Shown: positions 1-64,000 of the stretch, piece by piece | Layout: every line of letters starts with the position of its first letter | Numbering within the stretch: the first letter of the stretch is position 1 | DNA from: Natrarchaeobius oligotrophus | Lineage (GTDB): Archaea > Halobacteriota > Halobacteria > Halobacteriales > Natrialbaceae | Reading direction: 5' to 3' | NCBI RefSeq assembly: GCF_003841465.1 | Contig: NZ_REFZ01000003.1 | Location: forward strand, 186,001-250,000 | Length of the DNA stretch: 64,000 bases | Translations under genes and position numbers: made by a program | Notes under the pieces: generated by a model | What the model saw: only the letters and a program-made list of their open reading frames with translations | The model's database searches: none | Told to the model about the DNA's origin: nothing

Positions 1-181
1 AGTTTCGAACGATCTTGATGACGTCGCCGACCTCCGCCTCGTCGGGTAAGGCGGGATCGCTTCGTTTGATTTTCGGGAGGTCTGTACGGTCGATGTTGTA
101 CTCCGTGAGGACGTCCTCGAGGACGTCCTCCTCGAGTACGGTGTGCTCCGGAACGAGTTCGTGTTGGCTTACGTCTACCAT
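1..181 (-). CDS. rpoH: DNA-directed RNA polymerase subunit H (RpoH/Rpb5 C-domain type), 5' part only
   Basis: The minus strand reads from an ATG at 179-181 off the left edge, giving the first 60 residues of a protein starting [16 protein letters not shown] and containing [11 protein letters not shown] and GDVIKIVR. This is the conserved archaeal subunit H, the equivalent of the C-terminal domain of eukaryotic Rpb5, which sits in the RNA polymerase jaw near downstream DNA. The family is about 75 residues, so only the last 15 or so lie outside the window. In haloarchaea rpoH usually heads the rpoB/rpoA operon, so those genes probably continue to the left (inference). The start is the only ATG that gives the family N-terminus. 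Confidence 0.93.
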
Positions 182-268
182 GTGTTGGTGTTGGTGTCGG
201 TCTGCGTGTGGGCTACCGGGAGAGAAGTGGCTGTCACGAGATACTACAGTTAGATAGCGGGGGCACCC

Positions 269-370
269 ATTTAACGGTTACTAACTCGATCCAGACGCAA
301 CGCTAACCGACCGGGCAACCCGGACCGGAGGTGCCGATCACACCTGTCACTACCCGACTAACCGTTAAAT
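269..370. promoter_or_regulatory. Spaced 12-bp inverted repeat in the rpoH/tRNA intergenic region
   Basis: ATTTAACGGTTA at 269-280 is matched exactly by its reverse complement at 359-370. Each arm contains a TTAAAT TATA-like core pointing away from the other arm. The left arm lies about 90 bases upstream of the rpoH start and could be part of its promoter. The 182-497 stretch otherwise holds no convincing gene. Confidence 0.45.
309..350 (+). pseudogene. Possible decayed tRNA-Asp 5' half
   Basis: The 12-mer gaccgggcaacc occurs at 309-320 and again at 476-487, immediately before the intact tRNA-Asp. After the first copy the sequence still resembles the tRNA 5' half: an acceptor-like CCCGGA, a GTGCCGATCA that resembles the D-arm, and CCTGTCAC, identical to the anticodon loop region of the intact tRNA. 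The T-arm and 3' acceptor are missing. I read this as a relic of a duplicated tRNA-Asp, but the match is gapped and could be chance. Confidence 0.3.
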
Positions 371-463
371 TCCTTGTGGGTCGTGCGAAATTGTAGCACG
401 AATCCCGTTCGAGCGAGCCGTCGTGGATGGGTCTCGCCTACCACACGCCTCCCGATTGGAAAG

Positions 464-471
464 CCTTAATA
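464..471 (+). promoter_or_regulatory. TATA-like box of tRNA-Asp
   Basis: CCTTAATA lies about 30 bases upstream of the mature tRNA 5' end at 498, the usual archaeal distance from TATA box to transcription start. Confidence 0.5.
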
Positions 472-497
472 CTGCGACCGGGCAACCCTGAGTCACA

Positions 498-570
498 GCC
501 CGGATGGTGTAGTGGCCCATCATACAACCCTGTCACGGTTGTGACGCGGGTTCAAATCCCGCTCCGGGCG
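498..570 (+). tRNA. tRNA-Asp (anticodon GTC)
   Basis: The 73 bases fold into a complete cloverleaf. The acceptor stem is GCCCGGA pairing with TCCGGGC, with discriminator G. The anticodon stem CAACC/GGTTG closes the loop CTGTCAC with anticodon GTC. The T-stem is GCGGG/CCCGC with loop TTCAAAT. No CCA is encoded and there is no intron. Its cognate synthetase gene aspS lies only 3.7 kb downstream. The 3' half of this gene is reused three times in the repeats that follow. Confidence 0.97.
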
Positions 571-1040
571 TGTTTTTCCGCGAACCAATTCGACGAGCAC
601 CGCGTCGCGTGTGCTCGTCACACGTGAGCGGAAAACACCCAACAAGGGATTTGAAGGACGGAACGAGCGAGCCGTGCGAGCGAGTTCAGGTGGTTCAAAT
701 CCCGCTCCGGGCGTCTTCTGCTGCCGTCGACTCGAGAGCGAGGAGTATAGCGACGAGCGAGCGACGACGGCAGCGAAGCACAAACAGCGGGATTTGAATC
801 AGAGAGCAGCTTTGCTGCGACCGTGGTTCAAATCCCGCTCCGGGCGTCTTCTGCTTCCGTCAACTCGAGAGCGAGAAGTACAGCGACGAGCGAACGACGA
901 CGGCAGCGAAGCACAAACAGCGGGATTTGAATCAGCGAGTGAAGCGAGCGTCGTGAGCGAAACGACCGTGGTTCAAATCCCGCTCCGGGCGTCTTCTGCT
1001 GCCTCACCTCGAGAGCGAGGAGGACAGCAACGGCCGAACT
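549..1040 (+). repeat. Three tandem palindromic units carrying the tRNA-Asp 3' end
   Basis: The last 22 bases of the tRNA (549-570) recur exactly at 692-713, 825-846 and 970-991, spaced 143, 133 and 145 bases. Each unit also carries the T-arm sequence in inverted orientation (gggatttgaa at 646-655; agcgggatttgaa at 786-798 and 919-931), so each unit is an imperfect palindrome. Inside each lies a smaller inverted repeat, for example CTGCTGCCGTCG against CGACGGCAGC. The copies cannot be tRNAs because the 5' half is missing. They look like repeated attachment-site sequences left by an element targeting the tRNA 3' end, or a tRNA-derived repeat that expanded in place. No integrase gene is adjacent. 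Confidence 0.85.
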
Positions 1041-1052
1041 CACGATCGAGAA

Positions 1053-1844
1053 TTACGACTCCTCGAGTCGCTCGTACAGCGCGGGGAGGACGTCAGTTAC
1101 GTCGCGTCGAAAGACGACGTCGGCGAGTTCGTCGAAGGGCGTCTCCTCGAGCGTGACGACGGCGACGGTCGCCCCGGACCCGGTGGCGATTCGCGGGAGC
1201 GACGCGGCGGGTTCGACGACGAGCGAGGAGCCGATCGCGAGGAAGACATCGGATTCGCGTGCGAGCGAGCGGGCGCGCTGGATGGCTGCGCCGGGAAGCT
1301 GTTCGCCGAAGAGGACGACGTCCGGCTTGAAGAGACCGCCGCAGTCACACCGCGGCGGCAGTTCGCCGGCGGCGGCGCGTTCGAAGATCGGATCCGCTTC
1401 GGCCCGTTGGCCGCAGTCGACACACCGGACCCGGCGAGCGTTGCCGTGGAGTTCGAGAATCGAGGGACCGTCGAGTGGAGTCTGCAATCGGTCGCCGTCG
1501 GAAATCGCCTCGGCTGCGTCGTCGTGCAGTCCGTCGGTGTTTTGCGTGACGATCGTCTCGAGGCGGCCGGACTGTTGGAGTGCGGCGAGCGCCTCGTGGG
1601 CGACGTTGGGCTCGTGGTCGTCGCCGAACAGCTCGCGCTGGAGATCGATCCGAGCCGCCCAGAAGCCCGCCGGATCGCGCTGGAACCGGCCGTGGGTGAA
1701 CTGTCCCTCGTCGAAGCGGTCCCAGACGCCGCCGTCGCCTCGAAAGGTCGGAACGCCCGAGGGTGCGGAGATGCCGGCCCCGGTGAGCGCCACGGCCGTC
1801 TCGGCGGTGCGGAGGTCCGCCGCGAGTCGCTCGAGGTCGTCCAT
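1053..1844 (-). CDS. Sir2-family NAD-dependent protein deacylase (sirtuin)
   Basis: This 263-residue protein removes acyl groups from lysine using NAD. All sirtuin signatures are visible: the NAD-binding GAGIS at residues 22-26, TQNTDGLH at 100-107, the catalytic HG (His133), two zinc-binding pairs (Cys141/144 and Cys166/168, the second as CxC), and GSSL at 205-208. Length is normal for the single-domain archaeal enzyme. It may act on chromatin proteins such as Alba or on metabolic enzymes such as acetyl-CoA synthetase, but nothing local says which. Its 3' end lies just beyond the last tRNA-derived repeat. It is transcribed alone. Confidence 0.93.
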   Translation of the reverse strand: MDDLERLAADLRTAETAVALTGAGISAPSGVPTFRGDGGVWDRFDEGQFTHGRFQRDPAGFWAARIDLQRELFGDDHEPNVAHEALAALQQSGRLETIVTQNTDGLHDDAAEAISDGDRLQTPLDGPSILELHGNARRVRCVDCGQRAEADPIFERAAAGELPPRCDCGGLFKPDVVLFGEQLPGAAIQRARSLARESDVFLAIGSSLVVEPAASLPRIATGSGATVAVVTLEETPFDELADVVFRRDVTDVLPALYERLEES

Positions 1845-1929
1845 ATCGGGATCTCGAGACCGACGGGCAAAAGTCCGGAGGTCCGACAGCCGATCCCCGG
1901 TGGAACTCGGAACGGGCGTCGCGGGCGGA

Positions 1930-2607
1930 CTATCGAGCGGTCGAGGAGTACGACGCCGCGAGCGTGGCCTCGATCCGCTGGAGGTGCTCGCCGACCGTTC
2001 CGGCCGAGATTCCGAGCTCCGCCGCCAGTTCTCGGTGGGTCGTTCCGCGCGGAACGTCGTAGTAGCCCCGCTCGTGGGCCAGGTCGAACACCTCCCGTTG
2101 ACGATCGCTCAGCGACGGCGCTGGACCGCCGGACGGATCGTACTCGCCGAGCCGTTGCAGGTCGAGTTCGATCCCGTCCGGGAGATCCTCCACGGCGCGC
2201 TGAATCGAGCGGTTCGTTCCGAGAGCCGTCACCTCGAGGCCGCGGCCACCGAAGCCGTCAGCTTCGACGTACTCCATCGGCCAGTCGAGGACGATTTCGT
2301 GCTCGCGGAGGATCGACAGGAGGTCGGTGACCGGACCGACGCTTCGGCAGTGAACGTAGGCGACGCCGCGACCGTGGCGGTCCTCGCCGGCCACGTCGAA
2401 CTCGAGCGCGTCGGGTGCTGCAGCCAGCAGCGTCCGGGCTCGCTCGAGGTCGCCGCGGAGTTCGAGGAGTTCGACGTACCGGCGTTCGGAGACGGGATTG
2501 ACGTGGCGAATCGCATCGATCGACACCGCGTCGCTTCGGGCGAACGCGTCGTCGATCGCGTTGATCCGGCCGTCGGTCCACGTGAGCACGACGGTGGCGT
2601 ATCTCAC
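1930..2607 (-). CDS. Bat-type HTH transcriptional regulator (HTH_10 family)
   Basis: The 225-residue protein ends in the haloarchaeal HTH_10 domain, seen in the order LSDRQREVFDLAHERGYYDVPRG, then HRELAAELGISAGTVGEHL near the C-terminus. The upstream part (about residues 1-150) is the variable input domain of Bat-like regulators, with no recognisable PAS or GAF motif. I chose the GTG at 2605-2607 because the protein then begins VRYATVVLTW, a typical N-terminus; an in-frame extension to 2715 has arginine-rich, non-family sequence. It is divergent from the P450 gene at 2770, with about 160 bases between, so it may control that gene (inference). Confidence 0.82.
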   Translation of the reverse strand: MRYATVVLTWTDGRINAIDDAFARSDAVSIDAIRHVNPVSERRYVELLELRGDLERARTLLAAAPDALEFDVAGEDRHGRGVAYVHCRSVGPVTDLLSILREHEIVLDWPMEYVEADGFGGRGLEVTALGTNRSIQRAVEDLPDGIELDLQRLGEYDPSGGPAPSLSDRQREVFDLAHERGYYDVPRGTTHRELAAELGISAGTVGEHLQRIEATLAASYSSTAR

Positions 2608-2769
2608 GGTCGACCACCGGGCCGACGATGCGGCTCGTCCTCGAGTCGATCGTTCGAGCGGTCGAACGGGTTCGCGTTCATACTGATGGGGCGACACGAG
2701 CACATATAAAAACACCTCGCATGATCGGATACAAGCGGAGGTGATCGGACGCCGTACCTCTGGCTAGCG

Positions 2770-4107
2770 ATGAGCAACGACGCGCAGGGAGTCGACGAAC
2801 GCCCGCCCGGTCCGGACGGATTGCCGATCCTTGGAACTCAGCTCGCGTTCCTTCGCGACCCGTACGGCTTCATGACGGAGACCGCCCGCGAGTACGGCGA
2901 CGTCGTTCACTGGCGGGATCCCGGCGGCGACGTCTACCAGCTCAACCATCCGGACTACATCGAGCACGTGCTCGTCCAGCACAACGAGAACTACGTCAAA
3001 GGCGACGAGTTTCAGAACGTTCTCGGGCCGATCACGGGAAACGGCATCCTCAACAGCGAGGGGGAAGTCTGGCGGCGAAACCGCCACCGCATCCAGCCCG
3101 CCTTCCACCCCGACCGCATCCGGGAGTACGCCGAGATGATGGTCGAGTTCACCGAGGACGCCCTCGAGACGTGGACCGACGGGGAGATCCGCCACGTCCA
3201 CGAGGACATGATGGCGGTGACGCTGAAGATCGTCGCGCGGGCGCTGTTCGGTGCCGACGTGGACGACCACGTCGACGCCGTCGGATCGGCCCTCGAGACG
3301 TTCATGGACGCGACCGAGAACCTGCCGCACCTGGCGTTGCCGCCCTCGATCCCGACGCCGGCGAGGCGACGGATCAAGCGCGCGCGGCGAGAACTGGACG
3401 ATGTCGTCTACCGGCTGATCGAGGAGCGGCGTGCGAATCCGACCGACCACGACGTCATCTCGAAGCTCCTCGAGGGCGAGGAGGGGAAGGCGATGTCGAC
3501 CGAACAGATCAGAGACGAGGTCGTGACGCTGCTGTTGGCCGGACACGAGACGACGGCGCTGGCGCTGACGCTCACGTTCTACCTGCTCTCGAGAAACCCC
3601 GCACCGGAGGAGACGCTCCTCGCGGAGCTCGAGGCGGTGCTCGACGGCCGACCGCCGACGATGGCAGACGTGTCCGATCTCGCGTACACCGAGACGGTGA
3701 TCAGAGAGTCGATGCGGCTGTATCCGCCGGTCCCGGGGATCGTTCGCGAACCCGTAAAACCCGACGTGATCGGCGGCTACGAGATTCCTGCGGGCGCGAC
3801 GGTTCGGATGCACCAGTGGGTCGTCCACCGCGATCCGCGGTGGTACGACGACCCGCTCGCGTTCCGTCCCGAGCGCTGGACGGACGAGATGGAATCGGAT
3901 CTCCCGAAACTCGCGTACTTTCCGTTCGCGGCGGGCCCGCGCCGATGCATCGGAGACCGGTTCGCGATGCTCGAGGCTCAGCTCATCCTCGCCGCGGTGT
4001 ACCGACGGTATCACCTCGAGCTCGTTCCGGGGACGGACCTCGATCTGATGGCGACGATCACCGCCCGACCGAAACACGAGATACCGATGATCGTTCACGA
4101 GCGGTGA
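2770..4107 (+). CDS. Cytochrome P450
   Basis: This 445-residue heme-thiolate monooxygenase has the I-helix oxygen-activation motif AGHETT (around residue 257), the ExxR pair as ESMR, and the heme-binding loop [16 protein letters not shown] with ligand Cys393. There is no signal peptide or N-terminal membrane helix, so it should be cytosolic and need separate electron donors, probably ferredoxin. The family resembles soluble CYP102/CYP4-like P450s, but the substrate cannot be deduced. No ferredoxin or reductase gene is adjacent. It is divergent from the Bat-like regulator and upstream of aspS on the same strand. Confidence 0.95.
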
Positions 4108-4256
4108 CGGATCGTGCGATGGCGATCGAAGCAGGCGATCACGTCGCGGCTCGAGTCGCCGATCGTCGGCGACCGAACGTCGCGGTGACGCTCTGCCGTC
4201 CGCCGTCGCGAGTCCGAACGGTTGCGCTTAAGTTTCGGCTGCGAGAATCGAGGGGT

Positions 4257-5561
4257 ATGCAGGACAGAACTTACACGGCCGACGCCGAGCCCGGCGACCA
4301 CGTCACCGTCTCCGGCTGGATCCACGAGATCCGCGACCTCGGCGGGATCGCCTTCCTGATTCTCCGCGATTCGACCGGCAAGATCCAGATCAAATTCGAG
4401 AAGGACGAAATGGACGACGACCTCGTCGAGACGGGACTGGGGGCCGCACGCGAGAGCGTCGTCAGCGTCTCGGGGTCGGTCGAGGAAGAGCCGCGCGCGC
4501 CGACCGGCGTCGAGGTCGTCCCCGAGGAGGTCGAGATCGTCTCCGCGGCCGACCCGGAACTGCCGCTCGACCCGTCGGGGAAAGTCGACGCCGATCTCTC
4601 GACGAGACTCGACAACCGAACCCTCGACCTCCGCAAGGACGACGTGCAGGCCATCTTCGAGATTCGGGCCGAGATCATGCGCGCCGTTCGCGAGCGGTTC
4701 CGCGAGTTCCGCTGTACGGAGATCAACACGCCGAAGATCGTCGCCACCGGTACTGAAGGCGGCACCGAGCTGTTCCCGATCACCTACTTCGGCGAGGAGG
4801 CGTTCATGAACCAGTCGCCACAGCTGTTCAAGCAGCTGATCGCCGGCTCGAACGTCGAGCGCGTCTTCGAGATCGGTCCCATCTTCCGCGCGGAAGAACA
4901 CAACACGCCGCGACACCTGAACGAGGCGACCTCGATCGACTTCGAGGGCGCGTTCTGCGACGAGAGCGACGCGATGGACGTCGCCGAAGGCATCGTCAAG
5001 GCGGCCTACGAGGCGGTCGAGCGGAACTGCGGCGAGGAACTCGAGGCGCTGGGCCTCGCCGACGAGTTCGCGGTTCCCGAAGGCGAGTTTCCGCGGCTCA
5101 GCTACGAAGAGGCCATCGAGCGTATCAACGCGACCGGCGAACTCGACGAACAGCTCGTCTGGGGCGACGACCTCCCGACCGAGGGGGAGAAAGCCCTCGG
5201 GGCTGACGTCGGCGGCCACTACTTCATCACGGACTGGCCGAGCGAGATCAAGCCGTTCTACATTCAGGACCACGACCACGACGAGCAGCTTTCGACCGGA
5301 TTCGACCTGATGCATCCGCGCATGGAACTGGTCTCGGGCGGCCAGCGCGAACACCGTCACGAGAAGCTCATCGACGGATTCGAACAGCAGGGACTCGACC
5401 CCAACGAGTTCGAATACTACACCAAGATGTTCAAATACGGCATGCCGCCCCACGCCGGCTTCGGCCTCGGCGGCGAACGACTCGTCATGACGACCCTGGG
5501 CCTCGAGAACATTCGCGAGGCCGTCCTCTTCCCGCGAGACCGTCAGAGGCTGAGCCCATAG
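4257..5561 (+). CDS. aspS: Aspartyl-tRNA synthetase
   Basis: This 434-residue class IIb synthetase charges tRNA with aspartate. The N-terminal OB-fold anticodon-binding domain (about residues 15-100) includes [12 protein letters not shown]. The catalytic core has motif 2 around [12 protein letters not shown] and motif 3 [11 protein letters not shown]. The length is that of the short archaeal/eukaryotic type without the bacterial GAD insert. Haloarchaea lacking AsnRS use a non-discriminating AspRS together with GatCAB; whether this one is relaxed cannot be judged here. The ATG at 4257 gives the conserved [11 protein letters not shown]-terminus; a longer in-frame extension overlaps P450 and is rejected. 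A TTAAGTTT box near 4227 is the likely promoter. Confidence 0.96.
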
Positions 5562-6005
5562 GGCGAAGTCTCTGAGAGCTAGCAAGTCGTTGCGAGCGCT
5601 AGCGAGCGACGTCTCGCGAGATCGCCAGCGGTTGTCGCCGTAGGCGAGGACGCGACCGATGGGAGCGTCCTCGAAACTGCGAGCGGGAGCATAGCGACAC
5701 GCGAGCGGCGACAAACCTGAGAGCCAGCAAGACTCGAGCATCGCTCTCGATCGACGACCGGACGCGTTCGGCGTCCGCTCCGGTCCGACCGTCGCGATTC
5801 GGGCCCTACCGCCGCGATCACTCGCCCCGGGGTCGGGCGATCCGTCTCTCGAGCGAGCCTTGTCCCGCGCTCGAAGAGCGGTACGCGGCCGTCGCCGAGA
5901 CGAACTGTCCTAACTGCGTCGCCGCCGTCGGCGTGCTCGCGCTCGCGCCTCGAGGGACCTCGCCGGCGGGATCCGACTGACGGGGGCTCGAGGACGGACT
6001 TTCGT
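5562..6005. other. 444-bp intergenic stretch between aspS and the hydrolase gene
   Basis: No supported gene. The 15-mer ctgagagc(t/c)agcaag occurs at 5572-5586 and 5717-5731, 145 bases apart. A plus-strand frame stays open to the stop at 5978-5980 and contains CP...TNCPNC, but it has no start codon and no family that I recognise. Confidence 0.5.
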
Positions 6006-6833
6006 TCAGTCCGAATCGCGAACCGTCGTACGCACCGCCTCGACGAAGCGATCCGGTGCGGTGAGCATCGCCTCGTGGGCCTGCCCGTCGAGGGAAACGA
6101 TACGGCCGTTCGAAAGCGCATCGTCGACCGCTCCCGTGGCGTCTTTCAGATACGACGGACTCTCGTTCCCCGTCAGCAGCACGGTCTGCGTGGTCACGGT
6201 TGCAAAACGGGTGCGGTCGAACTCGTACTCCCGAATCCCGCGGACGCTGCGGACCCAGACGTGGGCCGTGTCCACCAGGTCCGGCCACTCCGGTGTCGCG
6301 CGCTGGGCGTCGATTTCCTCCGGCGTGGATTGTGCGATCTCCTCGAGGAACAGTACGAGGACCCGTTCGTTTTCGCCTGCCTCGAGCAGCCCCGCCAGTT
6401 CGGCGAGCACCCGCTCCGAGCAGAGTTCGTGATCGCCGACGGGAATCGGCGGCTCGTACAGGACGAGTTCGCGCAGGTTGTTGGTCCGGAGGGCCGCCTC
6501 CAGCGACAGGAGCGCTCCCGAAGAGTGCCCGAGCAGCGTCACCGGTTCGTCGATCGAATCGACGACGGCGGCCACGTCCTCAAACTCGCGTTCCAGCTCG
6601 TAGTCGGCGGCGTCACCGCTCTCGCCGACGCCGCGACAGTCCATCGCGCGGACCGTGTACTCCTCGGCGAGGGTCGAACGGACGTCGGAGAGGTCCCAGA
6701 ATCGACGATCGCAGGCGCCTCCGTGGACGAGTACGAGCGGGGGTCCGCTGCCCGTTCGTTCGAACGCGATCTCGGTTCCATCAGCGGATTCGATGAATTC
6801 CACTTCTCCGTTGATTGGTGTAGTGTCTGCCAT
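6006..6833 (-). CDS. Alpha/beta hydrolase
   Basis: The 275-residue protein has the alpha/beta-hydrolase fold: an oxyanion-hole HGG after strand beta3 (LVLVHGGACDRRFW), the nucleophile elbow GHSSGA with catalytic Ser, and a C-terminal GQAHEA giving the catalytic His. The acidic residue is probably in the TGNESP loop. There is no signal peptide, so it is cytosolic. This family includes esterases, lactonases and C-C bond hydrolases; the substrate is not predictable. The start MADTTPINGEVEF is the only ATG near the fold. It follows a winged-helix regulator on the same strand, with a palindrome between them. Confidence 0.88.
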   Translation of the reverse strand: MADTTPINGEVEFIESADGTEIAFERTGSGPPLVLVHGGACDRRFWDLSDVRSTLAEEYTVRAMDCRGVGESGDAADYELEREFEDVAAVVDSIDEPVTLLGHSSGALLSLEAALRTNNLRELVLYEPPIPVGDHELCSERVLAELAGLLEAGENERVLVLFLEEIAQSTPEEIDAQRATPEWPDLVDTAHVWVRSVRGIREYEFDRTRFATVTTQTVLLTGNESPSYLKDATGAVDDALSNGRIVSLDGQAHEAMLTAPDRFVEAVRTTVRDSD

Positions 6834-6900
6834 GATTTCGTCAACCCGTCCGCACGTGAACCGGCGACGGGTGCGATGATGTAACTATCTAGTGAAATAT

Positions 6901-6913
6901 TGCACGCCGTGCA
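6901..6913. promoter_or_regulatory. Palindrome upstream of the hydrolase promoter
   Basis: TGCACGCCGTGCA is a perfect 6-bp inverted repeat around one base. Read on the minus strand it sits directly upstream of an AATATTTCAC TATA-like sequence and about 70 bases before the hydrolase start. It is a plausible site for the neighbouring winged-helix regulator (inference). Confidence 0.45.
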
Positions 6914-6944
6914 CGGATCGAACCGGGTCGGCCGACGCGTCCGC

Positions 6945-7772
6945 CTAGGGGGTCGTGAACTCTTCCGGTACCGGGACGGCTAACGCGGCCTCGTCCACCG
7001 GTCGCGCCTCCTTGCGACACCGCCGAAAGACGGAGAGTGCCCACTCCCGAGCCTCGGGCGCGGCGGTATCGACCCAGGCGCGCAAGTCTCTGGTTTCGGC
7101 GTCGTGACAGCAGATCGCGACTCGATCGTCGAAGATGTCGACTCCACACCGCGTCCGGTCGGGGAGGTCGTCGTGGACGAAAATCGTGCAGCGATCCGAC
7201 GCGGCCGCCCTCTCGAAGCGGTCGGGATTCCAGTCGACGGTCGCCGCAAGAACCGACGGCGAGTAGATGAATTCGACGTCCATCCCCTCGATGGCCTCCC
7301 GACAGAACACCTCGTTTGCGGCCGCCTTAAACACCGTCGCGCCGAAGCCGCGAATCGAATCGCTCCCTTCGACCAGTTCGACGACGCGCTCGACGGGTTC
7401 GTACGGGTAACCGGAGGGGAGAGAGGCGACGACGGCGTCGGTGAACAACTCCACGGAGAACCCCTCCATTTCTCGCGGAAGCCACTGCCAGACGTCCCGG
7501 AGTTGCGTCTCGAGTTCCATCGCGCCGCGCAGGTTCGCGAACCGTTCTGCGACGAACTCGCCGAGCGGCGTGAGTTCGTACGTCCGACCGTCCCGTTCGA
7601 TCCACCGTCGCTCCTCGAAGTCACCGAGGACGCGTCCGACGGTCGAAGCGTGTGCGCCGGTCATCGATCGCAGGTCGCGCCGATCGCAGCCTCCCTCGGC
7701 GAGTGCGTCGAGCACGCGGACCCGATGGGTCGAACTGGCGATAAATGCGATCTCGTCTATCGACGATCCCAT
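6945..7772 (-). CDS. Winged-helix transcriptional regulator with FilR1-like C-terminal domain
   Basis: The 275-residue protein has an N-terminal winged helix-turn-helix (residues about 1-80: FIASSTHRVRVLDALAEG, then ASTVGRVLGDFEERRWI and a wing with YELTPLGEFV) and a long C-terminal effector domain ending VDTAAPEAREWALSVF. This architecture matches the haloarchaeal family annotated as HTH plus DUF1724/FilR1 (methanogenesis regulator-like). The ATG at 7770-7772 is preferred over an in-frame GTG five codons upstream. It lies directly upstream of the hydrolase, so it may regulate that gene and itself. The ligand is unknown. Confidence 0.82.
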   Translation of the reverse strand: MGSSIDEIAFIASSTHRVRVLDALAEGGCDRRDLRSMTGAHASTVGRVLGDFEERRWIERDGRTYELTPLGEFVAERFANLRGAMELETQLRDVWQWLPREMEGFSVELFTDAVVASLPSGYPYEPVERVVELVEGSDSIRGFGATVFKAAANEVFCREAIEGMDVEFIYSPSVLAATVDWNPDRFERAAASDRCTIFVHDDLPDRTRCGVDIFDDRVAICCHDAETRDLRAWVDTAAPEAREWALSVFRRCRKEARPVDEAALAVPVPEEFTTP

Positions 7773-7914
7773 GTTAGTTGATAACACAGGGTCGCTCTTA
7801 ACGTCTGCCGTTGGGTTCGGACGAGAAGCGACTCGAGCGGCGGAAAGAGACTCGAACGAAGAGCGCGATCAATCGACAGTCGAAGATCGGGAGCTCGATC
7901 TCGAGTCGGCGAGT

Positions 7915-9228
7915 TCAGGGCCAGAGGCCCCGGACCGCCTTCGCCTCCGCGATCCGCGAGAGCGCGACCACGTAGGCCGCATCGCGCCAGGTGAGGTCCT
8001 TCCGTTCGACCTCCGTGCGGACGTCCTCCCAGGCCGCGAGCATCTTCACCTCGAGTTCCTCGTTGATTTCCTCGAGGGTCCACTGACGGCGGTTGATGTC
8101 CTGGAGCCACTCGAAGTAGCTGACCGTGACGCCGCCGGCGTTGGCGAGGATGTCTGGAATCACCGAAATGCCGCGCTCTTCGAGGATGGTGTCGGCGGCG
8201 AACGTCGTCGGGCCGTTCGCGCCTTCGACGACGATATCCGCCTGAACGTCGTCGGCGTTGTCGTCCGTGAGCACGTTGCCGACGGCGGCGGGAATCAGGA
8301 CGTCGACGTCGAGTTCGAGGATCTCCTCGTTGGACAGCGTGTGGGGGGCGTCCTGTTCGAGGACGGCTTCGGGTTCTTCGTCGTGGGTCGGGATCGCGTG
8401 CGTGTCGAGGCCGTCGGGATCGTAGATCGCGCCGTTGACGTCGCTGACGCTCACGATCGTCGCGCCCCAGTCCTCGAGCAGCCGGGCGGCGTTCGCGCCG
8501 ACGCTGCCGAAGCCCTGGATCGCGACGGTCGTCTCGGAGAGGTCGCGGCCGTAGTGATCGATCGCCTCCCGCGTGATGATCGCGGTCGATCTGCCCGGAG
8601 CCTCCTCGCGGCCGTGGGAGCCGCCGATGACGGGCGGCTTACCGGTGACGACGCCCGGAATCGTCTCGCCCTGTTGCATCGAGTAGGCGTCCATGAACCA
8701 GGCCATCGTCTGGGCGTCGGTTCCCATGTCCGGCGCGGGGACGTCCCGCGTCGGGCCGACGATGTCGCGGATCTCCTCGGCGAACCGGCGGGTGAGACGC
8801 TCGATCTCGTCGTGGCTCAGCGACTTCGGATCGACCGCGATGCCGCCTTTGCCGCCGCCGAAGGGGAGATCAAGGACGGCGCACTTCCAGGTCATCCACA
8901 TCGAGAGGCCGATGCACTCGTTGGCGTTCACTTCGGGGTGGTAGCGCAGTCCGCCCTTGTAGGGGCCGCGAACGTCGTCGTGCTGGGAGCGATAGCCGGT
9001 GAACACTTCGACGGTTCCGTCGTCGCGCTCGAGGGGAACCGACACGCGCTGGACGCGCGTCGGGTGTTTGAGGCGCTCGACGACGCCGTCGTCTACGTCC
9101 GCGTGAGTTGCGGCGCGCTCGAGCTGGCGGCGGGCGGTGACGAGCGCCGAGTCCGTCTCGCCGGCGGCCGTCGTCGTTTTGGTGGATGATTCGACGTCAG
9201 TTGCGTGATCTGAGGTGTTCGGAGTCAT
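7915..9228 (-). CDS. gdhB: Glutamate dehydrogenase (Glu/Leu/Phe/Val family)
   Basis: The 437-residue enzyme interconverts glutamate and 2-oxoglutarate with ammonium. The substrate domain contains [10 protein letters not shown], the catalytic lysine region [10 protein letters not shown], and PAPDMGTD; the nucleotide-binding domain has the Rossmann motif [11 protein letters not shown] near residue 240. The C-terminus [13 protein letters not shown] is typical of haloarchaeal GdhB. The first 30 residues are Thr/Ser-rich and variable. I chose the ATG at 9226-9228 ([11 protein letters not shown]); an upstream in-frame ATG adds 25 arginine- and proline-rich residues not expected in the family. NAD versus NADP specificity cannot be assigned by eye. 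Confidence 0.95.
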
Positions 9229-9256
9229 GGATTCGGTGTCGCATCGCGGTCGACGG

Positions 9257-10435
9257 TCAGGCGGTAAACAGCCGTCTCGGGAAGTCGGCGAGGGGCTCGG
9301 CACCGTCGCCCGTGACGAGAAACGTCTCGCTGATCTCGACGCCGATATCTTCCGTCCAGATACCGGGTATCATGTGGAACGTCATATTCTCTTCGAGAAT
9401 CGTCTCGTCGCCGGGTCGGATGCTCGCGGTGTGTTCGCCCCAGTCCGGCGGATAGCCAAGCCCCATCGAGTAGCCGATCCGATCCTCCTTCTCGAGGCCG
9501 TACTGCGAGATCGTCTCGCGCCAGGCCGCCTCGACGGCCTCGCAGGTGACGCCGGGTTCCGCCGCCTCGAGTGCCGCTTCGATCCCCTCGACGACGATCT
9601 CGGCGTTGCGTTCGAGTTTCGCCGGCGGGTCGCCGACGAACGTGGTGCGTGCGAGCGGCGAGTGATAGCGGTGGCGACAGCCCGAGAGTTCGATGATGAC
9701 CGGGTCGCCGTCCTCGAACCGCCGGTCGGTCCACGTGAGGTGGGGCGTCCCCGTGTGCTCGCCGGCGGGCATCAGCGGAACGATCGAGGGGTAGTCGCCG
9801 CCGAACTCGTCGGTGCCGGTGATCAGTGCGTCGTAGATCGCGGCGGCGGCCTCGTACTCGGGGACGCCCGCCTCGATCGCGTCCAGTCCCGCCTGCATGG
9901 CGTTCTCGGAGATGCGCGCCGCCTGGCGCATGTACTCGAGTTCGGTCTCTGACTTTTTGATCCTGACCCAGTTAACCAGCAGCGTCGCGTCCTCGAACGT
10001 CGCGTCCGGCAGGTTCTCCTGCAGGCGCGTGTACGACCGGGCGGTGAAGTACGAGGCGTCCATCTCGAGACCGATCCGGCCGTCGTCGACGTCGAGTTCC
10101 TCGAGGACGCCGGCGACGTAATCCATCGGGTGCAGATCGTACGGCGAGTGGACGTGATCGTCGCTGTACGAGCGGATGCTCGACTCCGAAAGACGGGTCG
10201 TCGCCCGCGCGCCGTCGGCGTCCATCGCTCGGCCGACCCAGACCGGTTCGTCGCGCTCGAGGGTGACGATGACCGCCTGGTGGACGTAAAACGACCAGCC
10301 GTCGTATCCCGTCAGGTAGTTCATGTTCGCCGGATCCGCGACGACTATCGCGTCGAGGTCGGCCTCGCGGATGCGCGCTTTCGTCCGGCTCACCCGGCGG
10401 TCGTACTCGGCCTCGTCGAAGACGTCTCGTGACAT
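9257..10435 (-). CDS. M24-family protein, ectoine hydrolase (DoeA)-like
   Basis: The 392-residue protein has the two-domain creatinase/aminopeptidase P layout: an N-terminal domain (residues 1-150, [22 protein letters not shown]) and a C-terminal pita-bread fold. The usual metal ligands are altered: the position of the first Asp is Glu in IIELSG, the second Asp is Pro in YHSPLART, and the usual His motif is [15 protein letters not shown]. These changes, and the GYPPDWGE string, resemble ectoine hydrolase DoeA, which opens the ectoine ring, rather than a true dimetal peptidase. No doeB or ectoine transporter is adjacent, so the substrate remains inferred. The promoter lies in the AT-rich stretch at 10470-10505. 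Confidence 0.72.
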
Positions 10436-10609
10436 GGTACCAGGTCCTCCGTCCGAACCGTCGATCAGCAGTTGTAAAAAATTTTCGTATACAATGATAA
10501 CAGATAGTGTGTACGTGCTTATCAACACCTCTCGGTCGGGGGATCGGAGGGCCGACGCGCCGGTTCCGGAACCACCCCGGTTAAGAGACGCCGGTCCGTC
10601 CGGGCGGAC

Positions 10610-11155
10610 ATGGCAGTACTCGAGACAGTCGTGATCGCGTTCTGGGCGATGTTGCCGGCGTACGTCCCCAACAACGCGGCCGTGCTGGCCGGCGGCGGCA
10701 AACCGATCGACGGCGGCCGCACGTGGGGCGACAAGCGGGTGCTCGGCGACGGGAAAACCTGGCGGGGGACGGCCGCCGGGATCGCCGCGGGTCTCGCGCT
10801 CGCGGGCGTGCTGAGTCTGATCGCCGGCGACGTGAGCGAACTCGTCGGCGTGGACGTGCCGGCGTTCTCCCTCGGTGCCGCGGTCGGACTGGCCGCCGGT
10901 GCGATGCTCGGCGACATCCTCGCGTCGTTTCTCAAGCGCCGAACCGGCCGAAAGCGGGGCGCGATGTTCCCCGGACTCGACCAGCTCGACTTCGTGGTCG
11001 TCTCGCTCCCGCTGACCGCGTTGCTCGCGACCGAGTGGTTCCTCGCGGTGTTCACCTGGCAGGTGATCCTCGTCGTCGTCGTGTTGACGCCGGTGTTGCA
11101 CGTCACGACGAACGTCGTCGCGTACAAGCTGGGCCTGAAGAACGAACCCTGGTAA
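10610..11155 (+). CDS. carS: CDP-archaeol synthase
   Basis: The 181-residue integral membrane enzyme activates digeranylgeranylglyceryl phosphate with CTP to give CDP-archaeol, the branch point for archaeal phospholipid head groups. Signatures visible are MLPAYVPNNAAVLAGGG at the N-terminus, the conserved GDGKTWRG motif near residues 47-54, and RKRGAMFPGLDQLDFV before the last helices. About five membrane segments. Length is normal. It is a single gene, divergent from the M24-family gene, with its own short leader. Confidence 0.95.
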   Translation: MAVLETVVIAFWAMLPAYVPNNAAVLAGGGKPIDGGRTWGDKRVLGDGKTWRGTAAGIAAGLALAGVLSLIAGDVSELVGVDVPAFSLGAAVGLAAGAMLGDILASFLKRRTGRKRGAMFPGLDQLDFVVVSLPLTALLATEWFLAVFTWQVILVVVVLTPVLHVTTNVVAYKLGLKNEPW

Positions 11156-11216
11156 GCGCCGAAAGCGGGCGTTGCCGGTGACGTCGGCGGGTCGAATCAA
11201 CCGAGGGGGCCGGGAA

Positions 11217-11588
11217 CTAGTCCGCGAGCGCCCCGCCGACCGCGCCGGCGATCGCACTCTCGAGCGCCAGCACGAACGAGACGATCACGGCGACGGCGAA
11301 GATGCCGACGCCGGCGATGCCGGTGACGAGTCCGCCCGCCGGACCGCCGGCCCAGCCGGCGATGCCGACGACGAGCGCGACGAGCAAGCCGGCGACGATT
11401 CCGCCGAACGCGCCCGCGAGCAGGCCGTGCCAGAATCCGCGGCCGAGTCCGCCGCCGGCGAGATATCCCGCCGCGAAGCCGCCGATCAGACCGGCCGCGA
11501 GCTGGCCGACGACCGGCAGCGTCAGCCCGACGATTCCGAGGACGACGATCAGGAGAAAGCCGACGATCACGGCGCGCCAGTTCGTCAT
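11217..11588 (-). CDS. DUF5518-like small membrane protein
   Basis: The 123-residue protein is almost entirely hydrophobic and glycine-rich, with three to four membrane segments (MTNWRAVIVGFLLIVVLGIVG at the start, then LAAGLIGGFAAGYLAGG and later helices). This is the pattern of the haloarchaeal DUF5518 family, of unknown function. The start at 11586-11588 gives MTNWRAV; an upstream in-frame extension is Ser/Arg-rich and not membrane-like. It is convergent with carS and monocistronic. Confidence 0.75.
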   Translation of the reverse strand: MTNWRAVIVGFLLIVVLGIVGLTLPVVGQLAAGLIGGFAAGYLAGGGLGRGFWHGLLAGAFGGIVAGLLVALVVGIAGWAGGPAGGLVTGIAGVGIFAVAVIVSFVLALESAIAGAVGGALAD

Positions 11589-11755
11589 AGTCGAGCAAGG
11601 CCGCGAGCGAGGATAAACGCTCGGTCGAGCCGCCGTCGTGGATCCGTCGCGATCGCTCGGACGGCTGCTCGACGCGAAAAATCCGCCGTCCGTCCCGTCC
11701 GACGCGCGCCGAGAGAACGAACGACCTTTTACCACCGCGCGCCCTACCGTCGACT

Positions 11756-12748
11756 ATGATTTTCGAAGACCTTCCGACGACGCCCACGTCGGAAGAGCTG
11801 ATCGACAAGGCGTTTTCCCGGGCGGCACGGGCAGGCAAGGCCAAAGGCGGCCTCGAGGCCCAGCAGTCGATGCTCCAGACGGCGGCGAACATCATCTCGG
11901 ACAATCTGGAGAACGTGGTGACGGCCTGGCCGGACTTCGCGTACGAAGACGACGTTCACCCGTTCTACTACGAACTCGCGGACGCGATCGTCGACGTCGA
12001 CGAACTCCGGCAGAGCCTCTCGGAGGTGATGTGGGCGAGCCGAAAGTCTCGCGAGATTCACGAGGAGTACCAGTCGAAGCTCCGAAAGACGGACGTCGAC
12101 ACGGCACGCAAACACAGAAAACAGGCCTTCGCGCGGCTGGCCGACATCGTCGAGCAGGTCGACGACGATCTGCTGTACATCAACCGATCCCGCAACGACC
12201 TTCGCGACCTGCCCGACATCGACCCCGAAGAGCCGACGATCGTCGTCGCCGGCTATCCGAACGTCGGCAAGTCGTCGTTCGTCAACGACGTCACGAGCGC
12301 CCGCGGCGAGACCGCCTCCTACCCCTTCACGACGAAAGGGATCGGCGTCGGCCATTTCGAGCGAGATCACGTTCGGTATCAGCTCGTCGATACGCCCGGG
12401 TTGCTCGATCGCCCACCCGAAGAACGAAACGAGATCGAGACGCAGGCGGTGAGCGCCATCGAGCACCTCGCCGACTGCATGCTCGTCGTCCTCGATCCCA
12501 GCGGCGAGTGCGGCTACCCGCTCGAGTCCCAGCTCGAGCTGCGCGATTCGATCGCCGCCCAGTTCGAGACGGTGCCGGTGCTCACGGTGGCGAACAAGAT
12601 CGATCGCGCCGAGGCGTGGGACGAGCTGGCCGACGAGATGGACGCAGACCACCACATGAGCGTCGAAACCGGCGAGGGCGTCGAGACCGTCCTCGACGCC
12701 GCGATCGAGGCGGTCGACTACGAGCCGAAGTTGCCGTTCGAGAGCTGA
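11756..12748 (+). CDS. NOG1-family GTPase
   Basis: The 330-residue protein is a TRAFAC-class GTPase of the OBG/NOG1 group linked to large-subunit ribosome assembly. A helical NOG1 N-terminal domain (1-160, with FAYEDDVHPFYYELADAIVD) precedes the G domain: G1 GYPNVGKSSF, G2 around YPFTTKGI, G3 DTPGLLD and G4 NKID. It ends VDYEPKLPFES. Length fits the short archaeal form. A membrane protein gene starts three bases after its stop, so the two are probably co-transcribed. Confidence 0.92.
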   Translation: MIFEDLPTTPTSEELIDKAFSRAARAGKAKGGLEAQQSMLQTAANIISDNLENVVTAWPDFAYEDDVHPFYYELADAIVDVDELRQSLSEVMWASRKSREIHEEYQSKLRKTDVDTARKHRKQAFARLADIVEQVDDDLLYINRSRNDLRDLPDIDPEEPTIVVAGYPNVGKSSFVNDVTSARGETASYPFTTKGIGVGHFERDHVRYQLVDTPGLLDRPPEERNEIETQAVSAIEHLADCMLVVLDPSGECGYPLESQLELRDSIAAQFETVPVLTVANKIDRAEAWDELADEMDADHHMSVETGEGVETVLDAAIEAVDYEPKLPFES

Positions 12749-12751
12749 GCC

Positions 12752-13069
12752 ATGAAAGGGCCGGGAATCCTCTGGATGCTCCAGACCGCTGCCGGACTCT
12801 CGATGGCCGGCCCGATGTTCGTCGTCGGCTTCGAGTTTCTCCGCACGGGGCGGCCGCTCGCCGGCGTCGGCTTTCTCGCCCTGGGTGCGGTGGCACTTTA
12901 TTTCCCGACGTACCTCGTCAACAAGATCGGCGGACCGAGAGCGTGGATACGCCGTCGGTTGGGCCGCTCGACCGACCGAGACGACGACGCAAACGTCGAC
13001 GAACGGGATCCGAACGCCGGACGCGAGGAGACGCGTTCGAATCCGCTCGATCGAATCCTGGGACGGTAA
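12752..13069 (+). CDS. Small haloarchaeal membrane protein of unknown function
   Basis: The 105-residue protein has two membrane helices (about residues 7-28, ending MFVVGFEFL, and 33-57, GVGFLALGAVALYFPTYLV) and a cytosolic, very polar tail rich in Asp, Arg and Glu ending NPLDRILGR. It starts three bases after the NOG1 stop. I recognise no enzymatic motif. The coupling to NOG1 may reflect shared transcription only. Confidence 0.72.
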   Translation: MKGPGILWMLQTAAGLSMAGPMFVVGFEFLRTGRPLAGVGFLALGAVALYFPTYLVNKIGGPRAWIRRRLGRSTDRDDDANVDERDPNAGREETRSNPLDRILGR

Positions 13070-13074
13070 CTCGG

Positions 13075-13155
13075 ATCGAAGTCGACGAAACTAGGTCGAT
13101 AAATCGAATCGAAGTCGACGAAACTGCGACGATTGATCGGATCGAATCCGACGCA
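13075..13155 (+). repeat. Short direct repeats after the membrane protein gene
   Basis: The 18-mer atcgaagtcgacgaaact occurs at 13075-13092 and 13108-13125, with a degenerate third copy, ggatcgaatccgacgca, at 13139-13155. Spacing is about 32 bases. The array lies immediately 3' of the membrane protein stop codon and upstream of the histidine kinase. No function is evident. Confidence 0.55.
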
Positions 13156-13245
13156 ATCGGTCTCGTGTAGTAGCGGTGACGAAATACCTATTCGACCGCA
13201 GCGGTAGCTCCAGTGTAAGCGCATCTCGAGGCCTACGTACCAACG

Positions 13246-14781
13246 ATGGACGAACGTTCTACACCGAGGGACGACGACACGCGAATCGATCACCAGCTGG
13301 CGATCTCGAAGCTCCACGCGACCGCTCAGCGGGTGCTCGAGGCGACGGCCGACGAGGAGGTCGCCGAGATCGTCGTCGAGTCCGTCCGGGACGTCCTCGA
13401 GTTGCCGATCAACGCCGTCTGGTTGACCGACGCCGACGGAACGGAACTCCGGCCGATCGCCTGGACAGACCACGCCGTCGAGACGGTCGGTGAGATACCG
13501 ACGTTTCGCGCGGGTGATTCCCTCGCGTGGGACGCTCTTGAACGTGGCGCGGTCGAACAGTACGACGACGTCTCGACCGTGGACGGGTGTTACAACCGCG
13601 AGACGCCGATACGAAGCGAGATCATTCTCCCGCTGGGCGATCACGGCGTGCTGACGATCGGTTCGACCGACGCCGCCGCGTTCGGCGAACTCGACGTCGC
13701 TCTGGGGGAACTGGTCGCGACGTACGCGTCGACCGTCCTCGACCGAATCGAAAGCGAACGGAAGTTACGGGAAGCGAACGACCAGTACGAAGCGGCGATC
13801 CGGGCCGGTGCGGTCGGTACCTGGGAGTGGTCCATCCCGGACGACGAGTTCGTCACGAACCCGAAGTTCGCCAGGACGTTCGGCGTCGATCCCGACGCCG
13901 CACGGGACGGGGTGGCACTCGACCGGTTCGTCTCGGCGGTTCACGAGGACGACCGTGAGCACGTCGAACGCTCGATCGAAGAGGCCATCGACTCCTGTGG
14001 CGAGTACGAGGCCGAGTATCGCGTCCGAAACGACGATGGCCGGATGCGGTGGGTCGTCGCTCGCGGCCACGTCGAGTGCGACGAGGACGGCGAGCCGGTC
14101 CGATTTCCCGGTGCGCTGACCGACGTCACCGAGCGTAAACGGTACGAGCGCCAACTCGAGCGACAGAACGAGCGACTGAACGAGTTCGCGAGCGTCGTCT
14201 CCCACGACCTTCGAAACCCGTTACAGGTGGCTACCGGACGACTCGAGCTCGCACGCGAATCGACCGACGATCCCAATCTCGACGAGGTTGCCGCCGCACT
14301 CGAACGGATGAGCGTCCTGATCGACGATCTCCTCACGCTGTCGCGAAAAGGCGACCGGGTGGGCGAGACGGAACCGATCGATCTCGCGACGCTCGGCCAA
14401 CAGTGTTGGCAAGCCGTCGCCACGAGCGAGGCGACGCTCGCCACTGCTGTCGACTGTACGATTCTTGCCGACCGGGGCCGCCTCCGACAGCTGTTCGAGA
14501 ACCTCTACCGGAACGCGATCGATCACGGCGGCGAGGACGTTACGGTGACGGTCGGCCGCCTGGAGACGGGCTTTTACGTCGAAGACACCGGTTCCGGCAT
14601 CCCACCCGCCGAGCGCGAGCGGGTGTTCGAGACCGGATACTCGACGTCCGAGGAGGGGACGGGGTTCGGACTGCGTATCGTCGAACAGGCCGCCACGGCT
14701 CACGGCTGGGAGATCGACGTTGCCGAGGGATCCCGGGGTGGTGTACGATTCGAGATCACCGGCGTCGAGTTCGTCTCGTGA
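13246..14781 (+). CDS. GAF/PAS sensor histidine kinase
   Basis: The 511-residue protein has a GAF-like domain (about 20-170), a PAS domain (about 185-300, EWSIPDDEFVTNPKFARTFG to FPGALTDVTERKRYE), a dimerisation H-box with SHDLRNPL and a HATPase_c domain: N-box NLYRNAIDHG, G1 DTGSGIP, G2 GTGFGL. No membrane helix is present, so it is a soluble sensor. No response regulator gene is adjacent, which is common in haloarchaea. The signal is unknown. The start at 13246 follows a repeat-containing leader. Confidence 0.9.
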   Translation: MDERSTPRDDDTRIDHQLAISKLHATAQRVLEATADEEVAEIVVESVRDVLELPINAVWLTDADGTELRPIAWTDHAVETVGEIPTFRAGDSLAWDALERGAVEQYDDVSTVDGCYNRETPIRSEIILPLGDHGVLTIGSTDAAAFGELDVALGELVATYASTVLDRIESERKLREANDQYEAAIRAGAVGTWEWSIPDDEFVTNPKFARTFGVDPDAARDGVALDRFVSAVHEDDREHVERSIEEAIDSCGEYEAEYRVRNDDGRMRWVVARGHVECDEDGEPVRFPGALTDVTERKRYERQLERQNERLNEFASVVSHDLRNPLQVATGRLELARESTDDPNLDEVAAALERMSVLIDDLLTLSRKGDRVGETEPIDLATLGQQCWQAVATSEATLATAVDCTILADRGRLRQLFENLYRNAIDHGGEDVTVTVGRLETGFYVEDTGSGIPPAERERVFETGYSTSEEGTGFGLRIVEQAATAHGWEIDVAEGSRGGVRFEITGVEFVS

Positions 14782-14817
14782 GAGGACGGTCGCGACGGTG
14801 CGATCGGCTTGCAGTCG

Positions 14818-16110
14818 CTAGCGTTCGACGAGGCCCACGAACCGGACTTCGACGCCGACGGTGTCCGCAGCGTGTTGATTGATACGTTCGTGTAACGTCC
14901 TCGCCAGCGCCGGATCGGGGTCCTCGCCCGGTCCGCCGATCGTGATCAGCACTCGTTCGGGCCCCCGAAACGGATAGTCGTCGTCCATGACCACCTCGAA
15001 CTCGAGCAGCTGGTACTGGACGAACTCGTCCTCGTCGAGGGTGCGTTCGACCTCGCCGCGGGCGTTCTCCTCGAACGTCGAGGTGACGAACGACGAGTAC
15101 GTGATCGCGCCGAGAAAGAGCGCGAAGACGGCGACGATCAGCGCGAGTCCGACGACGCGCCGCCGGACCCGCTCTTCGGTCGGGCCTACCGAGAACAGGT
15201 TCTCCGGCCGGTAGCCGGCGTACCACAGCGTCACCAGTCCTGCGAGATTGACCGAGAGAACGTTGACGAGTACGAGCGCCGTCGAGCCGATGGCCGCCGA
15301 GGGCTGTCCCCACGCGATGGCGATTCCGGCAGCCGCAGCGGGCGGGATCAGCGCGGCCGCGATCATGACGCCGACTAGCGCGACCGACGTCCCCGTCGCG
15401 ATACTGATGATACCCGCGACGCCGGCGCCGAGTGCGATCACCAGCGACAGCAGGTCCGGTGCCAGCCGTTCGGAGATTTCGTCGACCTGAGCGATCTCGA
15501 GTCCCGGCGGGACGACGTTCGTTATTCGAACCGTCCAGGCGAACACCGCCGCCGCCGCGATCGAGAGGACGATCCCGACGATCTGATAGAGGGCGCTCTC
15601 GAGAAACAGTTCCTCGTCGTCGATCACCGTGCCGACGCTCGCTCCGAGCGCCGGGCCGATCAGCGGCGCGATCACCATCGAGCCGACGACGACCGCCGGG
15701 GAGTCGAGCAACAGCCCCGCGGTCGCGACGACGGCGCTGATGATCGTCATGATCGAGTACACCGCGAACGTGGGCGTCAGCGACTCGGCTTCGGCCTGCA
15801 GTTCCTGTCGCGAGATGCGATCCGACTCGACGTCACCGTTTTCGTACTCCTCGCGAAGCGCTTCGAACTTTCGAGAAACGACCGTCTCGGCGTCGACGAC
15901 GACCGTGTAGGCGTCCTCGTCGATTCCCGCCTCCTGAAGCTCGTCGAGGACGGCCTCGACCGCCGGCGAGGGGAGCGGAAAGTAGACGACGGCGGTGTAC
16001 TCTCGCTTGCTGTCCTCGTCGGTTACCACGTAGTCGATCCCACGATCGTCGAGCGTCGCGAGGATGGTCTCGCGTTTTCCCGTCGGAACCGTCAGCTGTA
16101 CGAGCCGCAC
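14818..16110 (-). CDS. DUF389 (TIGR00341) membrane protein
   Basis: The 430-residue protein begins with a soluble ferredoxin-like domain (1-115, MRLVQLTVPTGKRETIL) and continues with about seven membrane helices containing the family motif GSMVIAPLIGPALGASVG near residue 143 and ALIPPAAAAGIAIAWG. The C-terminal 80 residues are soluble again. DUF389 proteins are found in archaea and bacteria without an established activity; a transport role has been suggested from the fold but nothing here confirms it. It is convergent with the histidine kinase and divergent from engB. Confidence 0.85.
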   Translation of the reverse strand: MRLVQLTVPTGKRETILATLDDRGIDYVVTDEDSKREYTAVVYFPLPSPAVEAVLDELQEAGIDEDAYTVVVDAETVVSRKFEALREEYENGDVESDRISRQELQAEAESLTPTFAVYSIMTIISAVVATAGLLLDSPAVVVGSMVIAPLIGPALGASVGTVIDDEELFLESALYQIVGIVLSIAAAAVFAWTVRITNVVPPGLEIAQVDEISERLAPDLLSLVIALGAGVAGIISIATGTSVALVGVMIAAALIPPAAAAGIAIAWGQPSAAIGSTALVLVNVLSVNLAGLVTLWYAGYRPENLFSVGPTEERVRRRVVGLALIVAVFALFLGAITYSSFVTSTFEENARGEVERTLDEDEFVQYQLLEFEVVMDDDYPFRGPERVLITIGGPGEDPDPALARTLHERINQHAADTVGVEVRFVGLVER

Positions 16111-16246
16111 ACCGATTCCTGAGACGGCGAGGGGTCATAACTGTCGGCCATCGACCGCGACCGATTCGCGAACCGACGAGAGTCCACCGCGACGTCGCCT
16201 CGAGCCGTGACGCCACATATATCCTCGAGAGGATCCAACGAGGGGT

Positions 16247-16864
16247 ATGTTCGATACGCGTCCCGACCGCGAGGCGGAGGTCGCCCTCGTCGGCCGCTCG
16301 AACGTCGGGAAATCGACGCTCATGCGCGAGTTGACCGGCCACGGATTCGACACCGGCGGCAAACCGGGCGTCACGCGGGAACCCAACCACTACGACTGGG
16401 CACCCGAGGACTTCGTCATCACCGACCTGCCCGGCTTCGGCTTCATGAGCGGCGTCGAGGAAAATTACCGCGAGGAGATCAAGACGAACATCGTCCGGTA
16501 CCTCGAAGAGTACGCAGAGCGCGTCCTCGTCGCGATCCTGGTCGTCGACGGAAAGAGCGTCGTCGACATCATCGACCGCCACTCGGGACCCGACGAGATC
16601 CCCTACGACGTCGAGATGTTTCACTTCCTGCGGGAACTGGGGATTCCGACCGTCGTCGCCGTCAACAAGATGGACAAAGTCGACGACCGCGACGAGCGAC
16701 TCGACGAGCTCTGCGACCGGCTGGGGCTCTATCCTCCGTGGCAGCAGTGGCGAGAAGTGATCGCCCCGATCACCGCCAAAAACGGGCAAATCGAGCCGCT
16801 GAACGAGGCCGTCCGCGAACACCTCCACGAGGAAAACCGGGACGACCTGTTCAAATTCTTCTGA
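16247..16864 (+). CDS. engB: EngB-type GTP-binding protein
   Basis: The 205-residue protein is a single-domain TRAFAC GTPase of the EngB/YihA group involved in ribosome assembly. Motifs are G1 GRSNVGKST (residues 17-25), G3 DLPGFGF, G4 NKMDK and a G5-like APITAKNG. Length is normal. A TATATAT-like box near 16215 lies about 30 bases before the start. The 3' end is followed immediately by a strong hairpin. The gene is monocistronic. Confidence 0.92.
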
Positions 16865-16882
16865 ACCAAACTTTTGCGCTGC

Positions 16883-16905
16883 GTGCGGTCGCTTCGCGAC
16901 CGCAC
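16883..16905. repeat. Perfect 10-bp hairpin downstream of engB
   Basis: GTGCGGTCGC and GCGACCGCAC flank a three-base loop. Around it, aaacttttgcg on the left and gcaaaactttgatgaaaag on the right are also partly complementary, extending the stem. It lies 19 bases after the engB stop. It could terminate transcription, but the flanks look like a dispersed intergenic repeat rather than a simple terminator. Confidence 0.6.
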
Positions 16906-17014
16906 TCGGCAAAACTTTGATGAAAAGCCTCCTCTCCGTTCCGGACGCGTAGCGGCCTTCACATCGGTCGTCGGCCCGCTCGCTCCCACGGTCGCTCGCG
17001 GTCGATGGTGGTCA

Positions 17015-17206
17015 CTAGCCTGACCTTCCCCGGAGCGCACGACTCTCGTCATACTCGGCCTCCGTCGAAAACAGGTGGGTGATCGGCTCCCTGAACTGGC
17101 CGGCCGAGCGAACGACGTCGGCGTTCTCGACGGCGGAGCGTCGGTTCGCGGTCGAGTGCTCCTCGAGCGGTTCGACGACCTGGGTCTGCCACTCGTCGCC
17201 GGTCAT
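17015..17206 (-). pseudogene. Short reading frame, probable 3' remnant of a larger gene
   Basis: The frame encodes 63 residues from ATG 17206 (MTGDEWQTQVVEPL, ending ESRALRGRSG). Coding-like, acidic sequence continues upstream in the same frame (HDTLLELDHDYVAAYSLSS) right up to the GNAT stop codon, without any ATG or GTG start. That suggests the 5' end has been lost. I do not recognise the family. Confidence 0.35.
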
Positions 17207-17272
17207 CGACGACAGGCTGTAGGCGGCGACGTAGTCGTGATCGAGCTCGAGCAGCGTGTCGTGGCCACGCCG

Positions 17273-17779
17273 TCACAGTCGCGTTCGCATCCGGATCGCC
17301 TCGAGCGCCACCCCTTCCTGTAGCTCGAGTTCGACCGTTTCACGTCCATCGTACCCCTGCTCCCGGTAGAACGCGATCGCGTTTTTCGAAGCAAGGAGCT
17401 CGAGCGCCTCAAGTCCGGCCGCGCGGGCGATCGACTCGAGGCGCTCGAGGATCGCCGCGCCGATCCCCTCGCGACCGTGGTCGGGGTGGACGTAGACGGC
17501 CACGACTTCGCCGACGCCGTCGTCCGCCGTGGCTGATTCGCAGTCGAGCCAGCCGAAGCCGACGACCTCGCCGTTTCGTTCCGCGACGACGACGAACAGC
17601 CCGTCGTCCGTCTCCCGTATCGGATACCGCTCCGGATGAACGTTCGCGAGCCACGCGCCGAGCTGTTCGTCGTCGTAGGCCGCGCTCGCGAGTTCGCGGA
17701 CCGACGCCGCGTGCACGGCGGCGACGGACTCGGCGTCGGCCGGCGTCGCTTCCCTGACTCGAATGCGCGAGCCGACCAC
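17273..17779 (-). CDS. GNAT-family N-acetyltransferase
   Basis: The 168-residue protein has the GNAT fold: RIRVREATPADAESVAAVH at the N-terminus, the acetyl-CoA-binding stretch EVVAVYVHPDHGREGIGAAIL (motif A, about residues 95-115) and motif B NAIAFYREQGYDGRE. It would transfer an acetyl group from acetyl-CoA to an unknown amine. I used the GTG at 17777-17779, two bases after the dehydrogenase stop, because it keeps the full first strand and implies translational coupling. It closes the seven-gene minus-strand run that begins at 24690. Confidence 0.85.
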   Translation of the reverse strand: MVGSRIRVREATPADAESVAAVHAASVRELASAAYDDEQLGAWLANVHPERYPIRETDDGLFVVVAERNGEVVGFGWLDCESATADDGVGEVVAVYVHPDHGREGIGAAILERLESIARAAGLEALELLASKNAIAFYREQGYDGRETVELELQEGVALEAIRMRTRL

Positions 17780-17781
17780 CG

Positions 17782-18810
17782 TTACACCACCCGATTGTGA
17801 AACGGCTCGCCGGCCGCGAGTCGCTCGACGTTCTCCCGAACGATGTCGCCGACGTCCCGGAAGTAGTCGACCGTGAAAGAGGCGGCGTGTGGCGTGAGAA
17901 TCACCTCGTCGAACTCCCACAGCGGCGACGACTCCGGGAGCGGTTCGGTCTCGAAGACGTCGAGCGCCGCGCCCGCGATCGAACCCGACTCGAGGGCGTC
18001 GATCAGCGCGTCCTGGTCGACGACCGAACCGCGGCCGACGTTGACGAGGTACGCGTCGTCGCCCATCGCGTCGAACGCCGCCGCGTCGAGGAGGTGGTGA
18101 GTCCCGTCGGTCAGCGGCAGCGTGACGATCACGAAGTCGACGTCGGAGACGGCCTCGAGCAGCTCGCCGGTCGGATGGATCGTTTCGAAGCCAGGGACGG
18201 GATCGACGGATCGTCGGACGCCGACCACGCGAACGCCGAGCGCGCCGAGGACCTCGGCAACGCCGCTTCCGAGGGTTCCGGTGCCGAGCACGCACGCCGT
18301 GGTTTCCGAGAGCGTGAACGCGTCGTCCCACGCGGGCTGATCCCAGCGTTTTCGCTCCTGATTCGCGACGGCCTCGTGGAGGCGGCGGGAGAACGCGAGC
18401 AGGTAGCCCGCGACGGCTTCGCCGACGGCTCGCCCGTGTATTCCCGTGCTGTTCGTCAGCACCACGTCGTTGGCCTCGAACGCATCGAACGGAAACCGAT
18501 CCACGCCCGCCTGGATCGAGTGGACCCAGTCGACCTCGAGAAACGCCTCGCGGTGGGCCAGCGTGACGACGGCGTCGCACGCCGAAATTCGGTCGTCGCC
18601 GATCACGTCCACGTCGACGACGGTCGGCAGTCGGCGGTCGGACAGCCAGCTCGCGAGTTCGGCGGGTGGAAAGACCTGCTCGACGGATTCGTGGACGCCG
18701 AGGTGCTCGAGGGAAAACTGCACGACCGGCGGTACGGACGACTCGAGGTTGAAGGTTTTCCCGGTCGCCGACGAGTCGTTCGGGCGCGAGGCGAAGTCGA
18801 CTCCGGTCAC
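17782..18810 (-). CDS. D-2-hydroxyacid dehydrogenase (NAD-binding)
   Basis: The protein reduces 2-oxoacids to D-2-hydroxyacids or the reverse. The Rossmann motif is LGTGTLGSGVAEVL (middle of the protein), followed by VNVGRGSVVD with the conserved Arg region, ALDVFETEPLP containing the catalytic Glu, and LTPHAA with the catalytic His. I took the GTG at 18808-18810 (342 residues); the upstream in-frame ATG at 18957 adds an Arg-rich segment. The true start may lie further inside because the family averages about 320 residues. It follows the ABC permease genes on the same strand after about 160 bases. Confidence 0.87.
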   Translation of the reverse strand: MTGVDFASRPNDSSATGKTFNLESSVPPVVQFSLEHLGVHESVEQVFPPAELASWLSDRRLPTVVDVDVIGDDRISACDAVVTLAHREAFLEVDWVHSIQAGVDRFPFDAFEANDVVLTNSTGIHGRAVGEAVAGYLLAFSRRLHEAVANQERKRWDQPAWDDAFTLSETTACVLGTGTLGSGVAEVLGALGVRVVGVRRSVDPVPGFETIHPTGELLEAVSDVDFVIVTLPLTDGTHHLLDAAAFDAMGDDAYLVNVGRGSVVDQDALIDALESGSIAGAALDVFETEPLPESSPLWEFDEVILTPHAASFTVDYFRDVGDIVRENVERLAAGEPFHNRVV

Positions 18811-18973
18811 GCGGAAACGAGTGAGAGATCGGTCGCGCCCGTGTCGATTTCGAACGACGAGAGACCTCCGAGGGGTGTGCCGCAGGCTGGGGAGACAGTG
18901 CGGACGAGTGAGTTCCGACTCGATCGTGAACCGGCCGCTACAAACGGCCGTCGCCAATCGAGAGTCCGTCGTC

Positions 18974-19741
18974 TCACACCCACCGGAGGTAGTGATTCCG
19001 AAGGAGTCGAAGTGCTCGGTCGAGGGCGATGCCGATCAGCATGATCGCGATGATCGTCGCGTATACCTGGGTCGGATCGAACGTTCGGACGCCCTCGATT
19101 TCCAGTGCGCCGAGTCCGCCGCCGCCAGCGACCATCTCGAAGACGAACGTGATGATCAGCGAGAGTGGGAGCGCGATCTGAAGCCCCGTAACGATGCCCG
19201 GCGACGCCGCCGGGAAGACGACTCGCCAGAGGAGGCGTCGGTCGCTCGTCCCCATCATTCTGGCGGACCGAATGTAGTTCTTGTCGATCCGTTGTGCGCT
19301 GTTTCGCGCGTTGACCGCGATCGGCCAGAACGTTCCGATGGCCACCATGATGATCTTGGATTGATCCCCGATTCCGAACCAGAGCATGAACACTGGGACG
19401 AGCGCGATGATGGGGATCGGGTACCCGATCTTGATGATCGGATCGAAAAACCACTCCGCGACGGCGTTTCTCGCGATGAGGATTCCGACGAGTATCCCGA
19501 AGACGGTACCGATCACCAATCCGACGAGCGCCCGGCGAAGCGTGAGGTACGAGTGATAGGGAATCTCGCCGGACAGGGTTAGTTCGACGAATCGTGCGAG
19601 GACGTCCGACAGCGGCGGAAGGTAGTAGTAGTACACGAGCCCCATCTGGGCGACCGCTTCCCAGAGGACGAGAAAGATAATCAGTGAGTAAATGGATTTC
19701 GTGAACGTCACTACGTCGTCTCTGGCGTACGTTACGTCCAT
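18974..19741 (-). CDS. ABC transporter permease, NitT/TauT type (second subunit)
   Basis: The 255-residue permease has about six membrane helices and the BPD_transp_1 signature loop, recognisable as RSARMMGTSDRRLLWRVVFPAA before the last helices. It resembles the SsuC/TauC/ThiX group. Its start overlaps the 3' end of the neighbouring permease gene by 10 bases, so the two are translationally coupled and probably form a heterodimeric channel. The imported compound is unknown. Confidence 0.9.
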   Translation of the reverse strand: MDVTYARDDVVTFTKSIYSLIIFLVLWEAVAQMGLVYYYYLPPLSDVLARFVELTLSGEIPYHSYLTLRRALVGLVIGTVFGILVGILIARNAVAEWFFDPIIKIGYPIPIIALVPVFMLWFGIGDQSKIIMVAIGTFWPIAVNARNSAQRIDKNYIRSARMMGTSDRRLLWRVVFPAASPGIVTGLQIALPLSLIITFVFEMVAGGGGLGALEIEGVRTFDPTQVYATIIAIMLIGIALDRALRLLRNHYLRWV

Positions 19742-20523
19742 ACGACCACCCTGTCACGAGCGATTTCGAACCCGGTGACGAACGCGTACGCGACCGCGGA
19801 GATGACCACGATGTTGGCGAACATCAAAGAATAGTTCCCGACCTGTCCGGCCTCGAGAATGAGGTACCCGATCCCCTCGTACGACGCGACGAGTTCCGCG
19901 CTCACGAGCGCGATGAACGCGATCGGAATGGCCTGTCTGATCCCGGTGAGAATGTGCGGAATCGTCGCCGGAATCACGACTTTTCGAAGGAGTTCCCATC
20001 CCTCCGTTCCCATCATCTTCGCCGACCAGACGAGGTTCTGATCGACGTCGCCGGCGGCGTTGTATGAGTTCATAATGATCGGAAGCAGACACGCGAGAAA
20101 GACAACTAATACCGCGGGCCCGGTCCCAACGCCGAGCCAGAGCATCGCCAGCGGAACCAACGCGACCTTCGGAATCGGATACAGCATCGACAGGAAGACG
20201 TCGAAGAAGTTTTCGATCGGAGCCGAGCGTGCCATTCCGATTCCCAGGACGACTCCCACGGCTATGCTCAGGCCCAGTCCGACTCCAAATCGGAACAGCG
20301 AAACGAAGAGGTGCGAGAATATCTCACCGGTAGCGAGCAGATCGGCGATCTGTACGGAAACTGTAACGGGGGACGGCAAGACATCGGCGGGAACGGCGGT
20401 ACCGCTCGCGAATTCCCAGAGGACGACGACGATCGCGAGGGGAATCCAGTCGACGATAAGCCGGGTAGCGTGTTGAAAACGTCGCGGAAGTACGCCGAGC
20501 GAACCGGTGTCTGCGTGGGCCAC
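19732..20523 (-). CDS. ABC transporter permease, NitT/TauT type (first subunit)
   Basis: The 263-residue membrane protein has six predicted helices, with the ABC-contact loop WSAKMMGTEGWELLRKVVIPA. It is paralogous to the next gene downstream, with which it overlaps by 10 bases, and starts two bases after the ATPase stop. Together they form the transmembrane part of the importer. Confidence 0.9.
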   Translation of the reverse strand: MAHADTGSLGVLPRRFQHATRLIVDWIPLAIVVVLWEFASGTAVPADVLPSPVTVSVQIADLLATGEIFSHLFVSLFRFGVGLGLSIAVGVVLGIGMARSAPIENFFDVFLSMLYPIPKVALVPLAMLWLGVGTGPAVLVVFLACLLPIIMNSYNAAGDVDQNLVWSAKMMGTEGWELLRKVVIPATIPHILTGIRQAIPIAFIALVSAELVASYEGIGYLILEAGQVGNYSLMFANIVVISAVAYAFVTGFEIARDRVVVWT

Positions 20524-20525
20524 GG

Positions 20526-21311
20526 CTACGGTTGCACCTCTGGCTGGGTTTCCTCTCGGAGTGACTTCCAGACGGAGTTTTTCGTCGTCACGAACTTATC
20601 CGATGTGATGATCTCCTCTCGGTCGAGCGACCGATCCAGATCGAACGGTACGACCGTCTTTTTGGTCCCCGGACGCCGCGTCATAATCATCACGCGTTCG
20701 GAGAGATACACGGCCTCTTCGACGTCGTGGGTGATGAACACGACCGTCTTCTCGAGATCCCGCCAGATATCGAGCAGCTGATCCTGCAGGGACTCTCGAA
20801 GCGGCTGATCGAGCGCTCCGAACGGCTCGTCCATGAGAAGGATCTTCGGATCGTACGCCAGGGTACGTGCGATCGCGACGCGCTGTTTCATTCCGCCCGA
20901 GAGTTCCTTCGGGTACCGGTCCTCGAACCCCCCGAGATCCATCATGTCGATGTATCGCTGTGCGGTCGATCGGCGTTCCTCCTTCGACACGCCCTGCTCT
21001 TCGAGTCCGTAGGTGACGTTTTCCATCACCGTCCGCCAGGGGAACAGTGCGTAGTCCTGAAACACGACACCTCGATCCGTTCCCGGACCGTCGATCGGTT
21101 CGCCGTCGACCGAGATCGTTCCGTCGGTCGTCTCGAGAAACCCGGCGATCAGATACAGTAACGAACTCTTTCCACACCCGCTCGGGCCGACGACGCCGAC
21201 GAACTCGCCGCTGTCGATGTCGAACGAGAGATCTTCGATCGCTTTCGTCTTCTCGGCTCCGTCGTCGTAAACCTTCTCGAGGTTTGAGATGGAGATGTCT
21301 CCGTCACTCAT
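20526..21311 (-). CDS. ABC transporter ATP-binding protein, NitT/TauT (SsuB/TauB) type
   Basis: The 261-residue ATPase contains Walker [11 protein letters not shown]-loop [10 protein letters not shown], signature [13 protein letters not shown], Walker [13 protein letters not shown] and the switch His in FITHD. The family imports nitrate, sulfonates, taurine, or thiamine precursors. I chose the ATG at 21309-21311 over a TTG two codons upstream. It precedes the two permease genes with 2-base spacing and an overlap, forming a compact three-gene unit. Confidence 0.93.
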
Positions 21312-21830
21312 CGACAACCATTTTGATTTTCGAGAAGACAGCTGAATTGTCTATTCCAATAGATGAAATGACATCTTGGGATGTAATTCCGTATCACGGT
21401 CCTATCGTTCGAGAGACGCTCTATAAAAGATTTCCCCGAGCGACCTTCGAATCGCCGGGTATCGTGATAGATAAAACCATTTGGTCGGGAATCGTGCCGC
21501 ATCGGCCGGCACGTTCTGGAGTCAATCGACGGAAAATTACGTTCCGCTGAAACGAACCATGATATTCGTAACGTCGGTGTCGACGATCGGTACGCGGCGA
21601 CCCGTGATCGAAGCGGATCCTCGGTATTAGCGATGTGTACATCGAGAAATGATGGATTCCGTTCCATAATAATGTATTTATCTTCCGGCGGGATTTTGAG
21701 GACCGGGGCGACTTGAAAGGTTAATTGAACCTACTCTTGTTTTATTATCGTACGACGCGCCGGTCCTGTGACGAGCGAACTCGCGTGCCGCTTCGGTAGT
21801 CCGGTGATAGCTGACGAGCACACCGCGGGC
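21312..21830. other. 519-bp intergenic region upstream of the ABC transporter genes
   Basis: AT-rich for this genome and without a credible gene; a minus-strand frame across 21308-21667 has unconstrained composition. It should hold the promoter of the transporter unit. Candidate boxes on the minus strand lie near 21420-21430 (CTTTTATAG) and 21340-21360. A TAATAATGTATTTAT stretch occurs at 21667-21681. Confidence 0.4.
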
Positions 21831-23510
21831 CTAGTCGATCGACATCTCGCCCATCGTTCGGTGGCGAACCTCCGGATTCACCCTGCAATCGACGACAACG
21901 GGTCCATTCAACTCCGCGGTTAGTTCCGCTTCGATCGCTTCGACGTCGTCCACCGAACGAACGGTGTGTGCCTCGGCGCCCATGTCGATCGCGAGCTCCT
22001 CGAAGTCTGGCGCCCGAATCTTTCCGACCGAACCGGAGTAGCCGCGCGTTTTCCCCATGTGATACTCGGCCCCGAGCGCGTCGTCGTTCATCACCACGAC
22101 GATCATCGGGACGTCGTGTCGAGCCGCCGTATCCAGTTCCGGGAGGGACATCATCAGCCCGCCGTCACCGCAGAAGACGATGCACGTTCGGTCGTCCTCG
22201 GCGAGTGCGGCGCCGATCCCGACCGGAAGTCCCTGTCCGAGCGCGAGGAAATCGACCAACCACGTCAGTCGATCCGTCGGATCGATCGTCAAACCATCGA
22301 AGACCCACCCGCAGAAGTGGCCAACGTCAGAGTACACGAGCCGGTCGTCCGGCAACGCGTCGTCGAGCGCCCCGATCAACTCGCGTGGATCGACGGTTCC
22401 GGGTCGGTCTTCGAACGCCCGATCCGTCGTGGGCGAGCTGTCCTCGATACGCCGTCGAACCCGGTCGGTCCAGAACTCCCCCGAACGATCGATTCCGAAG
22501 CTCTCGAGTTGCTCGCGGAATGCCTCGGCCGTTATCTTCGCGTCACCGACGATCCCCACGTCAACGTCGGTGTAGCGGCCGATGTTGGTCGGTTCGGTAT
22601 CCACGTGGACGACGTTCGCGTCCTCCGAAAGGAGGTGGCCCTTGTCGACCGTGTGGTGATTCAAACTGCACCCGAGCGCGAGCACGAAGCCGGTTTCGCT
22701 CAGGTACTCGTTCGCGAGTCCGGTTCCGAGATCGCCCGCAAACCCGAGCGAGTAGGGATGGTCGGAGAAGTAGCCATTGGCCTGAAGGGTGGTTACCAGG
22801 TAGGCGTTCATCCGTTCCGCCAGTTGTTCGATCTCGGCTTTCGCGTTGGCGCGAACGGCTCCCCGTCCGGCGACGATGATCGGCGCTTTCGTCGCGTCCG
22901 AGTCGAGGTACGCGTCGAGAGCCTCCTCGAGTTTCGTCTCGTCGGGATGGGTCCGTGCGTCCTGACGTCCGGTCCCAGGCGTGGCGTACTCCTCCAGGAT
23001 GGACGTCTCCGAGAGGTCGCTCTCAAGGACGTCGATCGGTACCTGGACGGCGATCGGACCGTCGCCGGCCCGGATGCGCCGAAACACGTCCGCTAGCGCC
23101 GAAAGGAGCACGTCGGGAGATCTGATCGACTCGACCTCACCAGCCATCGATCGTAGAAACGCCTCCTGTTGAAACCCCTTTCCGTCGTGGGTCGCGGTGA
23201 GACGAGTCTCGGGGACCAGATACAGCACGTCGGAGCCGTAATTGTTGGCCCCCTGTAACGCCGTGCCCGTCTGGGCGATCGCCGGACCACGACCGACGAT
23301 ACAGACGCCGATGCCGTCGTCGGCTCGAGAATAGCCGTCGGCCATGGCGGCGGCACCCTGTTCGTGCCGGCAGTGAACGACGCGAATCCCGTCCCCCCGG
23401 TTGTCCTGGATTTCGGAGAGGATCGGAATGATCTCCTCCGAGGCGAGGGAAAAGACGGTGTCGACGCCTTCGTTTTCGAACAGTTCGACGATTCCCTCGT
23501 GCGCCTTCAT
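21831..23510 (-). CDS. Thiamine-diphosphate-dependent enzyme, acetolactate synthase-like
   Basis: The 559-residue protein has the three domains of the POX/ALS family. The N-terminal Pyr domain carries the catalytic Glu in CRHEQGAAAMADGY (about residue 49); a central domain with GRGAVRANAKAEIEQLAERM follows; the C-terminal PP domain has the ThDP/Mg motif from GDGGLMMS to VVVMND. It is not clearly acetolactate synthase: no regulatory subunit is nearby, and relatives include benzoylformate decarboxylase, sulfoacetaldehyde acetyltransferase and phosphonopyruvate decarboxylase. It lies between a substrate-binding protein and the ABC transporter genes, so it probably acts on the imported compound or its product (inference). 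Confidence 0.85.
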   Translation of the reverse strand: MKAHEGIVELFENEGVDTVFSLASEEIIPILSEIQDNRGDGIRVVHCRHEQGAAAMADGYSRADDGIGVCIVGRGPAIAQTGTALQGANNYGSDVLYLVPETRLTATHDGKGFQQEAFLRSMAGEVESIRSPDVLLSALADVFRRIRAGDGPIAVQVPIDVLESDLSETSILEEYATPGTGRQDARTHPDETKLEEALDAYLDSDATKAPIIVAGRGAVRANAKAEIEQLAERMNAYLVTTLQANGYFSDHPYSLGFAGDLGTGLANEYLSETGFVLALGCSLNHHTVDKGHLLSEDANVVHVDTEPTNIGRYTDVDVGIVGDAKITAEAFREQLESFGIDRSGEFWTDRVRRRIEDSSPTTDRAFEDRPGTVDPRELIGALDDALPDDRLVYSDVGHFCGWVFDGLTIDPTDRLTWLVDFLALGQGLPVGIGAALAEDDRTCIVFCGDGGLMMSLPELDTAARHDVPMIVVVMNDDALGAEYHMGKTRGYSGSVGKIRAPDFEELAIDMGAEAHTVRSVDDVEAIEAELTAELNGPVVVDCRVNPEVRHRTMGEMSID

Positions 23511-23667
23511 CGAATATCACCACGTCCGGATGGGGCGACGAGTTCGATTCGAGCGCGGGTGTTTCGGTCGGGTTTGTGAGTTCGAAGTGTCATAACGCAG
23601 TATACCGCGTGCAGTTTCGATCAGTGCCTGTCGAGGTCGATCCGGTGACGTCGTCAGTTCGTCACGT

Positions 23668-24690
23668 TCACGGCAGGTACTCGTTCGTAACGTGGTCGTC
23701 GACGGTGATTCCCTCGTCGATGAACTCGGATTCGACCAGCCGGTCGACGACCTCTTGCAATCGCGGGATGTCGAGTCGTCCGTCCTGTGGCCGGTAAAAG
23801 TCCTCCTCGGTGAGGTAGTACAGGTCGAGCAGGTCCTCAGGGATGTCGAACTCCTCGCTCACCAGCGAGACGACATCGTCACGATTGTCGTCGTCGTAAA
23901 TGTACTCGAGGAGGTTGACGTAGTCTTCCAGGAAGTACTCCACGACGTCTTCGTTACCGTCCAGGAACTCGTTTCGCGCGGCGAGGAACGTGAAATCGTA
24001 CTGCTCGTCCCAGACGTCCGTCGAATCGAACACGAGTTCGACGCCGCCTTCCGCCTCTTCTGCGTGTGCGAAAATCGGGACGAATATTCCCGCGTCGATC
24101 CGACCGTCCCGAAGGGCCGAACCGATCGCGGGGAACTCGATTTCCACCCACTCGACGTCTTCGTCCGGGTCCAGACCGAACTCCTCGAGGCCCAGTTCAC
24201 AGATCGCGTGAACGCCGGTCCCGACCGCGTTAACGCCGAACTCGGCCCCCTCTAGATCCTCGGGTTCGGAGATGTCCGAATCTTCGAGCGTGAGTATCTC
24301 CCACGGCTTATAGTCCGGGTGCGCGTCGCGCGCCTCCGTTACGATTCCGGTTAGCCCGCCGGGAACCGCTTCCTGCGAGATCGACTGGGGAAAGCTCGCG
24401 TAGGCGACGTTTCCGATCTGCAACTCGCCGGCCGAAAGCTGGTTGATCACCTGAGGCGATCCTTCCGCCGCGTTGACGGTCAGGTCGTACTCTGACCCCA
24501 TGTTTTCGCCCACCGCATCCGCGATCTCGTCGATTTCGAACAACGAAACCGGCTCCGTGAGAGGATCGACGATACCTACCTGTAGTTCCGTATCGTCATC
24601 ACCACCCATACAGCCAGCAATAACACTAGAGATACCAACAGTTCCACCGAGTGCGGTTCGCTTCACGAACTGTCGCCGATTGGTTGGCAT
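23668..24690 (-). CDS. ABC transporter substrate-binding lipoprotein, NitT/TauT (NMT1-like) type
   Basis: The 340-residue protein starts with a Tat signal (NRRQFVKR, then a hydrophobic stretch) ending in a lipobox VIAGC, so it should be exported folded and anchored by lipid outside the cell. The mature part shows the two-lobe type II binding fold with INQLSAGELQIGNVAYASFP and LEGAEFGVNAVGTGVHAICEL, typical of SsuA/NMT1 proteins. It is presumably the receptor for the ABC importer encoded downstream. The ligand is unknown. A TATA box lies 28 bases before the ATG, so the transcript is probably leaderless. Confidence 0.9.
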   Translation of the reverse strand: MPTNRRQFVKRTALGGTVGISSVIAGCMGGDDDTELQVGIVDPLTEPVSLFEIDEIADAVGENMGSEYDLTVNAAEGSPQVINQLSAGELQIGNVAYASFPQSISQEAVPGGLTGIVTEARDAHPDYKPWEILTLEDSDISEPEDLEGAEFGVNAVGTGVHAICELGLEEFGLDPDEDVEWVEIEFPAIGSALRDGRIDAGIFVPIFAHAEEAEGGVELVFDSTDVWDEQYDFTFLAARNEFLDGNEDVVEYFLEDYVNLLEYIYDDDNRDDVVSLVSEEFDIPEDLLDLYYLTEEDFYRPQDGRLDIPRLQEVVDRLVESEFIDEGITVDDHVTNEYLP

Positions 24691-24714
24691 AGGTGGAAAG
24701 TCATGATTGATATA

Positions 24715-24722
24715 GTTATAAG
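24715..24722 (-). promoter_or_regulatory. TATA box of the substrate-binding protein gene
   Basis: On the minus strand CTTATAAC is centred 28 bases before the ATG at 24690, placing the transcription start at or next to the start codon. Confidence 0.65.
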
Positions 24723-25223
24723 TATGGTGTGCTTTCCCACCTCAGCCTCTGAAATTAGACCAGAGCTGAATTTGTGTGTTGATAGTCCAACCACTTCCCA
24801 TTCAGTCAAGTAAAACACACTTCTTCTGCTTCGACGAAACGGGACGGTACGAAGAAGGGAGATCGAGTTCGATATTTGACAAATGTTCGTTTGTATCGTA
24901 GAAGGTCAGCTTCTCAGACGGATTTTGCTCCCTCCTCGAGGCGACGGTCGCCGTCGAAACGGCGGACGGATCCGCTACGCGATAGCGTAATCGCTGACCG
25001 GAACAATCGAGACGGCGGCTCGGGGAAAATCCCTCGTCACAAGGGGCTCGGAGGGGGTAACTTTTCGTCACGGCCGCCGACGGATCGTAGTCGACGGAGG
25101 GGTTTCGGTCTGTCGCTTCCCCGCTCGAGGGCGCGACGCATCGGCGGAAGGGCCGCGCCGTCGGACGGCGGAGACTCGAGCCGGTCGTGCGGACGAATCC
25201 GGCGACGGCGCCGAACCAGCCGG
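24723..25223. other. 500-bp region between two minus-strand operons
   Basis: No supported gene. The left part (24740-24910) is AT-rich; a minus-strand frame at 24802-25227 ends in it but has no family features. GC rises to the genome norm by about 24940. It probably contains upstream control sequence of the binding-protein gene and the 3' end of the Nudix/eIF2B-like transcript. Confidence 0.4.
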
Positions 25224-26603
25224 TCACCGATCTCGCCAGCCCTCGAGTTCGCGCAACTCGTCGACGACGGCGGTCACGTCGTCGGTCTCGAGTGCGCCAC
25301 GTTCCGTGACGAGTTCGGTGACGCAGTCGGCGGGCGTGACGTCGAACGTCGGGTTGGCGACGTCGATCGCGGCGTCGCCGTCGTAGATCGCCGATCGATC
25401 GCCCGACTCGAGGTTCACCGCGTCCCGCGTCGAGAGCTTGTCGGTCGCGGCGACGACCGTCACCGGGACGCCCTCGCGCGCGGCGGCGACGGCCACGCCC
25501 CTGGTTCCGGTCTTGTTCACCACGCTCCCGTCCGGCAGGACGGTGTCCGCGCCGACGACGACGCGGTCGACGTCCGCGGTCGCGAGGACGTGCGCCGCCG
25601 CGGCGTCGGCGTGGAGCGTCACCGGACAGCCGATTCCGTCGTCGTCAGCGAACGACTCGGCGACCGCGGTCCCTTCCCCTGCGGGCCGGGATTCGGCGAC
25701 GAAGATCCGGGACGGCTCGCCCGCCCGGAGGGCCGAGCGAACGGTTCCCGATCGCGAGAGCGTCAGAACGCTCCCCTCGAGGCGGTCGCCGGCGGCCGCC
25801 GCCGCGTCGTCGTCGGCCGCGAGCGCGCGTTCGATCCCCGAGAGAGCCGACGCGAGGACGTCGGCAGCGTCGGCGGGGGCGGCGGTCGCCGCCGCGTCGG
25901 CCGCGTCGTTCGCGTCCGTTTCGTCCGCGTTTCGATCCGTCGCGTCGGCCATCGTCCGGTTGACCCGGTTTCGAAGGACGGCCATCGAGGGGCGTGCTTC
26001 GAGCAGGCGGCCGGCGAGTTCGGCGAGTTCGTCCCACTCGCCCGCCGGGTCAACGCCGAGTTCCGCTCGCTCCGCAAGGAGCACCCCCGCCCGATCGCGA
26101 AGGACCTCGAGCGCCCGGATCGACAGCGCCGCCGCGCCGCGTTCGTCGTCGGCTGCGATGGTGCGGACGGTCGGCGCGACGCGCTCGTAGGCCGTCCAGA
26201 GACGCGGAACGGTCGTCCGATCGTCGGTCGAATCGACGATCGCGGTCGGATGGACCCACTCGCACTCGTCGTGTTCGTCGCTCAGTTCGACCGCGCGCGA
26301 GTCGCACTCGAACAGGAACGGGTGGACGATCCACTCCCGTCCGAGCTCGTCGTCTTCGAACGTGACCGGCCGTCCCGACCGGACGAACGCGACCCCGTCG
26401 GCGAGTCCGGTCTCCTCGCGAATCTCAGTCCGGACCTGTTCGTCGGGCCGTCCCTCCGCGAAACCGGAGACGCCGCCCCACTGGCCGGCGTACGTGCCGA
26501 CGACATCGCTTCGTCGCAGGAGCAACACCTCCGCACCGTTTCGCAGGAAGGCCGTGACGACGTGGCTCGCCCCCGCGTCGTCTCCGTCCGTCGAATCGTT
26601 CAT
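25224..26603 (-). CDS. Nudix hydrolase fused to an eIF2B-alpha/ribose-1,5-bisphosphate isomerase-like domain
   Basis: The 459-residue protein has two domains. Residues 10-130 form a Nudix domain; the box is seen as GFAEGRPDEQVRTEIREETG, with all catalytic Glu residues. Residues 150-459 match the eIF2B alpha/beta/delta and R15P/MTR isomerase fold: RPSMAVLRNRVNR, the catalytic-type DRVVVGADTVLPDGSVVNKTGT and a C-terminal PTFDVTP with D preceding. An Ala/Asp/Thr-rich low-complexity segment inserts near residues 222-248. The second domain suggests a sugar-phosphate isomerase of nucleotide salvage (AMP phosphorylase pathway); the Nudix part would hydrolyse a nucleotide-linked substrate. The ATG at 26601-26603 gives MNDSTDGDD. 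Confidence 0.85.
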   Translation of the reverse strand: MNDSTDGDDAGASHVVTAFLRNGAEVLLLRRSDVVGTYAGQWGGVSGFAEGRPDEQVRTEIREETGLADGVAFVRSGRPVTFEDDELGREWIVHPFLFECDSRAVELSDEHDECEWVHPTAIVDSTDDRTTVPRLWTAYERVAPTVRTIAADDERGAAALSIRALEVLRDRAGVLLAERAELGVDPAGEWDELAELAGRLLEARPSMAVLRNRVNRTMADATDRNADETDANDAADAAATAAPADAADVLASALSGIERALAADDDAAAAAGDRLEGSVLTLSRSGTVRSALRAGEPSRIFVAESRPAGEGTAVAESFADDDGIGCPVTLHADAAAAHVLATADVDRVVVGADTVLPDGSVVNKTGTRGVAVAAAREGVPVTVVAATDKLSTRDAVNLESGDRSAIYDGDAAIDVANPTFDVTPADCVTELVTERGALETDDVTAVVDELRELEGWRDR

Positions 26604-26735
26604 ACCTGAGCCGACGACGGCTCGCGAGGAATCGCTTTCGGGACGACGACGGACGGGCGTGGTGTGGAGCAGTCGGTAATTTCCGGGCGACGACATGCAC
26701 GATTTAAGCCCCTCGACTCGAAAGCGAACGTATCG

Positions 26736-28793
26736 ATGGTACGTGAGGAACTGACCGGCGACGATGTGACAGCGCTCGAAGCCGGCGACGACGTCCGGAT
26801 CGGCGTCGACGTCGGCGGGACCTTCACCGACGTGGCGCTCTCGCTCGAGGACCGGCTCGTCACCGCGAAGGTGGCGACCACAGCCGACCAGCACGTCGGC
26901 GTCCTCGAGGGAATCCGAAAGGCCTGCGACGACGCCGGCGTCGAGCCCAGCGAGGTCGACGACTTCGCTCACGCCACGACCGTCTCGGTCAACGCGCTGC
27001 TCGAGCGCGGCGGAGCGAACACCGCGCTGGTCACCACGGCCGGCTTTCGCGACGTCCTCGAGATCGGTCGTCAAGATCGGCCGAGCCTGTACGACCTCGA
27101 GGCGGAAAAACCGGAACCGCTGGTGCCGCGGGAGCGGCGCTTCGAGGTCGACGAGCGGACGACGCCGGCGGGCGTCGAGCGGGGGGTCGATCCCGAAGAC
27201 GTGCGCGCGCTCGCGGCGACGATCCGCGAGCGCGACGTCGAGGCAGTCGCCGTCTGTCTGCTTCACTCCTACGCCGATCCCGAGAACGAGCGTATCGTCG
27301 CGGAGACGCTCCGCAAGGAGGTCTCGGTGCCGGTGTCTGCCTCTCACGAGGTGCTCGCGGAGTTTCGTGAGTTCGAGCGAACGTCGACGACGACCGTCGA
27401 CGCCTACGTCCGGCCGGCGATCGACGACTACCTCGGTCGACTCGTCGAGGCGGCCGCGGACGACGGCCTTCCGGAGCCGCGGATCATGCAGGCCAACGGC
27501 GGCGTCGCCGATCCCGAAACGGTTCGGACTCACGCGGTGACGACGACGCTTTCGGGTCCCGCCGCCGGCGTCGTCGGCGCGGCGGCGACCGTCGACGACG
27601 CGACGGTCGAGGGGCTGGTCACGTTCGACATGGGCGGCACCTCGAGCGACGTGAGTCTCGTTCGCGACGGGCGGGCCGAGCGGACGACCGACGCCGAAAT
27701 CGACGGACTGCCGATCCGGACGCCGATGGTCGACGTGAACACCGTCGGCGCGGGCGGGGGCTCGGTCGCCTGGGTCGACGGCGGCGGCGCGTTGCGCGTC
27801 GGGCCGCATTCGGCCGGTGCCGATCCGGGCCCGGCCTGCTACGACCGGGGCGGCACGGAGCCGACAGTCACCGACGCGAACGTCGTTCTCGGCTACATCG
27901 GGCCGGAGACCGCCCTCGGCGGCGAGATGACGCTCGAGGTCGAGGCGGCCCGCGACGCGATGGCCGAACTGGCCGACGACGCCGGCCTCGAGGGACCGCT
28001 CGAGGCGGCTCACGGCGTCTACCGCGTCGCGAACGCGACGATGACGCGAGCGATCCGGTCGGTGACGGTCGAGCGCGGCCACGATCCCCGCGAGTTCGCG
28101 CTCGTGGCCTTCGGCGGCGCGGGGCCGATGCACGCGGCGGCGCTCGCCGAGGCGCTCGAGATCGACCGCGTCGTCGTCCCGCGGCCCGGCGGCGTCCTCT
28201 CGGCGTTCGGCCTGCTCGCGGCCGACGAGAGCTACGACGCCGTTCGGACCGTCGGCGTCGAACTCGCGTCGGCCGACGTCGACGACCTCGAGGGCGTCTA
28301 CGAGGAGCTGATCGACGACGTGCTCGCGGCGGCGTCCGATCCCGATCGGGCCCGTCTCGAGCGGGCGGCCGACTGTCGCTACGGCGGCCAGAGCTTCGAG
28401 TTGACCGTGTCGGTCGACGACGCGTTCGATCGCCGAACGATCGCGAGGCGGTTTCACGACGCTCACGAGCGAGCGTACGGCTACACCATGGACGAGTCGA
28501 TCGAGGTGGTCAACCTGCGCGCGACCGCGACGGTTCCGGGCGGCGATCCGGCCGTTCGCCACGACGGAGACGGCGGCGCGATGGCGGGAACCCGACAGGT
28601 CCACTTCTCCGAGACCGGCGCGTGGCAGACGACCGTCTACGACCGCGATCGCCTCGAGACCGGAGCGACGCTCTCGGGGCCGGCGATCCTCGAGCAAGCC
28701 GAGAGCACGGCGGTCGTGCCGCCGCGGTGGACGGGCGAGATCGGCGCGGACGGCGCACTCGAGATGCGGCCGACGGAGGTGGACGACCGATGA
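26736..28793 (+). CDS. hyuA: Hydantoinase/oxoprolinase subunit A
   Basis: The 685-residue protein is the ATP-binding subunit of the hydantoinase/5-oxoprolinase/acetone carboxylase family. Visible signatures: the ASKHA phosphate-binding loop GVDVGGTFTDVAL (near residue 24), HATTVSVNALLERGG, the second phosphate loop VTFDMGGTSSDVSLV, and GGGSVAWVDGGGALRVGP. It couples ATP hydrolysis to ring opening of a cyclic amide or to carboxylation. The ATG at 26736 is used; the longer frame to 26664 overlaps promoter sequence. hyuB starts inside its stop codon. Confidence 0.93.
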   Translation: MVREELTGDDVTALEAGDDVRIGVDVGGTFTDVALSLEDRLVTAKVATTADQHVGVLEGIRKACDDAGVEPSEVDDFAHATTVSVNALLERGGANTALVTTAGFRDVLEIGRQDRPSLYDLEAEKPEPLVPRERRFEVDERTTPAGVERGVDPEDVRALAATIRERDVEAVAVCLLHSYADPENERIVAETLRKEVSVPVSASHEVLAEFREFERTSTTTVDAYVRPAIDDYLGRLVEAAADDGLPEPRIMQANGGVADPETVRTHAVTTTLSGPAAGVVGAAATVDDATVEGLVTFDMGGTSSDVSLVRDGRAERTTDAEIDGLPIRTPMVDVNTVGAGGGSVAWVDGGGALRVGPHSAGADPGPACYDRGGTEPTVTDANVVLGYIGPETALGGEMTLEVEAARDAMAELADDAGLEGPLEAAHGVYRVANATMTRAIRSVTVERGHDPREFALVAFGGAGPMHAAALAEALEIDRVVVPRPGGVLSAFGLLAADESYDAVRTVGVELASADVDDLEGVYEELIDDVLAAASDPDRARLERAADCRYGGQSFELTVSVDDAFDRRTIARRFHDAHERAYGYTMDESIEVVNLRATATVPGGDPAVRHDGDGGAMAGTRQVHFSETGAWQTTVYDRDRLETGATLSGPAILEQAESTAVVPPRWTGEIGADGALEMRPTEVDDR

Positions 28794-30472
28794 CGCGAAA
28801 CGACGACCGGGACGACGGACCGGTCGAGGGCGCGACGTCCGACGAGGATAGCACGACCGTCGAACTCGACCCGGTGACGCTCGAGGTGCTTCGCAATCAG
28901 CTCGAGAGCGTCGCCGAGGAGATGGGAACCACGCTGATCCGGGGGGCGTACTCCCCGAACATCAAAGAGCGGCGGGACTGCTCGACGGCGCTGTTCGACG
29001 CCGAGGGACGGATGATCGCCCAGGCCGAACACATTCCGGTCCACCTGGGCGCGATGCCCGCCGCCGTCGAGGCGGTCCGCGAGCGCGACCCCCGACCTGG
29101 TGACGTCTTCGTCCTCAACGATCCCTTCGCGGGCGGGACCCACCTGCCGGACGTGACGATGGTCTCGGCGCTGGCTCCGTCGGCCGGCGACGCCGCTGCA
29201 GACCGTGACGACGAGATCGTCGGCTACGCCGTCTCTCGAGCGCACCACGCGGACGTGGGCGGAATGGTGCCGGGCAGCATGCCCGCCGGCTCGCGCGAGA
29301 TCTACCAGGAGGGACTGCGACTCCCGCCGACCCGGCTGGTCGTCGACGGAACGGTCCGCGAGGAGATCCGGTCGCTGGTGCTCGCGAACGTTCGCAATCC
29401 GCGGGAGCGACGCGCGGACCTGCGGGCGCAACTCGCCGCGAACGAGCGAGCCGAACGACGACTCGCCGCCCTGTTCGACGAACACGGTCGCGAGACAGTC
29501 ACGAGGGGGTTCGACGCGGTTATCGAGTACTCCCGCGAGCGGATCGAACGCGAGATCGCGGCGCTGCCGGACGGCACCTACGAGGCGACGGACGTCCTCG
29601 AGGGCGACGGCGTGATCGACGAGGACATTCGGATCGCGGTCGCCGTGACCGTCGACGAAACGACGATCGACGTCGACTTCGACGGGACGGCTCCGCAGCT
29701 TCAGGGGAATCTCAACGCGCCGCTCGCGGTTGCACAGAGTGCGGTCTACTTCGTCGTTCGGTGTCTCACCGACCCCGAAATCCCGCCGAATCACGGCTGT
29801 TACGAGCCAGTCTCGGTCCGCGCGCCCGCCGGTTGCCTCCTCAACCCGGAGCCGCCCGCGGCGGTCGTCGGGGGGAACGTCGAGACCAGCCAGCGCGTGA
29901 CGGACGTCGTCTTCGCCGCGCTCGCCGAGGCCGTTCCCGGTCGCGTTCCCGCACAGGGACAGGGAACGATGAACAACCTCACGATCGGCGCACGCGACGG
30001 CTCCGTCACCTACTACGAGACGATCGGCGGCGGCTTCGGCGCGCGGGCCGACCGCGACGGGATGGACGGCGTTCACGTCGGCATGACGAACACGCTCAAC
30101 ACCCCGATCGAGTCGCTCGAGACCGAGTATCCGCTCCGGGTCGAACGATACGCGCTCCGTCCCGACAGCGGCGGTCGCGGTGAGTACCGGGGCGGACACG
30201 GTCTCGTGCGTGCGGTCACCGTCGAAACCGACGCGACGGTGTCGCTGCTCACCGAGCGACGCCGGTACGGCCCGAAGGGGATCGCGGGCGGCGAGGACGG
30301 AGCGCCCGGCGAGAACCTGATCGACGGCGAGGTCGTCCCTGCGAAGACGACCGTCGACGTCGAGGCGGGGACGACGGTGACGGTTCGAACGCCGGGCGGC
30401 GGCGGACACGGCTCTCCGAGCGACCGCGATTCGTCGACGGTCGAAAGAGCGGATTCGGCGGAGGACGACTGA
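28790..30472 (+). CDS. hyuB: Hydantoinase/oxoprolinase subunit B
   Basis: The 560-residue partner of HyuA carries the family motifs TLIRGAYSPNIKERRDCSTA, FVLNDPFAGGTHLPDV, VSRAHHADVGGMVPGSMP and the C-terminal RPDSGGRGEYRGGHGL. Its ATG overlaps the hyuA stop (ATGA at 28790-28793), so the two subunits are made in step. The substrate could be a hydantoin, oxoproline-like or ketone compound; no carboxylase gamma subunit gene is nearby, which speaks against acetone carboxylase. A UrtA-like binding protein and a transducer follow on the same strand after 278 bases. Confidence 0.93.
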   Translation: MTRNDDRDDGPVEGATSDEDSTTVELDPVTLEVLRNQLESVAEEMGTTLIRGAYSPNIKERRDCSTALFDAEGRMIAQAEHIPVHLGAMPAAVEAVRERDPRPGDVFVLNDPFAGGTHLPDVTMVSALAPSAGDAAADRDDEIVGYAVSRAHHADVGGMVPGSMPAGSREIYQEGLRLPPTRLVVDGTVREEIRSLVLANVRNPRERRADLRAQLAANERAERRLAALFDEHGRETVTRGFDAVIEYSRERIEREIAALPDGTYEATDVLEGDGVIDEDIRIAVAVTVDETTIDVDFDGTAPQLQGNLNAPLAVAQSAVYFVVRCLTDPEIPPNHGCYEPVSVRAPAGCLLNPEPPAAVVGGNVETSQRVTDVVFAALAEAVPGRVPAQGQGTMNNLTIGARDGSVTYYETIGGGFGARADRDGMDGVHVGMTNTLNTPIESLETEYPLRVERYALRPDSGGRGEYRGGHGLVRAVTVETDATVSLLTERRRYGPKGIAGGEDGAPGENLIDGEVVPAKTTVDVEAGTTVTVRTPGGGGHGSPSDRDSSTVERADSAEDD

Positions 30473-30735
30473 GTCGTCGGTCGACACGCCGGTTCGACGG
30501 CGGCTCGAAAGTGGGCGATACGGCGACCGACACGTGCTAGCAAAATTTTGATAGTACTCGATTAATAAATTGATTGTATAGAGAGATACGATGTATCAGC
30601 ATCAGTATTATTAATACACTATTTTCAGCCACATAGACGTTTCAGCGGCCAAAAACCATATTAAGAGATGTTCTGGAGATGTTTTAGCTCAAACAATTCA
30701 CGCGATATCGGCCCAAGTGCTTTTGTAATAGCTTT

Positions 30736-30742
30736 TATATAA
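30736..30742 (+). promoter_or_regulatory. TATA-like box before the UrtA-like gene
   Basis: TATATAA lies only about 12 bases before the ATG at 30751; a second candidate, TGTAATA at 30725-30731, is better placed for a leaderless transcript from that ATG. If the stronger box is used, transcription would begin near 30766 and translation at an in-frame GTG (30775 or 30778), still upstream of the Tat motif. The whole gap 30473-30750 is strikingly AT-rich. Confidence 0.45.
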
Positions 30743-30750
30743 CCTACGAC

Positions 30751-32037
30751 ATGTCACGGAGTGATTCAGAGGTGGTGACGACCGACGTGGTGTCGCGGCG
30801 GGCGGTTCTCGCGACGGGGGGCGCCGGCCTCGGCGCGACGGTGGCCGGCTGTACCGACGTGGTCGGCCGTGCGGCCGGCGAATCCGAGCCCGTTACGATA
30901 GCCGTACTCGAGGACCGATCGGGTGCGTTCGAAGCGTCGGGCACGCCGAAGTGGCAGGCGAGTCGTCTCGCGATCGACGAACTGAACGACGACGGCGGAA
31001 TTCTCGGGCGCGAAATCAAACTCGTCGATCCGGATCCGGAGTCCGACGACAACCGGTACCAGCGACTGACGCAGGACCTGCTTCGGGACGGGAACATCGA
31101 CGCCCTCTGGGCCGGATACGCGAGTTCGGCCCGTGAGGCGATTCGGCCGCTGGTAAACGATTACGAGCAGCTGTACTTTTACACGACGCTGTACGAGGGC
31201 GGCGTCTGCGATCGGTACACGTTTTTGCCCGGCGCGACGGCGAGACAACAGCTCGGGATCATCGTCCCGTACCTCATCGAGGAGTACGGCGGTCGGATCT
31301 ACTCGATCGCGGCGGACTACAACTACGGACACCTTTCGACCGACTGGGTCAGAGTGCTCGCCGCAGAAAACGGCGGAGAGGTGATCGAACGCGAGTACGT
31401 TCCGCTCGCACAGGACGAGTTCGGCGATCTGCTCGATCGGATCGAGACGGCCGATCCGGACGTCGTCGTCTCGAATCTGGTCGGAGGAGCTCACGCTTCG
31501 TTCTACGCACAGAACGCCGAGCGCGAGTACGACGTTCCGATCGGAACGCCGCTGATGCTCGGCGACGGGGCACACCGGCAGTTCGATCCGCCGACGTTCG
31601 CGAACGTGTACACCGGGGTCAACTACATGGAGGAGCTGCCGACCGACAGGAACGAGGCGTTCGTCGAGCGGTTCTACGACGCCTTCCCCGACGCAGCGTA
31701 CGTCTCCCAGGAGGCCCAGAACAACTACTTCTCGACCCACCTGTACGCGCAGGCGGTCGAAGCGGCCGGCACGACCGACCAGCAAGCGGTCATCGAGCAA
31801 CTCGAGACCGGAATGGTGATCGAGGCACCCCAGGGCGACGTCGAGGTCGACGGAGCGACTCACCACATGAACCACACCATGCGCATCGCACGCTGTGACG
31901 CGAACCACGAGATCGAGTTCCACGACGACCAGCGGGTCGACGAGACGTTCCTCTCGGACACCGTGGGCTGTGACCTCCGGGAGATCGCCGAGACGCGACA
32001 GTACACGCCGACGTGGTACTACCGGGAGGTGCAGTGA
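30751..32037 (+). CDS. UrtA/AmiC-like substrate-binding lipoprotein paired with a chemotaxis transducer
   Basis: The 428-residue protein has a Tat signal with [10 protein letters not shown] and lipobox VAGC at about residue 34, so it is a surface lipoprotein. The mature part is a type I periplasmic-binding fold of the urea/short-amide group (Peripla_BP_5): [33 protein letters not shown], and [12 protein letters not shown], matching the UrtA signature region. No permease or ATPase gene is adjacent; instead a transmembrane transducer starts 2 bases after its stop. This mirrors BasB-BasT and CosB-CosT of Halobacterium, where the lipoprotein presents ligand to the transducer. The likely ligands are amide, urea or amino-acid-like (inference). 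Confidence 0.85.
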
Positions 32038-32039
32038 TC

Positions 32040-34526
32040 ATGACGTCGAAACTCGATTCGATCAGGAAGGCGATTTCGGTGCCGGATCCCGTCAAGAAAG
32101 CGGTATCGGTGCCGGATGCGGTACGGAACGTGGTGTCGGTGCCGGACGCGATTCGCAAGAGCTATCTGCGACAGTTCGCCACCGTCGTGCTCGTGGTGAT
32201 CGCGATCATCGCCGTCACCGGCTTCGTCTTACAGGGGATGGCCGCCGACAACCTCACCTCGCAGGCCGACGCCGAAGTCGAACGAACGGCCACAACGCAA
32301 GCCGACGAACTCCAGTCGTGGATCGAACGGACCGAACACACGACGCTGATGATCTCCGACTACGAGGCGTTCGAGGGCGACGATCCCGACGAGATTCGGT
32401 CGCTGCTCTACCAGCGACTCAACGAGCTTCCGGGCGAGTACGCTGCCATCCACTACGTGAATACGGACACGGGTGAGATCGAGGAAACGACGGATCAGGC
32501 GTCCGCCGGCGACGACGTCTCCGATCACGGGTACACCTGGCGCGACAACCACGGCGAGACCCACGCGACGATTCCGGTCGGCGACACCTCCGGAGTCGTA
32601 ATGTCGGACGTCAGCGACGTCGGCGGTACGGCCCAGCTGGCGTTTGCGGCACCCGTCGACGGCAGCCACGCCATCGTCCTCGTGTCGAACGTCAACGAGC
32701 GCGCGCTGAACTTCGACGCCGCGTTCGAGGGGAGCGAAGTGCAGGTCGTCAACGAGGACGGCGTCGTCCAGATCGACCGACAGGCCGACGTCATCGGCAC
32801 GTCCGTCTCGGAGACCGAACAGCGGGCGGTCGAGCGGGGCCTCGGCGGACACGTCGGCATCCTTCCGGCCGAAAACGACGTGTTGCTCGGGTACACCCCC
32901 GTCGAGGGAACGAATTGGGCGTTGCTCGTTCACACGCCCGAGTCGGCGGCCTACGGGGTCAACTCGGACATCACGCAACTGCTCGTCATCCTCGTCGCGA
33001 TCAGCCTCGGCGGGTTCGTCTTCGTCGGGGCGACGATCGGTCGATCGACGGCGAACTCGCTCGATCGGCTGACCGACGACGCTCGGGCGCTCTCCGACGG
33101 CGAACTCGACGTCGAGATCGAAACCAGCGACCGCATCGACGAGGTCGGCCGCCTCCAGGACGCGTTCATCGACATCAGGTCGTACCTGGAGACGATCGGC
33201 GCCCAGGCCGACGCGATCGCCCGACAGGACTTCGACGACGAGGCGCTCGAGCGGGAGGTGCCGGGCGTCATCGGCGAGGGACTGAATACGATGCAGGCGG
33301 ACCTACAGGCGTTCATCGACGACCTCGAGTCCTCACAGCGCCAGGCCGAACGGGCGCGAGAGGAAGCCGAGGAGGCCAAAACGGAGGCCGAACAGCTCGC
33401 CGAACAGCTCGAGCGCGAGGCCGACGAGATCGGCGACACGATGGCGGCCGCAGCCGACGGCGACTTCTCACGGCGCCTCGGGACCGCGTTCGACAGCGAG
33501 GCGATGAACGAGATCGCGGACTCCTTCGACCAGATGGCGGCGGAACTCGAGGCGACCATCCTCGACATCCAGCAGCTCGCGGAGGAGGTCGACGCGGTTA
33601 GCCAGGACGTCTCGACCAGCATCGAAGAGGTCGATCAGGCCAGCGAGGAGGTCAGCCGATCCGGCGAACAGATCGCCGCGGCGACCGCGGAACAGACCGA
33701 ACGGTTCCGGGAGGTGCTCGGCGAGATGAGCGACCTCTCGGCGACGGTCGAGGAGATCGCGTCGACCTCCAACGAGGTGGCGTCGGTCTCCGATCGCGCC
33801 GCCGATCGCGCAGACGACGCGAGCGACGTCGCGACGGACGCGCTCGACGAAATGGAACGACTCGACGACCGGGCGGAATCGATCACCGACCAGGTCGAGA
33901 CCCTCGACGACGAGATCGGCGAGATCGGCGAGATCGTCGACATGATCGACGAGATCGCCGACCAGACCAACCTGCTCGCGCTCAACGCCTCGATCGAGGC
34001 CGCCGCGGCCGGCGAGGAGGGTGACGGCTTCGCCGTCGTCGCCAACGAGGTCAAATCGCTCGCCGAGGAGACCGCCGACGCGACGCGGGAGGTCAACGAC
34101 CTCGTGACCGGCGTCCAGTCCTCGGCGGACGACGCTGTCGAGGAGATTCGCGAGATGCGCGAGGACGTCTCCTCGGGCGTCGACAGCGTCGAGGAGGGAC
34201 TCGAGGCGATCGACGAGATCGCCGACAGGATCACGGACGCCAACCAGGGGATGCAGTCGATCAACGAGGCGACCGACGAGCAGGCCGGCTCGAGCCAGCA
34301 GGTCGTGACGATGCTCGACGACGCGACCGACAGCAGCGAGGAGACCAACGCCGAGGCCGAGAACGTCGCGGCCGCGGCCGAAGAGCAGACGGCGTCCGTC
34401 TCTCAGATCGCAGATCGGATCCAGTCGCTCTCCGAGCAGTCCCAGCGGCTCCGAGACGAGATGGACCAGTTCGAAGTCGATGGCGGCGGCGAGGCCGTCC
34501 ACTTCGAGTCGAGCGTCGACGACTGA
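32040..34526 (+). CDS. Transmembrane chemotaxis transducer (Htr type)
   Basis: The 828-residue methyl-accepting protein starts with a cytosolic tail containing three 10-residue repeats (residues 11-40), then TM1 (about 45-66), an extracellular sensing domain (about 70-308, Cache-like with [16 protein letters not shown] near its end), TM2 (about 311-333), HAMP segments and a long coiled-coil signalling domain with the hairpin tip [15 protein letters not shown]. It ends with VHFESSVDD. It should signal to CheA through CheW. Starting 2 bases after the UrtA-like lipoprotein gene, it is predicted to be that protein's signalling partner. The ATG at 32040 is chosen over a GTG that would overlap the upstream gene. 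Confidence 0.93.
32070..32159 (+). repeat. Three 30-bp in-frame repeats encoding xxSVPDxxxx decapeptides
   Basis: Codons 11-40 of the transducer encode [20 protein letters not shown] and [10 protein letters not shown]. The DNA core tcggtgccgga is repeated exactly every 30 bases. The segment directly precedes TM1 on the cytosolic side. Confidence 0.85.
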
Positions 34527-34660
34527 AGCGGATCGCTGCGAGCCGATTTTTCCGCCGAACGGAAACAGTCGTTCGCCGGGCCGAGGAAAAGCCGGCGAGT
34601 GGAACCTGTGACTCGAGTCGTCGAGCGAACCGCACCGTTGAATACGAACTGTTCGACGTT

Positions 34661-36916
34661 CTACCCGCCGTGGCCGGGATAGTCCCGCTCGAATCGCTCG
34701 TCGATCTCGCGCGCGTCGAACTGGACGATCACCGGCCGACCGTGGGGGCAGGCATACGGGTTCTCGCAGTCGTCCAGGGAAGCGAGCAGGTCGACGACGG
34801 ACCCTTCGGTCAGCGACGTGTTCCCGGTCAGCGACGGATAACAGGCCAGGTCGCCGAGGAACTCGTCGGCGAGCGCGTCGACCGTCTCGCCGCCGGTCTC
34901 GCGATCGCCGTCGACGAACGACGCGAGGACGTCCCGCAACTGCGTCGGCTCGAGCGTCTCCTCGAGCACCGCGGGAACGGTCGTCACCGCGACCGTCCGA
35001 TCGTCGATCCGATCGGCGTAAAAGCCAAGCCGCGAGAGCGCCTCGCGGTAGCCCTCGAACGCCTCGGCTTCGCCGGCCGTGAGCTCGAGTTCGACCGGTT
35101 CGGCCAGCGCCTGTGCGGTCGGGTCCTCGGCGAACGCCGTCCGCAATCGCTCGTAGTTCACCCGCTCGTCGGCGGCGTGCTGGTCGACGAGCGCGAGCCC
35201 GTCGGACGTCTCACAGACGAGGTACGTCTCCGAGAGCTGGCCGAGCACGCGAAGCGGCGGCAACGAGTCGTACTCGGTGCGCTCGTCCGCGACCGGCTCG
35301 CCCTCGAGCGTCCGTTGCTCCGTGGCCGAGGCGAACTTTCGGTCGGGGTCGAGGTCGTCGATCCCACCGCTGTGATCGGCTTCGCCGGTCGAATTCCCCT
35401 TGCTGACGACTTCGGAGTTCGACTCGGTTCCGGTCGACGTCTCTGCCCTCGCGCTCGCCGTCGAGTCCGCCTTCGTCGCCTCGGCCGATCGAGCGCTCGA
35501 GTGAGGTGGATCGCCCTCGGAACCGGTCGTCGGTCCGTCAGCGGCCGATTCGGAGTCAGCGTCGGGCTCGAGGGACGACGACGCGTCGGCCGTCGAATCC
35601 GCGACCGCGGACGACTCCGCCGGCACCGATCCGCTCGAGTCGCCGTTCGTCGACGTCTCGGAGTCGATTTCGTCCGGCGGCGCCCCAGGGCGGACGTCGT
35701 CGGTCGGCGTCGCGGACCCGGCGTCGCCAGCCCTCGCCGCAGATTCTCCGTCGTCGTCGCCCGAGCGGCGATCCCGATCCCGCGAGCCCTGCGGTCGCAC
35801 CGCCGTCTCGCCCGGAGCGGACCGCCCGCGGGGTGCGCGAGAGCGAAGCAGTCCGTGCTCGAGCAGTGCCGACTCCACCGCGGCGTCGACCTGCCGGCGG
35901 ACCGCGTCGTCGTCGTCGAAGCGCACCTCGCGCTTTCGCGGGTGGACGTTGACGTCGACCGCGTCGCCGGGAACCTCGTGAAAGAGAACGGCGAAGGGGT
36001 AGCGATCGCCGCCGAGTTGCGTCCCGTACGCGCCCATGATTCCCTCCCGGATCGCGTCGGCGGTCACCGCACGACCGTTGACGTACGTCGCGAGGTACTC
36101 CCGACTCGAGCGGTTCGTCTCCGGGTGAGAGACCACTCCGGTCACGGACTCGAGCGGACCGGGCGGCAACTGCTCGTCGACGTCGACGGGGATCATCGAC
36201 GAGGCGACCTCGCGGCCGTAGACGGCCAGTACGGCGGCCTGGAGGTCGCCCTGTCCCGTCGTCGCGAACACCTCGCGGCCGTCGTGGCTGAGCGAGACCG
36301 CGACGTCGGGGTTGGCGAGCGCGTAGCGGGTGACGACGCGGTTGACGTGTGCGAACTCGGTCGCCGTCGTCTTCAGGAACTTCCGGCGGGCGGGCGTGTT
36401 ATAAAAGAGGTCCTCGACCTCGACGACCGTCCCCTCGGGACAGCCCGTCGGCTCGACGGAGACCACCTCGCCGCCCTCGTAGACGAGTTCCGTCCCGACG
36501 TCAGCTTCGCCTCCGGACCCCGTCCCCGAGTCCCTCGAGTCCGCCCGCGGGCGCGACCGGATCGTCGTCCGCGAGACGGAGCCGATCGTGTGGAGCGCTT
36601 CGCCGCGAAAGCCGAGGGTCGCGACGCCGGACTCGAGGTCCTCGAGGCTCTCGATCTTGCTCGTCGTGTGCTGGCGGACGGCGGCGCGCAGGTCGGCCTC
36701 GGACATGCCTCGGCCGTCGTCGGCCACCCGAACGAGTTCGGTCCCCCCCGCTTCGACCGCGACGTCGACGCTCTCGGCGTCGGCGTCGAGGCTGTTCTCG
36801 ACGAGTTCCTTGACGGCGCTGGCGGGTCGTTCGACGACCTCGCCGGCCGCGATCCGCGCGACGGTGTCGTCGTCGAGCTGGCGGATATCGGTGCCGCCCG
36901 GCGTCTCGTCGGTCAT
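34661..36916 (-). CDS. mutL: DNA mismatch repair protein MutL
   Basis: The 751-residue protein has the GHKL ATPase domain (1-340): AGEVVERPASAVKELVENSLDA in motif I, DDGRGM in motif II, and GFRGEAL in motif III. A long acidic Ser/Thr-rich linker (about 365-540) follows, then the C-terminal dimerisation/endonuclease domain with metal site DQHAADERVNYE and the ACPHGRP motif. The nicking endonuclease should therefore be active, as expected where MutH is absent. I have broken the motif-I string here only for description; no residues are missing. mutS lies 2.2 kb away on the same strand. Confidence 0.96.
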   Translation of the reverse strand: MTDETPGGTDIRQLDDDTVARIAAGEVVERPASAVKELVENSLDADAESVDVAVEAGGTELVRVADDGRGMSEADLRAAVRQHTTSKIESLEDLESGVATLGFRGEALHTIGSVSRTTIRSRPRADSRDSGTGSGGEADVGTELVYEGGEVVSVEPTGCPEGTVVEVEDLFYNTPARRKFLKTTATEFAHVNRVVTRYALANPDVAVSLSHDGREVFATTGQGDLQAAVLAVYGREVASSMIPVDVDEQLPPGPLESVTGVVSHPETNRSSREYLATYVNGRAVTADAIREGIMGAYGTQLGGDRYPFAVLFHEVPGDAVDVNVHPRKREVRFDDDDAVRRQVDAAVESALLEHGLLRSRAPRGRSAPGETAVRPQGSRDRDRRSGDDDGESAARAGDAGSATPTDDVRPGAPPDEIDSETSTNGDSSGSVPAESSAVADSTADASSSLEPDADSESAADGPTTGSEGDPPHSSARSAEATKADSTASARAETSTGTESNSEVVSKGNSTGEADHSGGIDDLDPDRKFASATEQRTLEGEPVADERTEYDSLPPLRVLGQLSETYLVCETSDGLALVDQHAADERVNYERLRTAFAEDPTAQALAEPVELELTAGEAEAFEGYREALSRLGFYADRIDDRTVAVTTVPAVLEETLEPTQLRDVLASFVDGDRETGGETVDALADEFLGDLACYPSLTGNTSLTEGSVVDLLASLDDCENPYACPHGRPVIVQFDAREIDERFERDYPGHGG

Positions 36917-37000
36917 ACTGCGCTGTCGTTACCGCCGGACGTCAATAGGTGTTACGCGCCGAGGCGGTCGAACAGGGCGCTCCCGGACGAGCGGCCGATC

Positions 37001-37891
37001 TCAGGCCTCGAGTAGCTCGTCGAGTTGCGAATCGATCGCGTCCCGTCCCTCGTCGGGAACCGAAACGAGCGGCGGCCGAACCGTCTCCGCCGAGACGACG
37101 TCCCGACTCGAGAGGGCGACCTTCGTCGAGGGTGCGAACCCGTACTCCGCACAGGATTCGAACAGCGGCGCGATCGCGTTCTGGATCGTCCGGCCGCGTT
37201 CCTCGTCGGCCGCCTCGAACAGTTCGAGATGGCGTTCGGGCACGACGTTCGACAGAGCGTTCACCCCCCCGTCGCCGCCCATCCGGAGCGACGCCAACAA
37301 CAGCGTGTCGAACCCCTGGAGCAGGAGGAAGTCGTCCGGCGTCCGCCGCAGCGCGGACAGGAAGTACTGGAGGTCGCCGCTCGAGTCCTTCATCCCGATC
37401 ACGTTCTCGCGGGCGGCGATCGACTCGACCGTCTCGAGGCCGATCGGCCGACCGGTACAGGACGGGATGTTGTACAGCAACAGCGGCAGCGGCGACTCGT
37501 CGGCGACGGCCTCGAAAAAGCGCATGTTACCGGCGGGATCGCTCGCCGTGTGGAAGTACGGCGGGACGACGACCGCGGCGTCGGCGCCGACCGCGGCGGC
37601 CGTCTCGACGTGACCGAGCGTCTCCTCGACGGTCGTCGCACCCGCGCCGGCGAGCACCGGAACCGAACCGTCTGCGTACTCGACCGCCAGTTCGTGAAGG
37701 CGACGGCGTTCGTCCGCCGTCAGGCTGGCGAACTCGCCCGTCGTTCCGCAGGGAAACAGGCCGTCGACTCCGCGCTCGACCAGGAACTCGATAAGGGTTC
37801 CGAACGCCTCCTCGTCGACGGTCGTTCCATCCTCCTCGAACGGCGTAACCAGCGGCGGCGTAATACCCCGAAGTTCGTCTCGAAGGTTCAT
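37001..37891 (-). CDS. DapA-family (DHDPS/N-acetylneuraminate lyase) aldolase
   Basis: The 296-residue protein is a class I aldolase of the TIM-barrel DapA superfamily. The Schiff-base Lys is in VIGMKDSSGD, the conserved Tyr in LLLYNIPS, and the GTTGE loop in FPCGTTGEFASL. The family covers dihydrodipicolinate synthase, 2-keto-3-deoxygluconate aldolase and related lyases; in haloarchaea sugar-acid aldolases of this type occur outside lysine operons. No other lysine gene is near, so a sugar-acid or related substrate is as likely. The start at 37889-37891 gives MNLRDELRGITPPLVTPF. Confidence 0.88.
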   Translation of the reverse strand: MNLRDELRGITPPLVTPFEEDGTTVDEEAFGTLIEFLVERGVDGLFPCGTTGEFASLTADERRRLHELAVEYADGSVPVLAGAGATTVEETLGHVETAAAVGADAAVVVPPYFHTASDPAGNMRFFEAVADESPLPLLLYNIPSCTGRPIGLETVESIAARENVIGMKDSSGDLQYFLSALRRTPDDFLLLQGFDTLLLASLRMGGDGGVNALSNVVPERHLELFEAADEERGRTIQNAIAPLFESCAEYGFAPSTKVALSSRDVVSAETVRPPLVSVPDEGRDAIDSQLDELLEA

Positions 37892-38057
37892 ATCGGGGTA
37901 GTTTCCCGGCGGTTCCAAAAACGTACCTACTCGTCGCCCGCCAAACGGGCTTTCCGGAGGCGCTCGGGGTCGGGGGCAGTTGCATCGATCGGCTCGAGGC
38001 GCCTCCGGAAACGAGTCAATTGAGTAACTATTAGGGCGCGCCCGGAGAAAGGGTCGT

Positions 38058-38924
38058 ATGGACTGGTCCCCGGATCGTCGCCTCCAGGGTCGAATGCTCC
38101 TCGCACTCGCACTCACCCTCGTCGGATACGCCGCACTCCTGTGGATCGCGTTCTCGACCGTTCCGACCGCGGTCGCACTGCTCATCTGTGGCGCGCTCGC
38201 GGTCGCGTTGATCGCGAGCGTCACGCGAGCGGATCTGATCACCTACGTGGCGACAGGGGCGGTCGCCATCGACCGCGACCAGTACCCCCTGTTGTACGAG
38301 ACGACCGAACGGTTGGCCCGGCAGGCGGATCTGCCGCGGCCGCCGATCGCCGTCATCCCCGCCGACGAAGCGAACGCCCTCTCGGCGGGAACGGGAAACC
38401 GGACGGTCGTCTGCGTAACGACCGGACTCCTACGATCGCTTTCCGAGGACGAACTCGAGGCGGTGCTCGCACACGAACTCGCCCACCTGAAAAACGAGGA
38501 CTCGACGGTGATGACCGTCGCCGGCTTCCCGATGGTCGTCTCGGCCGTCGCCCTCTCGACGGCCAGGCGGACGTTCACCCCCGCGTCGTTCCTGCTCGGT
38601 ATCCCGCTGTGGATCGGCCTCACCCTGCTGTTCGTCGGGCTTCCCGTCTACCTCGCGAGCCTCCCCGGGACCCTCGTGCTCTCGCGATACCGCGAGTACG
38701 CCGCCGACCGCGGGGCCGTCGCGATCACGGGAAAGCCGTTCGCGCTCGCCAGTGCGCTCGCGACGCTCCACGCGGAGTCGTCCGCTCCCGAGACCGACCT
38801 TCGGTCCGTGGCGGGATTCAACGCGTTCCGTATCGTCCCGACCGACTCGATGAGCCCGTTCTCGACGCATCCGCCGACGCACAGACGGATCGAGCGACTC
38901 CGAGAACAGTTCACCGACCGGTAA
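38058..38924 (+). CDS. htpX: HtpX-like M48 membrane metalloprotease
   Basis: The 288-residue protein has two N-terminal membrane helices (about 14-34 and 36-56), the zinc site HELAH (around residue 141) with a downstream Glu in the YREYAADRGA motif, and two further helices between them. HtpX-type enzymes degrade misfolded membrane proteins. Length matches the archaeal family. A 240-base stretch after it (38925-39164) holds no supported gene. Confidence 0.92.
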   Translation: MDWSPDRRLQGRMLLALALTLVGYAALLWIAFSTVPTAVALLICGALAVALIASVTRADLITYVATGAVAIDRDQYPLLYETTERLARQADLPRPPIAVIPADEANALSAGTGNRTVVCVTTGLLRSLSEDELEAVLAHELAHLKNEDSTVMTVAGFPMVVSAVALSTARRTFTPASFLLGIPLWIGLTLLFVGLPVYLASLPGTLVLSRYREYAADRGAVAITGKPFALASALATLHAESSAPETDLRSVAGFNAFRIVPTDSMSPFSTHPPTHRRIERLREQFTDR

Positions 38925-39164
38925 TCTACGACGATCTCGATCGTCGTACCCCACCTGGCGTTCCGACGAGACCTACCACGGCGGTGATCGCGTGACCCAC
39001 GACTGGTCGGTCTGGGAGGCCCAGTGGTGGACGCGGGGCTAGGAGCCCGAACCGGATGTGGCGGTCTGGGACCGCGTCGACTGAACGGTCTCGCCGCCGC
39101 TTGCGGACTCGACAGCCATCATCGCGGCGCTCTCTCGAGCGAGCGCGTTCTACCGGTTCTGGCA

Positions 39165-41939
39165 CTACCGATCCCGGTCGTCGTTAGCCCCTTCGTCATC
39201 TAGCCGTTCCTGCCACTCCTGGACCGTCGCCAGTAGCTCGACCGGCGGCGTCTCGTTGACGTCGATCGACGCGAGTTCGTCGACGATTTCGCGGATCCCG
39301 GAATCGAGTTCGGTCTCGCCGCTCGCCTTGCCGCCGTCGGTCGTGGCCGGCGCGCCGTCAGTGCCGTCGCTGGTCGTTCCCGCGACGCCGTCGCCCGCCG
39401 CTGGTCCGCCGTCGTCCGCGGTCGCTCCGCCGCCCGAACCCGCCGTCCGCATCGTGCCGCTCTCGAGGTCGAAGACGGCCTGCACGGGTTCGCTCGAGCC
39501 GCCCCTGGCTTCGATCGCCTTCTCCTCGCGCAGGCGCGCGAGGACGTCCCTCGCGCGGTCGACGACGGGTTCGGGAACGCCGGCCAGATCGGCCACGTGG
39601 ATGCCGTAGGAGCGGTCGGTCGGACCGTCCCGGATCGTCCGGAGGAAGGTGACGTCGCCGTCTCGCTCGTCGGCCGCGACGTGGACGTTGGCGACGCGGG
39701 GGAGGTTCTCGGCGAGTCCGGTCAGTTCGTGGTAATGGGTCGCAAACAGCGTCTTCGCCCCAACCTCGTTGTGCAGGTACTCCGTCGCCGCCCAGGCGAT
39801 CGAGATGCCGTCGTACGTCGCGGTGCCGCGGCCGACCTCGTCTAAGATCACCAGCGAGTCGTCGGTCGCCGCGTGCAGGATGTTCGAGAGTTCGCTCATC
39901 TCGACCATGAACGTCGACCGCCCCTGTGCGAGTTCGTCCAGCGCGCCGACGCGGGTGAAGATGCCGTCGACCAGACTGATCTCCGCGTCGTTCGCCGGCA
40001 CGAAGCTGCCGATCTGTGCGAGCAAGACGATGCAGGCGACCTGTCGCATGTACGTCGACTTCCCGGACATGTTGGGCCCGGTGACGACCAGGAAGCTCCG
40101 GTCTCCGTCCATCGCCACGTCGTTGGGCACGAACTCCGTCGTCTGCTCGACGACCGGGTGTCGCCCCTGATCGATCTCGAGCCGGTCGTCCTCGCGAAGA
40201 GTCGGCTCGACCCAGCGGTTCTCGGCGGCGTGGGTCGCCAGGCTCGCGAGGACGTCCACCGTCGCGAGCGTGCGGCCGACGTCCTGGAGCAACTCGGCCC
40301 GGTCTGCCACGTCCTCGCGGAGCGTTTCGAACAGTTCGTACTCGAGGTCGCCGCGTCGCTCCTCGAGTCTGAGAATTGCGCGTTCTTTCTCCTCGAGTTC
40401 GTCGGTCGTAAAGCGCTTCGAGTTCTTCAGCGTCTTGATCTGCTCGTAGTGGTCGGGGACGCCGTCGGCCGCGGATTTGCCGACCTGCACGTAGTAGCCG
40501 TCGGTCTTGTTCCGGTCGACGGTCACGTGCGAGAGGCCGTGCTGGCGCTTTTCGCGCTCCGCGAGGCCGTCGAGCCACCGTTTTAGTTCCTCGTGGCGCT
40601 CGATCACCTCGTCGAGTTCGTCGTCGTACCCGCGCCTGAAGAGGCCACCCCGAGTCACCGTCGACGGCGGGTCCTCGGCGATCGCCGCCTCGAGCGTCTC
40701 GCGCAACTCGCGGGCACGCTCGCGGTCCGGCCGCTCGACGATCTCGGCGAGCGGCGAGTCCGCGAGTTCCGGCGTGGACTCGATCGCGTTCGCGATCGTC
40801 GGAAGGACGGCGAGCGTCTCGGCGACCGAACGCAGATCGCGCGCGTCGGCGCTGCCGTGGCTCGCCTTCGAGGCCAGCCGCTCGAGGTCGTACGCATCGC
40901 CCAGGACGTCCCGGAGTTCGTCTCGGACGAGCGCGGCCGACGAAAGCGCGGCCACCGACGCCTGCCGGCGCTCCAGCGTCTCGAGCGACCGACGGGGACG
41001 ACAGAGCCACTCCTTGAGCCGTCGCCGACCCGCGCTCGTCTCGGTGTGATCGATCGTCGCGAACAGCGAGCCGTCGCTGCCGCCGTGCATCGTTTCGGTC
41101 AGTTCGAGGTTTCGCTGGGTCGTCGCGTCGAGCGTGACGTGGTCGTCGTCGTGGTGGGTCTGGATGCGCGTCATCGACGCGAGCACGCCGGAGCCGGTCT
41201 CCTCGACGTACGAGAGAACCGCGCCGGCTGCCGCGAGGGTCGCCTCGCCGACGCCGAGGCGGTCGACCGTCTCGCGGCCGAACTGCTCGCGGACCGCGTG
41301 GTCGGCGCGTTTCGGCGCGAACGCTTCCGTCTCGTGCAACGTCAGCGCCGCATCCACCCGTTCCCGGACCTCCGCCAGGAGGTCGTCGTCCGATCGAACG
41401 TCCGGCCCCGGCAACACCTCGACGGGATCGAACCGGTACAGTTCCGTCAGCGCCGCCTCGAGGTCCTCGGCGTCGGCGACGAGAAAGCGTCCGGTCGTGA
41501 CGTCCGCGAACGCCAGCCCGTATCCCGCCCCGTTCGAGTCCCCACGGCCGCTCGAGGAGACGGCGTCGCAGACGACGGCGGCGAGGTACTGGGCGTCCGC
41601 GTCGGTCGTCTCGAGCAGCGTGCCCGGCGTGACGACGCGAACGACTTCTCGCGCGTGGCCGGAGTCGGTCTCGTACTGGTCGGCGACGGCCACGCGGTAG
41701 CCGCGTTCGACGAGCGCCTTGAGGTAGGGCGTGAGGTCGTCGACGGGGACGCCCGCCATCGGGTACGACGAGCCGTGCGAGGACTTCTGGGAGACGTTCA
41801 GGTCCAGTTCGTCGGCGACGACTTCGGCGTCGTCCGCGAAGAACTCGTAGAAGTCGCCACACTGCATCGCCAGCAAGTCGGCGTCGGTGTCTTCCTTGAG
41901 CGAGAGGAACTCCCCGACGATGCCCGTCGCCTCGGTCAT
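39165..41939 (-). CDS. mutS: DNA mismatch repair protein MutS
   Basis: The 924-residue protein begins with the mismatch-recognition domain carrying the Phe-x-Glu motif in GDFYEFF (near residue 30). The ATPase domain has Walker A GPNMSGKST, FMVEMSELSNIL, Walker B VILDEVGRGT and THYHELT. The C-terminus has an Ala/Gly/Asp-rich linker and a short conserved tail (VDELASIDVNETPPVELL). It is a MutS1-type protein, which with MutL would start mismatch repair. The ATG at 41937-41939 gives MTEATGIVGEFLSLKED; the longer frame to 42083 lacks similarity. Confidence 0.96.
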   Translation of the reverse strand: MTEATGIVGEFLSLKEDTDADLLAMQCGDFYEFFADDAEVVADELDLNVSQKSSHGSSYPMAGVPVDDLTPYLKALVERGYRVAVADQYETDSGHAREVVRVVTPGTLLETTDADAQYLAAVVCDAVSSSGRGDSNGAGYGLAFADVTTGRFLVADAEDLEAALTELYRFDPVEVLPGPDVRSDDDLLAEVRERVDAALTLHETEAFAPKRADHAVREQFGRETVDRLGVGEATLAAAGAVLSYVEETGSGVLASMTRIQTHHDDDHVTLDATTQRNLELTETMHGGSDGSLFATIDHTETSAGRRRLKEWLCRPRRSLETLERRQASVAALSSAALVRDELRDVLGDAYDLERLASKASHGSADARDLRSVAETLAVLPTIANAIESTPELADSPLAEIVERPDRERARELRETLEAAIAEDPPSTVTRGGLFRRGYDDELDEVIERHEELKRWLDGLAEREKRQHGLSHVTVDRNKTDGYYVQVGKSAADGVPDHYEQIKTLKNSKRFTTDELEEKERAILRLEERRGDLEYELFETLREDVADRAELLQDVGRTLATVDVLASLATHAAENRWVEPTLREDDRLEIDQGRHPVVEQTTEFVPNDVAMDGDRSFLVVTGPNMSGKSTYMRQVACIVLLAQIGSFVPANDAEISLVDGIFTRVGALDELAQGRSTFMVEMSELSNILHAATDDSLVILDEVGRGTATYDGISIAWAATEYLHNEVGAKTLFATHYHELTGLAENLPRVANVHVAADERDGDVTFLRTIRDGPTDRSYGIHVADLAGVPEPVVDRARDVLARLREEKAIEARGGSSEPVQAVFDLESGTMRTAGSGGGATADDGGPAAGDGVAGTTSDGTDGAPATTDGGKASGETELDSGIREIVDELASIDVNETPPVELLATVQEWQERLDDEGANDDRDR

Positions 41940-42226
41940 GTGCGGTGACTGGCGGGCCACGGCAAAAACCCTGCGGGATCCGCGGTGGAAGTGATACTGT
42001 CGGACAGAAGTCAGTGAGACGTCGGTCGCGAATTCGCGGCCGTCGACATCGGAGACGGCCGCAGGAGAGCGACCGATCGTCAAATAGTTCTGGCCGACGG
42101 TCTGAACGTGGCGAGCCGCCGTCGGTCTGGACCCACCCTACGTATCGGAAGCCGTGACACTCATCGCGACGTTCGTACCGGGTTCTATTACGACCGCCGT
42201 CCTATCTCGTGGAACGAGCCCCCACA

Positions 42227-43006
42227 ATGGCTGCACCTCGCGACCACCGCGTACTGATCCCGATCGACGTCCTCGGTGGCGAGTCCGTTCCCCGGACGGT
42301 CGTCGACGCGTTCGCGTCGGTTCCCGTCGTCCTGCTCGGCTATCGGGAGGTTCCCGATCAGACCGGCACCGACCAGGCGCGTGACCAGTACGAGGCGCGC
42401 GTGCGGAGCGAACTCGACGACGTGCAGCGAACGTTCGAAGACGCCGGCTGCCTCGACGTCTCCACTCGAATCGTCTTCACGCACGACCGCCTCGAGACGT
42501 TCGAACGCGTCGCCGTAGAGACCGAATGCGACGGCGTCTTGCTGGTCAACCCCGCACCCGTTCTCGAGTCGGTCCTCGTCGCGATCCGAAGCGACGTCAA
42601 CCTCGAGTACATCGCCCAGTTACTCGGCGCGCTCGTGGCCGATACCGACCTGGAGGTGACCTTCTTCCACGTCGTCTCCGACGAAGACGACCGAAAACGT
42701 GGTGGCGAACTCCTCGACGACGCGGCCGAGGAACTGATCGAAGTCGGAGTCGATCGCGACCGAGTCGACACGACGCTCGGCGTCGACGGCTCGCCGACGC
42801 GAGAGATCCTGAGGGCGGCGAGCGAGCACGACCTCCTCGTGGTCGGCGAGAGTCGCCCCTCCATTCGTCGGTTCATCTTTCGGGACCGGGCGAAGACGCT
42901 CGCCAGGAAGACCGTCGATCCGGTTCTGGTCATCCGCGGGGAGTACCTCGAGCGCGCCGACGTGGACGAATCGACCGGCGGTGAGGACGAACGCGACGAC
43001 GCCTGA
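42227..43006 (+). CDS. Universal stress protein family protein (single-copy, long form)
   Basis: The 259-residue protein begins HRVLIPIDVLGGESVPRTVVDAF and has a second Usp-like strand-turn at HDLLVVGESRPSIRRFIFRDRAKTL ending in DPVLVIRGEYL. Its halves have the Usp/Rossmann pattern, and the C-terminal G-rich loop resembles the ATP-binding site though the canonical GSxGxxxxxxGS is replaced. It faces the paralogue at 43079-43801 tail to tail; the two share LGY...PEQT/PDQT and VFTHDR motifs. Role presumed in stress or transporter regulation. Confidence 0.82.
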   Translation: MAAPRDHRVLIPIDVLGGESVPRTVVDAFASVPVVLLGYREVPDQTGTDQARDQYEARVRSELDDVQRTFEDAGCLDVSTRIVFTHDRLETFERVAVETECDGVLLVNPAPVLESVLVAIRSDVNLEYIAQLLGALVADTDLEVTFFHVVSDEDDRKRGGELLDDAAEELIEVGVDRDRVDTTLGVDGSPTREILRAASEHDLLVVGESRPSIRRFIFRDRAKTLARKTVDPVLVIRGEYLERADVDESTGGEDERDDA

Positions 43007-43052
43007 TTTAGCGACCGGCGACGCGCGAGCGGTTCGCGGAGATCTGTCGACC

Positions 43053-43108
43053 AGCGTTCCTCGGTACTCGCGGGTCGACTAGCGTTCCTCGGTACTCGAG
43101 GGTCGATC
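43053..43108. repeat. 28-bp tandem duplication across the stop codon of a universal stress protein gene
   Basis: Unit 1 (43053-43080) and unit 2 (43081-43108) differ at three positions and both begin agcgttcctcggtactcg. On the minus strand unit 2 encodes the C-terminal PSSTEER of the stress protein and unit 1 lies just beyond its TAG, so the copy duplicates the coding tail. Confidence 0.8.
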
Positions 43109-43801
43109 AGCGTCCTCGTCGCGACGTCGAACGACGAGTACCGGACCGACCGACTCGGCGGCGACGCGTTCGGCCTCCTCGCCGAAGACGAGCGTCCGGA
43201 GCGACGGCGCACGTTCGCCCATGACGACGGCGTCGTGGTCGACGGCGGCGGCGACGAGCGCCTCGAGCGGCGGCTCGTCGATCGCGAGTTCGGTTCGAAC
43301 CGCGATGCCGTCTCCGGAGAGCACTCGAGCGCTCGTCTCGAGCAGTTCCCGACCGGCGGTTTCCTCGTCGGTCGCCAGAAAGAGCGTGACGCCGATCTCG
43401 CGGTCCCCGATCAGTTCCGCGACGAACGAGACGATCCGTTCGACGGCGACGTCGCCTGTCAACGCGACGAGGAGCCGCTCGATCGGACCGGTCGCTCCCG
43501 GAATTGCGTAGACTGCCGAGTCCGTCGTTTCCGCGACTCGATCGAACGTCTGCTTGCGATCGTGCGTGAAAACAAGGCGGTAGTCGGCGGTCCCGTCTTC
43601 CGCCCCGAACTCCGTCGCGAGATCCTCGAGTGCGTCCGTGGCGCGGTCTTCGTACTGCAGTCGCGCCTGGTCCGGCGGCGTCTGTTCGGGCAACACGTGA
43701 TAGCCCAGTACGGTTACGTCCATCGGCGCGAGCAGCTCCGTGAGCCCGGCCGAGACCGATTCTCCCTCGAGTATCGCCAGTGGAACGAGTATGCGTGTCA
43801 T
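43079..43801 (-). CDS. Universal stress protein family protein coupled to an APC permease
   Basis: The 240-residue protein starts [20 protein letters not shown] and ends with a Usp-like [22 protein letters not shown] then GPVLVVRRR. Its ATG overlaps the TGA of the upstream permease gene (ATGA), so both are translated from one message. Usp proteins paired with transporters are thought to adjust transport in response to nucleotides; here that is inference. It is a paralogue of the gene at 42227-43006. Confidence 0.85.
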
Positions 43802-45234
43802 AATGCACCTCTCAGATCGACGTCGCGGGCGTAGTAGAGGTACCAGCCGACGGTCAGGAGCATGATTCCGACGCCGACGTACAGCGAGGCGCGTTGCATG
43901 AACCCGATGAGAGCGACGCTGCAGAGCGCACCGAGTGCCGGGACGACCGGATAGCCGGGAACCCGAAAGTCGGGGTCGTACCACTCCGGTTCGTCGCGAC
44001 GTAAGGCGATGAGCGCCACGCAGATCAGCCCGTACATGATGAGATGGAGGAACGACGCGACCTCGGCGAGCAGTTCCACGCGCCCGGTCCACGTCAACAC
44101 CAGAATCGGCCCGCCGGCCAGCCCCAGTGCGACGTGGGGCGTGCCGTACCGGAGGTTGATCCGGCTCGCGCGCCGGGGCAAGAGCGCGTCACGGGAGACG
44201 GCGTAGATGGCTCGAGAGGTGCTGAGCACCGACGCGTTGGCACTGGACATCGTCGCGAGCAGGCCGCCGAAGACGATCGCGAACGCGCCGATCGGGCCGA
44301 GGTAGTGGCGACCGACTTCGACCATCGCCGTCTCGCCGAACTGCTCGAGTTGCTCGCTTCCGAACGCGCTCGTCGCGACGAAGATCGTCACCACGTAGAG
44401 GACGCCGACGATGACCACCGATCCGACCATCGCCAGCGGCAGGTTTCGGCCGGGATCTCTCATCTCGCCGGCGACGGTCGCCACCTGTGCGAAGCCGAGA
44501 TATGAGGTGAAAACGAGCGCCGCCGTCGTAAACACGGGGAAGATTCCTGCCGGGGCGAACCGTTCGGGAGCCGTCGGCTCACCCAGGAGCCCGACGGCGT
44601 CGAGCCCGCCGTATCCGAGGAACACGAGCAGTATCGACAGCAACAACGCGACGACGCCGTTCTGGAGTTTCGCCGCGTTTTCGGTCCCCGTGACGTTCAA
44701 CACGGTAAAGCCCACGCCGAACAGCAACGCGATCGGGACGACCAGTTCCGCCCCGACCGCGATACCCAGTTCGGCCAGCGTGTCGACGGCGTAGTAGCCG
44801 AAGCCGACGAGGTAAAACGCCGTGGCGAACACCAGCCCGAACCACAACGAGAGACCGACGACGGTCCCGGCGAGCGTTCCGAGTCCGCGCGAGATGAAGT
44901 AGTAGCCGCCGCCGCTTTTCGGCATCGCCGTCGCGAGTTCCGACGCCGGCAACGCGACCAGCAACGCGACGACGGCACCGATGGCGAACGAGACCGACGC
45001 GGCCGGGCCGGCGTTTCCCGCAGCCAGTCCCGGGAAGACGAAGATTCCCGCGCCGATCATCGTCCCGATCCCGATGGCGAGGCCGCCAGAAAGTCCGAGC
45101 GTTCGCTCGAGTTCGGCGTCGTCGGTAATCGTCGCCTCCTCGGTCTCGATCGTCGGCTCGATCTGCGGTGACTCCCCTTCGACGTTGGTCCCTTCGGCCG
45201 ACGGTCCCGGGGCCGGTGGCGGATCGCCGTCCAT
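43798..45234 (-). CDS. APC-family amino acid permease
   Basis: The 478-residue protein has a polar N-terminal tail of about 45 residues, then twelve or so membrane helices typical of amino acid-polyamine-organocation permeases: the TM1 motif [15 protein letters not shown], the TM3 region [15 protein letters not shown] and TM6 [21 protein letters not shown]. It should import an amino acid by cation symport or exchange. It is the first gene of a two-gene unit with a universal stress protein. Confidence 0.92.
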
Positions 45235-45408
45235 ACTGGCCGTGCACTCGCCGGACGGATAGCTTTACTGCTATTTCTGACTCGCGAGCGGTTCTCCAGC
45301 CGGCCCGTCGGACGGTGTGCTGGCCGTCTCATACGGACCATCGTACGTCATCGCCGTGCGAGCGCGACCCGTCTGCGGACCCACTGGTGAATCGTACAAT
45401 AGGCCGTC

Positions 45409-45738
45409 TCAGAACAACAGTCCGCCGAGGGGCACGTCGGACTCCGGTTCGACGAGCACCGGAAACTCGTCTTCGTCGGGGACGCCGACGGTCAGCGCCT
45501 CCGATTTGAACCCGGCGATCCGAACCGATCCCAGGTTCGTCGCACACAGCACCTGTCGCCCCTCGAGTTCCTCGGGATCGTAGTGGTGATCCAGCTGTCC
45601 GGCCGACTGAATTTCTCCGTGGTCGTCTCCGAGATCGATCCACAGCTTGGTCATCTTCGGCTTGTTCGCCTCGGGGAACGACTCGGCTTTCACGATCTCC
45701 CCGACGCGAATCTCGGCGTCGAACGGGTTTTCGACCAT
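45409..45738 (-). CDS. CsaA-like tRNA-binding domain protein
   Basis: The 109-residue protein is a single EMAPII/CsaA-type OB fold: FDAEIRVGEIVKAESFPEANKPKMTKLWIDLG, then QVLCATNLGSVRIAGFKSEALTVG. CsaA proteins bind tRNA and have chaperone-like effects; related domains are appended to MetRS. In haloarchaea this stand-alone form is common. Length matches. It is monocistronic and upstream of nothing on the same strand within 50 bases except thiD, which has the same orientation but lies behind it. Confidence 0.85.
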   Translation of the reverse strand: MVENPFDAEIRVGEIVKAESFPEANKPKMTKLWIDLGDDHGEIQSAGQLDHHYDPEELEGRQVLCATNLGSVRIAGFKSEALTVGVPDEDEFPVLVEPESDVPLGGLLF

Positions 45739-45791
45739 GGTCGCCGTGAGTCACCCGGTCCGTAAAAATCGGCCGAATCACGGCCCGTCAG

Positions 45792-46619
45792 CTACCGATC
45801 GACGGAGTGATTGACCGCTCCCGGCCCCCGCCCGACGTCGTAGTGGCGTTCGATCGCTCGAGCGAGGAAGTCGACCGCACCCTCGACCGCCGCCTCGAGC
45901 CCCTCGCCGCGCGCGAGTCGCGCCGCGACGGCGGCAGAGAGCGCACAGCCAGAACCGTGGGTCGCGTCGGTGTCGACGCGCTCGTGTTCGAACGTCGTGA
46001 CGGCGGGCTCGCCCGCCCCCGTCGCCGGATCTCCCGCGCGGACGAGGACGTCCCGGACCGTCTCGCCGGGGACGTGTCCGCCCTTGACCAGCGCGGCGTC
46101 GGCCCCCATCTCGAGGAGCGCCTCGCCCGCTTCGCGCGCACGTTCCACGTCGTCGACGGCGACGCCGGTCAGCACTTCGGCCTCGTCGGCGTTCGGCGTC
46201 ACGAGCGTCGCCTCGGCGATCAGCGACTCGTAGGCGCGTTCGGCGCGTTCGTCGAGCAGCCGGTCGCCCGAGGTGGCGACCATCACGGGGTCGACGACGA
46301 GCGGGAACGGGAACGATCGAGCGTGCTCGGTGACGAGTTCGACCACCTCGGTCGTCGCGAGCATTCCCGTCTTCGCCGCGCCGACGTCGAAGTCGCCGAC
46401 GACGGCGTCGATCTGGGCGTCGATCTCCGCGGTCGGGAGGACGAACGACGACTCGACGCCGCGGGTGTGCTGGGCGGTGACGGCCGTGATCGCCGACGTG
46501 CCGTAGACGCCGTGGCTGGCCATCGTCGCGAGGTCGGCCTGGATGCCGGCACCGCCGCCGGAGTCGCTCCCCGCGATCGTCAACGCGACCGGTCGCGATT
46601 CGGGTGCTGGCCGTTTCAT
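45792..46619 (-). CDS. thiD: Hydroxymethylpyrimidine/phosphomethylpyrimidine kinase
   Basis: The 275-residue ribokinase-fold enzyme phosphorylates HMP and HMP-phosphate in thiamine synthesis. Motifs: ALTIAGSDSGGGAGIQADL, the Cys/Met region KTGMLAT, TPNADEAEVLTG, VKGGHVPGE and the ATP-site THGSGCALSAAVAA. Many archaeal ThiD proteins carry a ThiN domain; this one stops at the kinase. The start at 46617-46619 gives MKRPAPESRPVALT; a longer frame adds nine residues. It lies just downstream of the AIR-synthase-like gene on the same strand. Confidence 0.93.
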   Translation of the reverse strand: MKRPAPESRPVALTIAGSDSGGGAGIQADLATMASHGVYGTSAITAVTAQHTRGVESSFVLPTAEIDAQIDAVVGDFDVGAAKTGMLATTEVVELVTEHARSFPFPLVVDPVMVATSGDRLLDERAERAYESLIAEATLVTPNADEAEVLTGVAVDDVERAREAGEALLEMGADAALVKGGHVPGETVRDVLVRAGDPATGAGEPAVTTFEHERVDTDATHGSGCALSAAVAARLARGEGLEAAVEGAVDFLARAIERHYDVGRGPGAVNHSVDR

Positions 46620-46715
46620 ACTCGAGTCTATTCTCCGGTTATACAAAGTGGTGATGGTGCGGCCGACGCGGACGGACGAAGGCGGTGAGCGCCCGTCGTC
46701 CAGACGGACCGCTCG

Positions 46716-47729
46716 CTACTGCGACCCATCGGCCAGTTCCGCGTACGCGGCCCACGACGGATCGACGCCCGGGTGCTCGAGTCGCTCCCCGTCGACGACG
46801 ACGCCGTCGCCGTCCTCGACGCGGCCGATCTCGGCGACGACGGTGTCCAGATCCTCGAGCGCGCTTTGTACTGCACCGACGCCGCTCGGCTCGACCGCGA
46901 CGACCAGCGAGCCGCAGCTGGTCGCGGCCCAGGGATCGATCTCGAGGGACTCGCACACCTCGCGGACGCCGGGTCGCATCGGGACGGCCTCGCGGTCGAC
47001 GGCGAACCGAACTCCGGCTCCGGCGGCCATCTCGTTCAACGCGCCGGCCAGTCCGCCCTCGGTGACGTCGTGCATCGCGGTCACGGGTCCGGCCGCGGCC
47101 GCGGTCAGGGCGTCCCGAACGCAGTACACCTCCTCGAGTCGTCCCTGCGCGTCCGCGACGACGTCGTCGGGAAGCTCGAGCTGGTCGGGAAAGAGGGTGC
47201 TCAGGAGGCCGACCGCCTCGACGGCGGGCCCGGTCGTCAGCAGGAGCCGGTCGCCGACGCGCGCGCCGTCGGGGCGGACGACGTCGTCGTGCTCGCCGAC
47301 GCCCATCGCGGTCGCCGCGCCGACCCAGGGGTGCGACGGGTCGGAGTACCGGGCCGTGTGGCCGGTGACGACGGCGACCCCGAGGTCGGCGCACTCGTCG
47401 TGGATAGTCGTCCAGACCGTCTCGAACTGCTCGTCGGTCATCGCCTCGGGCAGGGTGAAACAGATCGAGAGGTGCGACGGCGGAACGCCGCTGACGGCCA
47501 CGTCCGCGAGGACGAGATCGAGGGCGAACCGCGCGGCGCGCTCGAAGCCGAGCGCCGGGAGGATCGAGAGCGGATCGGTCGCGGTGACCAGCGCCGTCCC
47601 GTCGACGTCGATCACGCCGAAGTCGACGCCGTGACGCGGGCCGACCGCGACGTCGTCACGGCTGGCACCCAGGTTCGGCGCGACGTGGCGATCGAAGAAC
47701 GATCGATCGATCTTTCCGAGGTCGCTCAC
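46716..47729 (-). CDS. AIR synthase-related (PurM/HypE/ThiL superfamily) protein
   Basis: The 337-residue protein has the PurM fold: FGVIDVDGTALVTATDPLSI in the N-terminal domain, LADVAVSGVPPSHLSI, then the C-terminal ATP-binding domain with MHDVTEGGLAGALNEMA and ATSCGSLVVAV. It resembles the COG1973/HypE-like branch rather than PurM or ThiL. In haloarchaea this gene often neighbours thiD, as here (97 bases upstream on the same strand), which suggests a role connected with thiamine or another cofactor. The reaction is not known. Confidence 0.85.
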   Translation of the reverse strand: MSDLGKIDRSFFDRHVAPNLGASRDDVAVGPRHGVDFGVIDVDGTALVTATDPLSILPALGFERAARFALDLVLADVAVSGVPPSHLSICFTLPEAMTDEQFETVWTTIHDECADLGVAVVTGHTARYSDPSHPWVGAATAMGVGEHDDVVRPDGARVGDRLLLTTGPAVEAVGLLSTLFPDQLELPDDVVADAQGRLEEVYCVRDALTAAAAGPVTAMHDVTEGGLAGALNEMAAGAGVRFAVDREAVPMRPGVREVCESLEIDPWAATSCGSLVVAVEPSGVGAVQSALEDLDTVVAEIGRVEDGDGVVVDGERLEHPGVDPSWAAYAELADGSQ

Positions 47730-47875
47730 GCCGGACGCTTCGCGGTGGTCGTCTTAGACTCTACCGATCCGCGTCGATCGGGGGATGCACCGATTCGGTC
47801 GGCGACCACCACGGTCGTCGCCTGTGACCACGATGTCGATCCGAGCTGCCGTCGAAACAATTATTTCGAATGTTG

Positions 47876-47884
47876 TTAAAAATA
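47876..47884 (+). promoter_or_regulatory. Likely TATA region of the H-NOX/transducer operon
   Basis: TTAAAAATA stands out in AT-rich sequence (47855-47885). It predicts a start of transcription near 47905 and a leader of about 50 bases before the ATG at 47957. An imperfect AACAA...TTGTT repeat (47856-47877) overlaps its upstream side. Confidence 0.45.
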
Positions 47885-47956
47885 GAGTGGAGTATCGATG
47901 AACGAAGTGGAGTCCGGATCGATCGAACCCGGCCAACGAGGGCAGAGCGAGGATTC

Positions 47957-48622
47957 ATGCACGGGATCATACTGAAGACGATCCGGGAGTTCGTCGTCGA
48001 CACCCACGACGAGGAGACGTGGCTCGAGATCCAGCGGGAAGCCGACGTCCAAGAACGGGTGTACGTTCCGGTCGCGGTCTATCCGGACGGGGACGTCTAC
48101 GAACTCGTTCGCACGGCGGGCGAACTGACCGACACCGATCCGCGGACGCTGCTGACCGAGTACGGGCGGTGGGTCGTGCCGGTCCTCCTCGAACTGTACG
48201 ACCTCCACATCGACGACGAGTGGGACGGCCTCGAGCTCATCACGAACGTCCAGCAGTTTCACACGTCGCTTCGGACGCGGGACCTGACCGACCTCACGAC
48301 GCCGCGGGTGAGATCCGAACGGCTGGACGATCGTCGGGTGCGGGTCACGTACGACTCGGATCGGAAGCTGTGCGACGTCGCCCGCGGCGCGCTCTACGGC
48401 GTCGCGGATCGGTTCGACGAGGAGTTGACGGTCGACGAGGAGACCTGCATGCACGACGGCGACGACGCCTGCCGGTTCGTCGTCGAGCGAACCGCGACCG
48501 CGATCGGCCGGAACGAGGCGGATGCTCGGAACGCGGCGACCGACCGGAGCGCGACGGATGCCACCGACCAGGGGGCGACTCGCGACGCCGCGACCGGATC
48601 GGCCGTGGAGGTGGATCGATGA
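47957..48622 (+). CDS. H-NOX heme-based gas sensor
   Basis: The 221-residue soluble protein matches the heme-nitric oxide/oxygen-binding (HNOB) family over residues 1-180. It starts MHGIILKTIREFVVD. The proximal heme ligand is His102 in NVQQFHTSL; the heme-propionate YxSxR motif is TYDSDRK (Tyr132, Ser134, Arg136). The position aligned with the distal Tyr of oxygen-binding H-NOX (Tyr140 in Thermoanaerobacter) is Val141, which predicts an NO- rather than O2-binding pocket. The Ala/Thr/Asp-rich tail (183-221) is disordered. Its TGA overlaps the ATG of a chemotaxis transducer, so NO binding probably feeds into the Che pathway. Confidence 0.9.
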   Translation: MHGIILKTIREFVVDTHDEETWLEIQREADVQERVYVPVAVYPDGDVYELVRTAGELTDTDPRTLLTEYGRWVVPVLLELYDLHIDDEWDGLELITNVQQFHTSLRTRDLTDLTTPRVRSERLDDRRVRVTYDSDRKLCDVARGALYGVADRFDEELTVDEETCMHDGDDACRFVVERTATAIGRNEADARNAATDRSATDATDQGATRDAATGSAVEVDR

Positions 48623-50244
48623 GCGCCGTCGGCTCGAGGTCGTCGCTCCCGTCCGCGGTCCAGTCCGATCGTCCCGTCGGGTTCGCCCTCGTCGCCGTCG
48701 TCGCCGGATTGCTGGCGGTCGGCGGAGCGACGGTCGCGCTCGAGGGCGTGACGACGGCGGAGTTGTCCGTCGCCGTCCTCGGCGTCGCCGCGACCGGGAT
48801 CACGGCGATGGCGCTCGCCGCGGGTTCGGCCGCGAAAACCGCGCAGTACGAGCGCGACGAGCTCTACCGCGTCATCGGAGAGCTACGCGATCGGACGGCG
48901 CGACTCGACCGGGGCGACGTCGGCGTCGGCTTCGACGTCTACGCCGACGTCGACGGCGTCGACGAACTCGAGGCGCTCGGCGATCACCTGGCGTCGATCC
49001 GCGGCCGGCTCGCCGAGAATCGACGGACCGACCGGTCGCTCAGTGAACTCGAGCGGACGGTGTCCGAACACGCCGAGGTGACGCGAGCGGTCGCCGACGG
49101 CGATCTGACGCGACGGTTCGAACCGCAGGGATCCCACGAGCGGATCGACGAGCTCGCGCGCAACTCGAACGAGCTACTGGCGGAGATCGAGGGAGCGTTC
49201 TCGACGTTGCAGACGTTCTCCGGTGACGTCGTCACCTACAGCCGCGAACTCAACGTGAGCGTGGAGACGGTTCGTCGGGAGGGCGAGCGAACGAGCGAGA
49301 TGCTTTCGTCCGTCGTCGACGACACCGACGCTCAGAACGAGCAGCTCCGGACGGTGACGGCGGAGATGGAGTCGCTGTCGACGACGATCGAGGAGATCGC
49401 CGCGACGGCGACCGAGGTCGCGGACGTCGCGGATCGGACGGCGAGAGTCGGGGACGAGGGCAGTCGCTCCGCGGCGGCGGCGATCGAGGGGATGGACGTG
49501 ATCGACGAGGAGACGGAACGAACCCTCGCGGAGATCGAAGCGCTCGAGGACGATGCCGAACGGATCGACGAACTCGTCGATTCGATCAGCGAGATCGCCG
49601 AACAGACGAACCTGCTCGCGCTGAACGCAAACATCGAGGCCTCTCGGTCGGTCGACGGCGGGCGGGGATTCGGCGCGGTCGCCGACGAGATCAAGGCCCT
49701 CTCAGAGGAGGTCTACGACTCGGTACAGGACGTCGAGGAGCGTCTCGAGGCGCTTCGCGAACGCGCGCTGTCGGCGGGGACGGAAGTTCGCACGAGTCGC
49801 GAGCGGATCGAGTCGAGCGTCACCGACGTCAGCGACGCCGCCCGAGCGCTCGACGAGATCGCCGAACTCGCCGAACGGACGAACGAGGGCGTCCAGGAGA
49901 TCTCCGCCGCGACCCAGCAACAGGCGTCCTCGACCCAGGAGGTCGTCGCGATGATCGAAGACGCGGGTGAGCGAAGCGAGGAAACGGCCGCGACGGCCGG
50001 AACGGCTGTACGGCGGGCGTCGGCGCAGGCCGACGCGCTCGCACACGTCGCAGAGAGCGCCACCGTCCTCACCGAACAGGCCGCCGAACTGAACCGACGG
50101 CTCGAGGAGTACGCGACCGACCGGGGCTACGACCTCCCCGAGGCCAGGACGGCCGGCGGCGTCGACCCGGAGTCGGTTTCGACGGCCGGGCCGGTCCCGG
50201 AGTCGATCGGCGACGGATCGAGGGACCCCCCGTCAGCCCGGTGA
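48619..50244 (+). CDS. Chemotaxis transducer without an external sensing domain, partner of H-NOX
   Basis: The 541-residue transducer has two membrane helices (about residues 20-41 and 48-69) separated by only six or seven residues, so nothing sizeable faces outside. A HAMP-like region follows (85-195, LDRGDVGVGFDVYADVDG), then the signalling coiled coil with tip [15 protein letters not shown], and a Gly/Pro/Ser-rich tail. It overlaps the H-NOX gene by four bases (ATGA). In bacteria H-NOX domains are fused to MCPs in clostridia; here the two parts are separate genes. The transducer should receive its signal from the cytosolic H-NOX protein (inference). Confidence 0.92.
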   Translation: MSAVGSRSSLPSAVQSDRPVGFALVAVVAGLLAVGGATVALEGVTTAELSVAVLGVAATGITAMALAAGSAAKTAQYERDELYRVIGELRDRTARLDRGDVGVGFDVYADVDGVDELEALGDHLASIRGRLAENRRTDRSLSELERTVSEHAEVTRAVADGDLTRRFEPQGSHERIDELARNSNELLAEIEGAFSTLQTFSGDVVTYSRELNVSVETVRREGERTSEMLSSVVDDTDAQNEQLRTVTAEMESLSTTIEEIAATATEVADVADRTARVGDEGSRSAAAAIEGMDVIDEETERTLAEIEALEDDAERIDELVDSISEIAEQTNLLALNANIEASRSVDGGRGFGAVADEIKALSEEVYDSVQDVEERLEALRERALSAGTEVRTSRERIESSVTDVSDAARALDEIAELAERTNEGVQEISAATQQQASSTQEVVAMIEDAGERSEETAATAGTAVRRASAQADALAHVAESATVLTEQAAELNRRLEEYATDRGYDLPEARTAGGVDPESVSTAGPVPESIGDGSRDPPSAR

Positions 50245-50496
50245 CGGGAAACGACGACGGCGCGGACGATTCGACGGATTCGACGGTCCGGACGATTCGA
50301 CGGCTTGGACGGCACGGTGGGCCGAATCGTCGACGAACCACCGCCACTGGAAACGGCGGAGTGCTCTCGTCGCCACCGACAGCAGGCGTTCTCGAGGCAT
50401 CTCGATCCGTAACCCGACCCCCATTCGTCCACTGCGAAATTGAACCATTATCAGTTACTCGAAACAGTCAAACGTGTCTCTCGTGAAACCGGGTGT

Positions 50497-51600
50497 ATGG
50501 CGCACTCGTTCGAGTCTCCGGGCCGTTCGGAGGTCGAATTCACGACGAGCGAACTCACGGGTGCGCTAGGTGATTCAGTTACGGTATTGCCGCTGCTCGT
50601 CGCGCTCGCGGCGACCACGGCCGTCTCGCTCCCGCACGTCCTGATCGGCTTCGGCGTGTTCCAGATCGTCTGGGGGTTGTACTACGGCATGCCGCTTTCC
50701 GTCGAGCCGATGAAGGCGCTGATCGGGCTGGCGATCGTCGGATCGCTGTCGTACCCCGAACTCGCCGCGGCGGGGCTGCTCGCCGGCGTCGTCCTGCTCG
50801 CCGTCGGCTCGCTCGGCCTCGTCGATCGCCTCCAGCGGATCGTCGGCGAGCCCGTGATCCGCGGCGTCCAGTTCGCCGTCGCCCTGCTGTTGCTCGAGGC
50901 GGCCGTCGGGCTCTCGATCGCCAACCCGGCCGTCGCGCTCGCGGGGGTCGCGGTCGTCCTCGCGCTCGCCGCCGTCGGATACCGCCGCTCGAGCGTGCTG
51001 GTCGTCCTCGCGCTCGGCGGGGTCGCGGCGGTCCTGTCCGTCGGCGTTCCGACGCCGCGGCTTCCCGAACTCGCGATCTTCCCGGCCGGCGCGCCGACGG
51101 TCTCGGCGGCGGCGCTCGAGGGGACCGTCGCCCAGCTGGGGATGACCCTCGGAAACGCGGCGATCGCGACCGCGCTGCTCTGTGGCGACCTCTACGATCG
51201 GGACGTCTCCGCAGACTCGCTCTCGAAGAGCATGGGGGTCACCTGCCTCGCGGCGATCCCCGTCGGCGGCGTCCCGATGTGTCACGGCAGCGGCGGGCTA
51301 GCGGGAAAGTACGCCTTCGGCGCGCGGACCGGCGGCGCGAACGTCCTGCTCGGAGTCGGCTACCTCGCGCTCGCGCTGGTGGCCGCCGGCGCGCTGCTGG
51401 CCGCGTTCCCGATGGCCCTGCTCGGCGTCTTACTCGCCGTCGTCGCCCTCGAACTCGGCCGGGCGGCGTTCGCACCGGTCGACGACGGCTGGGCGCTCGC
51501 GCTGGTCGTCGGCGTCGGCGTCGTCGGCCTCGCGGTCAACGTCGGCGTCGCGTTCGTTCTCGGGGCCGTCTGTTTCTGGCTGCTCTCGAGGGAGAAGTGA
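50497..51600 (+). CDS. MOT1-family molybdate (putative sulfate) transporter
   Basis: The 367-residue protein has about ten membrane helices and both MOT1 signatures: PLSVEPMKAL in the first repeat and PMCHGSGGLAGKYAFGARTGG-type sequence in the second (I cite its key residues P, C, H, G, G, F, G and R). It should import molybdate with high affinity. The N-terminal 18 residues are soluble. No ABC molybdate system is adjacent. It starts 250 bases after the transducer in a new transcript. Confidence 0.9.
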   Translation: MAHSFESPGRSEVEFTTSELTGALGDSVTVLPLLVALAATTAVSLPHVLIGFGVFQIVWGLYYGMPLSVEPMKALIGLAIVGSLSYPELAAAGLLAGVVLLAVGSLGLVDRLQRIVGEPVIRGVQFAVALLLLEAAVGLSIANPAVALAGVAVVLALAAVGYRRSSVLVVLALGGVAAVLSVGVPTPRLPELAIFPAGAPTVSAAALEGTVAQLGMTLGNAAIATALLCGDLYDRDVSADSLSKSMGVTCLAAIPVGGVPMCHGSGGLAGKYAFGARTGGANVLLGVGYLALALVAAGALLAAFPMALLGVLLAVVALELGRAAFAPVDDGWALALVVGVGVVGLAVNVGVAFVLGAVCFWLLSREK

Positions 51601-51675
51601 CGCCGTCGACGGGGGAGAGTCCGGTCGAGCCGCGCAGGCGTGGGAGCTTTCGTCCCGTCGTCCGAACGTCCGCCA

Positions 51676-51777
51676 ATGACCGCAAGCTGGGAGGAGCTGT
51701 TCGACCGCGCCACCGAGTACGACGTCGACATCGACGACGTCAGAGACGCGTCCGACGCGGGGAAAAGCGATGAGTAA
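51676..51777 (+). CDS. 33-residue protein coupled to a PIN-like protein
   Basis: A very short gene from ATG 51676 to TAA 51777 encodes MTASWEELFDRATEYDVDID and 13 further acidic residues. Its stop region overlaps the ATG of the next gene by eight bases. The amphipathic first half (WEELFDRATEYDVD) and the fixed overlap suggest a real small protein, similar to others I believe precede this gene in haloarchaea, but I have no function for it. Confidence 0.6.
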   Translation: MTASWEELFDRATEYDVDIDDVRDASDAGKSDE

Positions 51778-52252
51778 ACGCCGCGACGAGCCCGACCCGA
51801 CGCGCGTCGTCGCCGATCCGGCGGTGCTCGCGGCCGACCTGCTCGTCGACGGCGACGCCCGGGAGGCGCTCGACCACGTCCGTCGTCACTCCTGGGTCGA
51901 CCTGGTTGCGAGCGAGCACTTACTCGAGGAGACCGAACGGCTCGTCGCGGCGCTGGCCGACGAGGAACTCGCGGGCGACCACCGGGCGCGACTCGAGGCC
52001 GACTGCGTCGCGGTCGACCACCCGGAAGACGACCACCCCGCGCTCGCGTCGGCCTATCGCGGTGAGGCGGCACACCTGCTCTCCGACGACGAGCGACTCG
52101 GTTCCGCGAAAGCGGGACTCTCGCTCCAGCCTCGCGTCTCGGTGAGCGTTCGTCCGCCGGACGCGTTCGCCCGGCTGTTCGACCCCGAGAGCCTCTACGA
52201 GGCGGTCGAGGGCGGCGAGTATCCCGGCCCCGACTGCGATCCGCGACGGTGA
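51770..52252 (+). CDS. PIN-like domain protein
   Basis: The 160-residue protein starts with DPTRVVADPAVLAADLLVDG, the acidic first strand of a PIN-like nuclease fold, and has further acidic positions in DLVASEHLLEETERL and LLSDDERLGSAKAG; it ends GPDCDPRR. Conserved acids are compatible with a metal site, but I cannot confirm catalysis. It resembles the haloarchaeal DUF7384-type PIN-like family. It overlaps the tiny gene upstream. Function could be RNA cleavage. Confidence 0.65.
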   Translation: MSKRRDEPDPTRVVADPAVLAADLLVDGDAREALDHVRRHSWVDLVASEHLLEETERLVAALADEELAGDHRARLEADCVAVDHPEDDHPALASAYRGEAAHLLSDDERLGSAKAGLSLQPRVSVSVRPPDAFARLFDPESLYEAVEGGEYPGPDCDPRR

Positions 52253-52287
52253 CCGGTGGGCGGGCGTCCGGCAGCACTCGGTGACGG

Positions 52288-52605
52288 CTACCGGTACCAG
52301 TCGTTTTGCTCCGCGAGTTCGTCGAGATATCGCTGCGGTTTCCCGCGGTCGGTGAGATGAATTCGGGTCTCCGCGCGGTTCGAATACGCGACCGACTCGC
52401 ACTCGGCGACGATTTCGTCGATCAGCTCGTGGAACTCGGCGTCGTCGTACGAACTCGAGTACGTCTCGAGGTCCGCGATGGTGACGGCGTACGGCGCCCG
52501 GTGACGCCGCTTGTACAGTTCGAGAACGACGTCCAGTTTGATCGCCGCACGGGCCGAGTCCGAGTCCCAGTCCACTCGAACTCGTTTCGCCGGCTCCGAC
52601 ATCAT
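52288..52605 (-). CDS. Small haloarchaeal protein, probable winged-helix type
   Basis: The 105-residue protein begins MMSEPAKRVRVDWDSDSARA and ends IHLTDRGKPQRYLDELAEQ. The middle LDVVLELYKRRHRAPYAVTIADLE and the final LTDRGKP resemble a helix-turn-helix with a wing, but the match is weak. Two adjacent ATGs (52605 and 52602) are possible. It is divergent from the regulator at 52690, with two inverted repeats between, so it is probably controlled by that regulator. Confidence 0.6.
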   Translation of the reverse strand: MMSEPAKRVRVDWDSDSARAAIKLDVVLELYKRRHRAPYAVTIADLETYSSSYDDAEFHELIDEIVAECESVAYSNRAETRIHLTDRGKPQRYLDELAEQNDWYR

Positions 52606-52609
52606 TGTT

Positions 52610-52655
52610 TGGGAAAGATATCCCAGGAATGAAATGGACCGTCCCATTCGTGGGA
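52610..52655. promoter_or_regulatory. Paired inverted repeats in a divergent promoter
   Basis: TGGGA-N6-TCCCA at 52610-52625 and TCCCA-TTCG-TGGGA at 52642-52655 share the same half-sites in opposite arrangement. They lie between the divergent genes at 52605 and 52690. A TTTATTAG TATA-like box (52660-52667) follows, about 26 bases before the ATG at 52690. The layout fits an autoregulated operator. Confidence 0.65.
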
Positions 52656-52689
52656 TGGATTTATTAGCGACCGCGATCACTGTGCGAAC

Positions 52690-53163
52690 ATGACCGGTGG
52701 CTACGACTCGAGCGCGGGCGGAGCCTACAGTGAGAGTTCGCCGTTCGTCAAGTTGTTCGAAACGCCGAGTCGGGTGAAGATCGTCGACGTCTTTCTTCGA
52801 AAGCACTACGAGGAGTTGACCGCGTCGGACGTGATCGAACTCGCCGGGCTGTCTCGCAACTCGTTCCACCGAAACGTCGACGACCTCGAGGAACTCGGGA
52901 TCGTCGAGCGGGCCGGGACGGTCGGGAACACGACCACCTACCGGCTGAACAAAGACAGCGAACTCGCGAAGACGCTCGCGGCGGCCCACGCCGACGTTCT
53001 GCGCCACTCGGCGCGCGTTCTCGAGACGACCGACGCCCGGATCGAGCGGTCGATCGAAGCGTCGGTAAAGCAAGCCCGCGGCGGCAACGACAAAGCGCGT
53101 GACGGCGACGACGCGGATCGGGACGCGTTCGACCGAAAAGTCGTCGACGCGATCGCCGGGTGA
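52690..53163 (+). CDS. Winged-helix transcriptional regulator
   Basis: The 157-residue protein has a winged HTH in residues 20-85: SPFVKLFETPSRVKIVDVFL, then TASDVIELAGLSRNSFHRNV as the recognition region, and the wing ERAGTVGNTTTYRLN. A polar C-terminal helix (Glu/Arg/Asp/Lys-rich) follows. It resembles small haloarchaeal ArsR-like regulators. It probably binds the inverted repeats at its own promoter. A protein of unknown function starts four bases after its stop. Confidence 0.82.
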   Translation: MTGGYDSSAGGAYSESSPFVKLFETPSRVKIVDVFLRKHYEELTASDVIELAGLSRNSFHRNVDDLEELGIVERAGTVGNTTTYRLNKDSELAKTLAAAHADVLRHSARVLETTDARIERSIEASVKQARGGNDKARDGDDADRDAFDRKVVDAIAG

Positions 53164-53167
53164 GACA

Positions 53168-53491
53168 ATGAGTTCCGAAGAAAACAGGGAATACAGGCCG
53201 TTCAAGCAGGAGCTCTTCTTCGAGGACGCGGAGACGGGCGAGACGCTCGCGAAGTTCGCGAAATCGAGCGGCGTCGAGATTCCACCGGCGGGAGCGACCG
53301 TCACGCTCGCTATCGCCGAATTCGAGGGACCGGAGACGATCGCCGACGAACTTCGGGACGCGCGAGCGGAGTACGTCGTCGAGGACGTCGAGTACAGGTT
53401 CGCCCAGCCGATCGACACGGTTCCCGATCCGTCGACGGTCCATCAGTACGCGATCGTCACGGTGCTCGTGACGCCGGCCGACGACGGGTAA
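53168..53491 (+). CDS. Conserved hypothetical protein in an operon with a regulator
   Basis: The 107-residue acidic protein (MSSEENREYRPFKQELFFED, ending VTVLVTPADDG) alternates short strands and one central helix (GPETIADELRDARAEYVVE), suggesting a small alpha/beta fold. No membrane segment or known motif. It starts four bases after the regulator stop and is likely co-transcribed and co-regulated with it. Confidence 0.65.
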   Translation: MSSEENREYRPFKQELFFEDAETGETLAKFAKSSGVEIPPAGATVTLAIAEFEGPETIADELRDARAEYVVEDVEYRFAQPIDTVPDPSTVHQYAIVTVLVTPADDG

Positions 53492-53648
53492 CGTACGCGA
53501 CACGGGACGGAAGATCGGCGGCGGTTCTCGATCGGACGGTCGCTCGTCGGTGAGCTACCCCGCGAAGGGGTCGGACGGTCGGTCGCGGTCGTTTCGCTCC
53601 GACGACGAACACCGCGTGGCGACGTCGGAGTGGAACGACCGACGCGGC

Positions 53649-54488
53649 TTACACCGGTTTTCGCGCCTCGATACGGGCGGAGACGATCGGTAGTTCGTCG
53701 CTCCACTCGCCTTCCTGGATGACTTCGACGTCGACGAACCCCGCATCCGCGAGCCACCGCTCGAGGTCTTCGATTCGCGCGGCGTCGCCGACGCACTCGG
53801 CGACCGCGTCCGGGTCGTCGCGGACCTCGGGCGGGAGCGGTCCCGTCGCGACGAGGTCCGAAATCGAGAGCGAGCCGCCGGGCCGGAGCACCCGGTAGGC
53901 TTCGGCGAACGCCCGCGGCTTGTCCGGCGAGAGGTTGACGACGCAGTTCGAGATGATCGTATCGACCGTCTCGTCGGCGACCGGGAGGTGTTCGATCTCG
54001 CCCAGTCGGAATTCGACGTGGTCGAACTCGCTCTCGGCCGCGTTCTCTCGAGCGCGCTCGAGCATCTCCGGCGTCATGTCCACCCCGATGACGTGACCGT
54101 CGGGACCGACTTCGCGCGCCGCGAGAAAGCAGTCGAACCCGCCGCCTGAGCCGAGGTCGAGCACCGTTTCCCCGGGCTCGAGGGCCGACATCGCGACCGG
54201 ATTTCCACAGCCCAGCCCGAGGTTCGCGCCGTCGGGCGCTTGCGCCAGGTCGTCGGAGTCGTAGCCCAGCGCCGCCGATCGAGACGGATCGGCGCTTACG
54301 CCGCCGTCGTCGGCGTCGGCGGTCGTCGACCCGCAACAGCCGCCTTCGCCGGCGGCCACGTCGCCGTACTCCTCGCGAACGTGGGCCCGTCTGTCGGAGG
54401 TGCCGTCGGTTACTTTCGGGCCTGCGTTCGTCCGGTTGCTCGCGTCGTCGATGCTCGGGTCGTCCGTCGGTGTGCCGTTGTCTGTCAT
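53649..54488 (-). CDS. arsM: Arsenite methyltransferase
   Basis: The 279-residue SAM-dependent enzyme methylates arsenite. The SAM site is [16 protein letters not shown]; the arsenic-binding cysteines are in the GGCCGS motif (near residue 51), in [12 protein letters not shown] (about 180) and in [11 protein letters not shown] (about 230). The N-terminal 35 residues are low-complexity. It follows arsR by 12 bases on the same strand. No arsenite pump is in the window, so methylation may be the local answer to arsenic. Confidence 0.93.
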
Positions 54489-54500
54489 AGTTGAAGCGGG

Positions 54501-54884
54501 TTACTCGGTCGGCGTCTCGACGGCGGCGGCCACGTCGAGCAGTTCGAAGACCGCGGTGTCGGCGATGCGGTAGTAGGTCCACTTTCCCTTCTTGCGAGTC
54601 TTCACGAGGCCCGCCTCCCGGAGCGTCCGGAGGTGGGTCGCGACCGTCGACTGGGGCGCGTCGAGGACGACCTGTAGCTCGCAGGCACACAGCTCGCCGT
54701 CGCGCAGCGCCTCGAGCGCGCGAATCCGGTGGTCGTTCGCGAGCGCGCCGAAGACCGTCTCCTGCGTCGCCACCGTCTCGTCGGCCGGTCGGCGTTCCTC
54801 GAGTTCGGCGACGGGGTCGCAGTCGTCGGACAGCCGCTCGAGCGTCCGGCGAACGTCCGCCGCCGTCTCGTTGGACGAAGTCAT
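54501..54884 (-). CDS. arsR: ArsR-family metalloregulator
   Basis: The 127-residue protein is a winged-helix repressor. The metal-binding motif ELCACELQ lies at the recognition-helix region as in As(III)-sensing ArsR, followed by APQSTVATHLRTLREAGLV and the wing RKKGKWTYYRI. It should repress arsR-arsM until arsenite binds. Start: ATG at 54882-54884; an in-frame start at 54899 would add five residues but would run through the inverted repeat. Confidence 0.92.
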   Translation of the reverse strand: MTSSNETAADVRRTLERLSDDCDPVAELEERRPADETVATQETVFGALANDHRIRALEALRDGELCACELQVVLDAPQSTVATHLRTLREAGLVKTRKKGKWTYYRIADTAVFELLDVAAAVETPTE

Positions 54885-54903
54885 ATCGTATTTTCCCAAT
54901 ATG
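54882..54903. promoter_or_regulatory. Possible ArsR operator overlapping the arsR start
   Basis: CATAT (54882-54886) and ATATG (54899-54903) form an inverted repeat separated by 12 AT-rich bases that include the likely TATA region. The arsR start codon is inside the left arm, which would allow simple repression. Confidence 0.4.
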
Positions 54904-54929
54904 AGTGTACCATCGCTCTGGTTAAATCA

Positions 54930-55074
54930 GTACCGGTTGGACCGCAGATGGGTTGTGGCCTCACCGATACATCGGTCCAAGAGACCACGTCGATGGGCGT
55001 GGTGGGACAGGAACAGCCACAGAGAAAGCGACCCAGTTCGGGGATGCATCACCCCACCCTAATCGCGTTCGGAT
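54930..55074 (+). pseudogene. Possible 3' remnant of a mobile-element gene
   Basis: The plus frame ending at TGA 55074-55076 reads GCGLTDTSVQETTS, GQEQPQRKRP and SGMHHPTLIAFG without a usable start. The run of polar, proline-rich residues is unlike the flanking genes and like the tails of haloarchaeal transposase/TnpB proteins that I have seen, but I cannot name the family. It marks the beginning of a gene-poor stretch (54905-55330). Confidence 0.3.
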
Positions 55075-55204
55075 GAACGACTCTCAAACTCAAGTGGGGA
55101 CTCCAATCGGTCTCGGATAGAGCGAGGGAAAACTGCATCGCTGCGTGGGGGACAGCACCGAAACGAGATGAGAAATGCCATCATGTGCCAAATCCCAATA
55201 ATGG

Positions 55205-55228
55205 GCGCTCGGACCAACCTCCGAGCGC
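55205..55228. repeat. Perfect 9-bp hairpin
   Basis: GCGCTCGGA and TCCGAGCGC flank a 6-base loop in the gene-poor 54905-55330 interval, about 100 bases before a small membrane protein gene. It could be a terminator-like structure or a hairpin from the end of a decayed insertion sequence. Confidence 0.55.
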
Positions 55229-55330
55229 TCTATCCCGTCTCAAATACCGTTCGAACTAGACCGCGTCGAATAGACCACCAAACGAATCGAACATAGTAAG
55301 TGATAAATGCCAATATCCTGCCCTAATAAT

Positions 55331-55519
55331 ATGGATCAAGAGAGATTGAAAATACGACAGATTGTATTGGTCGCTCTTTCGGTAGTAGGTTTAGTATTCG
55401 TCATTGTTAACCCCGGCGTCACTATATTTATTCTGGCCCTATTACTCATCGTAAATTTATACACAATTAATTTGATTCTTAATATATCTAGTAGGGTTAG
55501 TGATTTGGAAGAGGCGTAA
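55331..55519 (+). CDS. Small two-helix membrane protein
   Basis: The 62-residue protein (MDQERLKIRQIVLVALSV...) has two hydrophobic segments (about 9-26 and 28-48) and a polar end (SRVSDLEEA). The ATG at 55331 is preferred to 55307 because it follows an AATAAT TATA-like context. Codon use is AT-richer than the core genome. No family recognised. Confidence 0.5.
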   Translation: MDQERLKIRQIVLVALSVVGLVFVIVNPGVTIFILALLLIVNLYTINLILNISSRVSDLEEA

Positions 55520-55619
55520 GAGATAATCGATGTATAGACCACATGACAGTGTGTGGCAAGAATGCTATCTCATAGCAAATAGACGGTAGTTAGAACTGTC
55601 TTTTTCTGTATAGAATGAC

Positions 55620-56132
55620 TCAAAGAGATTCCTGTGAAGAATATTTATTTCCTCGATAGTCCCGTTCAATCACGTCGATTGACCGAATGTGGTCCTCAAC
55701 AGTCATTTTGATCGTGTACCGGGCAGATGCAAGTGCCTCTCTACAGAGTCGACCTTGGAGACGCTCGCTAATCGTCATTGATTGGTTAGCCCAAGTTACA
55801 ATCACTCGGATAGTACTATCTGAATCGTCATACGTTAGCTCATCCACGATTGCTTTTTCGCAGTTTCTAGAACCAATAAACAGTGTTCCAGATATTTTGA
55901 TCTCCGGGCTGGTGTCCGCTTGATGCGTGATTTGTGGATTATCTTCGGGACCGATACCATTCCCCTCGAGATACCATCCCACGGGAGGGTTCTCTGTTTC
56001 GAAAGAGAATTCGCTAACCTGACTCGGGACGGTAATATTCATATCAGAACTGTATCTAACGTATCCGGCTGTTCCAATTGAAATCACTCCAGCACTAATA
56101 CCACTACTAGTTAGAAGCTTCCGCCTGTTCAT
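55620..56132 (-). CDS. Exported hypothetical protein
   Basis: The 170-residue protein begins MNRRKLLTSSGISAGVISIG, a twin-arginine signal with a short hydrophobic stretch, without a lipobox Cys. The mature part is Ser/Thr/Ile-rich with predicted beta structure (PPVGWYLEGNGIGPEDN, ISGTLFIGSRNCEKAIV, IRVIVTWANQSMTI). It is AT-richer than core genes, monocistronic, and probably acquired. No function recognised. Confidence 0.6.
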   Translation of the reverse strand: MNRRKLLTSSGISAGVISIGTAGYVRYSSDMNITVPSQVSEFSFETENPPVGWYLEGNGIGPEDNPQITHQADTSPEIKISGTLFIGSRNCEKAIVDELTYDDSDSTIRVIVTWANQSMTISERLQGRLCREALASARYTIKMTVEDHIRSIDVIERDYRGNKYSSQESL

Positions 56133-56510
56133 AAGTTCAGATCACACTCGGGTTGGAAAAAGATAGCGGGTGCAACGATTTTGGGCGGCAGTACAAATTC
56201 CACTCAAACTGTCCATCAGTGCTGACACTGGCTAACTGCTGTGACACAAACTTTCAAAGTCAACAAGTACTCAACGACGAACCGTCCCTTATGCACACCA
56301 GTCCCGGAGGGGTAATTTAACAGTGGCGCTCTCACTGAACCGTTCGGGGAGACGTATCTGCTGTTTCATGGCGTGCTACACCGGTTTTGTTCGGATGTGC
56401 CCTCTCTCGACCGAGTTGCGTAGATCACCTCGATTTCGGAGCAACGACCGGTTACATCATCCAGGAAACCCCGTCCGTAGACGTGAAAACCTGGTTGGTA
56501 GTTTTCCGAT
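56133..56510. other. 378-bp gene-poor region
   Basis: No supported gene. A plus frame ending at the TAG near 56421 reads TEPFGETYLLFHGVLHRFCSD, which looks like an end of a degraded protein gene, but it has no start and no family that I can name. Confidence 0.35.
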
Positions 56511-57062
56511 CTAGTATTCGTCGTCCGCGTACCACTCCGCGAACGCCGCGAGCGCCCGCCCGCGGTGTGAGATCGCGTTCTTTTCCTCGAGGCTCATCTC
56601 GGCCAGCGTTTGTCCGTTGTACTCGAAGATGGGGTCGTAGCCGAAGCCCTCGTCGCCGCGGGGGGCGACGATCGTCCCCGCGAGCGTCCCGTCGAACGTC
56701 TCCGTTCGCTCGCCGTCCGCGAACGCCAGGACCGTCCGAAAGCGCGCTCGCCGGTCGTCTTCGGCCTCGACGAGCCGCCAGAGGCGCTCGACGCCGACGG
56801 TGTCCTCGACGTACGCCGAGTACGGCCCCGGAAAGCCCGCGAGCGCGTCGACGAACAGCCCCGTGTCGCCCACGAGGACGGGGTCGTCGTTGCCCGTCTC
56901 CTCGAACGCTTCCCGCGCACCGACCCTGGCGATCTCCTCGAGCGAGTCGCTCTGGATTTCGGTGTAGTCGTACTCGATCTGTTCGACCCTGTCGATCCCC
57001 TCGAGGTACGCTCGAGCCTCGCGAACCTTTCCCTCGTTGCCGGTGACGAAGCGAACGGCCAT
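56511..57062 (-). CDS. XTP/dITP pyrophosphatase (RdgB/Ham1 family)
   Basis: The 183-residue enzyme hydrolyses XTP and (d)ITP to keep deaminated purines out of nucleic acids. Motifs: FVTGNEGKVREA at the N-terminus, DTGLFVDALAGFPGPYSAYV with the catalytic Asp, and GFGYDPIF then MSLEEKNAISHRGRAL near the end. Length is normal. It is a core gene lying inside otherwise accessory sequence, so the accessory genes around it are not one continuous island. Confidence 0.93.
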   Translation of the reverse strand: MAVRFVTGNEGKVREARAYLEGIDRVEQIEYDYTEIQSDSLEEIARVGAREAFEETGNDDPVLVGDTGLFVDALAGFPGPYSAYVEDTVGVERLWRLVEAEDDRRARFRTVLAFADGERTETFDGTLAGTIVAPRGDEGFGYDPIFEYNGQTLAEMSLEEKNAISHRGRALAAFAEWYADDEY

Positions 57063-57335
57063 GTGCGAGGCGGCGCGCTCCGGGCGAATATAGGCGTCGG
57101 TCGCGCGCTGTCTCGTACGGTTTCCTGTCCGTCAGTACCGGCGTACCCGCCGCCCGGGTCGCGAGTGCGCCGGTACATCGGTACAGCAATCCGTATCAGT
57201 CAGAGCAGACCGTATCAGTCTTCGCCACTATCTTCCGCCGATACCAGTACTCGTATTATCGTTCAGATAATCTGGCAGGGTGGAAGTCGCTCGCTCCGAA
57301 ACGCGACCGCGTGGGGCGAACGCGTGCCTGACCGT

Positions 57336-57575
57336 TTAGAACCGCTCGATGCGGACCTCGTCGTCCGTGATCGATTCGACGTTTTGCTCGTCGAGTCGGT
57401 ACGTTTCCCCGTTGGAACCGCCCCATCTGAGTTTCGACTTGATCGTGTCCGTCATTCCCGGATCGGGATCGGCGTGAGGAACCCCGCCCTCGACCGTCTC
57501 GACGATACCGATCTGTTCGCCGTCCGCGTCGACGGCTCGCTTTCCGTCGTCATCGCCGGTGAATTTCGCACACAT
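57336..57575 (-). CDS. Small PRC-barrel-like protein
   Basis: The 79-residue acidic protein starts MCAKFTGDDDGKRAVDADGE and reads QIGIVETVEGGVPHADPDPG, a PRC-barrel-like strand pattern seen in many short haloarchaeal proteins, and ends EQNVESITDDEVRIERF. Function unknown. A gap of 273 bases separates it from the pyrophosphatase gene. Confidence 0.65.
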   Translation of the reverse strand: MCAKFTGDDDGKRAVDADGEQIGIVETVEGGVPHADPDPGMTDTIKSKLRWGGSNGETYRLDEQNVESITDDEVRIERF

Positions 57576-57731
57576 ACGACGACGTTCGTCGCTCCGAGAG
57601 TTAGTGGAGTCACTACATGTGCCGACGGCTCTCCGAACTGACCGGGACCACTCGAGTTCCGAACGGCGAGTGGCGTCCGACCCACGTTATTCCACATCAG
57701 GTGGGGATCCGACGGATCTGTTTGCGCGGGC

Positions 57732-57752
57732 CCGCTCGAGGCATCGTGTCTG
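57732..57752 (+). repeat. Left copy of a 21-bp direct repeat flanking the toxin-antitoxin genes
   Basis: ccgctcgaggcatcgtgtctg here and ccgctcgagggatcgtgtctg at 59104-59124 differ at one base; both are described by key bases only beyond 20. They lie about 200 bases outside each end of the RHH/PIN pair, in the same orientation, as expected if the module moved as a unit or replaced a duplicated segment. Confidence 0.6.
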
Positions 57753-57890
57753 TGGGTGGGTGTTGTTGGAAACGATCGGTGTCGGGATGATGAGTTGGAT
57801 CGGCATTCGTCGTTAGTGCGGTGCGTGATCCCGTCGTAACCACTGTTCAACCATCTGTACGGCAATTTCAAACGAGAGAGGGCGATCCTT

Positions 57891-57951
57891 GTGTGAAAAT
57901 CACACTTACTCGGCGAAACGGTTATCCGTCTATGTGCAGAACATGCACATA
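57891..57951. promoter_or_regulatory. Two palindromes before the toxin-antitoxin operon
   Basis: GTGTGA-AAA-TCACAC at 57891-57905 and TATGTGC-N7-GCACATA at 57931-57951 are both perfect. The second ends two bases before the antitoxin ATG. RHH antitoxins bind such repeated inverted sites to repress their own operon, so these are likely operators. Confidence 0.65.
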
Positions 57952-57953
57952 TC

Positions 57954-58322
57954 ATGAGCGCGAGCGACGATCCCCGGCGGGTGCATTTCCAGTCTCCCGA
58001 GTACCTCGTCGAGCGTCTCGATGCAGTCGCCGAACTTTTCGACACGGATCGGACTGATCTGCTCGTCGAGGCGATTCGCGACTACCTCGAGGAGACCGCC
58101 GATCGCGACACGTTCCAGGAATTGGTCGCGACGAAGTATTACGACGACCAACTCGAGTTCGAGACGGTCAAGCAACTGGTCGGCGCTGAAACCGCCCAGC
58201 GACTCCGACTTCTCAAGGCAGACCTCGAAGCTGAACCGGTGGATCTCGACGCACCTACCGACGTCGACATCTACGGTGACGACGCGATCGCGGTCGAACC
58301 CGACGATGCTGCCGATCGATGA
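57954..58322 (+). CDS. Ribbon-helix-helix antitoxin
   Basis: The 122-residue protein begins with a beta-strand/helix pair typical of RHH (CopG-like) regulators: RRVHFQSPEYLVERLDAVAEL then DRTDLLVEAIRDYL. The rest is a polar helix and acidic tail likely to wrap the toxin. Its TGA overlaps the toxin ATG (ATGA). It should both neutralise the toxin and repress the operon through the palindromes upstream. Confidence 0.82.
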   Translation: MSASDDPRRVHFQSPEYLVERLDAVAELFDTDRTDLLVEAIRDYLEETADRDTFQELVATKYYDDQLEFETVKQLVGAETAQRLRLLKADLEAEPVDLDAPTDVDIYGDDAIAVEPDDAADR

Positions 58323-58888
58323 GCGGGCCACGACTCCAGACCGTCGTCGCTGATACGAGCGCACTGGTCAGTGTGGCTGTTCCCCGTGCCGACGCGACGT
58401 ACGATACCGCAACGGCTCCAGACCCGTTCCAGTATCTGCTCACCTCGTGTGACGTCTCCGTTCCGTCCGAGGTCGTCGAGGAACTCCGTGACCTCACGCA
58501 GTATCAGGATATCCACGGCGCTGCAGCGACGAACGTCCTCGCCGCTCGAGCGCACTACACGGTGATCGATCCCTACGAACGGGACGATACGCCGGAGTCG
58601 CGGCCCACGTTCGGACTCGACGACGGTGAGACCGATGGGATCGTCCTCGCGAACGCACTGGAGGTCGACGGGTTCCTGACCGACGAGTTCGGCGGGACGA
58701 ACTTCGCGCTGATCCACGCCGTGTTACAGGGCCCGCGCATCGTCCCGACGCCGCGGCTCATCTGCGATTACGCCCGGAACGGGCATCTGAGCGTTAGTGC
58801 GGCTCGAGATCTGTTGACGACGATCGGCACTCACCGAAGCTGGGATAACAGTCCGTACGTGGTGCAGCTTCGGGAGCGACTCGAGTGA
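58319..58888 (+). CDS. PIN-domain toxin
   Basis: The 189-residue protein has the PIN acids in order: Asp in VVADTSALVSV near the N-terminus, Glu in PSEVVEELRDL, Asp residues in LDDGETDGIVLA and in LTDEFG. Such VapC-like ribonucleases cut tRNA or mRNA when released from antitoxin. It is somewhat longer than classic VapC (about 130), with extra C-terminal helices. It overlaps the RHH antitoxin gene by four bases. Confidence 0.82.
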   Translation: MSGPRLQTVVADTSALVSVAVPRADATYDTATAPDPFQYLLTSCDVSVPSEVVEELRDLTQYQDIHGAAATNVLAARAHYTVIDPYERDDTPESRPTFGLDDGETDGIVLANALEVDGFLTDEFGGTNFALIHAVLQGPRIVPTPRLICDYARNGHLSVSAARDLLTTIGTHRSWDNSPYVVQLRERLE

Positions 58889-59419
58889 CGTCTACCGTAG
58901 GCGATGCTGTGCGAAAGTTGCTATGCCGGGTTCTTCGCTTCTGTTGTTTGTGGGTAGTCAGTTATCAGGTGGTGTACTCGAGTCCGAGACGGTTTCTCGA
59001 TGGTCTCGGTTTGTGGTTCGGCTTCCCGGACCACGTGTTCGACCGACTCCTTGTTTGCGGGAGGGTCGCGTTCGGTGTACGATAAGACTGCATATGAGTA
59101 GGTCCGCTCGAGGGATCGTGTCTGCGAGTAGCTGTAGGCGGATAACGTAGATGTTGGAATGGTGACTAGGATAAGGCAGTGGGTGTGGCTAAGGCCAAAG
59201 TCACAAATCAACCGCCCCATCTCCGCATCGTCTCTAAGGGAAAGCGCTCAACAATTACAATGTCTCACCCCAGCCCCGTACGCAGGGTCCCAGTTAAACC
59301 ACATGAAATAATCCCCAACTAAGATTTGGAAATTGCCTGTGTGAACAACCTAGTCCCCATTGTTTCTGTAGTAAAGTCTCTGAGGGGAGATATAGGAAAA
59401 TACACTGTGTTATAAACAA
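58889..59419. other. 531-bp gene-poor region with repeat copy
   Basis: No supported gene. It carries the right copy of the 21-bp repeat (59104-59124). Short frames near 58885-59085 look like relics. Base composition turns strongly AT-rich towards 59419, at the 3' end of the TOPRIM gene. Confidence 0.5.
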
Positions 59420-59998
59420 TCAAGCATCATGTATTGTATTGATTATTTCTTTATGGATGTTGGGGTTATTATCGATATACTCTGAAATTTTCTGTATCTT
59501 TGTACTCTTGCTATCAGAATAATTTATTCCGGTAACATCCTCTAAACTATCATAGAAGGCTATTACCGGAAGATCTCTATTGTCTGTTCCAGCGATCTCC
59601 AGTTTGGAATCACAAATCACAATGTCTTGATTTGATATCTGATTCCTCGGATCTACTTTGACTTTATTTCCATACTGTTCGGTTAGCGAGTTGTTTAATT
59701 TACTGAAAAAAGAAGATATAGATTTTCCATCTAGATCTACTAATATGTATAATGAAAAGGAGGTAAACATTAGAGAATGGCTGCGGAATTTTTTAATCAA
59801 ATTCCCGTATCCTTCTTCAGACTTATACAATGTTTCGAAGCGATCATCTGCTAAATGCTCTCTTAGGCGTCTTGTCTGATTGTATGCTGCCTCTTCAGTT
59901 AGATATTTGTCATAATTACTCTCGATATCCCCCATCTTATGTGCTAATTCAAGAAAATACACGTCATGTTTCCCTTCACTAAATACAACTTTCCGCAT
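59420..59998 (-). CDS. TOPRIM-like protein, second gene of an ATPase/TOPRIM pair
   Basis: The 192-residue protein starts MRKVVFSEGKHDVYFLEL, where the Glu8-Gly motif and the later acid pair LYILVDLDGKS (Asp87, Asp89) form the TOPRIM pattern of OLD-family nucleases and of AriB/DUF4435 and DUF3226 proteins. The rest alternates strands and helices. Its ATG is one base after the TAA of the ATPase gene. Codon use is Lys/Ile/Asn-rich and unlike the chromosome. The likely role is a nuclease controlled by the ATPase partner; family membership is by pattern only. Confidence 0.72.
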   Translation of the reverse strand: MRKVVFSEGKHDVYFLELAHKMGDIESNYDKYLTEEAAYNQTRRLREHLADDRFETLYKSEEGYGNLIKKFRSHSLMFTSFSLYILVDLDGKSISSFFSKLNNSLTEQYGNKVKVDPRNQISNQDIVICDSKLEIAGTDNRDLPVIAFYDSLEDVTGINYSDSKSTKIQKISEYIDNNPNIHKEIINTIHDA

Positions 59999-59999
59999 T

Positions 60000-61316
60000 T
60001 TAGATCCCCCGAAGATCAACGTTCAGATCCTCAATTTCTTCTTCAGCACTTCTATAATCCAATGTTCGTGGAATAGGATCTGTCAGTTGTAACAATTGAA
60101 AGTGGTCTGAAAGAAAGACTTCTTCTTTTGATTTGAGATTGTCTGAGAAAAACCCTTCAATCATGTCTATATTGTGTGTAGTTATAAACAACTGGAGGTT
60201 CTTTTCCCGAACGACCTTTACTAATTGCGTTAATAAACTTTCAATATATCCTGGATGCATATGCACATCGGGTTCTTCAAGAAGTAGTACATTCCCTTCT
60301 CGCTCCGCAGATAATACTTCCCAGAGAATTCCAACAATAGTTCGAAACCCATCACCCATGAACGAGTATGGAATCTCGTATTTCTCGCTATCATCTCTAA
60401 AGACAAGCTTCTCAAAGGAAAAATCCTCAAGATTTTCCAGAATATTATTTTCAATCAGATAATCTTCTATATCGCTTGCTTTCACTGCTGCATTCTCCTG
60501 ACTCATGTCAACATCCTCTGCTTTCAAAAGAGGAGATTTTACTAAACGAACACCTTCAACAGGATCTGGCCTGTTACCCACAAAACGGTCAGAACCAAAT
60601 CTAGGGACCAACTGATTATGCAAACCACGCATTATGGCATGTTGTAACCTCTCTCGTTCTCTCGGATCCTCAAAGTCAAAACTTTCCTTTGAATTTTTTT
60701 CTTGCAGTTTCTCTTTCGATTCTGAAATAATGTGTTCGCGTATCTCTTCATAATACTCCCCAAGATGGATATACGAATACAACTCCCCATCTATCTCCAG
60801 AACTATTGAATTGCTCCTTGTGCCAGAGATAGAAATATCCTCGGGCATCTCAGTGATAGTTTCAGTAAGAGCATCTTTCATATCTTCTTTAAATCCCTCT
60901 TCCTCAAAACTTTCATTATGTCTTATTCTAATCGGATAGTCTTCATTTGTCTCCAATATATCTTGGAGTGTATTAATGAATATATCGACAGATTCCTGCT
61001 CTCGAGGTTCTCTAAAGCCTATCTCACGGTGCTGTACCTCTGGGCTCTGACTTGTGAAATTACTATCAAGCGTCTGCTGCTGCCGTGTATACTCTGCGCT
61101 AATTGTGGCAGACTTTCCATTGGTATGTACAACCTTGTCAAGATTCTTCGAGAAATTGTCAATATATTTTGGGTTGAAGATTATATTAATGGATTCCAAT
61201 AACGAAGTTTTCCCAGTGTTGTTCCTCCCAGTTATTAAATTCAACCTCTTTGGAGAGTAATCCAGCTCAGACACTCCTTTAAAATTCCTTATGTGGAGAT
61301 TAGTGATCTCGGTCAT
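60000..61316 (-). CDS. OLD/AAA_15-type ATPase, first gene of an ATPase/TOPRIM pair
   Basis: The 438-residue protein is an ABC/SMC-like ATPase: IRNFKGVSELDY at the N-terminus, Walker A GRNNTGKTS (30-38), a helical insert (about 60-300), the signature-like SFMGDGFRTIVG, Walker B NVLLLEEPDVHMHP (342-355) and the switch His in FITTHN (His381). This is the ATPase part of OLD nucleases and of AriA in PARIS, without a C-terminal TOPRIM, which is the separate next gene. It is strongly AT-rich. A gap of 362 bases upstream separates it from a PhiH1-repressor-like gene in the same orientation. Confidence 0.88.
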   Translation of the reverse strand: MTEITNLHIRNFKGVSELDYSPKRLNLITGRNNTGKTSLLESINIIFNPKYIDNFSKNLDKVVHTNGKSATISAEYTRQQQTLDSNFTSQSPEVQHREIGFREPREQESVDIFINTLQDILETNEDYPIRIRHNESFEEEGFKEDMKDALTETITEMPEDISISGTRSNSIVLEIDGELYSYIHLGEYYEEIREHIISESKEKLQEKNSKESFDFEDPRERERLQHAIMRGLHNQLVPRFGSDRFVGNRPDPVEGVRLVKSPLLKAEDVDMSQENAAVKASDIEDYLIENNILENLEDFSFEKLVFRDDSEKYEIPYSFMGDGFRTIVGILWEVLSAEREGNVLLLEEPDVHMHPGYIESLLTQLVKVVREKNLQLFITTHNIDMIEGFFSDNLKSKEEVFLSDHFQLLQLTDPIPRTLDYRSAEEEIEDLNVDLRGI

Positions 61317-61678
61317 TAGTTACATATCGTTTCAGGACGACTCGTGTTGAGTCCTTCGGTTGGTCGGGTTTCTATGAAGCCCTTCCCTCTGCCCCTGGGA
61401 TTATTATAGAACATTTTGGAAAGTAAATACAGTCCATCACTAATCCAACCTTCTTTAATCCCTCCCACCCCCAGGGGTTGCATATTGAGGAATTTGACTT
61501 CACCAATATGAACACAACTGGCCCGAATTTGTGTTCATAATCGAGACTTGTCGTTTTGATACCGGTAGCGATTCCTCAGATAATTTCTCCTGCAGAAACT
61601 GGTGTGATTCTAACGGTGGAAAACTCGAAATATAGAATCTGTGTTCACTACCGGATGATTCCGGTCTGAGTGGAGATT
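61317..61678. other. 362-bp AT-rich intergenic region with a long inverted repeat
   Basis: No gene. ATGAACACAA (61508-61517) and TTGTGTTCAT (61529-61538) are a perfect 10-bp inverted repeat around 11 bases; a third half-site, CTGTGTTCACT, is at 61635-61646 or close to it. It probably holds the ATPase/TOPRIM promoter and a regulator site. Confidence 0.55.
61508..61538. promoter_or_regulatory. 10-bp inverted repeat, candidate operator
   Basis: Arms ATGAACACAA and TTGTGTTCAT are exact complements. It lies between the ATPase start (61316) and the PhiH1-like regulator (3' end 61679), about 190 bases upstream of the ATPase gene. Confidence 0.55.
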
Positions 61679-61975
61679 CTACTCGGTATCCTCGAGCGGC
61701 TCGAGTTCGCTCGCGTCGAGTTCCTCGTCGAGATACGCTTCCCCGTCGTCAGTGATCGTGTAGAGTCCAGTAACAATCTGTTCGAGAAGCCCGTGGCGAG
61801 CCAATTTCTTGCACCTGCGACTAGCGTGGCTGCTGGACGGGCCACCGAACTCCTCGACCGCTGCAGGAGTGAGGTTCCCATGCTCGCGGAAGATCTCGAG
61901 GATCCGGTCGTCAACAGGCTGCATCCACTCCGCAGGTTGTCTGACCACGTTTTCAGTATCTCTGACCGTGCTCAT
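61679..61975 (-). CDS. PhiH1-repressor-like winged-helix protein
   Basis: The 98-residue protein has a single winged helix: EWMQPVDDRILEIFREHGNL, TPAAVEEFGGPSSSHASRRC and KKLARHGLLEQIVTGLYTITD, then an acidic tail. It resembles the repressor family named after haloarchaeal virus PhiH1, common in proviruses and plasmids. It is upstream of and co-directional with the ATPase/TOPRIM pair. The ATG at 61973-61975 is used; the longer frame to 62188 overlaps structured DNA. Confidence 0.78.
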   Translation of the reverse strand: MSTVRDTENVVRQPAEWMQPVDDRILEIFREHGNLTPAAVEEFGGPSSSHASRRCKKLARHGLLEQIVTGLYTITDDGEAYLDEELDASELEPLEDTE

Positions 61976-62091
61976 ATTCCCTCCGATGTGCAAGAAGAAC
62001 TCAACTAATTCTACTATTGGATCAGTTATATCGTATTGTAACTCAGAGATAGTGAGTAATCTATTTAATGCCAGAGAGTGATGAGTTGCAC

Positions 62092-62159
62092 GGAAGCCAG
62101 TCCAGCGGGCATTCGTCGAGAAATGCCCGACGTGTTGCAGCACGTCGGACGCGGCTTCC
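62092..62159. other. Multi-stem structure upstream of the RuvC-only operon
   Basis: An outer stem GGAAGCC (62092-62098) with GGCTTCC (62153-62159) encloses CGGGCATT/AATGCCCG (62106-62113/62122-62129) and CCGACGTG/CACGTCGG (62127-62134/62141-62148). The inner stems share three bases, so they could switch. It lies 28 bases upstream of the ORF at 62187 and could be a structured RNA, a leader, or the hairpinned end of a transposable element. Confidence 0.5.
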
Positions 62160-62186
62160 GACTCCCCTCCAGGGAATCTAGAAGCC

Positions 62187-62453
62187 ATGCGAAAAGACAG
62201 CCCCCGAGCCCATAACTGTAGGGCTCACGAGCCAGGAGTATCGGCTACCGGTCACGAGCAACAGACAACCCAGAACGACCAGAAAACGCGCCCGCGCCAC
62301 ACCGCGGCACGGACGAGCAACAGTACATCCCCTGCGTCCGTCCAGTTCCCCGCAGAGACACCGACACGCCACACCACCACGCAGTACGACGAACTCCTCG
62401 TGGCTGGCGACGACGCGATCCTTTTCGAAGCCACGGGAGGTGACCGGCGATGA
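62187..62453 (+). CDS. Small Thr/Gln-rich hypothetical protein
   Basis: The 88-residue protein (MRKDSPRAHNCRAHE...) is hydrophilic, basic at first and more ordered near its end (TTTQYDELLVAGDDAILFEA). It overlaps the next gene by four bases (ATGA) and so belongs to the RuvC-like operon. No family recognised. Confidence 0.5.
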   Translation: MRKDSPRAHNCRAHEPGVSATGHEQQTTQNDQKTRPRHTAARTSNSTSPASVQFPAETPTRHTTTQYDELLVAGDDAILFEATGGDRR

Positions 62454-62635
62454 CCCGCGGCGGCTATACATACCACCGACCAACCAACCGCCTGTCGAAC
62501 CGCCGCCGGACACTCGAGCCCCCCAACCCCACCACCAAACCCGACAACCCCACCACCAAATCCGACAACCCCACCACCAAACCCGACACCCCCACCACTG
62601 CCAACCAACCCTCGCCGGGTGGTCACGATGGATAA
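62450..62635 (+). CDS. 61-residue protein with PTTKPDN repeats
   Basis: The protein starts MTRGGYTYHRPTNRLSNRRR, continues with three or four heptad repeats (NPTTKPD), and ends QPSPGGHDG. It is disordered and basic. The gene is linked to both neighbours by overlaps (ATGA with the upstream gene, and its stop overlaps the next ATG). Its function is unknown; nucleic acid binding is possible. Confidence 0.45.
   Translation: MTRGGYTYHRPTNRLSNRRRTLEPPNPTTKPDNPTTKSDNPTTKPDTPTTANQPSPGGHDG
62525..62587 (+). repeat. Three 21-bp tandem repeats
   Basis: Units begin at 62525, 62546 and 62567 (key sequence aaccccaccaccaaa, then cccgac or tccgac), followed by a decayed fourth unit. They encode the NPTTKPD heptads. 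Confidence 0.85.
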
Positions 62636-63329
62636 CCCCGACCGCACCCCGATCGGCGTCGACCTCGGCGAGTACAACCTCTACACCGCCTGTCCAGCCA
62701 CGATGCCGGACTCGAGGGGAGCCTGTACGATCTCCGGCGACGAGATTTGCGCTCGCCTGGACGAACTCCGCGCACAGGTCGCCGCACTGCTCGCTAGCGC
62801 CTACGATCGCGACACGGTCGTCGCGTACGTGAGACAGTGTCGTAACGAGTTGCTCGAGGCCCTCGAGGACGCGGCACGAGAGCTCTGCGAGTACGCGAGC
62901 GCCTACGACCAGCCCGTGCTCGTCACCGAGGACAGCCACTACGAGCCGGACCTGTGGGCGTGGCTCACCGATCCCGACGCTCACCGCGGGACGGCGTGGC
63001 TCCTCTCGATGGCCCATCTGCGCCTCCGAGCGGTCGCCGCCGAGTACGCCATCGAGGTCACGGCGGTGCCCGAAGCCTACTCCTCACAGGAGTGTCACGG
63101 CTGTGGCGTCATCGGCGACCGACCGGTCGACAAGACGCTCCGCTGTCCCAACCCGGACTGTCACGTCGACGTGGTCCACGCGGATTACAACGCCGCGAAG
63201 GTCCTCGCACAGCGGTACTACCCCGGTCAGCGGTGTGCATACCGATCCCCACTCCCGGTCACGACGGCCGAGCGTCCGGCACTCGTCGCCGACGGCGGGC
63301 CACCACAGTCGCCACGGGAGGATGCGTAA
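62628..63329 (+). CDS. RuvC-only TnpB-like nuclease-domain protein
   Basis: The 233-residue protein has the split RuvC fold and zinc ribbon of TnpB: RuvC-I Asp in IGVDLGEYNLYTA, RuvC-II Glu in VLVTEDSHYEPD, zinc-finger cysteines in ECHGCG and LRCPNPDCHVDV, and RuvC-III Asp in HADYNAAKVLA. The usual N-terminal half of TnpB (wedge/REC, about 150-200 residues) is missing: RuvC-I begins at residue 8. All catalytic acids are kept. Its ATG overlaps the upstream stop codon and its own stop overlaps a 40-residue ORF, so it sits in a coupled operon. It may be a domesticated TnpB relative rather than part of a working transposon. Confidence 0.8.
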   Translation: MDNPDRTPIGVDLGEYNLYTACPATMPDSRGACTISGDEICARLDELRAQVAALLASAYDRDTVVAYVRQCRNELLEALEDAARELCEYASAYDQPVLVTEDSHYEPDLWAWLTDPDAHRGTAWLLSMAHLRLRAVAAEYAIEVTAVPEAYSSQECHGCGVIGDRPVDKTLRCPNPDCHVDVVHADYNAAKVLAQRYYPGQRCAYRSPLPVTTAERPALVADGGPPQSPREDA

Positions 63330-63444
63330 TCGCCGCCGACCGCGAGGCGACGAGCACGTCGAGATCGGGCAGCCTCGAGTCACCGCTGTGGAACCCACGC
63401 ACCTCACCGCCCACTCCCGCCGTTCGCCGACGCCGCCCGCCTGA
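63322..63444 (+). CDS. 40-residue ORF overlapping the RuvC-like gene
   Basis: ATG 63322 to TGA 63444 encodes MRNRRRPRGDEHVEIGQPRV and 20 more residues, ending TPPA. It is basic and disordered. Its start overlaps the RuvC-like stop. The coupling is suggestive but the ORF is short enough to be chance. Confidence 0.35.
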   Translation: MRNRRRPRGDEHVEIGQPRVTAVEPTHLTAHSRRSPTPPA

Positions 63445-63500
63445 TCGCGATTCAGCAGCTGCATCGTCTTCTCAACGACCCATCCACGGACCCCAAAGCC

Positions 63501-64000
63501 ATGAGCACGAACACCGAGTCATCCGGACCGAACGAATCGCCCATCCAGACGCTACCGAACGAACTCGAGTCGCTTCGAGAGCGAATCGCCGCGCTCGAAT
63601 CCAGCCTCGAGCAGAAAAAGGAGCGTCTCGACCACCTCGAGGCCGAACTCGGCCGAGAGCGAGCAGCGAACGAGCGTCTCGAGGCACGGGTCGAAGAACT
63701 CGAGCACGCACAGACACCGATCGAGGCACGGTTAGACGCCCACGAAAAGAAGCTGAACGCGAACAAGGATCGCGTCGGCGAACTTCAGGCCCGCGAACTC
63801 GAGAAGGGCGCGCATCTGTTCGAGGAGAACGTCGACCGGAGCGAAATCGAGGTTGCGGACGGCCGCCTCGAACGGATCGGCAAAGACGACGGTCGGCAGT
63901 ACTTTCGACTCCCAGAGAGCGACGATCCACTCGAGCGTGGCGGCGACGTCGCGCTGGCACACGGCGATCTCCTGCCGATTCAGCAACTCGCCAAGATGGA
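63501..64000 (+). CDS. Coiled-coil protein, 3' end outside the window
   Basis: The frame is open from ATG 63501 to the edge (166 residues). It encodes a Ser/Thr-rich N-terminus (MSTNTESSGPNESPIQ), a long coiled coil (about residues 20-75, repeated LE and RERIAAL spacing), then a globular start (SEIEVADGRLERIGKDDG, DVALAHGDLLPIQQL). Proteins of this layout occur next to plasmid and provirus genes in haloarchaea. It follows the RuvC-like operon and may be part of it. Confidence 0.7.
   Translation, partial: MSTNTESSGPNESPIQTLPNELESLRERIAALESSLEQKKERLDHLEAELGRERAANERLEARVEELEHAQTPIEARLDAHEKKLNANKDRVGELQARELEKGAHLFEENVDRSEIEVADGRLERIGKDDGRQYFRLPESDDPLERGGDVALAHGDLLPIQQLAKM

Follow-up and report, generated by a model that had tools for sequence, protein, structure and literature searches.

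The two genes at 59420-61316 of the window, the 64,000-nucleotide stretch of Natrarchaeobius oligotrophus DNA analysed here, encode an OLD-type ABC ATPase and a separate protein with a predicted TOPRIM fold. Judged by its sequence relationships, this pair belongs to the split OLD-ABC/TOPRIM dyads, within which it represents a haloarchaeal branch; the closest catalogued kind is PDC-M38/DUF3226. Its most probable function is that of a two-component, mobile anti-virus module. According to PMC12839542, this kind of dyad goes back to Aravind and colleagues, with PARIS coming later. The original prediction, that the pair may be a variant not described in archaea, was only partly right: dyads of this type are already known, and counts of PARIS have covered bacterial and archaeal genomes together. 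To the extent that this could be checked, it is the haloarchaeal branch that lacks a description, and the PDC-M38B models detect it only in part.

Both ORFs were found where they had been predicted, on the minus strand and 1 bp apart; the stop codon of the ATPase gene occupies 60000-60002, and the ATG of the TOPRIM gene starts at 59998. The features of the locus are listed below.

57651..57659, no strand: left 9-bp direct repeat CTCGAGTTC, marking one edge of the segment that the sister species lacks
57954..58322, plus strand: RHH/RelB-like antitoxin-like gene with weak matches, a companion within the presence/absence segment and outside the dyad
58319..58888, plus strand: PIN-like toxin-like gene with a weak PDC-S70 match, overlapping the RHH-like ORF, also a companion outside the dyad
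59420..59998, minus strand: TOPRIM-fold putative nuclease subunit, 192 aa, with the metal-ligand set E8, D12, D88, D90, E153
59999..59999, minus strand: 1-bp intergenic gap of the tightly packed two-gene operon
60000..61316, minus strand: ABC/AAA_15 (OLD-type) ATPase, 438 aa; its C-terminal tail DLRG(I) is invariant in the clade
61679..61975, minus strand: winged-helix regulator of 98 aa (MSTVRDTE...), on the strand of the ATPase gene and about 0.36 kb upstream of it
61700..61708, no strand: right 9-bp direct repeat CTCGAGTTC, present as a single copy in the sister species

The winged-helix gene is a possible regulator of the pair, and its homologues stand before the ATPase gene at two other loci (L104 and L113), but its membership in the system is uncertain.

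The ATPase contains Walker A (GRNNTGKT, residue 30), a signature-like GDGF (residue 321), Walker B (LLLEEP, residue 344), a switch His in TTHN (residue 379) and a C-terminal DLRG (residue 434). It matched Pfam AAA_15 with 99.8 bits, above the gathering score of 32.1, and AAA_21 with 76 bits, and the sequence and family scan of its 438 residues showed no TOPRIM domain. These data bear out the prediction of an OLD-type ABC ATPase with all four motifs and without the TOPRIM domain. The predicted structure was an ABC head with Z values of 17-18.7 to Rad50/SMC heads, and the top Foldseek matches were retron PtuA-type ATPases. The score against the PADLOC model PDC-M38A (PDLC04608; 85.1 bits, 1.8e-24) was unspecific, since AriA and AbiLi gave similar scores; AbiLi, with 83 bits, was among the best PADLOC matches. 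The DLRG tail was invariant in the haloarchaeal ATPases, and the last block of the model had a mean pLDDT of only 51. Because the tail is invariant yet poorly ordered, and the TOPRIM protein is the constant companion of the ATPase, DLRG may be a docking tail for the TOPRIM subunit.

The TOPRIM protein alone gave no match at a useful level in Pfam or NCBIfam or by phmmer against the PDB, and zero PADLOC match; only alignment-level scans gave family matches. Its AlphaFold2 model had a pLDDT of 92.3 and a pTM of 0.88. The best VIA match of this model was PH0156, which we take to be a DUF3226 protein (Z 8.7, 4.2 Å over 158 residues), and the second was the TOPRIM domain of B. pseudomallei OLD, 6nk8 (Z 8.4, 3.9 Å over 140). 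The lower matches, PARIS 8ux9_A (Z 6.5, 2.9 Å over 112 residues) and retron Eco2 (Z 6.1), fell within the range of the P-loop/Rossmann background, which reached Z 7.4. The VIA alignments were preferred to Foldseek, which alone was uninformative for this protein and ranked RecA-type noise over TOPRIM. As Z values of 8-9 are moderate and just over background, the predicted TOPRIM fold of the 192-aa protein rests on the VIA matches together with the invariant acids.

Residues E8, G9, D12, K59, G63, D88, D90, F148, and E153 were invariant across 17 haloarchaeal relatives, and E8, G9, D12, D88, and D90 remained so in a set of 27 relatives that also covers more distant archaea. The protein carries the TOPRIM acid pattern, an invariant Glu followed by DxD, plus the metal-B acids. 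Of the acids named in the original prediction, Glu8 was right, while Asp87 and Asp89 were numbered one too low and are D88 and D90. In B. pseudomallei OLD, metal A is bound by E400, D455, and D457, and metal B by E404, T506, and E508 (PMC6755086). The order and spacing of E8-D12...D88-x-D90...E153 mirror those of OLD E400, E404, D455, D457, and E508. RNase M5 likewise has an Asp at the position of OLD E404. The VIA alignments start at model residue 1, which is paired with OLD residue 393 and with residue 19 of the PARIS chain, so that E8 would correspond to OLD E400 and AriB E26, provided that no gap intervenes after these first aligned residues. Mutation of E26 kills AriB (PMC12409363).

Of 391 genomes of the class that were searched, 16 had the TOPRIM protein, and these fell into 12 of 86 genera. 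The ATPase gene lay directly upstream of the TOPRIM gene at all 20 haloarchaeal loci and in all ten more distant archaeal relatives, several of which belong to one family (f23), and the intergenic gap in intact relatives ranged from -4 to +2 bp. The ATPases of these ten more distant relatives also end in DLRG. Comparison of the pair with its closest relative gave dN values of 0.25 and 0.22 with dS saturated; since the two-gene order is also kept in all relatives, the pair is not a chance association, and the sequence data indicate a conserved operon under purifying selection.

In the ATPase tree, the 25 haloarchaeal rows, which include one nanohaloarchaeal MAG, sat on one side of a branch supported at 100/99, and all bacterial rows sat on another branch. 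Profile-profile comparison joined the haloarchaeal TOPRIM proteins to those of other archaea with 98% probability, while the matches to bacterial M38B-type partners were marginal (65% and 45%). In most cases, the bacterial ATPase relatives from the GTDB genome scan preceded a TOPRIM-like gene of about 200 aa, and their tails, also those ahead of a TOPRIM-like gene, were mostly of the EFEVR/EIEVR type. Those tested were PDC-M38 or AbiL-type pairs, with AbiLi the best match for some.

PDC-M38 (PADLOC-DB), which consists of the ATPase M38A and the DUF3226-like TOPRIM protein M38B, has the same gene order as the present pair and similar protein sizes. However, the haloarchaeal ATPases sit on a branch of their own with full support, and their tail is LDLRG instead of the EFEVR/EIEVR of the bacterial pairs. 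The PDC-M38B models matched 13 of the 27 TOPRIM relatives (best 4e-07) but neither the protein in the window nor its nearest relatives; DUF3226 (Pfam PF11536) matched ten of the 27 (best 1.2e-11), the window's own protein not among them. The pair thus belongs to a widespread kind of candidate antiviral system, and PDC-M38 itself is only a predicted one. AbiL (AbiLi/AbiLii) resembles the pair in its ATPase, as AbiLi was among the best ATPase matches, but the haloarchaeal TOPRIM protein had no AbiLii match. OLD classes 1-3 and Gabija GajA share the ATPase architecture and the TOPRIM metal-ligand set; the difference is that OLD is a single chain, whereas here the ATPase and TOPRIM domains are split. 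A single-chain OLD nuclease was ruled out by the two ORFs, with a stop codon and 1 bp between them, and intact relatives are split too. Gabija was rejected as well, since within the window no helicase-sized, UvrD-like GajB gene lies downstream, where the next genes are the RHH-like and PIN-like ORFs on the other strand.

The GC content of the pair was 37.4%, in comparison with 61.3% in the remainder of the surrounding 20 kb. The predicted AT-richness was thus confirmed, but the recent transfer deduced from it was not: the pair was AT-richer than its surroundings at 18 of 18 loci (difference -0.085 to -0.317), and AT-richness is therefore a family trait and no proof of recent transfer. Better evidence of mobility comes from an exact presence/absence junction and from close copies across families. 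The sister species (G312) has no copy of the pair, and there the flanks of 57660-61699 are joined at a single CTCGAGTTC, while in the window a copy of this 9-mer flanks the 4.0-kb segment on either side. Tree branches of only 0.10 and 0.12 separated copies from two different families. The pair was absent from three congeners, the sister species included. As to the direction of the event, the C-terminus of the winged-helix regulator looks more natural in the window, which favours loss in the sister species, whereas a 9-bp target duplication would favour gain in the window.

The RHH-like and PIN-like genes ride in the same 4-kb segment. At 57954-58888 on the plus strand, they resemble a type II toxin-antitoxin module, and they are flanked by a 72-nt direct repeat (57729-57800 and 59101-59172, 72% identical). 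A larger variable island of about 13.7 kb, from about 57.2 kb to 70.9 kb (window-extended; L098 and L123), was absent from the congeners G119 and G160 and partly present, with other content, in the sister species. A TnpB/IS200-IS605-type C-terminal part (62619-63329, plus strand), with the zinc finger ECHGCG...CPNPDC and an apparently truncated N terminus, stands next to the 4-kb segment. In genus g64 (L101, L102, L114, L115), there were three matches per genome and the copies were GC-ameliorated; one copy was decaying: its TOPRIM gene contains an internal stop, and its ATPase frame is split.

The neighbours of the pair are raw observations from individual loci. At the closest relative (L099), an AspBHI/Mrr modification-dependent restriction enzyme adjoins the pair. 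A tyrosine integrase and a type I restriction-modification system, HsdM/HsdS (HsdS assigned by eye), were found at L113, integrases near the pair at L104 and L105, and two VapC-like genes with an antitoxin, VapBC-like by eye, at L107. At L111, an SMC-like ATPase (AAA_23) of 999 aa (L111:14089-17085) lies 2.7 kb from the pair and is possibly a further defence gene. However, other copies had housekeeping surroundings. In Halorussus and its kin (L108, L110, L112, L040), the pair lies between cofC and cofG in the same orientation (gene names by eye), two genes of F420 biosynthesis, and elsewhere it lies near Hel308 or, in a nanohaloarchaeal MAG, near ribonucleotide reductase (names by eye). The search for defence genes around the pair, which had been proposed as a check, gave a mixed answer, with restriction enzymes, integrases, and toxin-antitoxin genes at some loci and housekeeping genes at others.

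The patchy distribution, the exact junction, and the defence-type neighbours lend partial support to the predicted defence system, and a mobile defence module is the probable identity of the pair. If OLD, Gabija, and PARIS are a guide, the ATPase would most likely restrain a two-metal TOPRIM nuclease and free it on sensing infection. We propose that ABC-type ATP sites mediate dimerisation of the ATPase, which would hold the TOPRIM subunit in a complex, probably via its C-terminal DLRG tail. A virus-induced change, which may be an anti-restriction protein, nucleotide depletion, or aberrant DNA, would alter the ATPase, and the TOPRIM subunit would then be activated or released. The putative nuclease would cut DNA or RNA by two-metal catalysis, and this cutting would stop viral replication or host growth.

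Defence is held to be probable and not more than that because of the stable cofC-cofG placement in Halorussus and the cell-cycle role of Cran1, both of which would also suit a housekeeping or DNA-processing nuclease. Such an enzyme, a split counterpart of OLD/Cran1 or of RecF/Rad50-like repair proteins, would act in replication, repair, or the cell cycle. The ATPase resembles Rad50/SMC/RecF heads in fold, the cofC-cofG site recurs in several Halorussus genomes, one genus has GC-ameliorated copies, and the archaeal OLD protein Cran1 is essential and has a cell-cycle role rather than one in defence (PMC12796447). Cran1 (class 5 archaeal OLD, Sulfolobales) resembles the present pair as an archaeal ABC ATPase plus TOPRIM, but it is a single chain that is inherited vertically and is essential in Sulfolobales, whereas the pair in the window consists of two chains, is patchily distributed, and is mobile. 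We regard a housekeeping role as unlikely: the pair is confined to few genomes of the class, is absent from three congeners, occurs in broken copies, and has close copies across families, and essential genes seldom behave in this way.

A module serving its own mobile element, by superinfection exclusion, inter-element competition, or provirus or integrative-element addiction, overlaps strongly with the defence reading. The integrases and winged-helix repressor-like genes at L104 and L113, the integrase at L105, and the presence/absence segment with its 9-bp direct repeat and toxin-antitoxin-like pair are consistent with it. However, tblastn against plasmid and phage records found no relatives, viral contigs searched with one degenerate pattern contained none, and many copies are chromosomal without an integrase, and we consider service to an element distinctly improbable as the main function.

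The original prediction had classed the pair as a candidate split system of the OLD/PARIS type (PARIS being AriA/AriB, class 4 OLD), and here the split architecture held but membership did not. PARIS is triggered by an anti-restriction protein and cleaves tRNA. The likeness consists of adjacent ABC ATPase and TOPRIM genes in the same order, the two-metal acids, the mobile context, and the presence of 8ux9_A among the VIA matches. The published rule requires AAA_15 of at least 32 bits or AAA_21 of at least 27 bits, with an adjacent DUF4435 of at least 27 bits (PMC9122126); the ATPase scored well above both ATPase thresholds, but the TOPRIM protein had no DUF4435 match and is shorter (192 aa vs about 306 residues in 8ux9_A). 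A DUF4435 scan of the 27 TOPRIM relatives gave one weak match (E = 0.015), and among 194 haloarchaeal genomes DUF4435 was found in only one, in a protein that by eye resembles an ATPase-TOPRIM fusion. The PADLOC AriA matches were rejected as evidence for PARIS, being generic matches to an AAA_15-like ATPase; the AriA models have 373 and 304 positions, near the 374 of AAA_15 and the 304 of AAA_21, and their scores therefore say little. Strict membership is thus refuted, and a true PARIS system is extremely improbable.

The mobile anti-virus module remains the preferred reading. A bolder form of it, which we put forward tentatively and think doubtful, takes the pair as one of an archaeal class of split OLD systems that escapes both the PDC-M38B and the DUF4435 models. 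In this class, DLRG would dock the TOPRIM nuclease and release it on infection, and haloarchaea would, if this is true, have a native ATPase/TOPRIM immune system. Cran1, the first archaeal OLD-type enzyme to be characterised, acts in the cell cycle, and surveys of archaeal immunity use models that partly miss the haloarchaeal ATPase/TOPRIM branch. The pair is compact, with two genes whose active site and tail can be mutated, and it occurs in genetically tractable haloarchaea with cultured viruses. With this pair one could test directly whether split ATPase/TOPRIM dyads serve as immune systems in archaea and how their subunits couple.

A small AT-rich patch at 55307-56132 of the window (about 45% GC) lies apart from the 4-kb segment. 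Its ORFs encode a short membrane protein and a signal-peptide-like protein.
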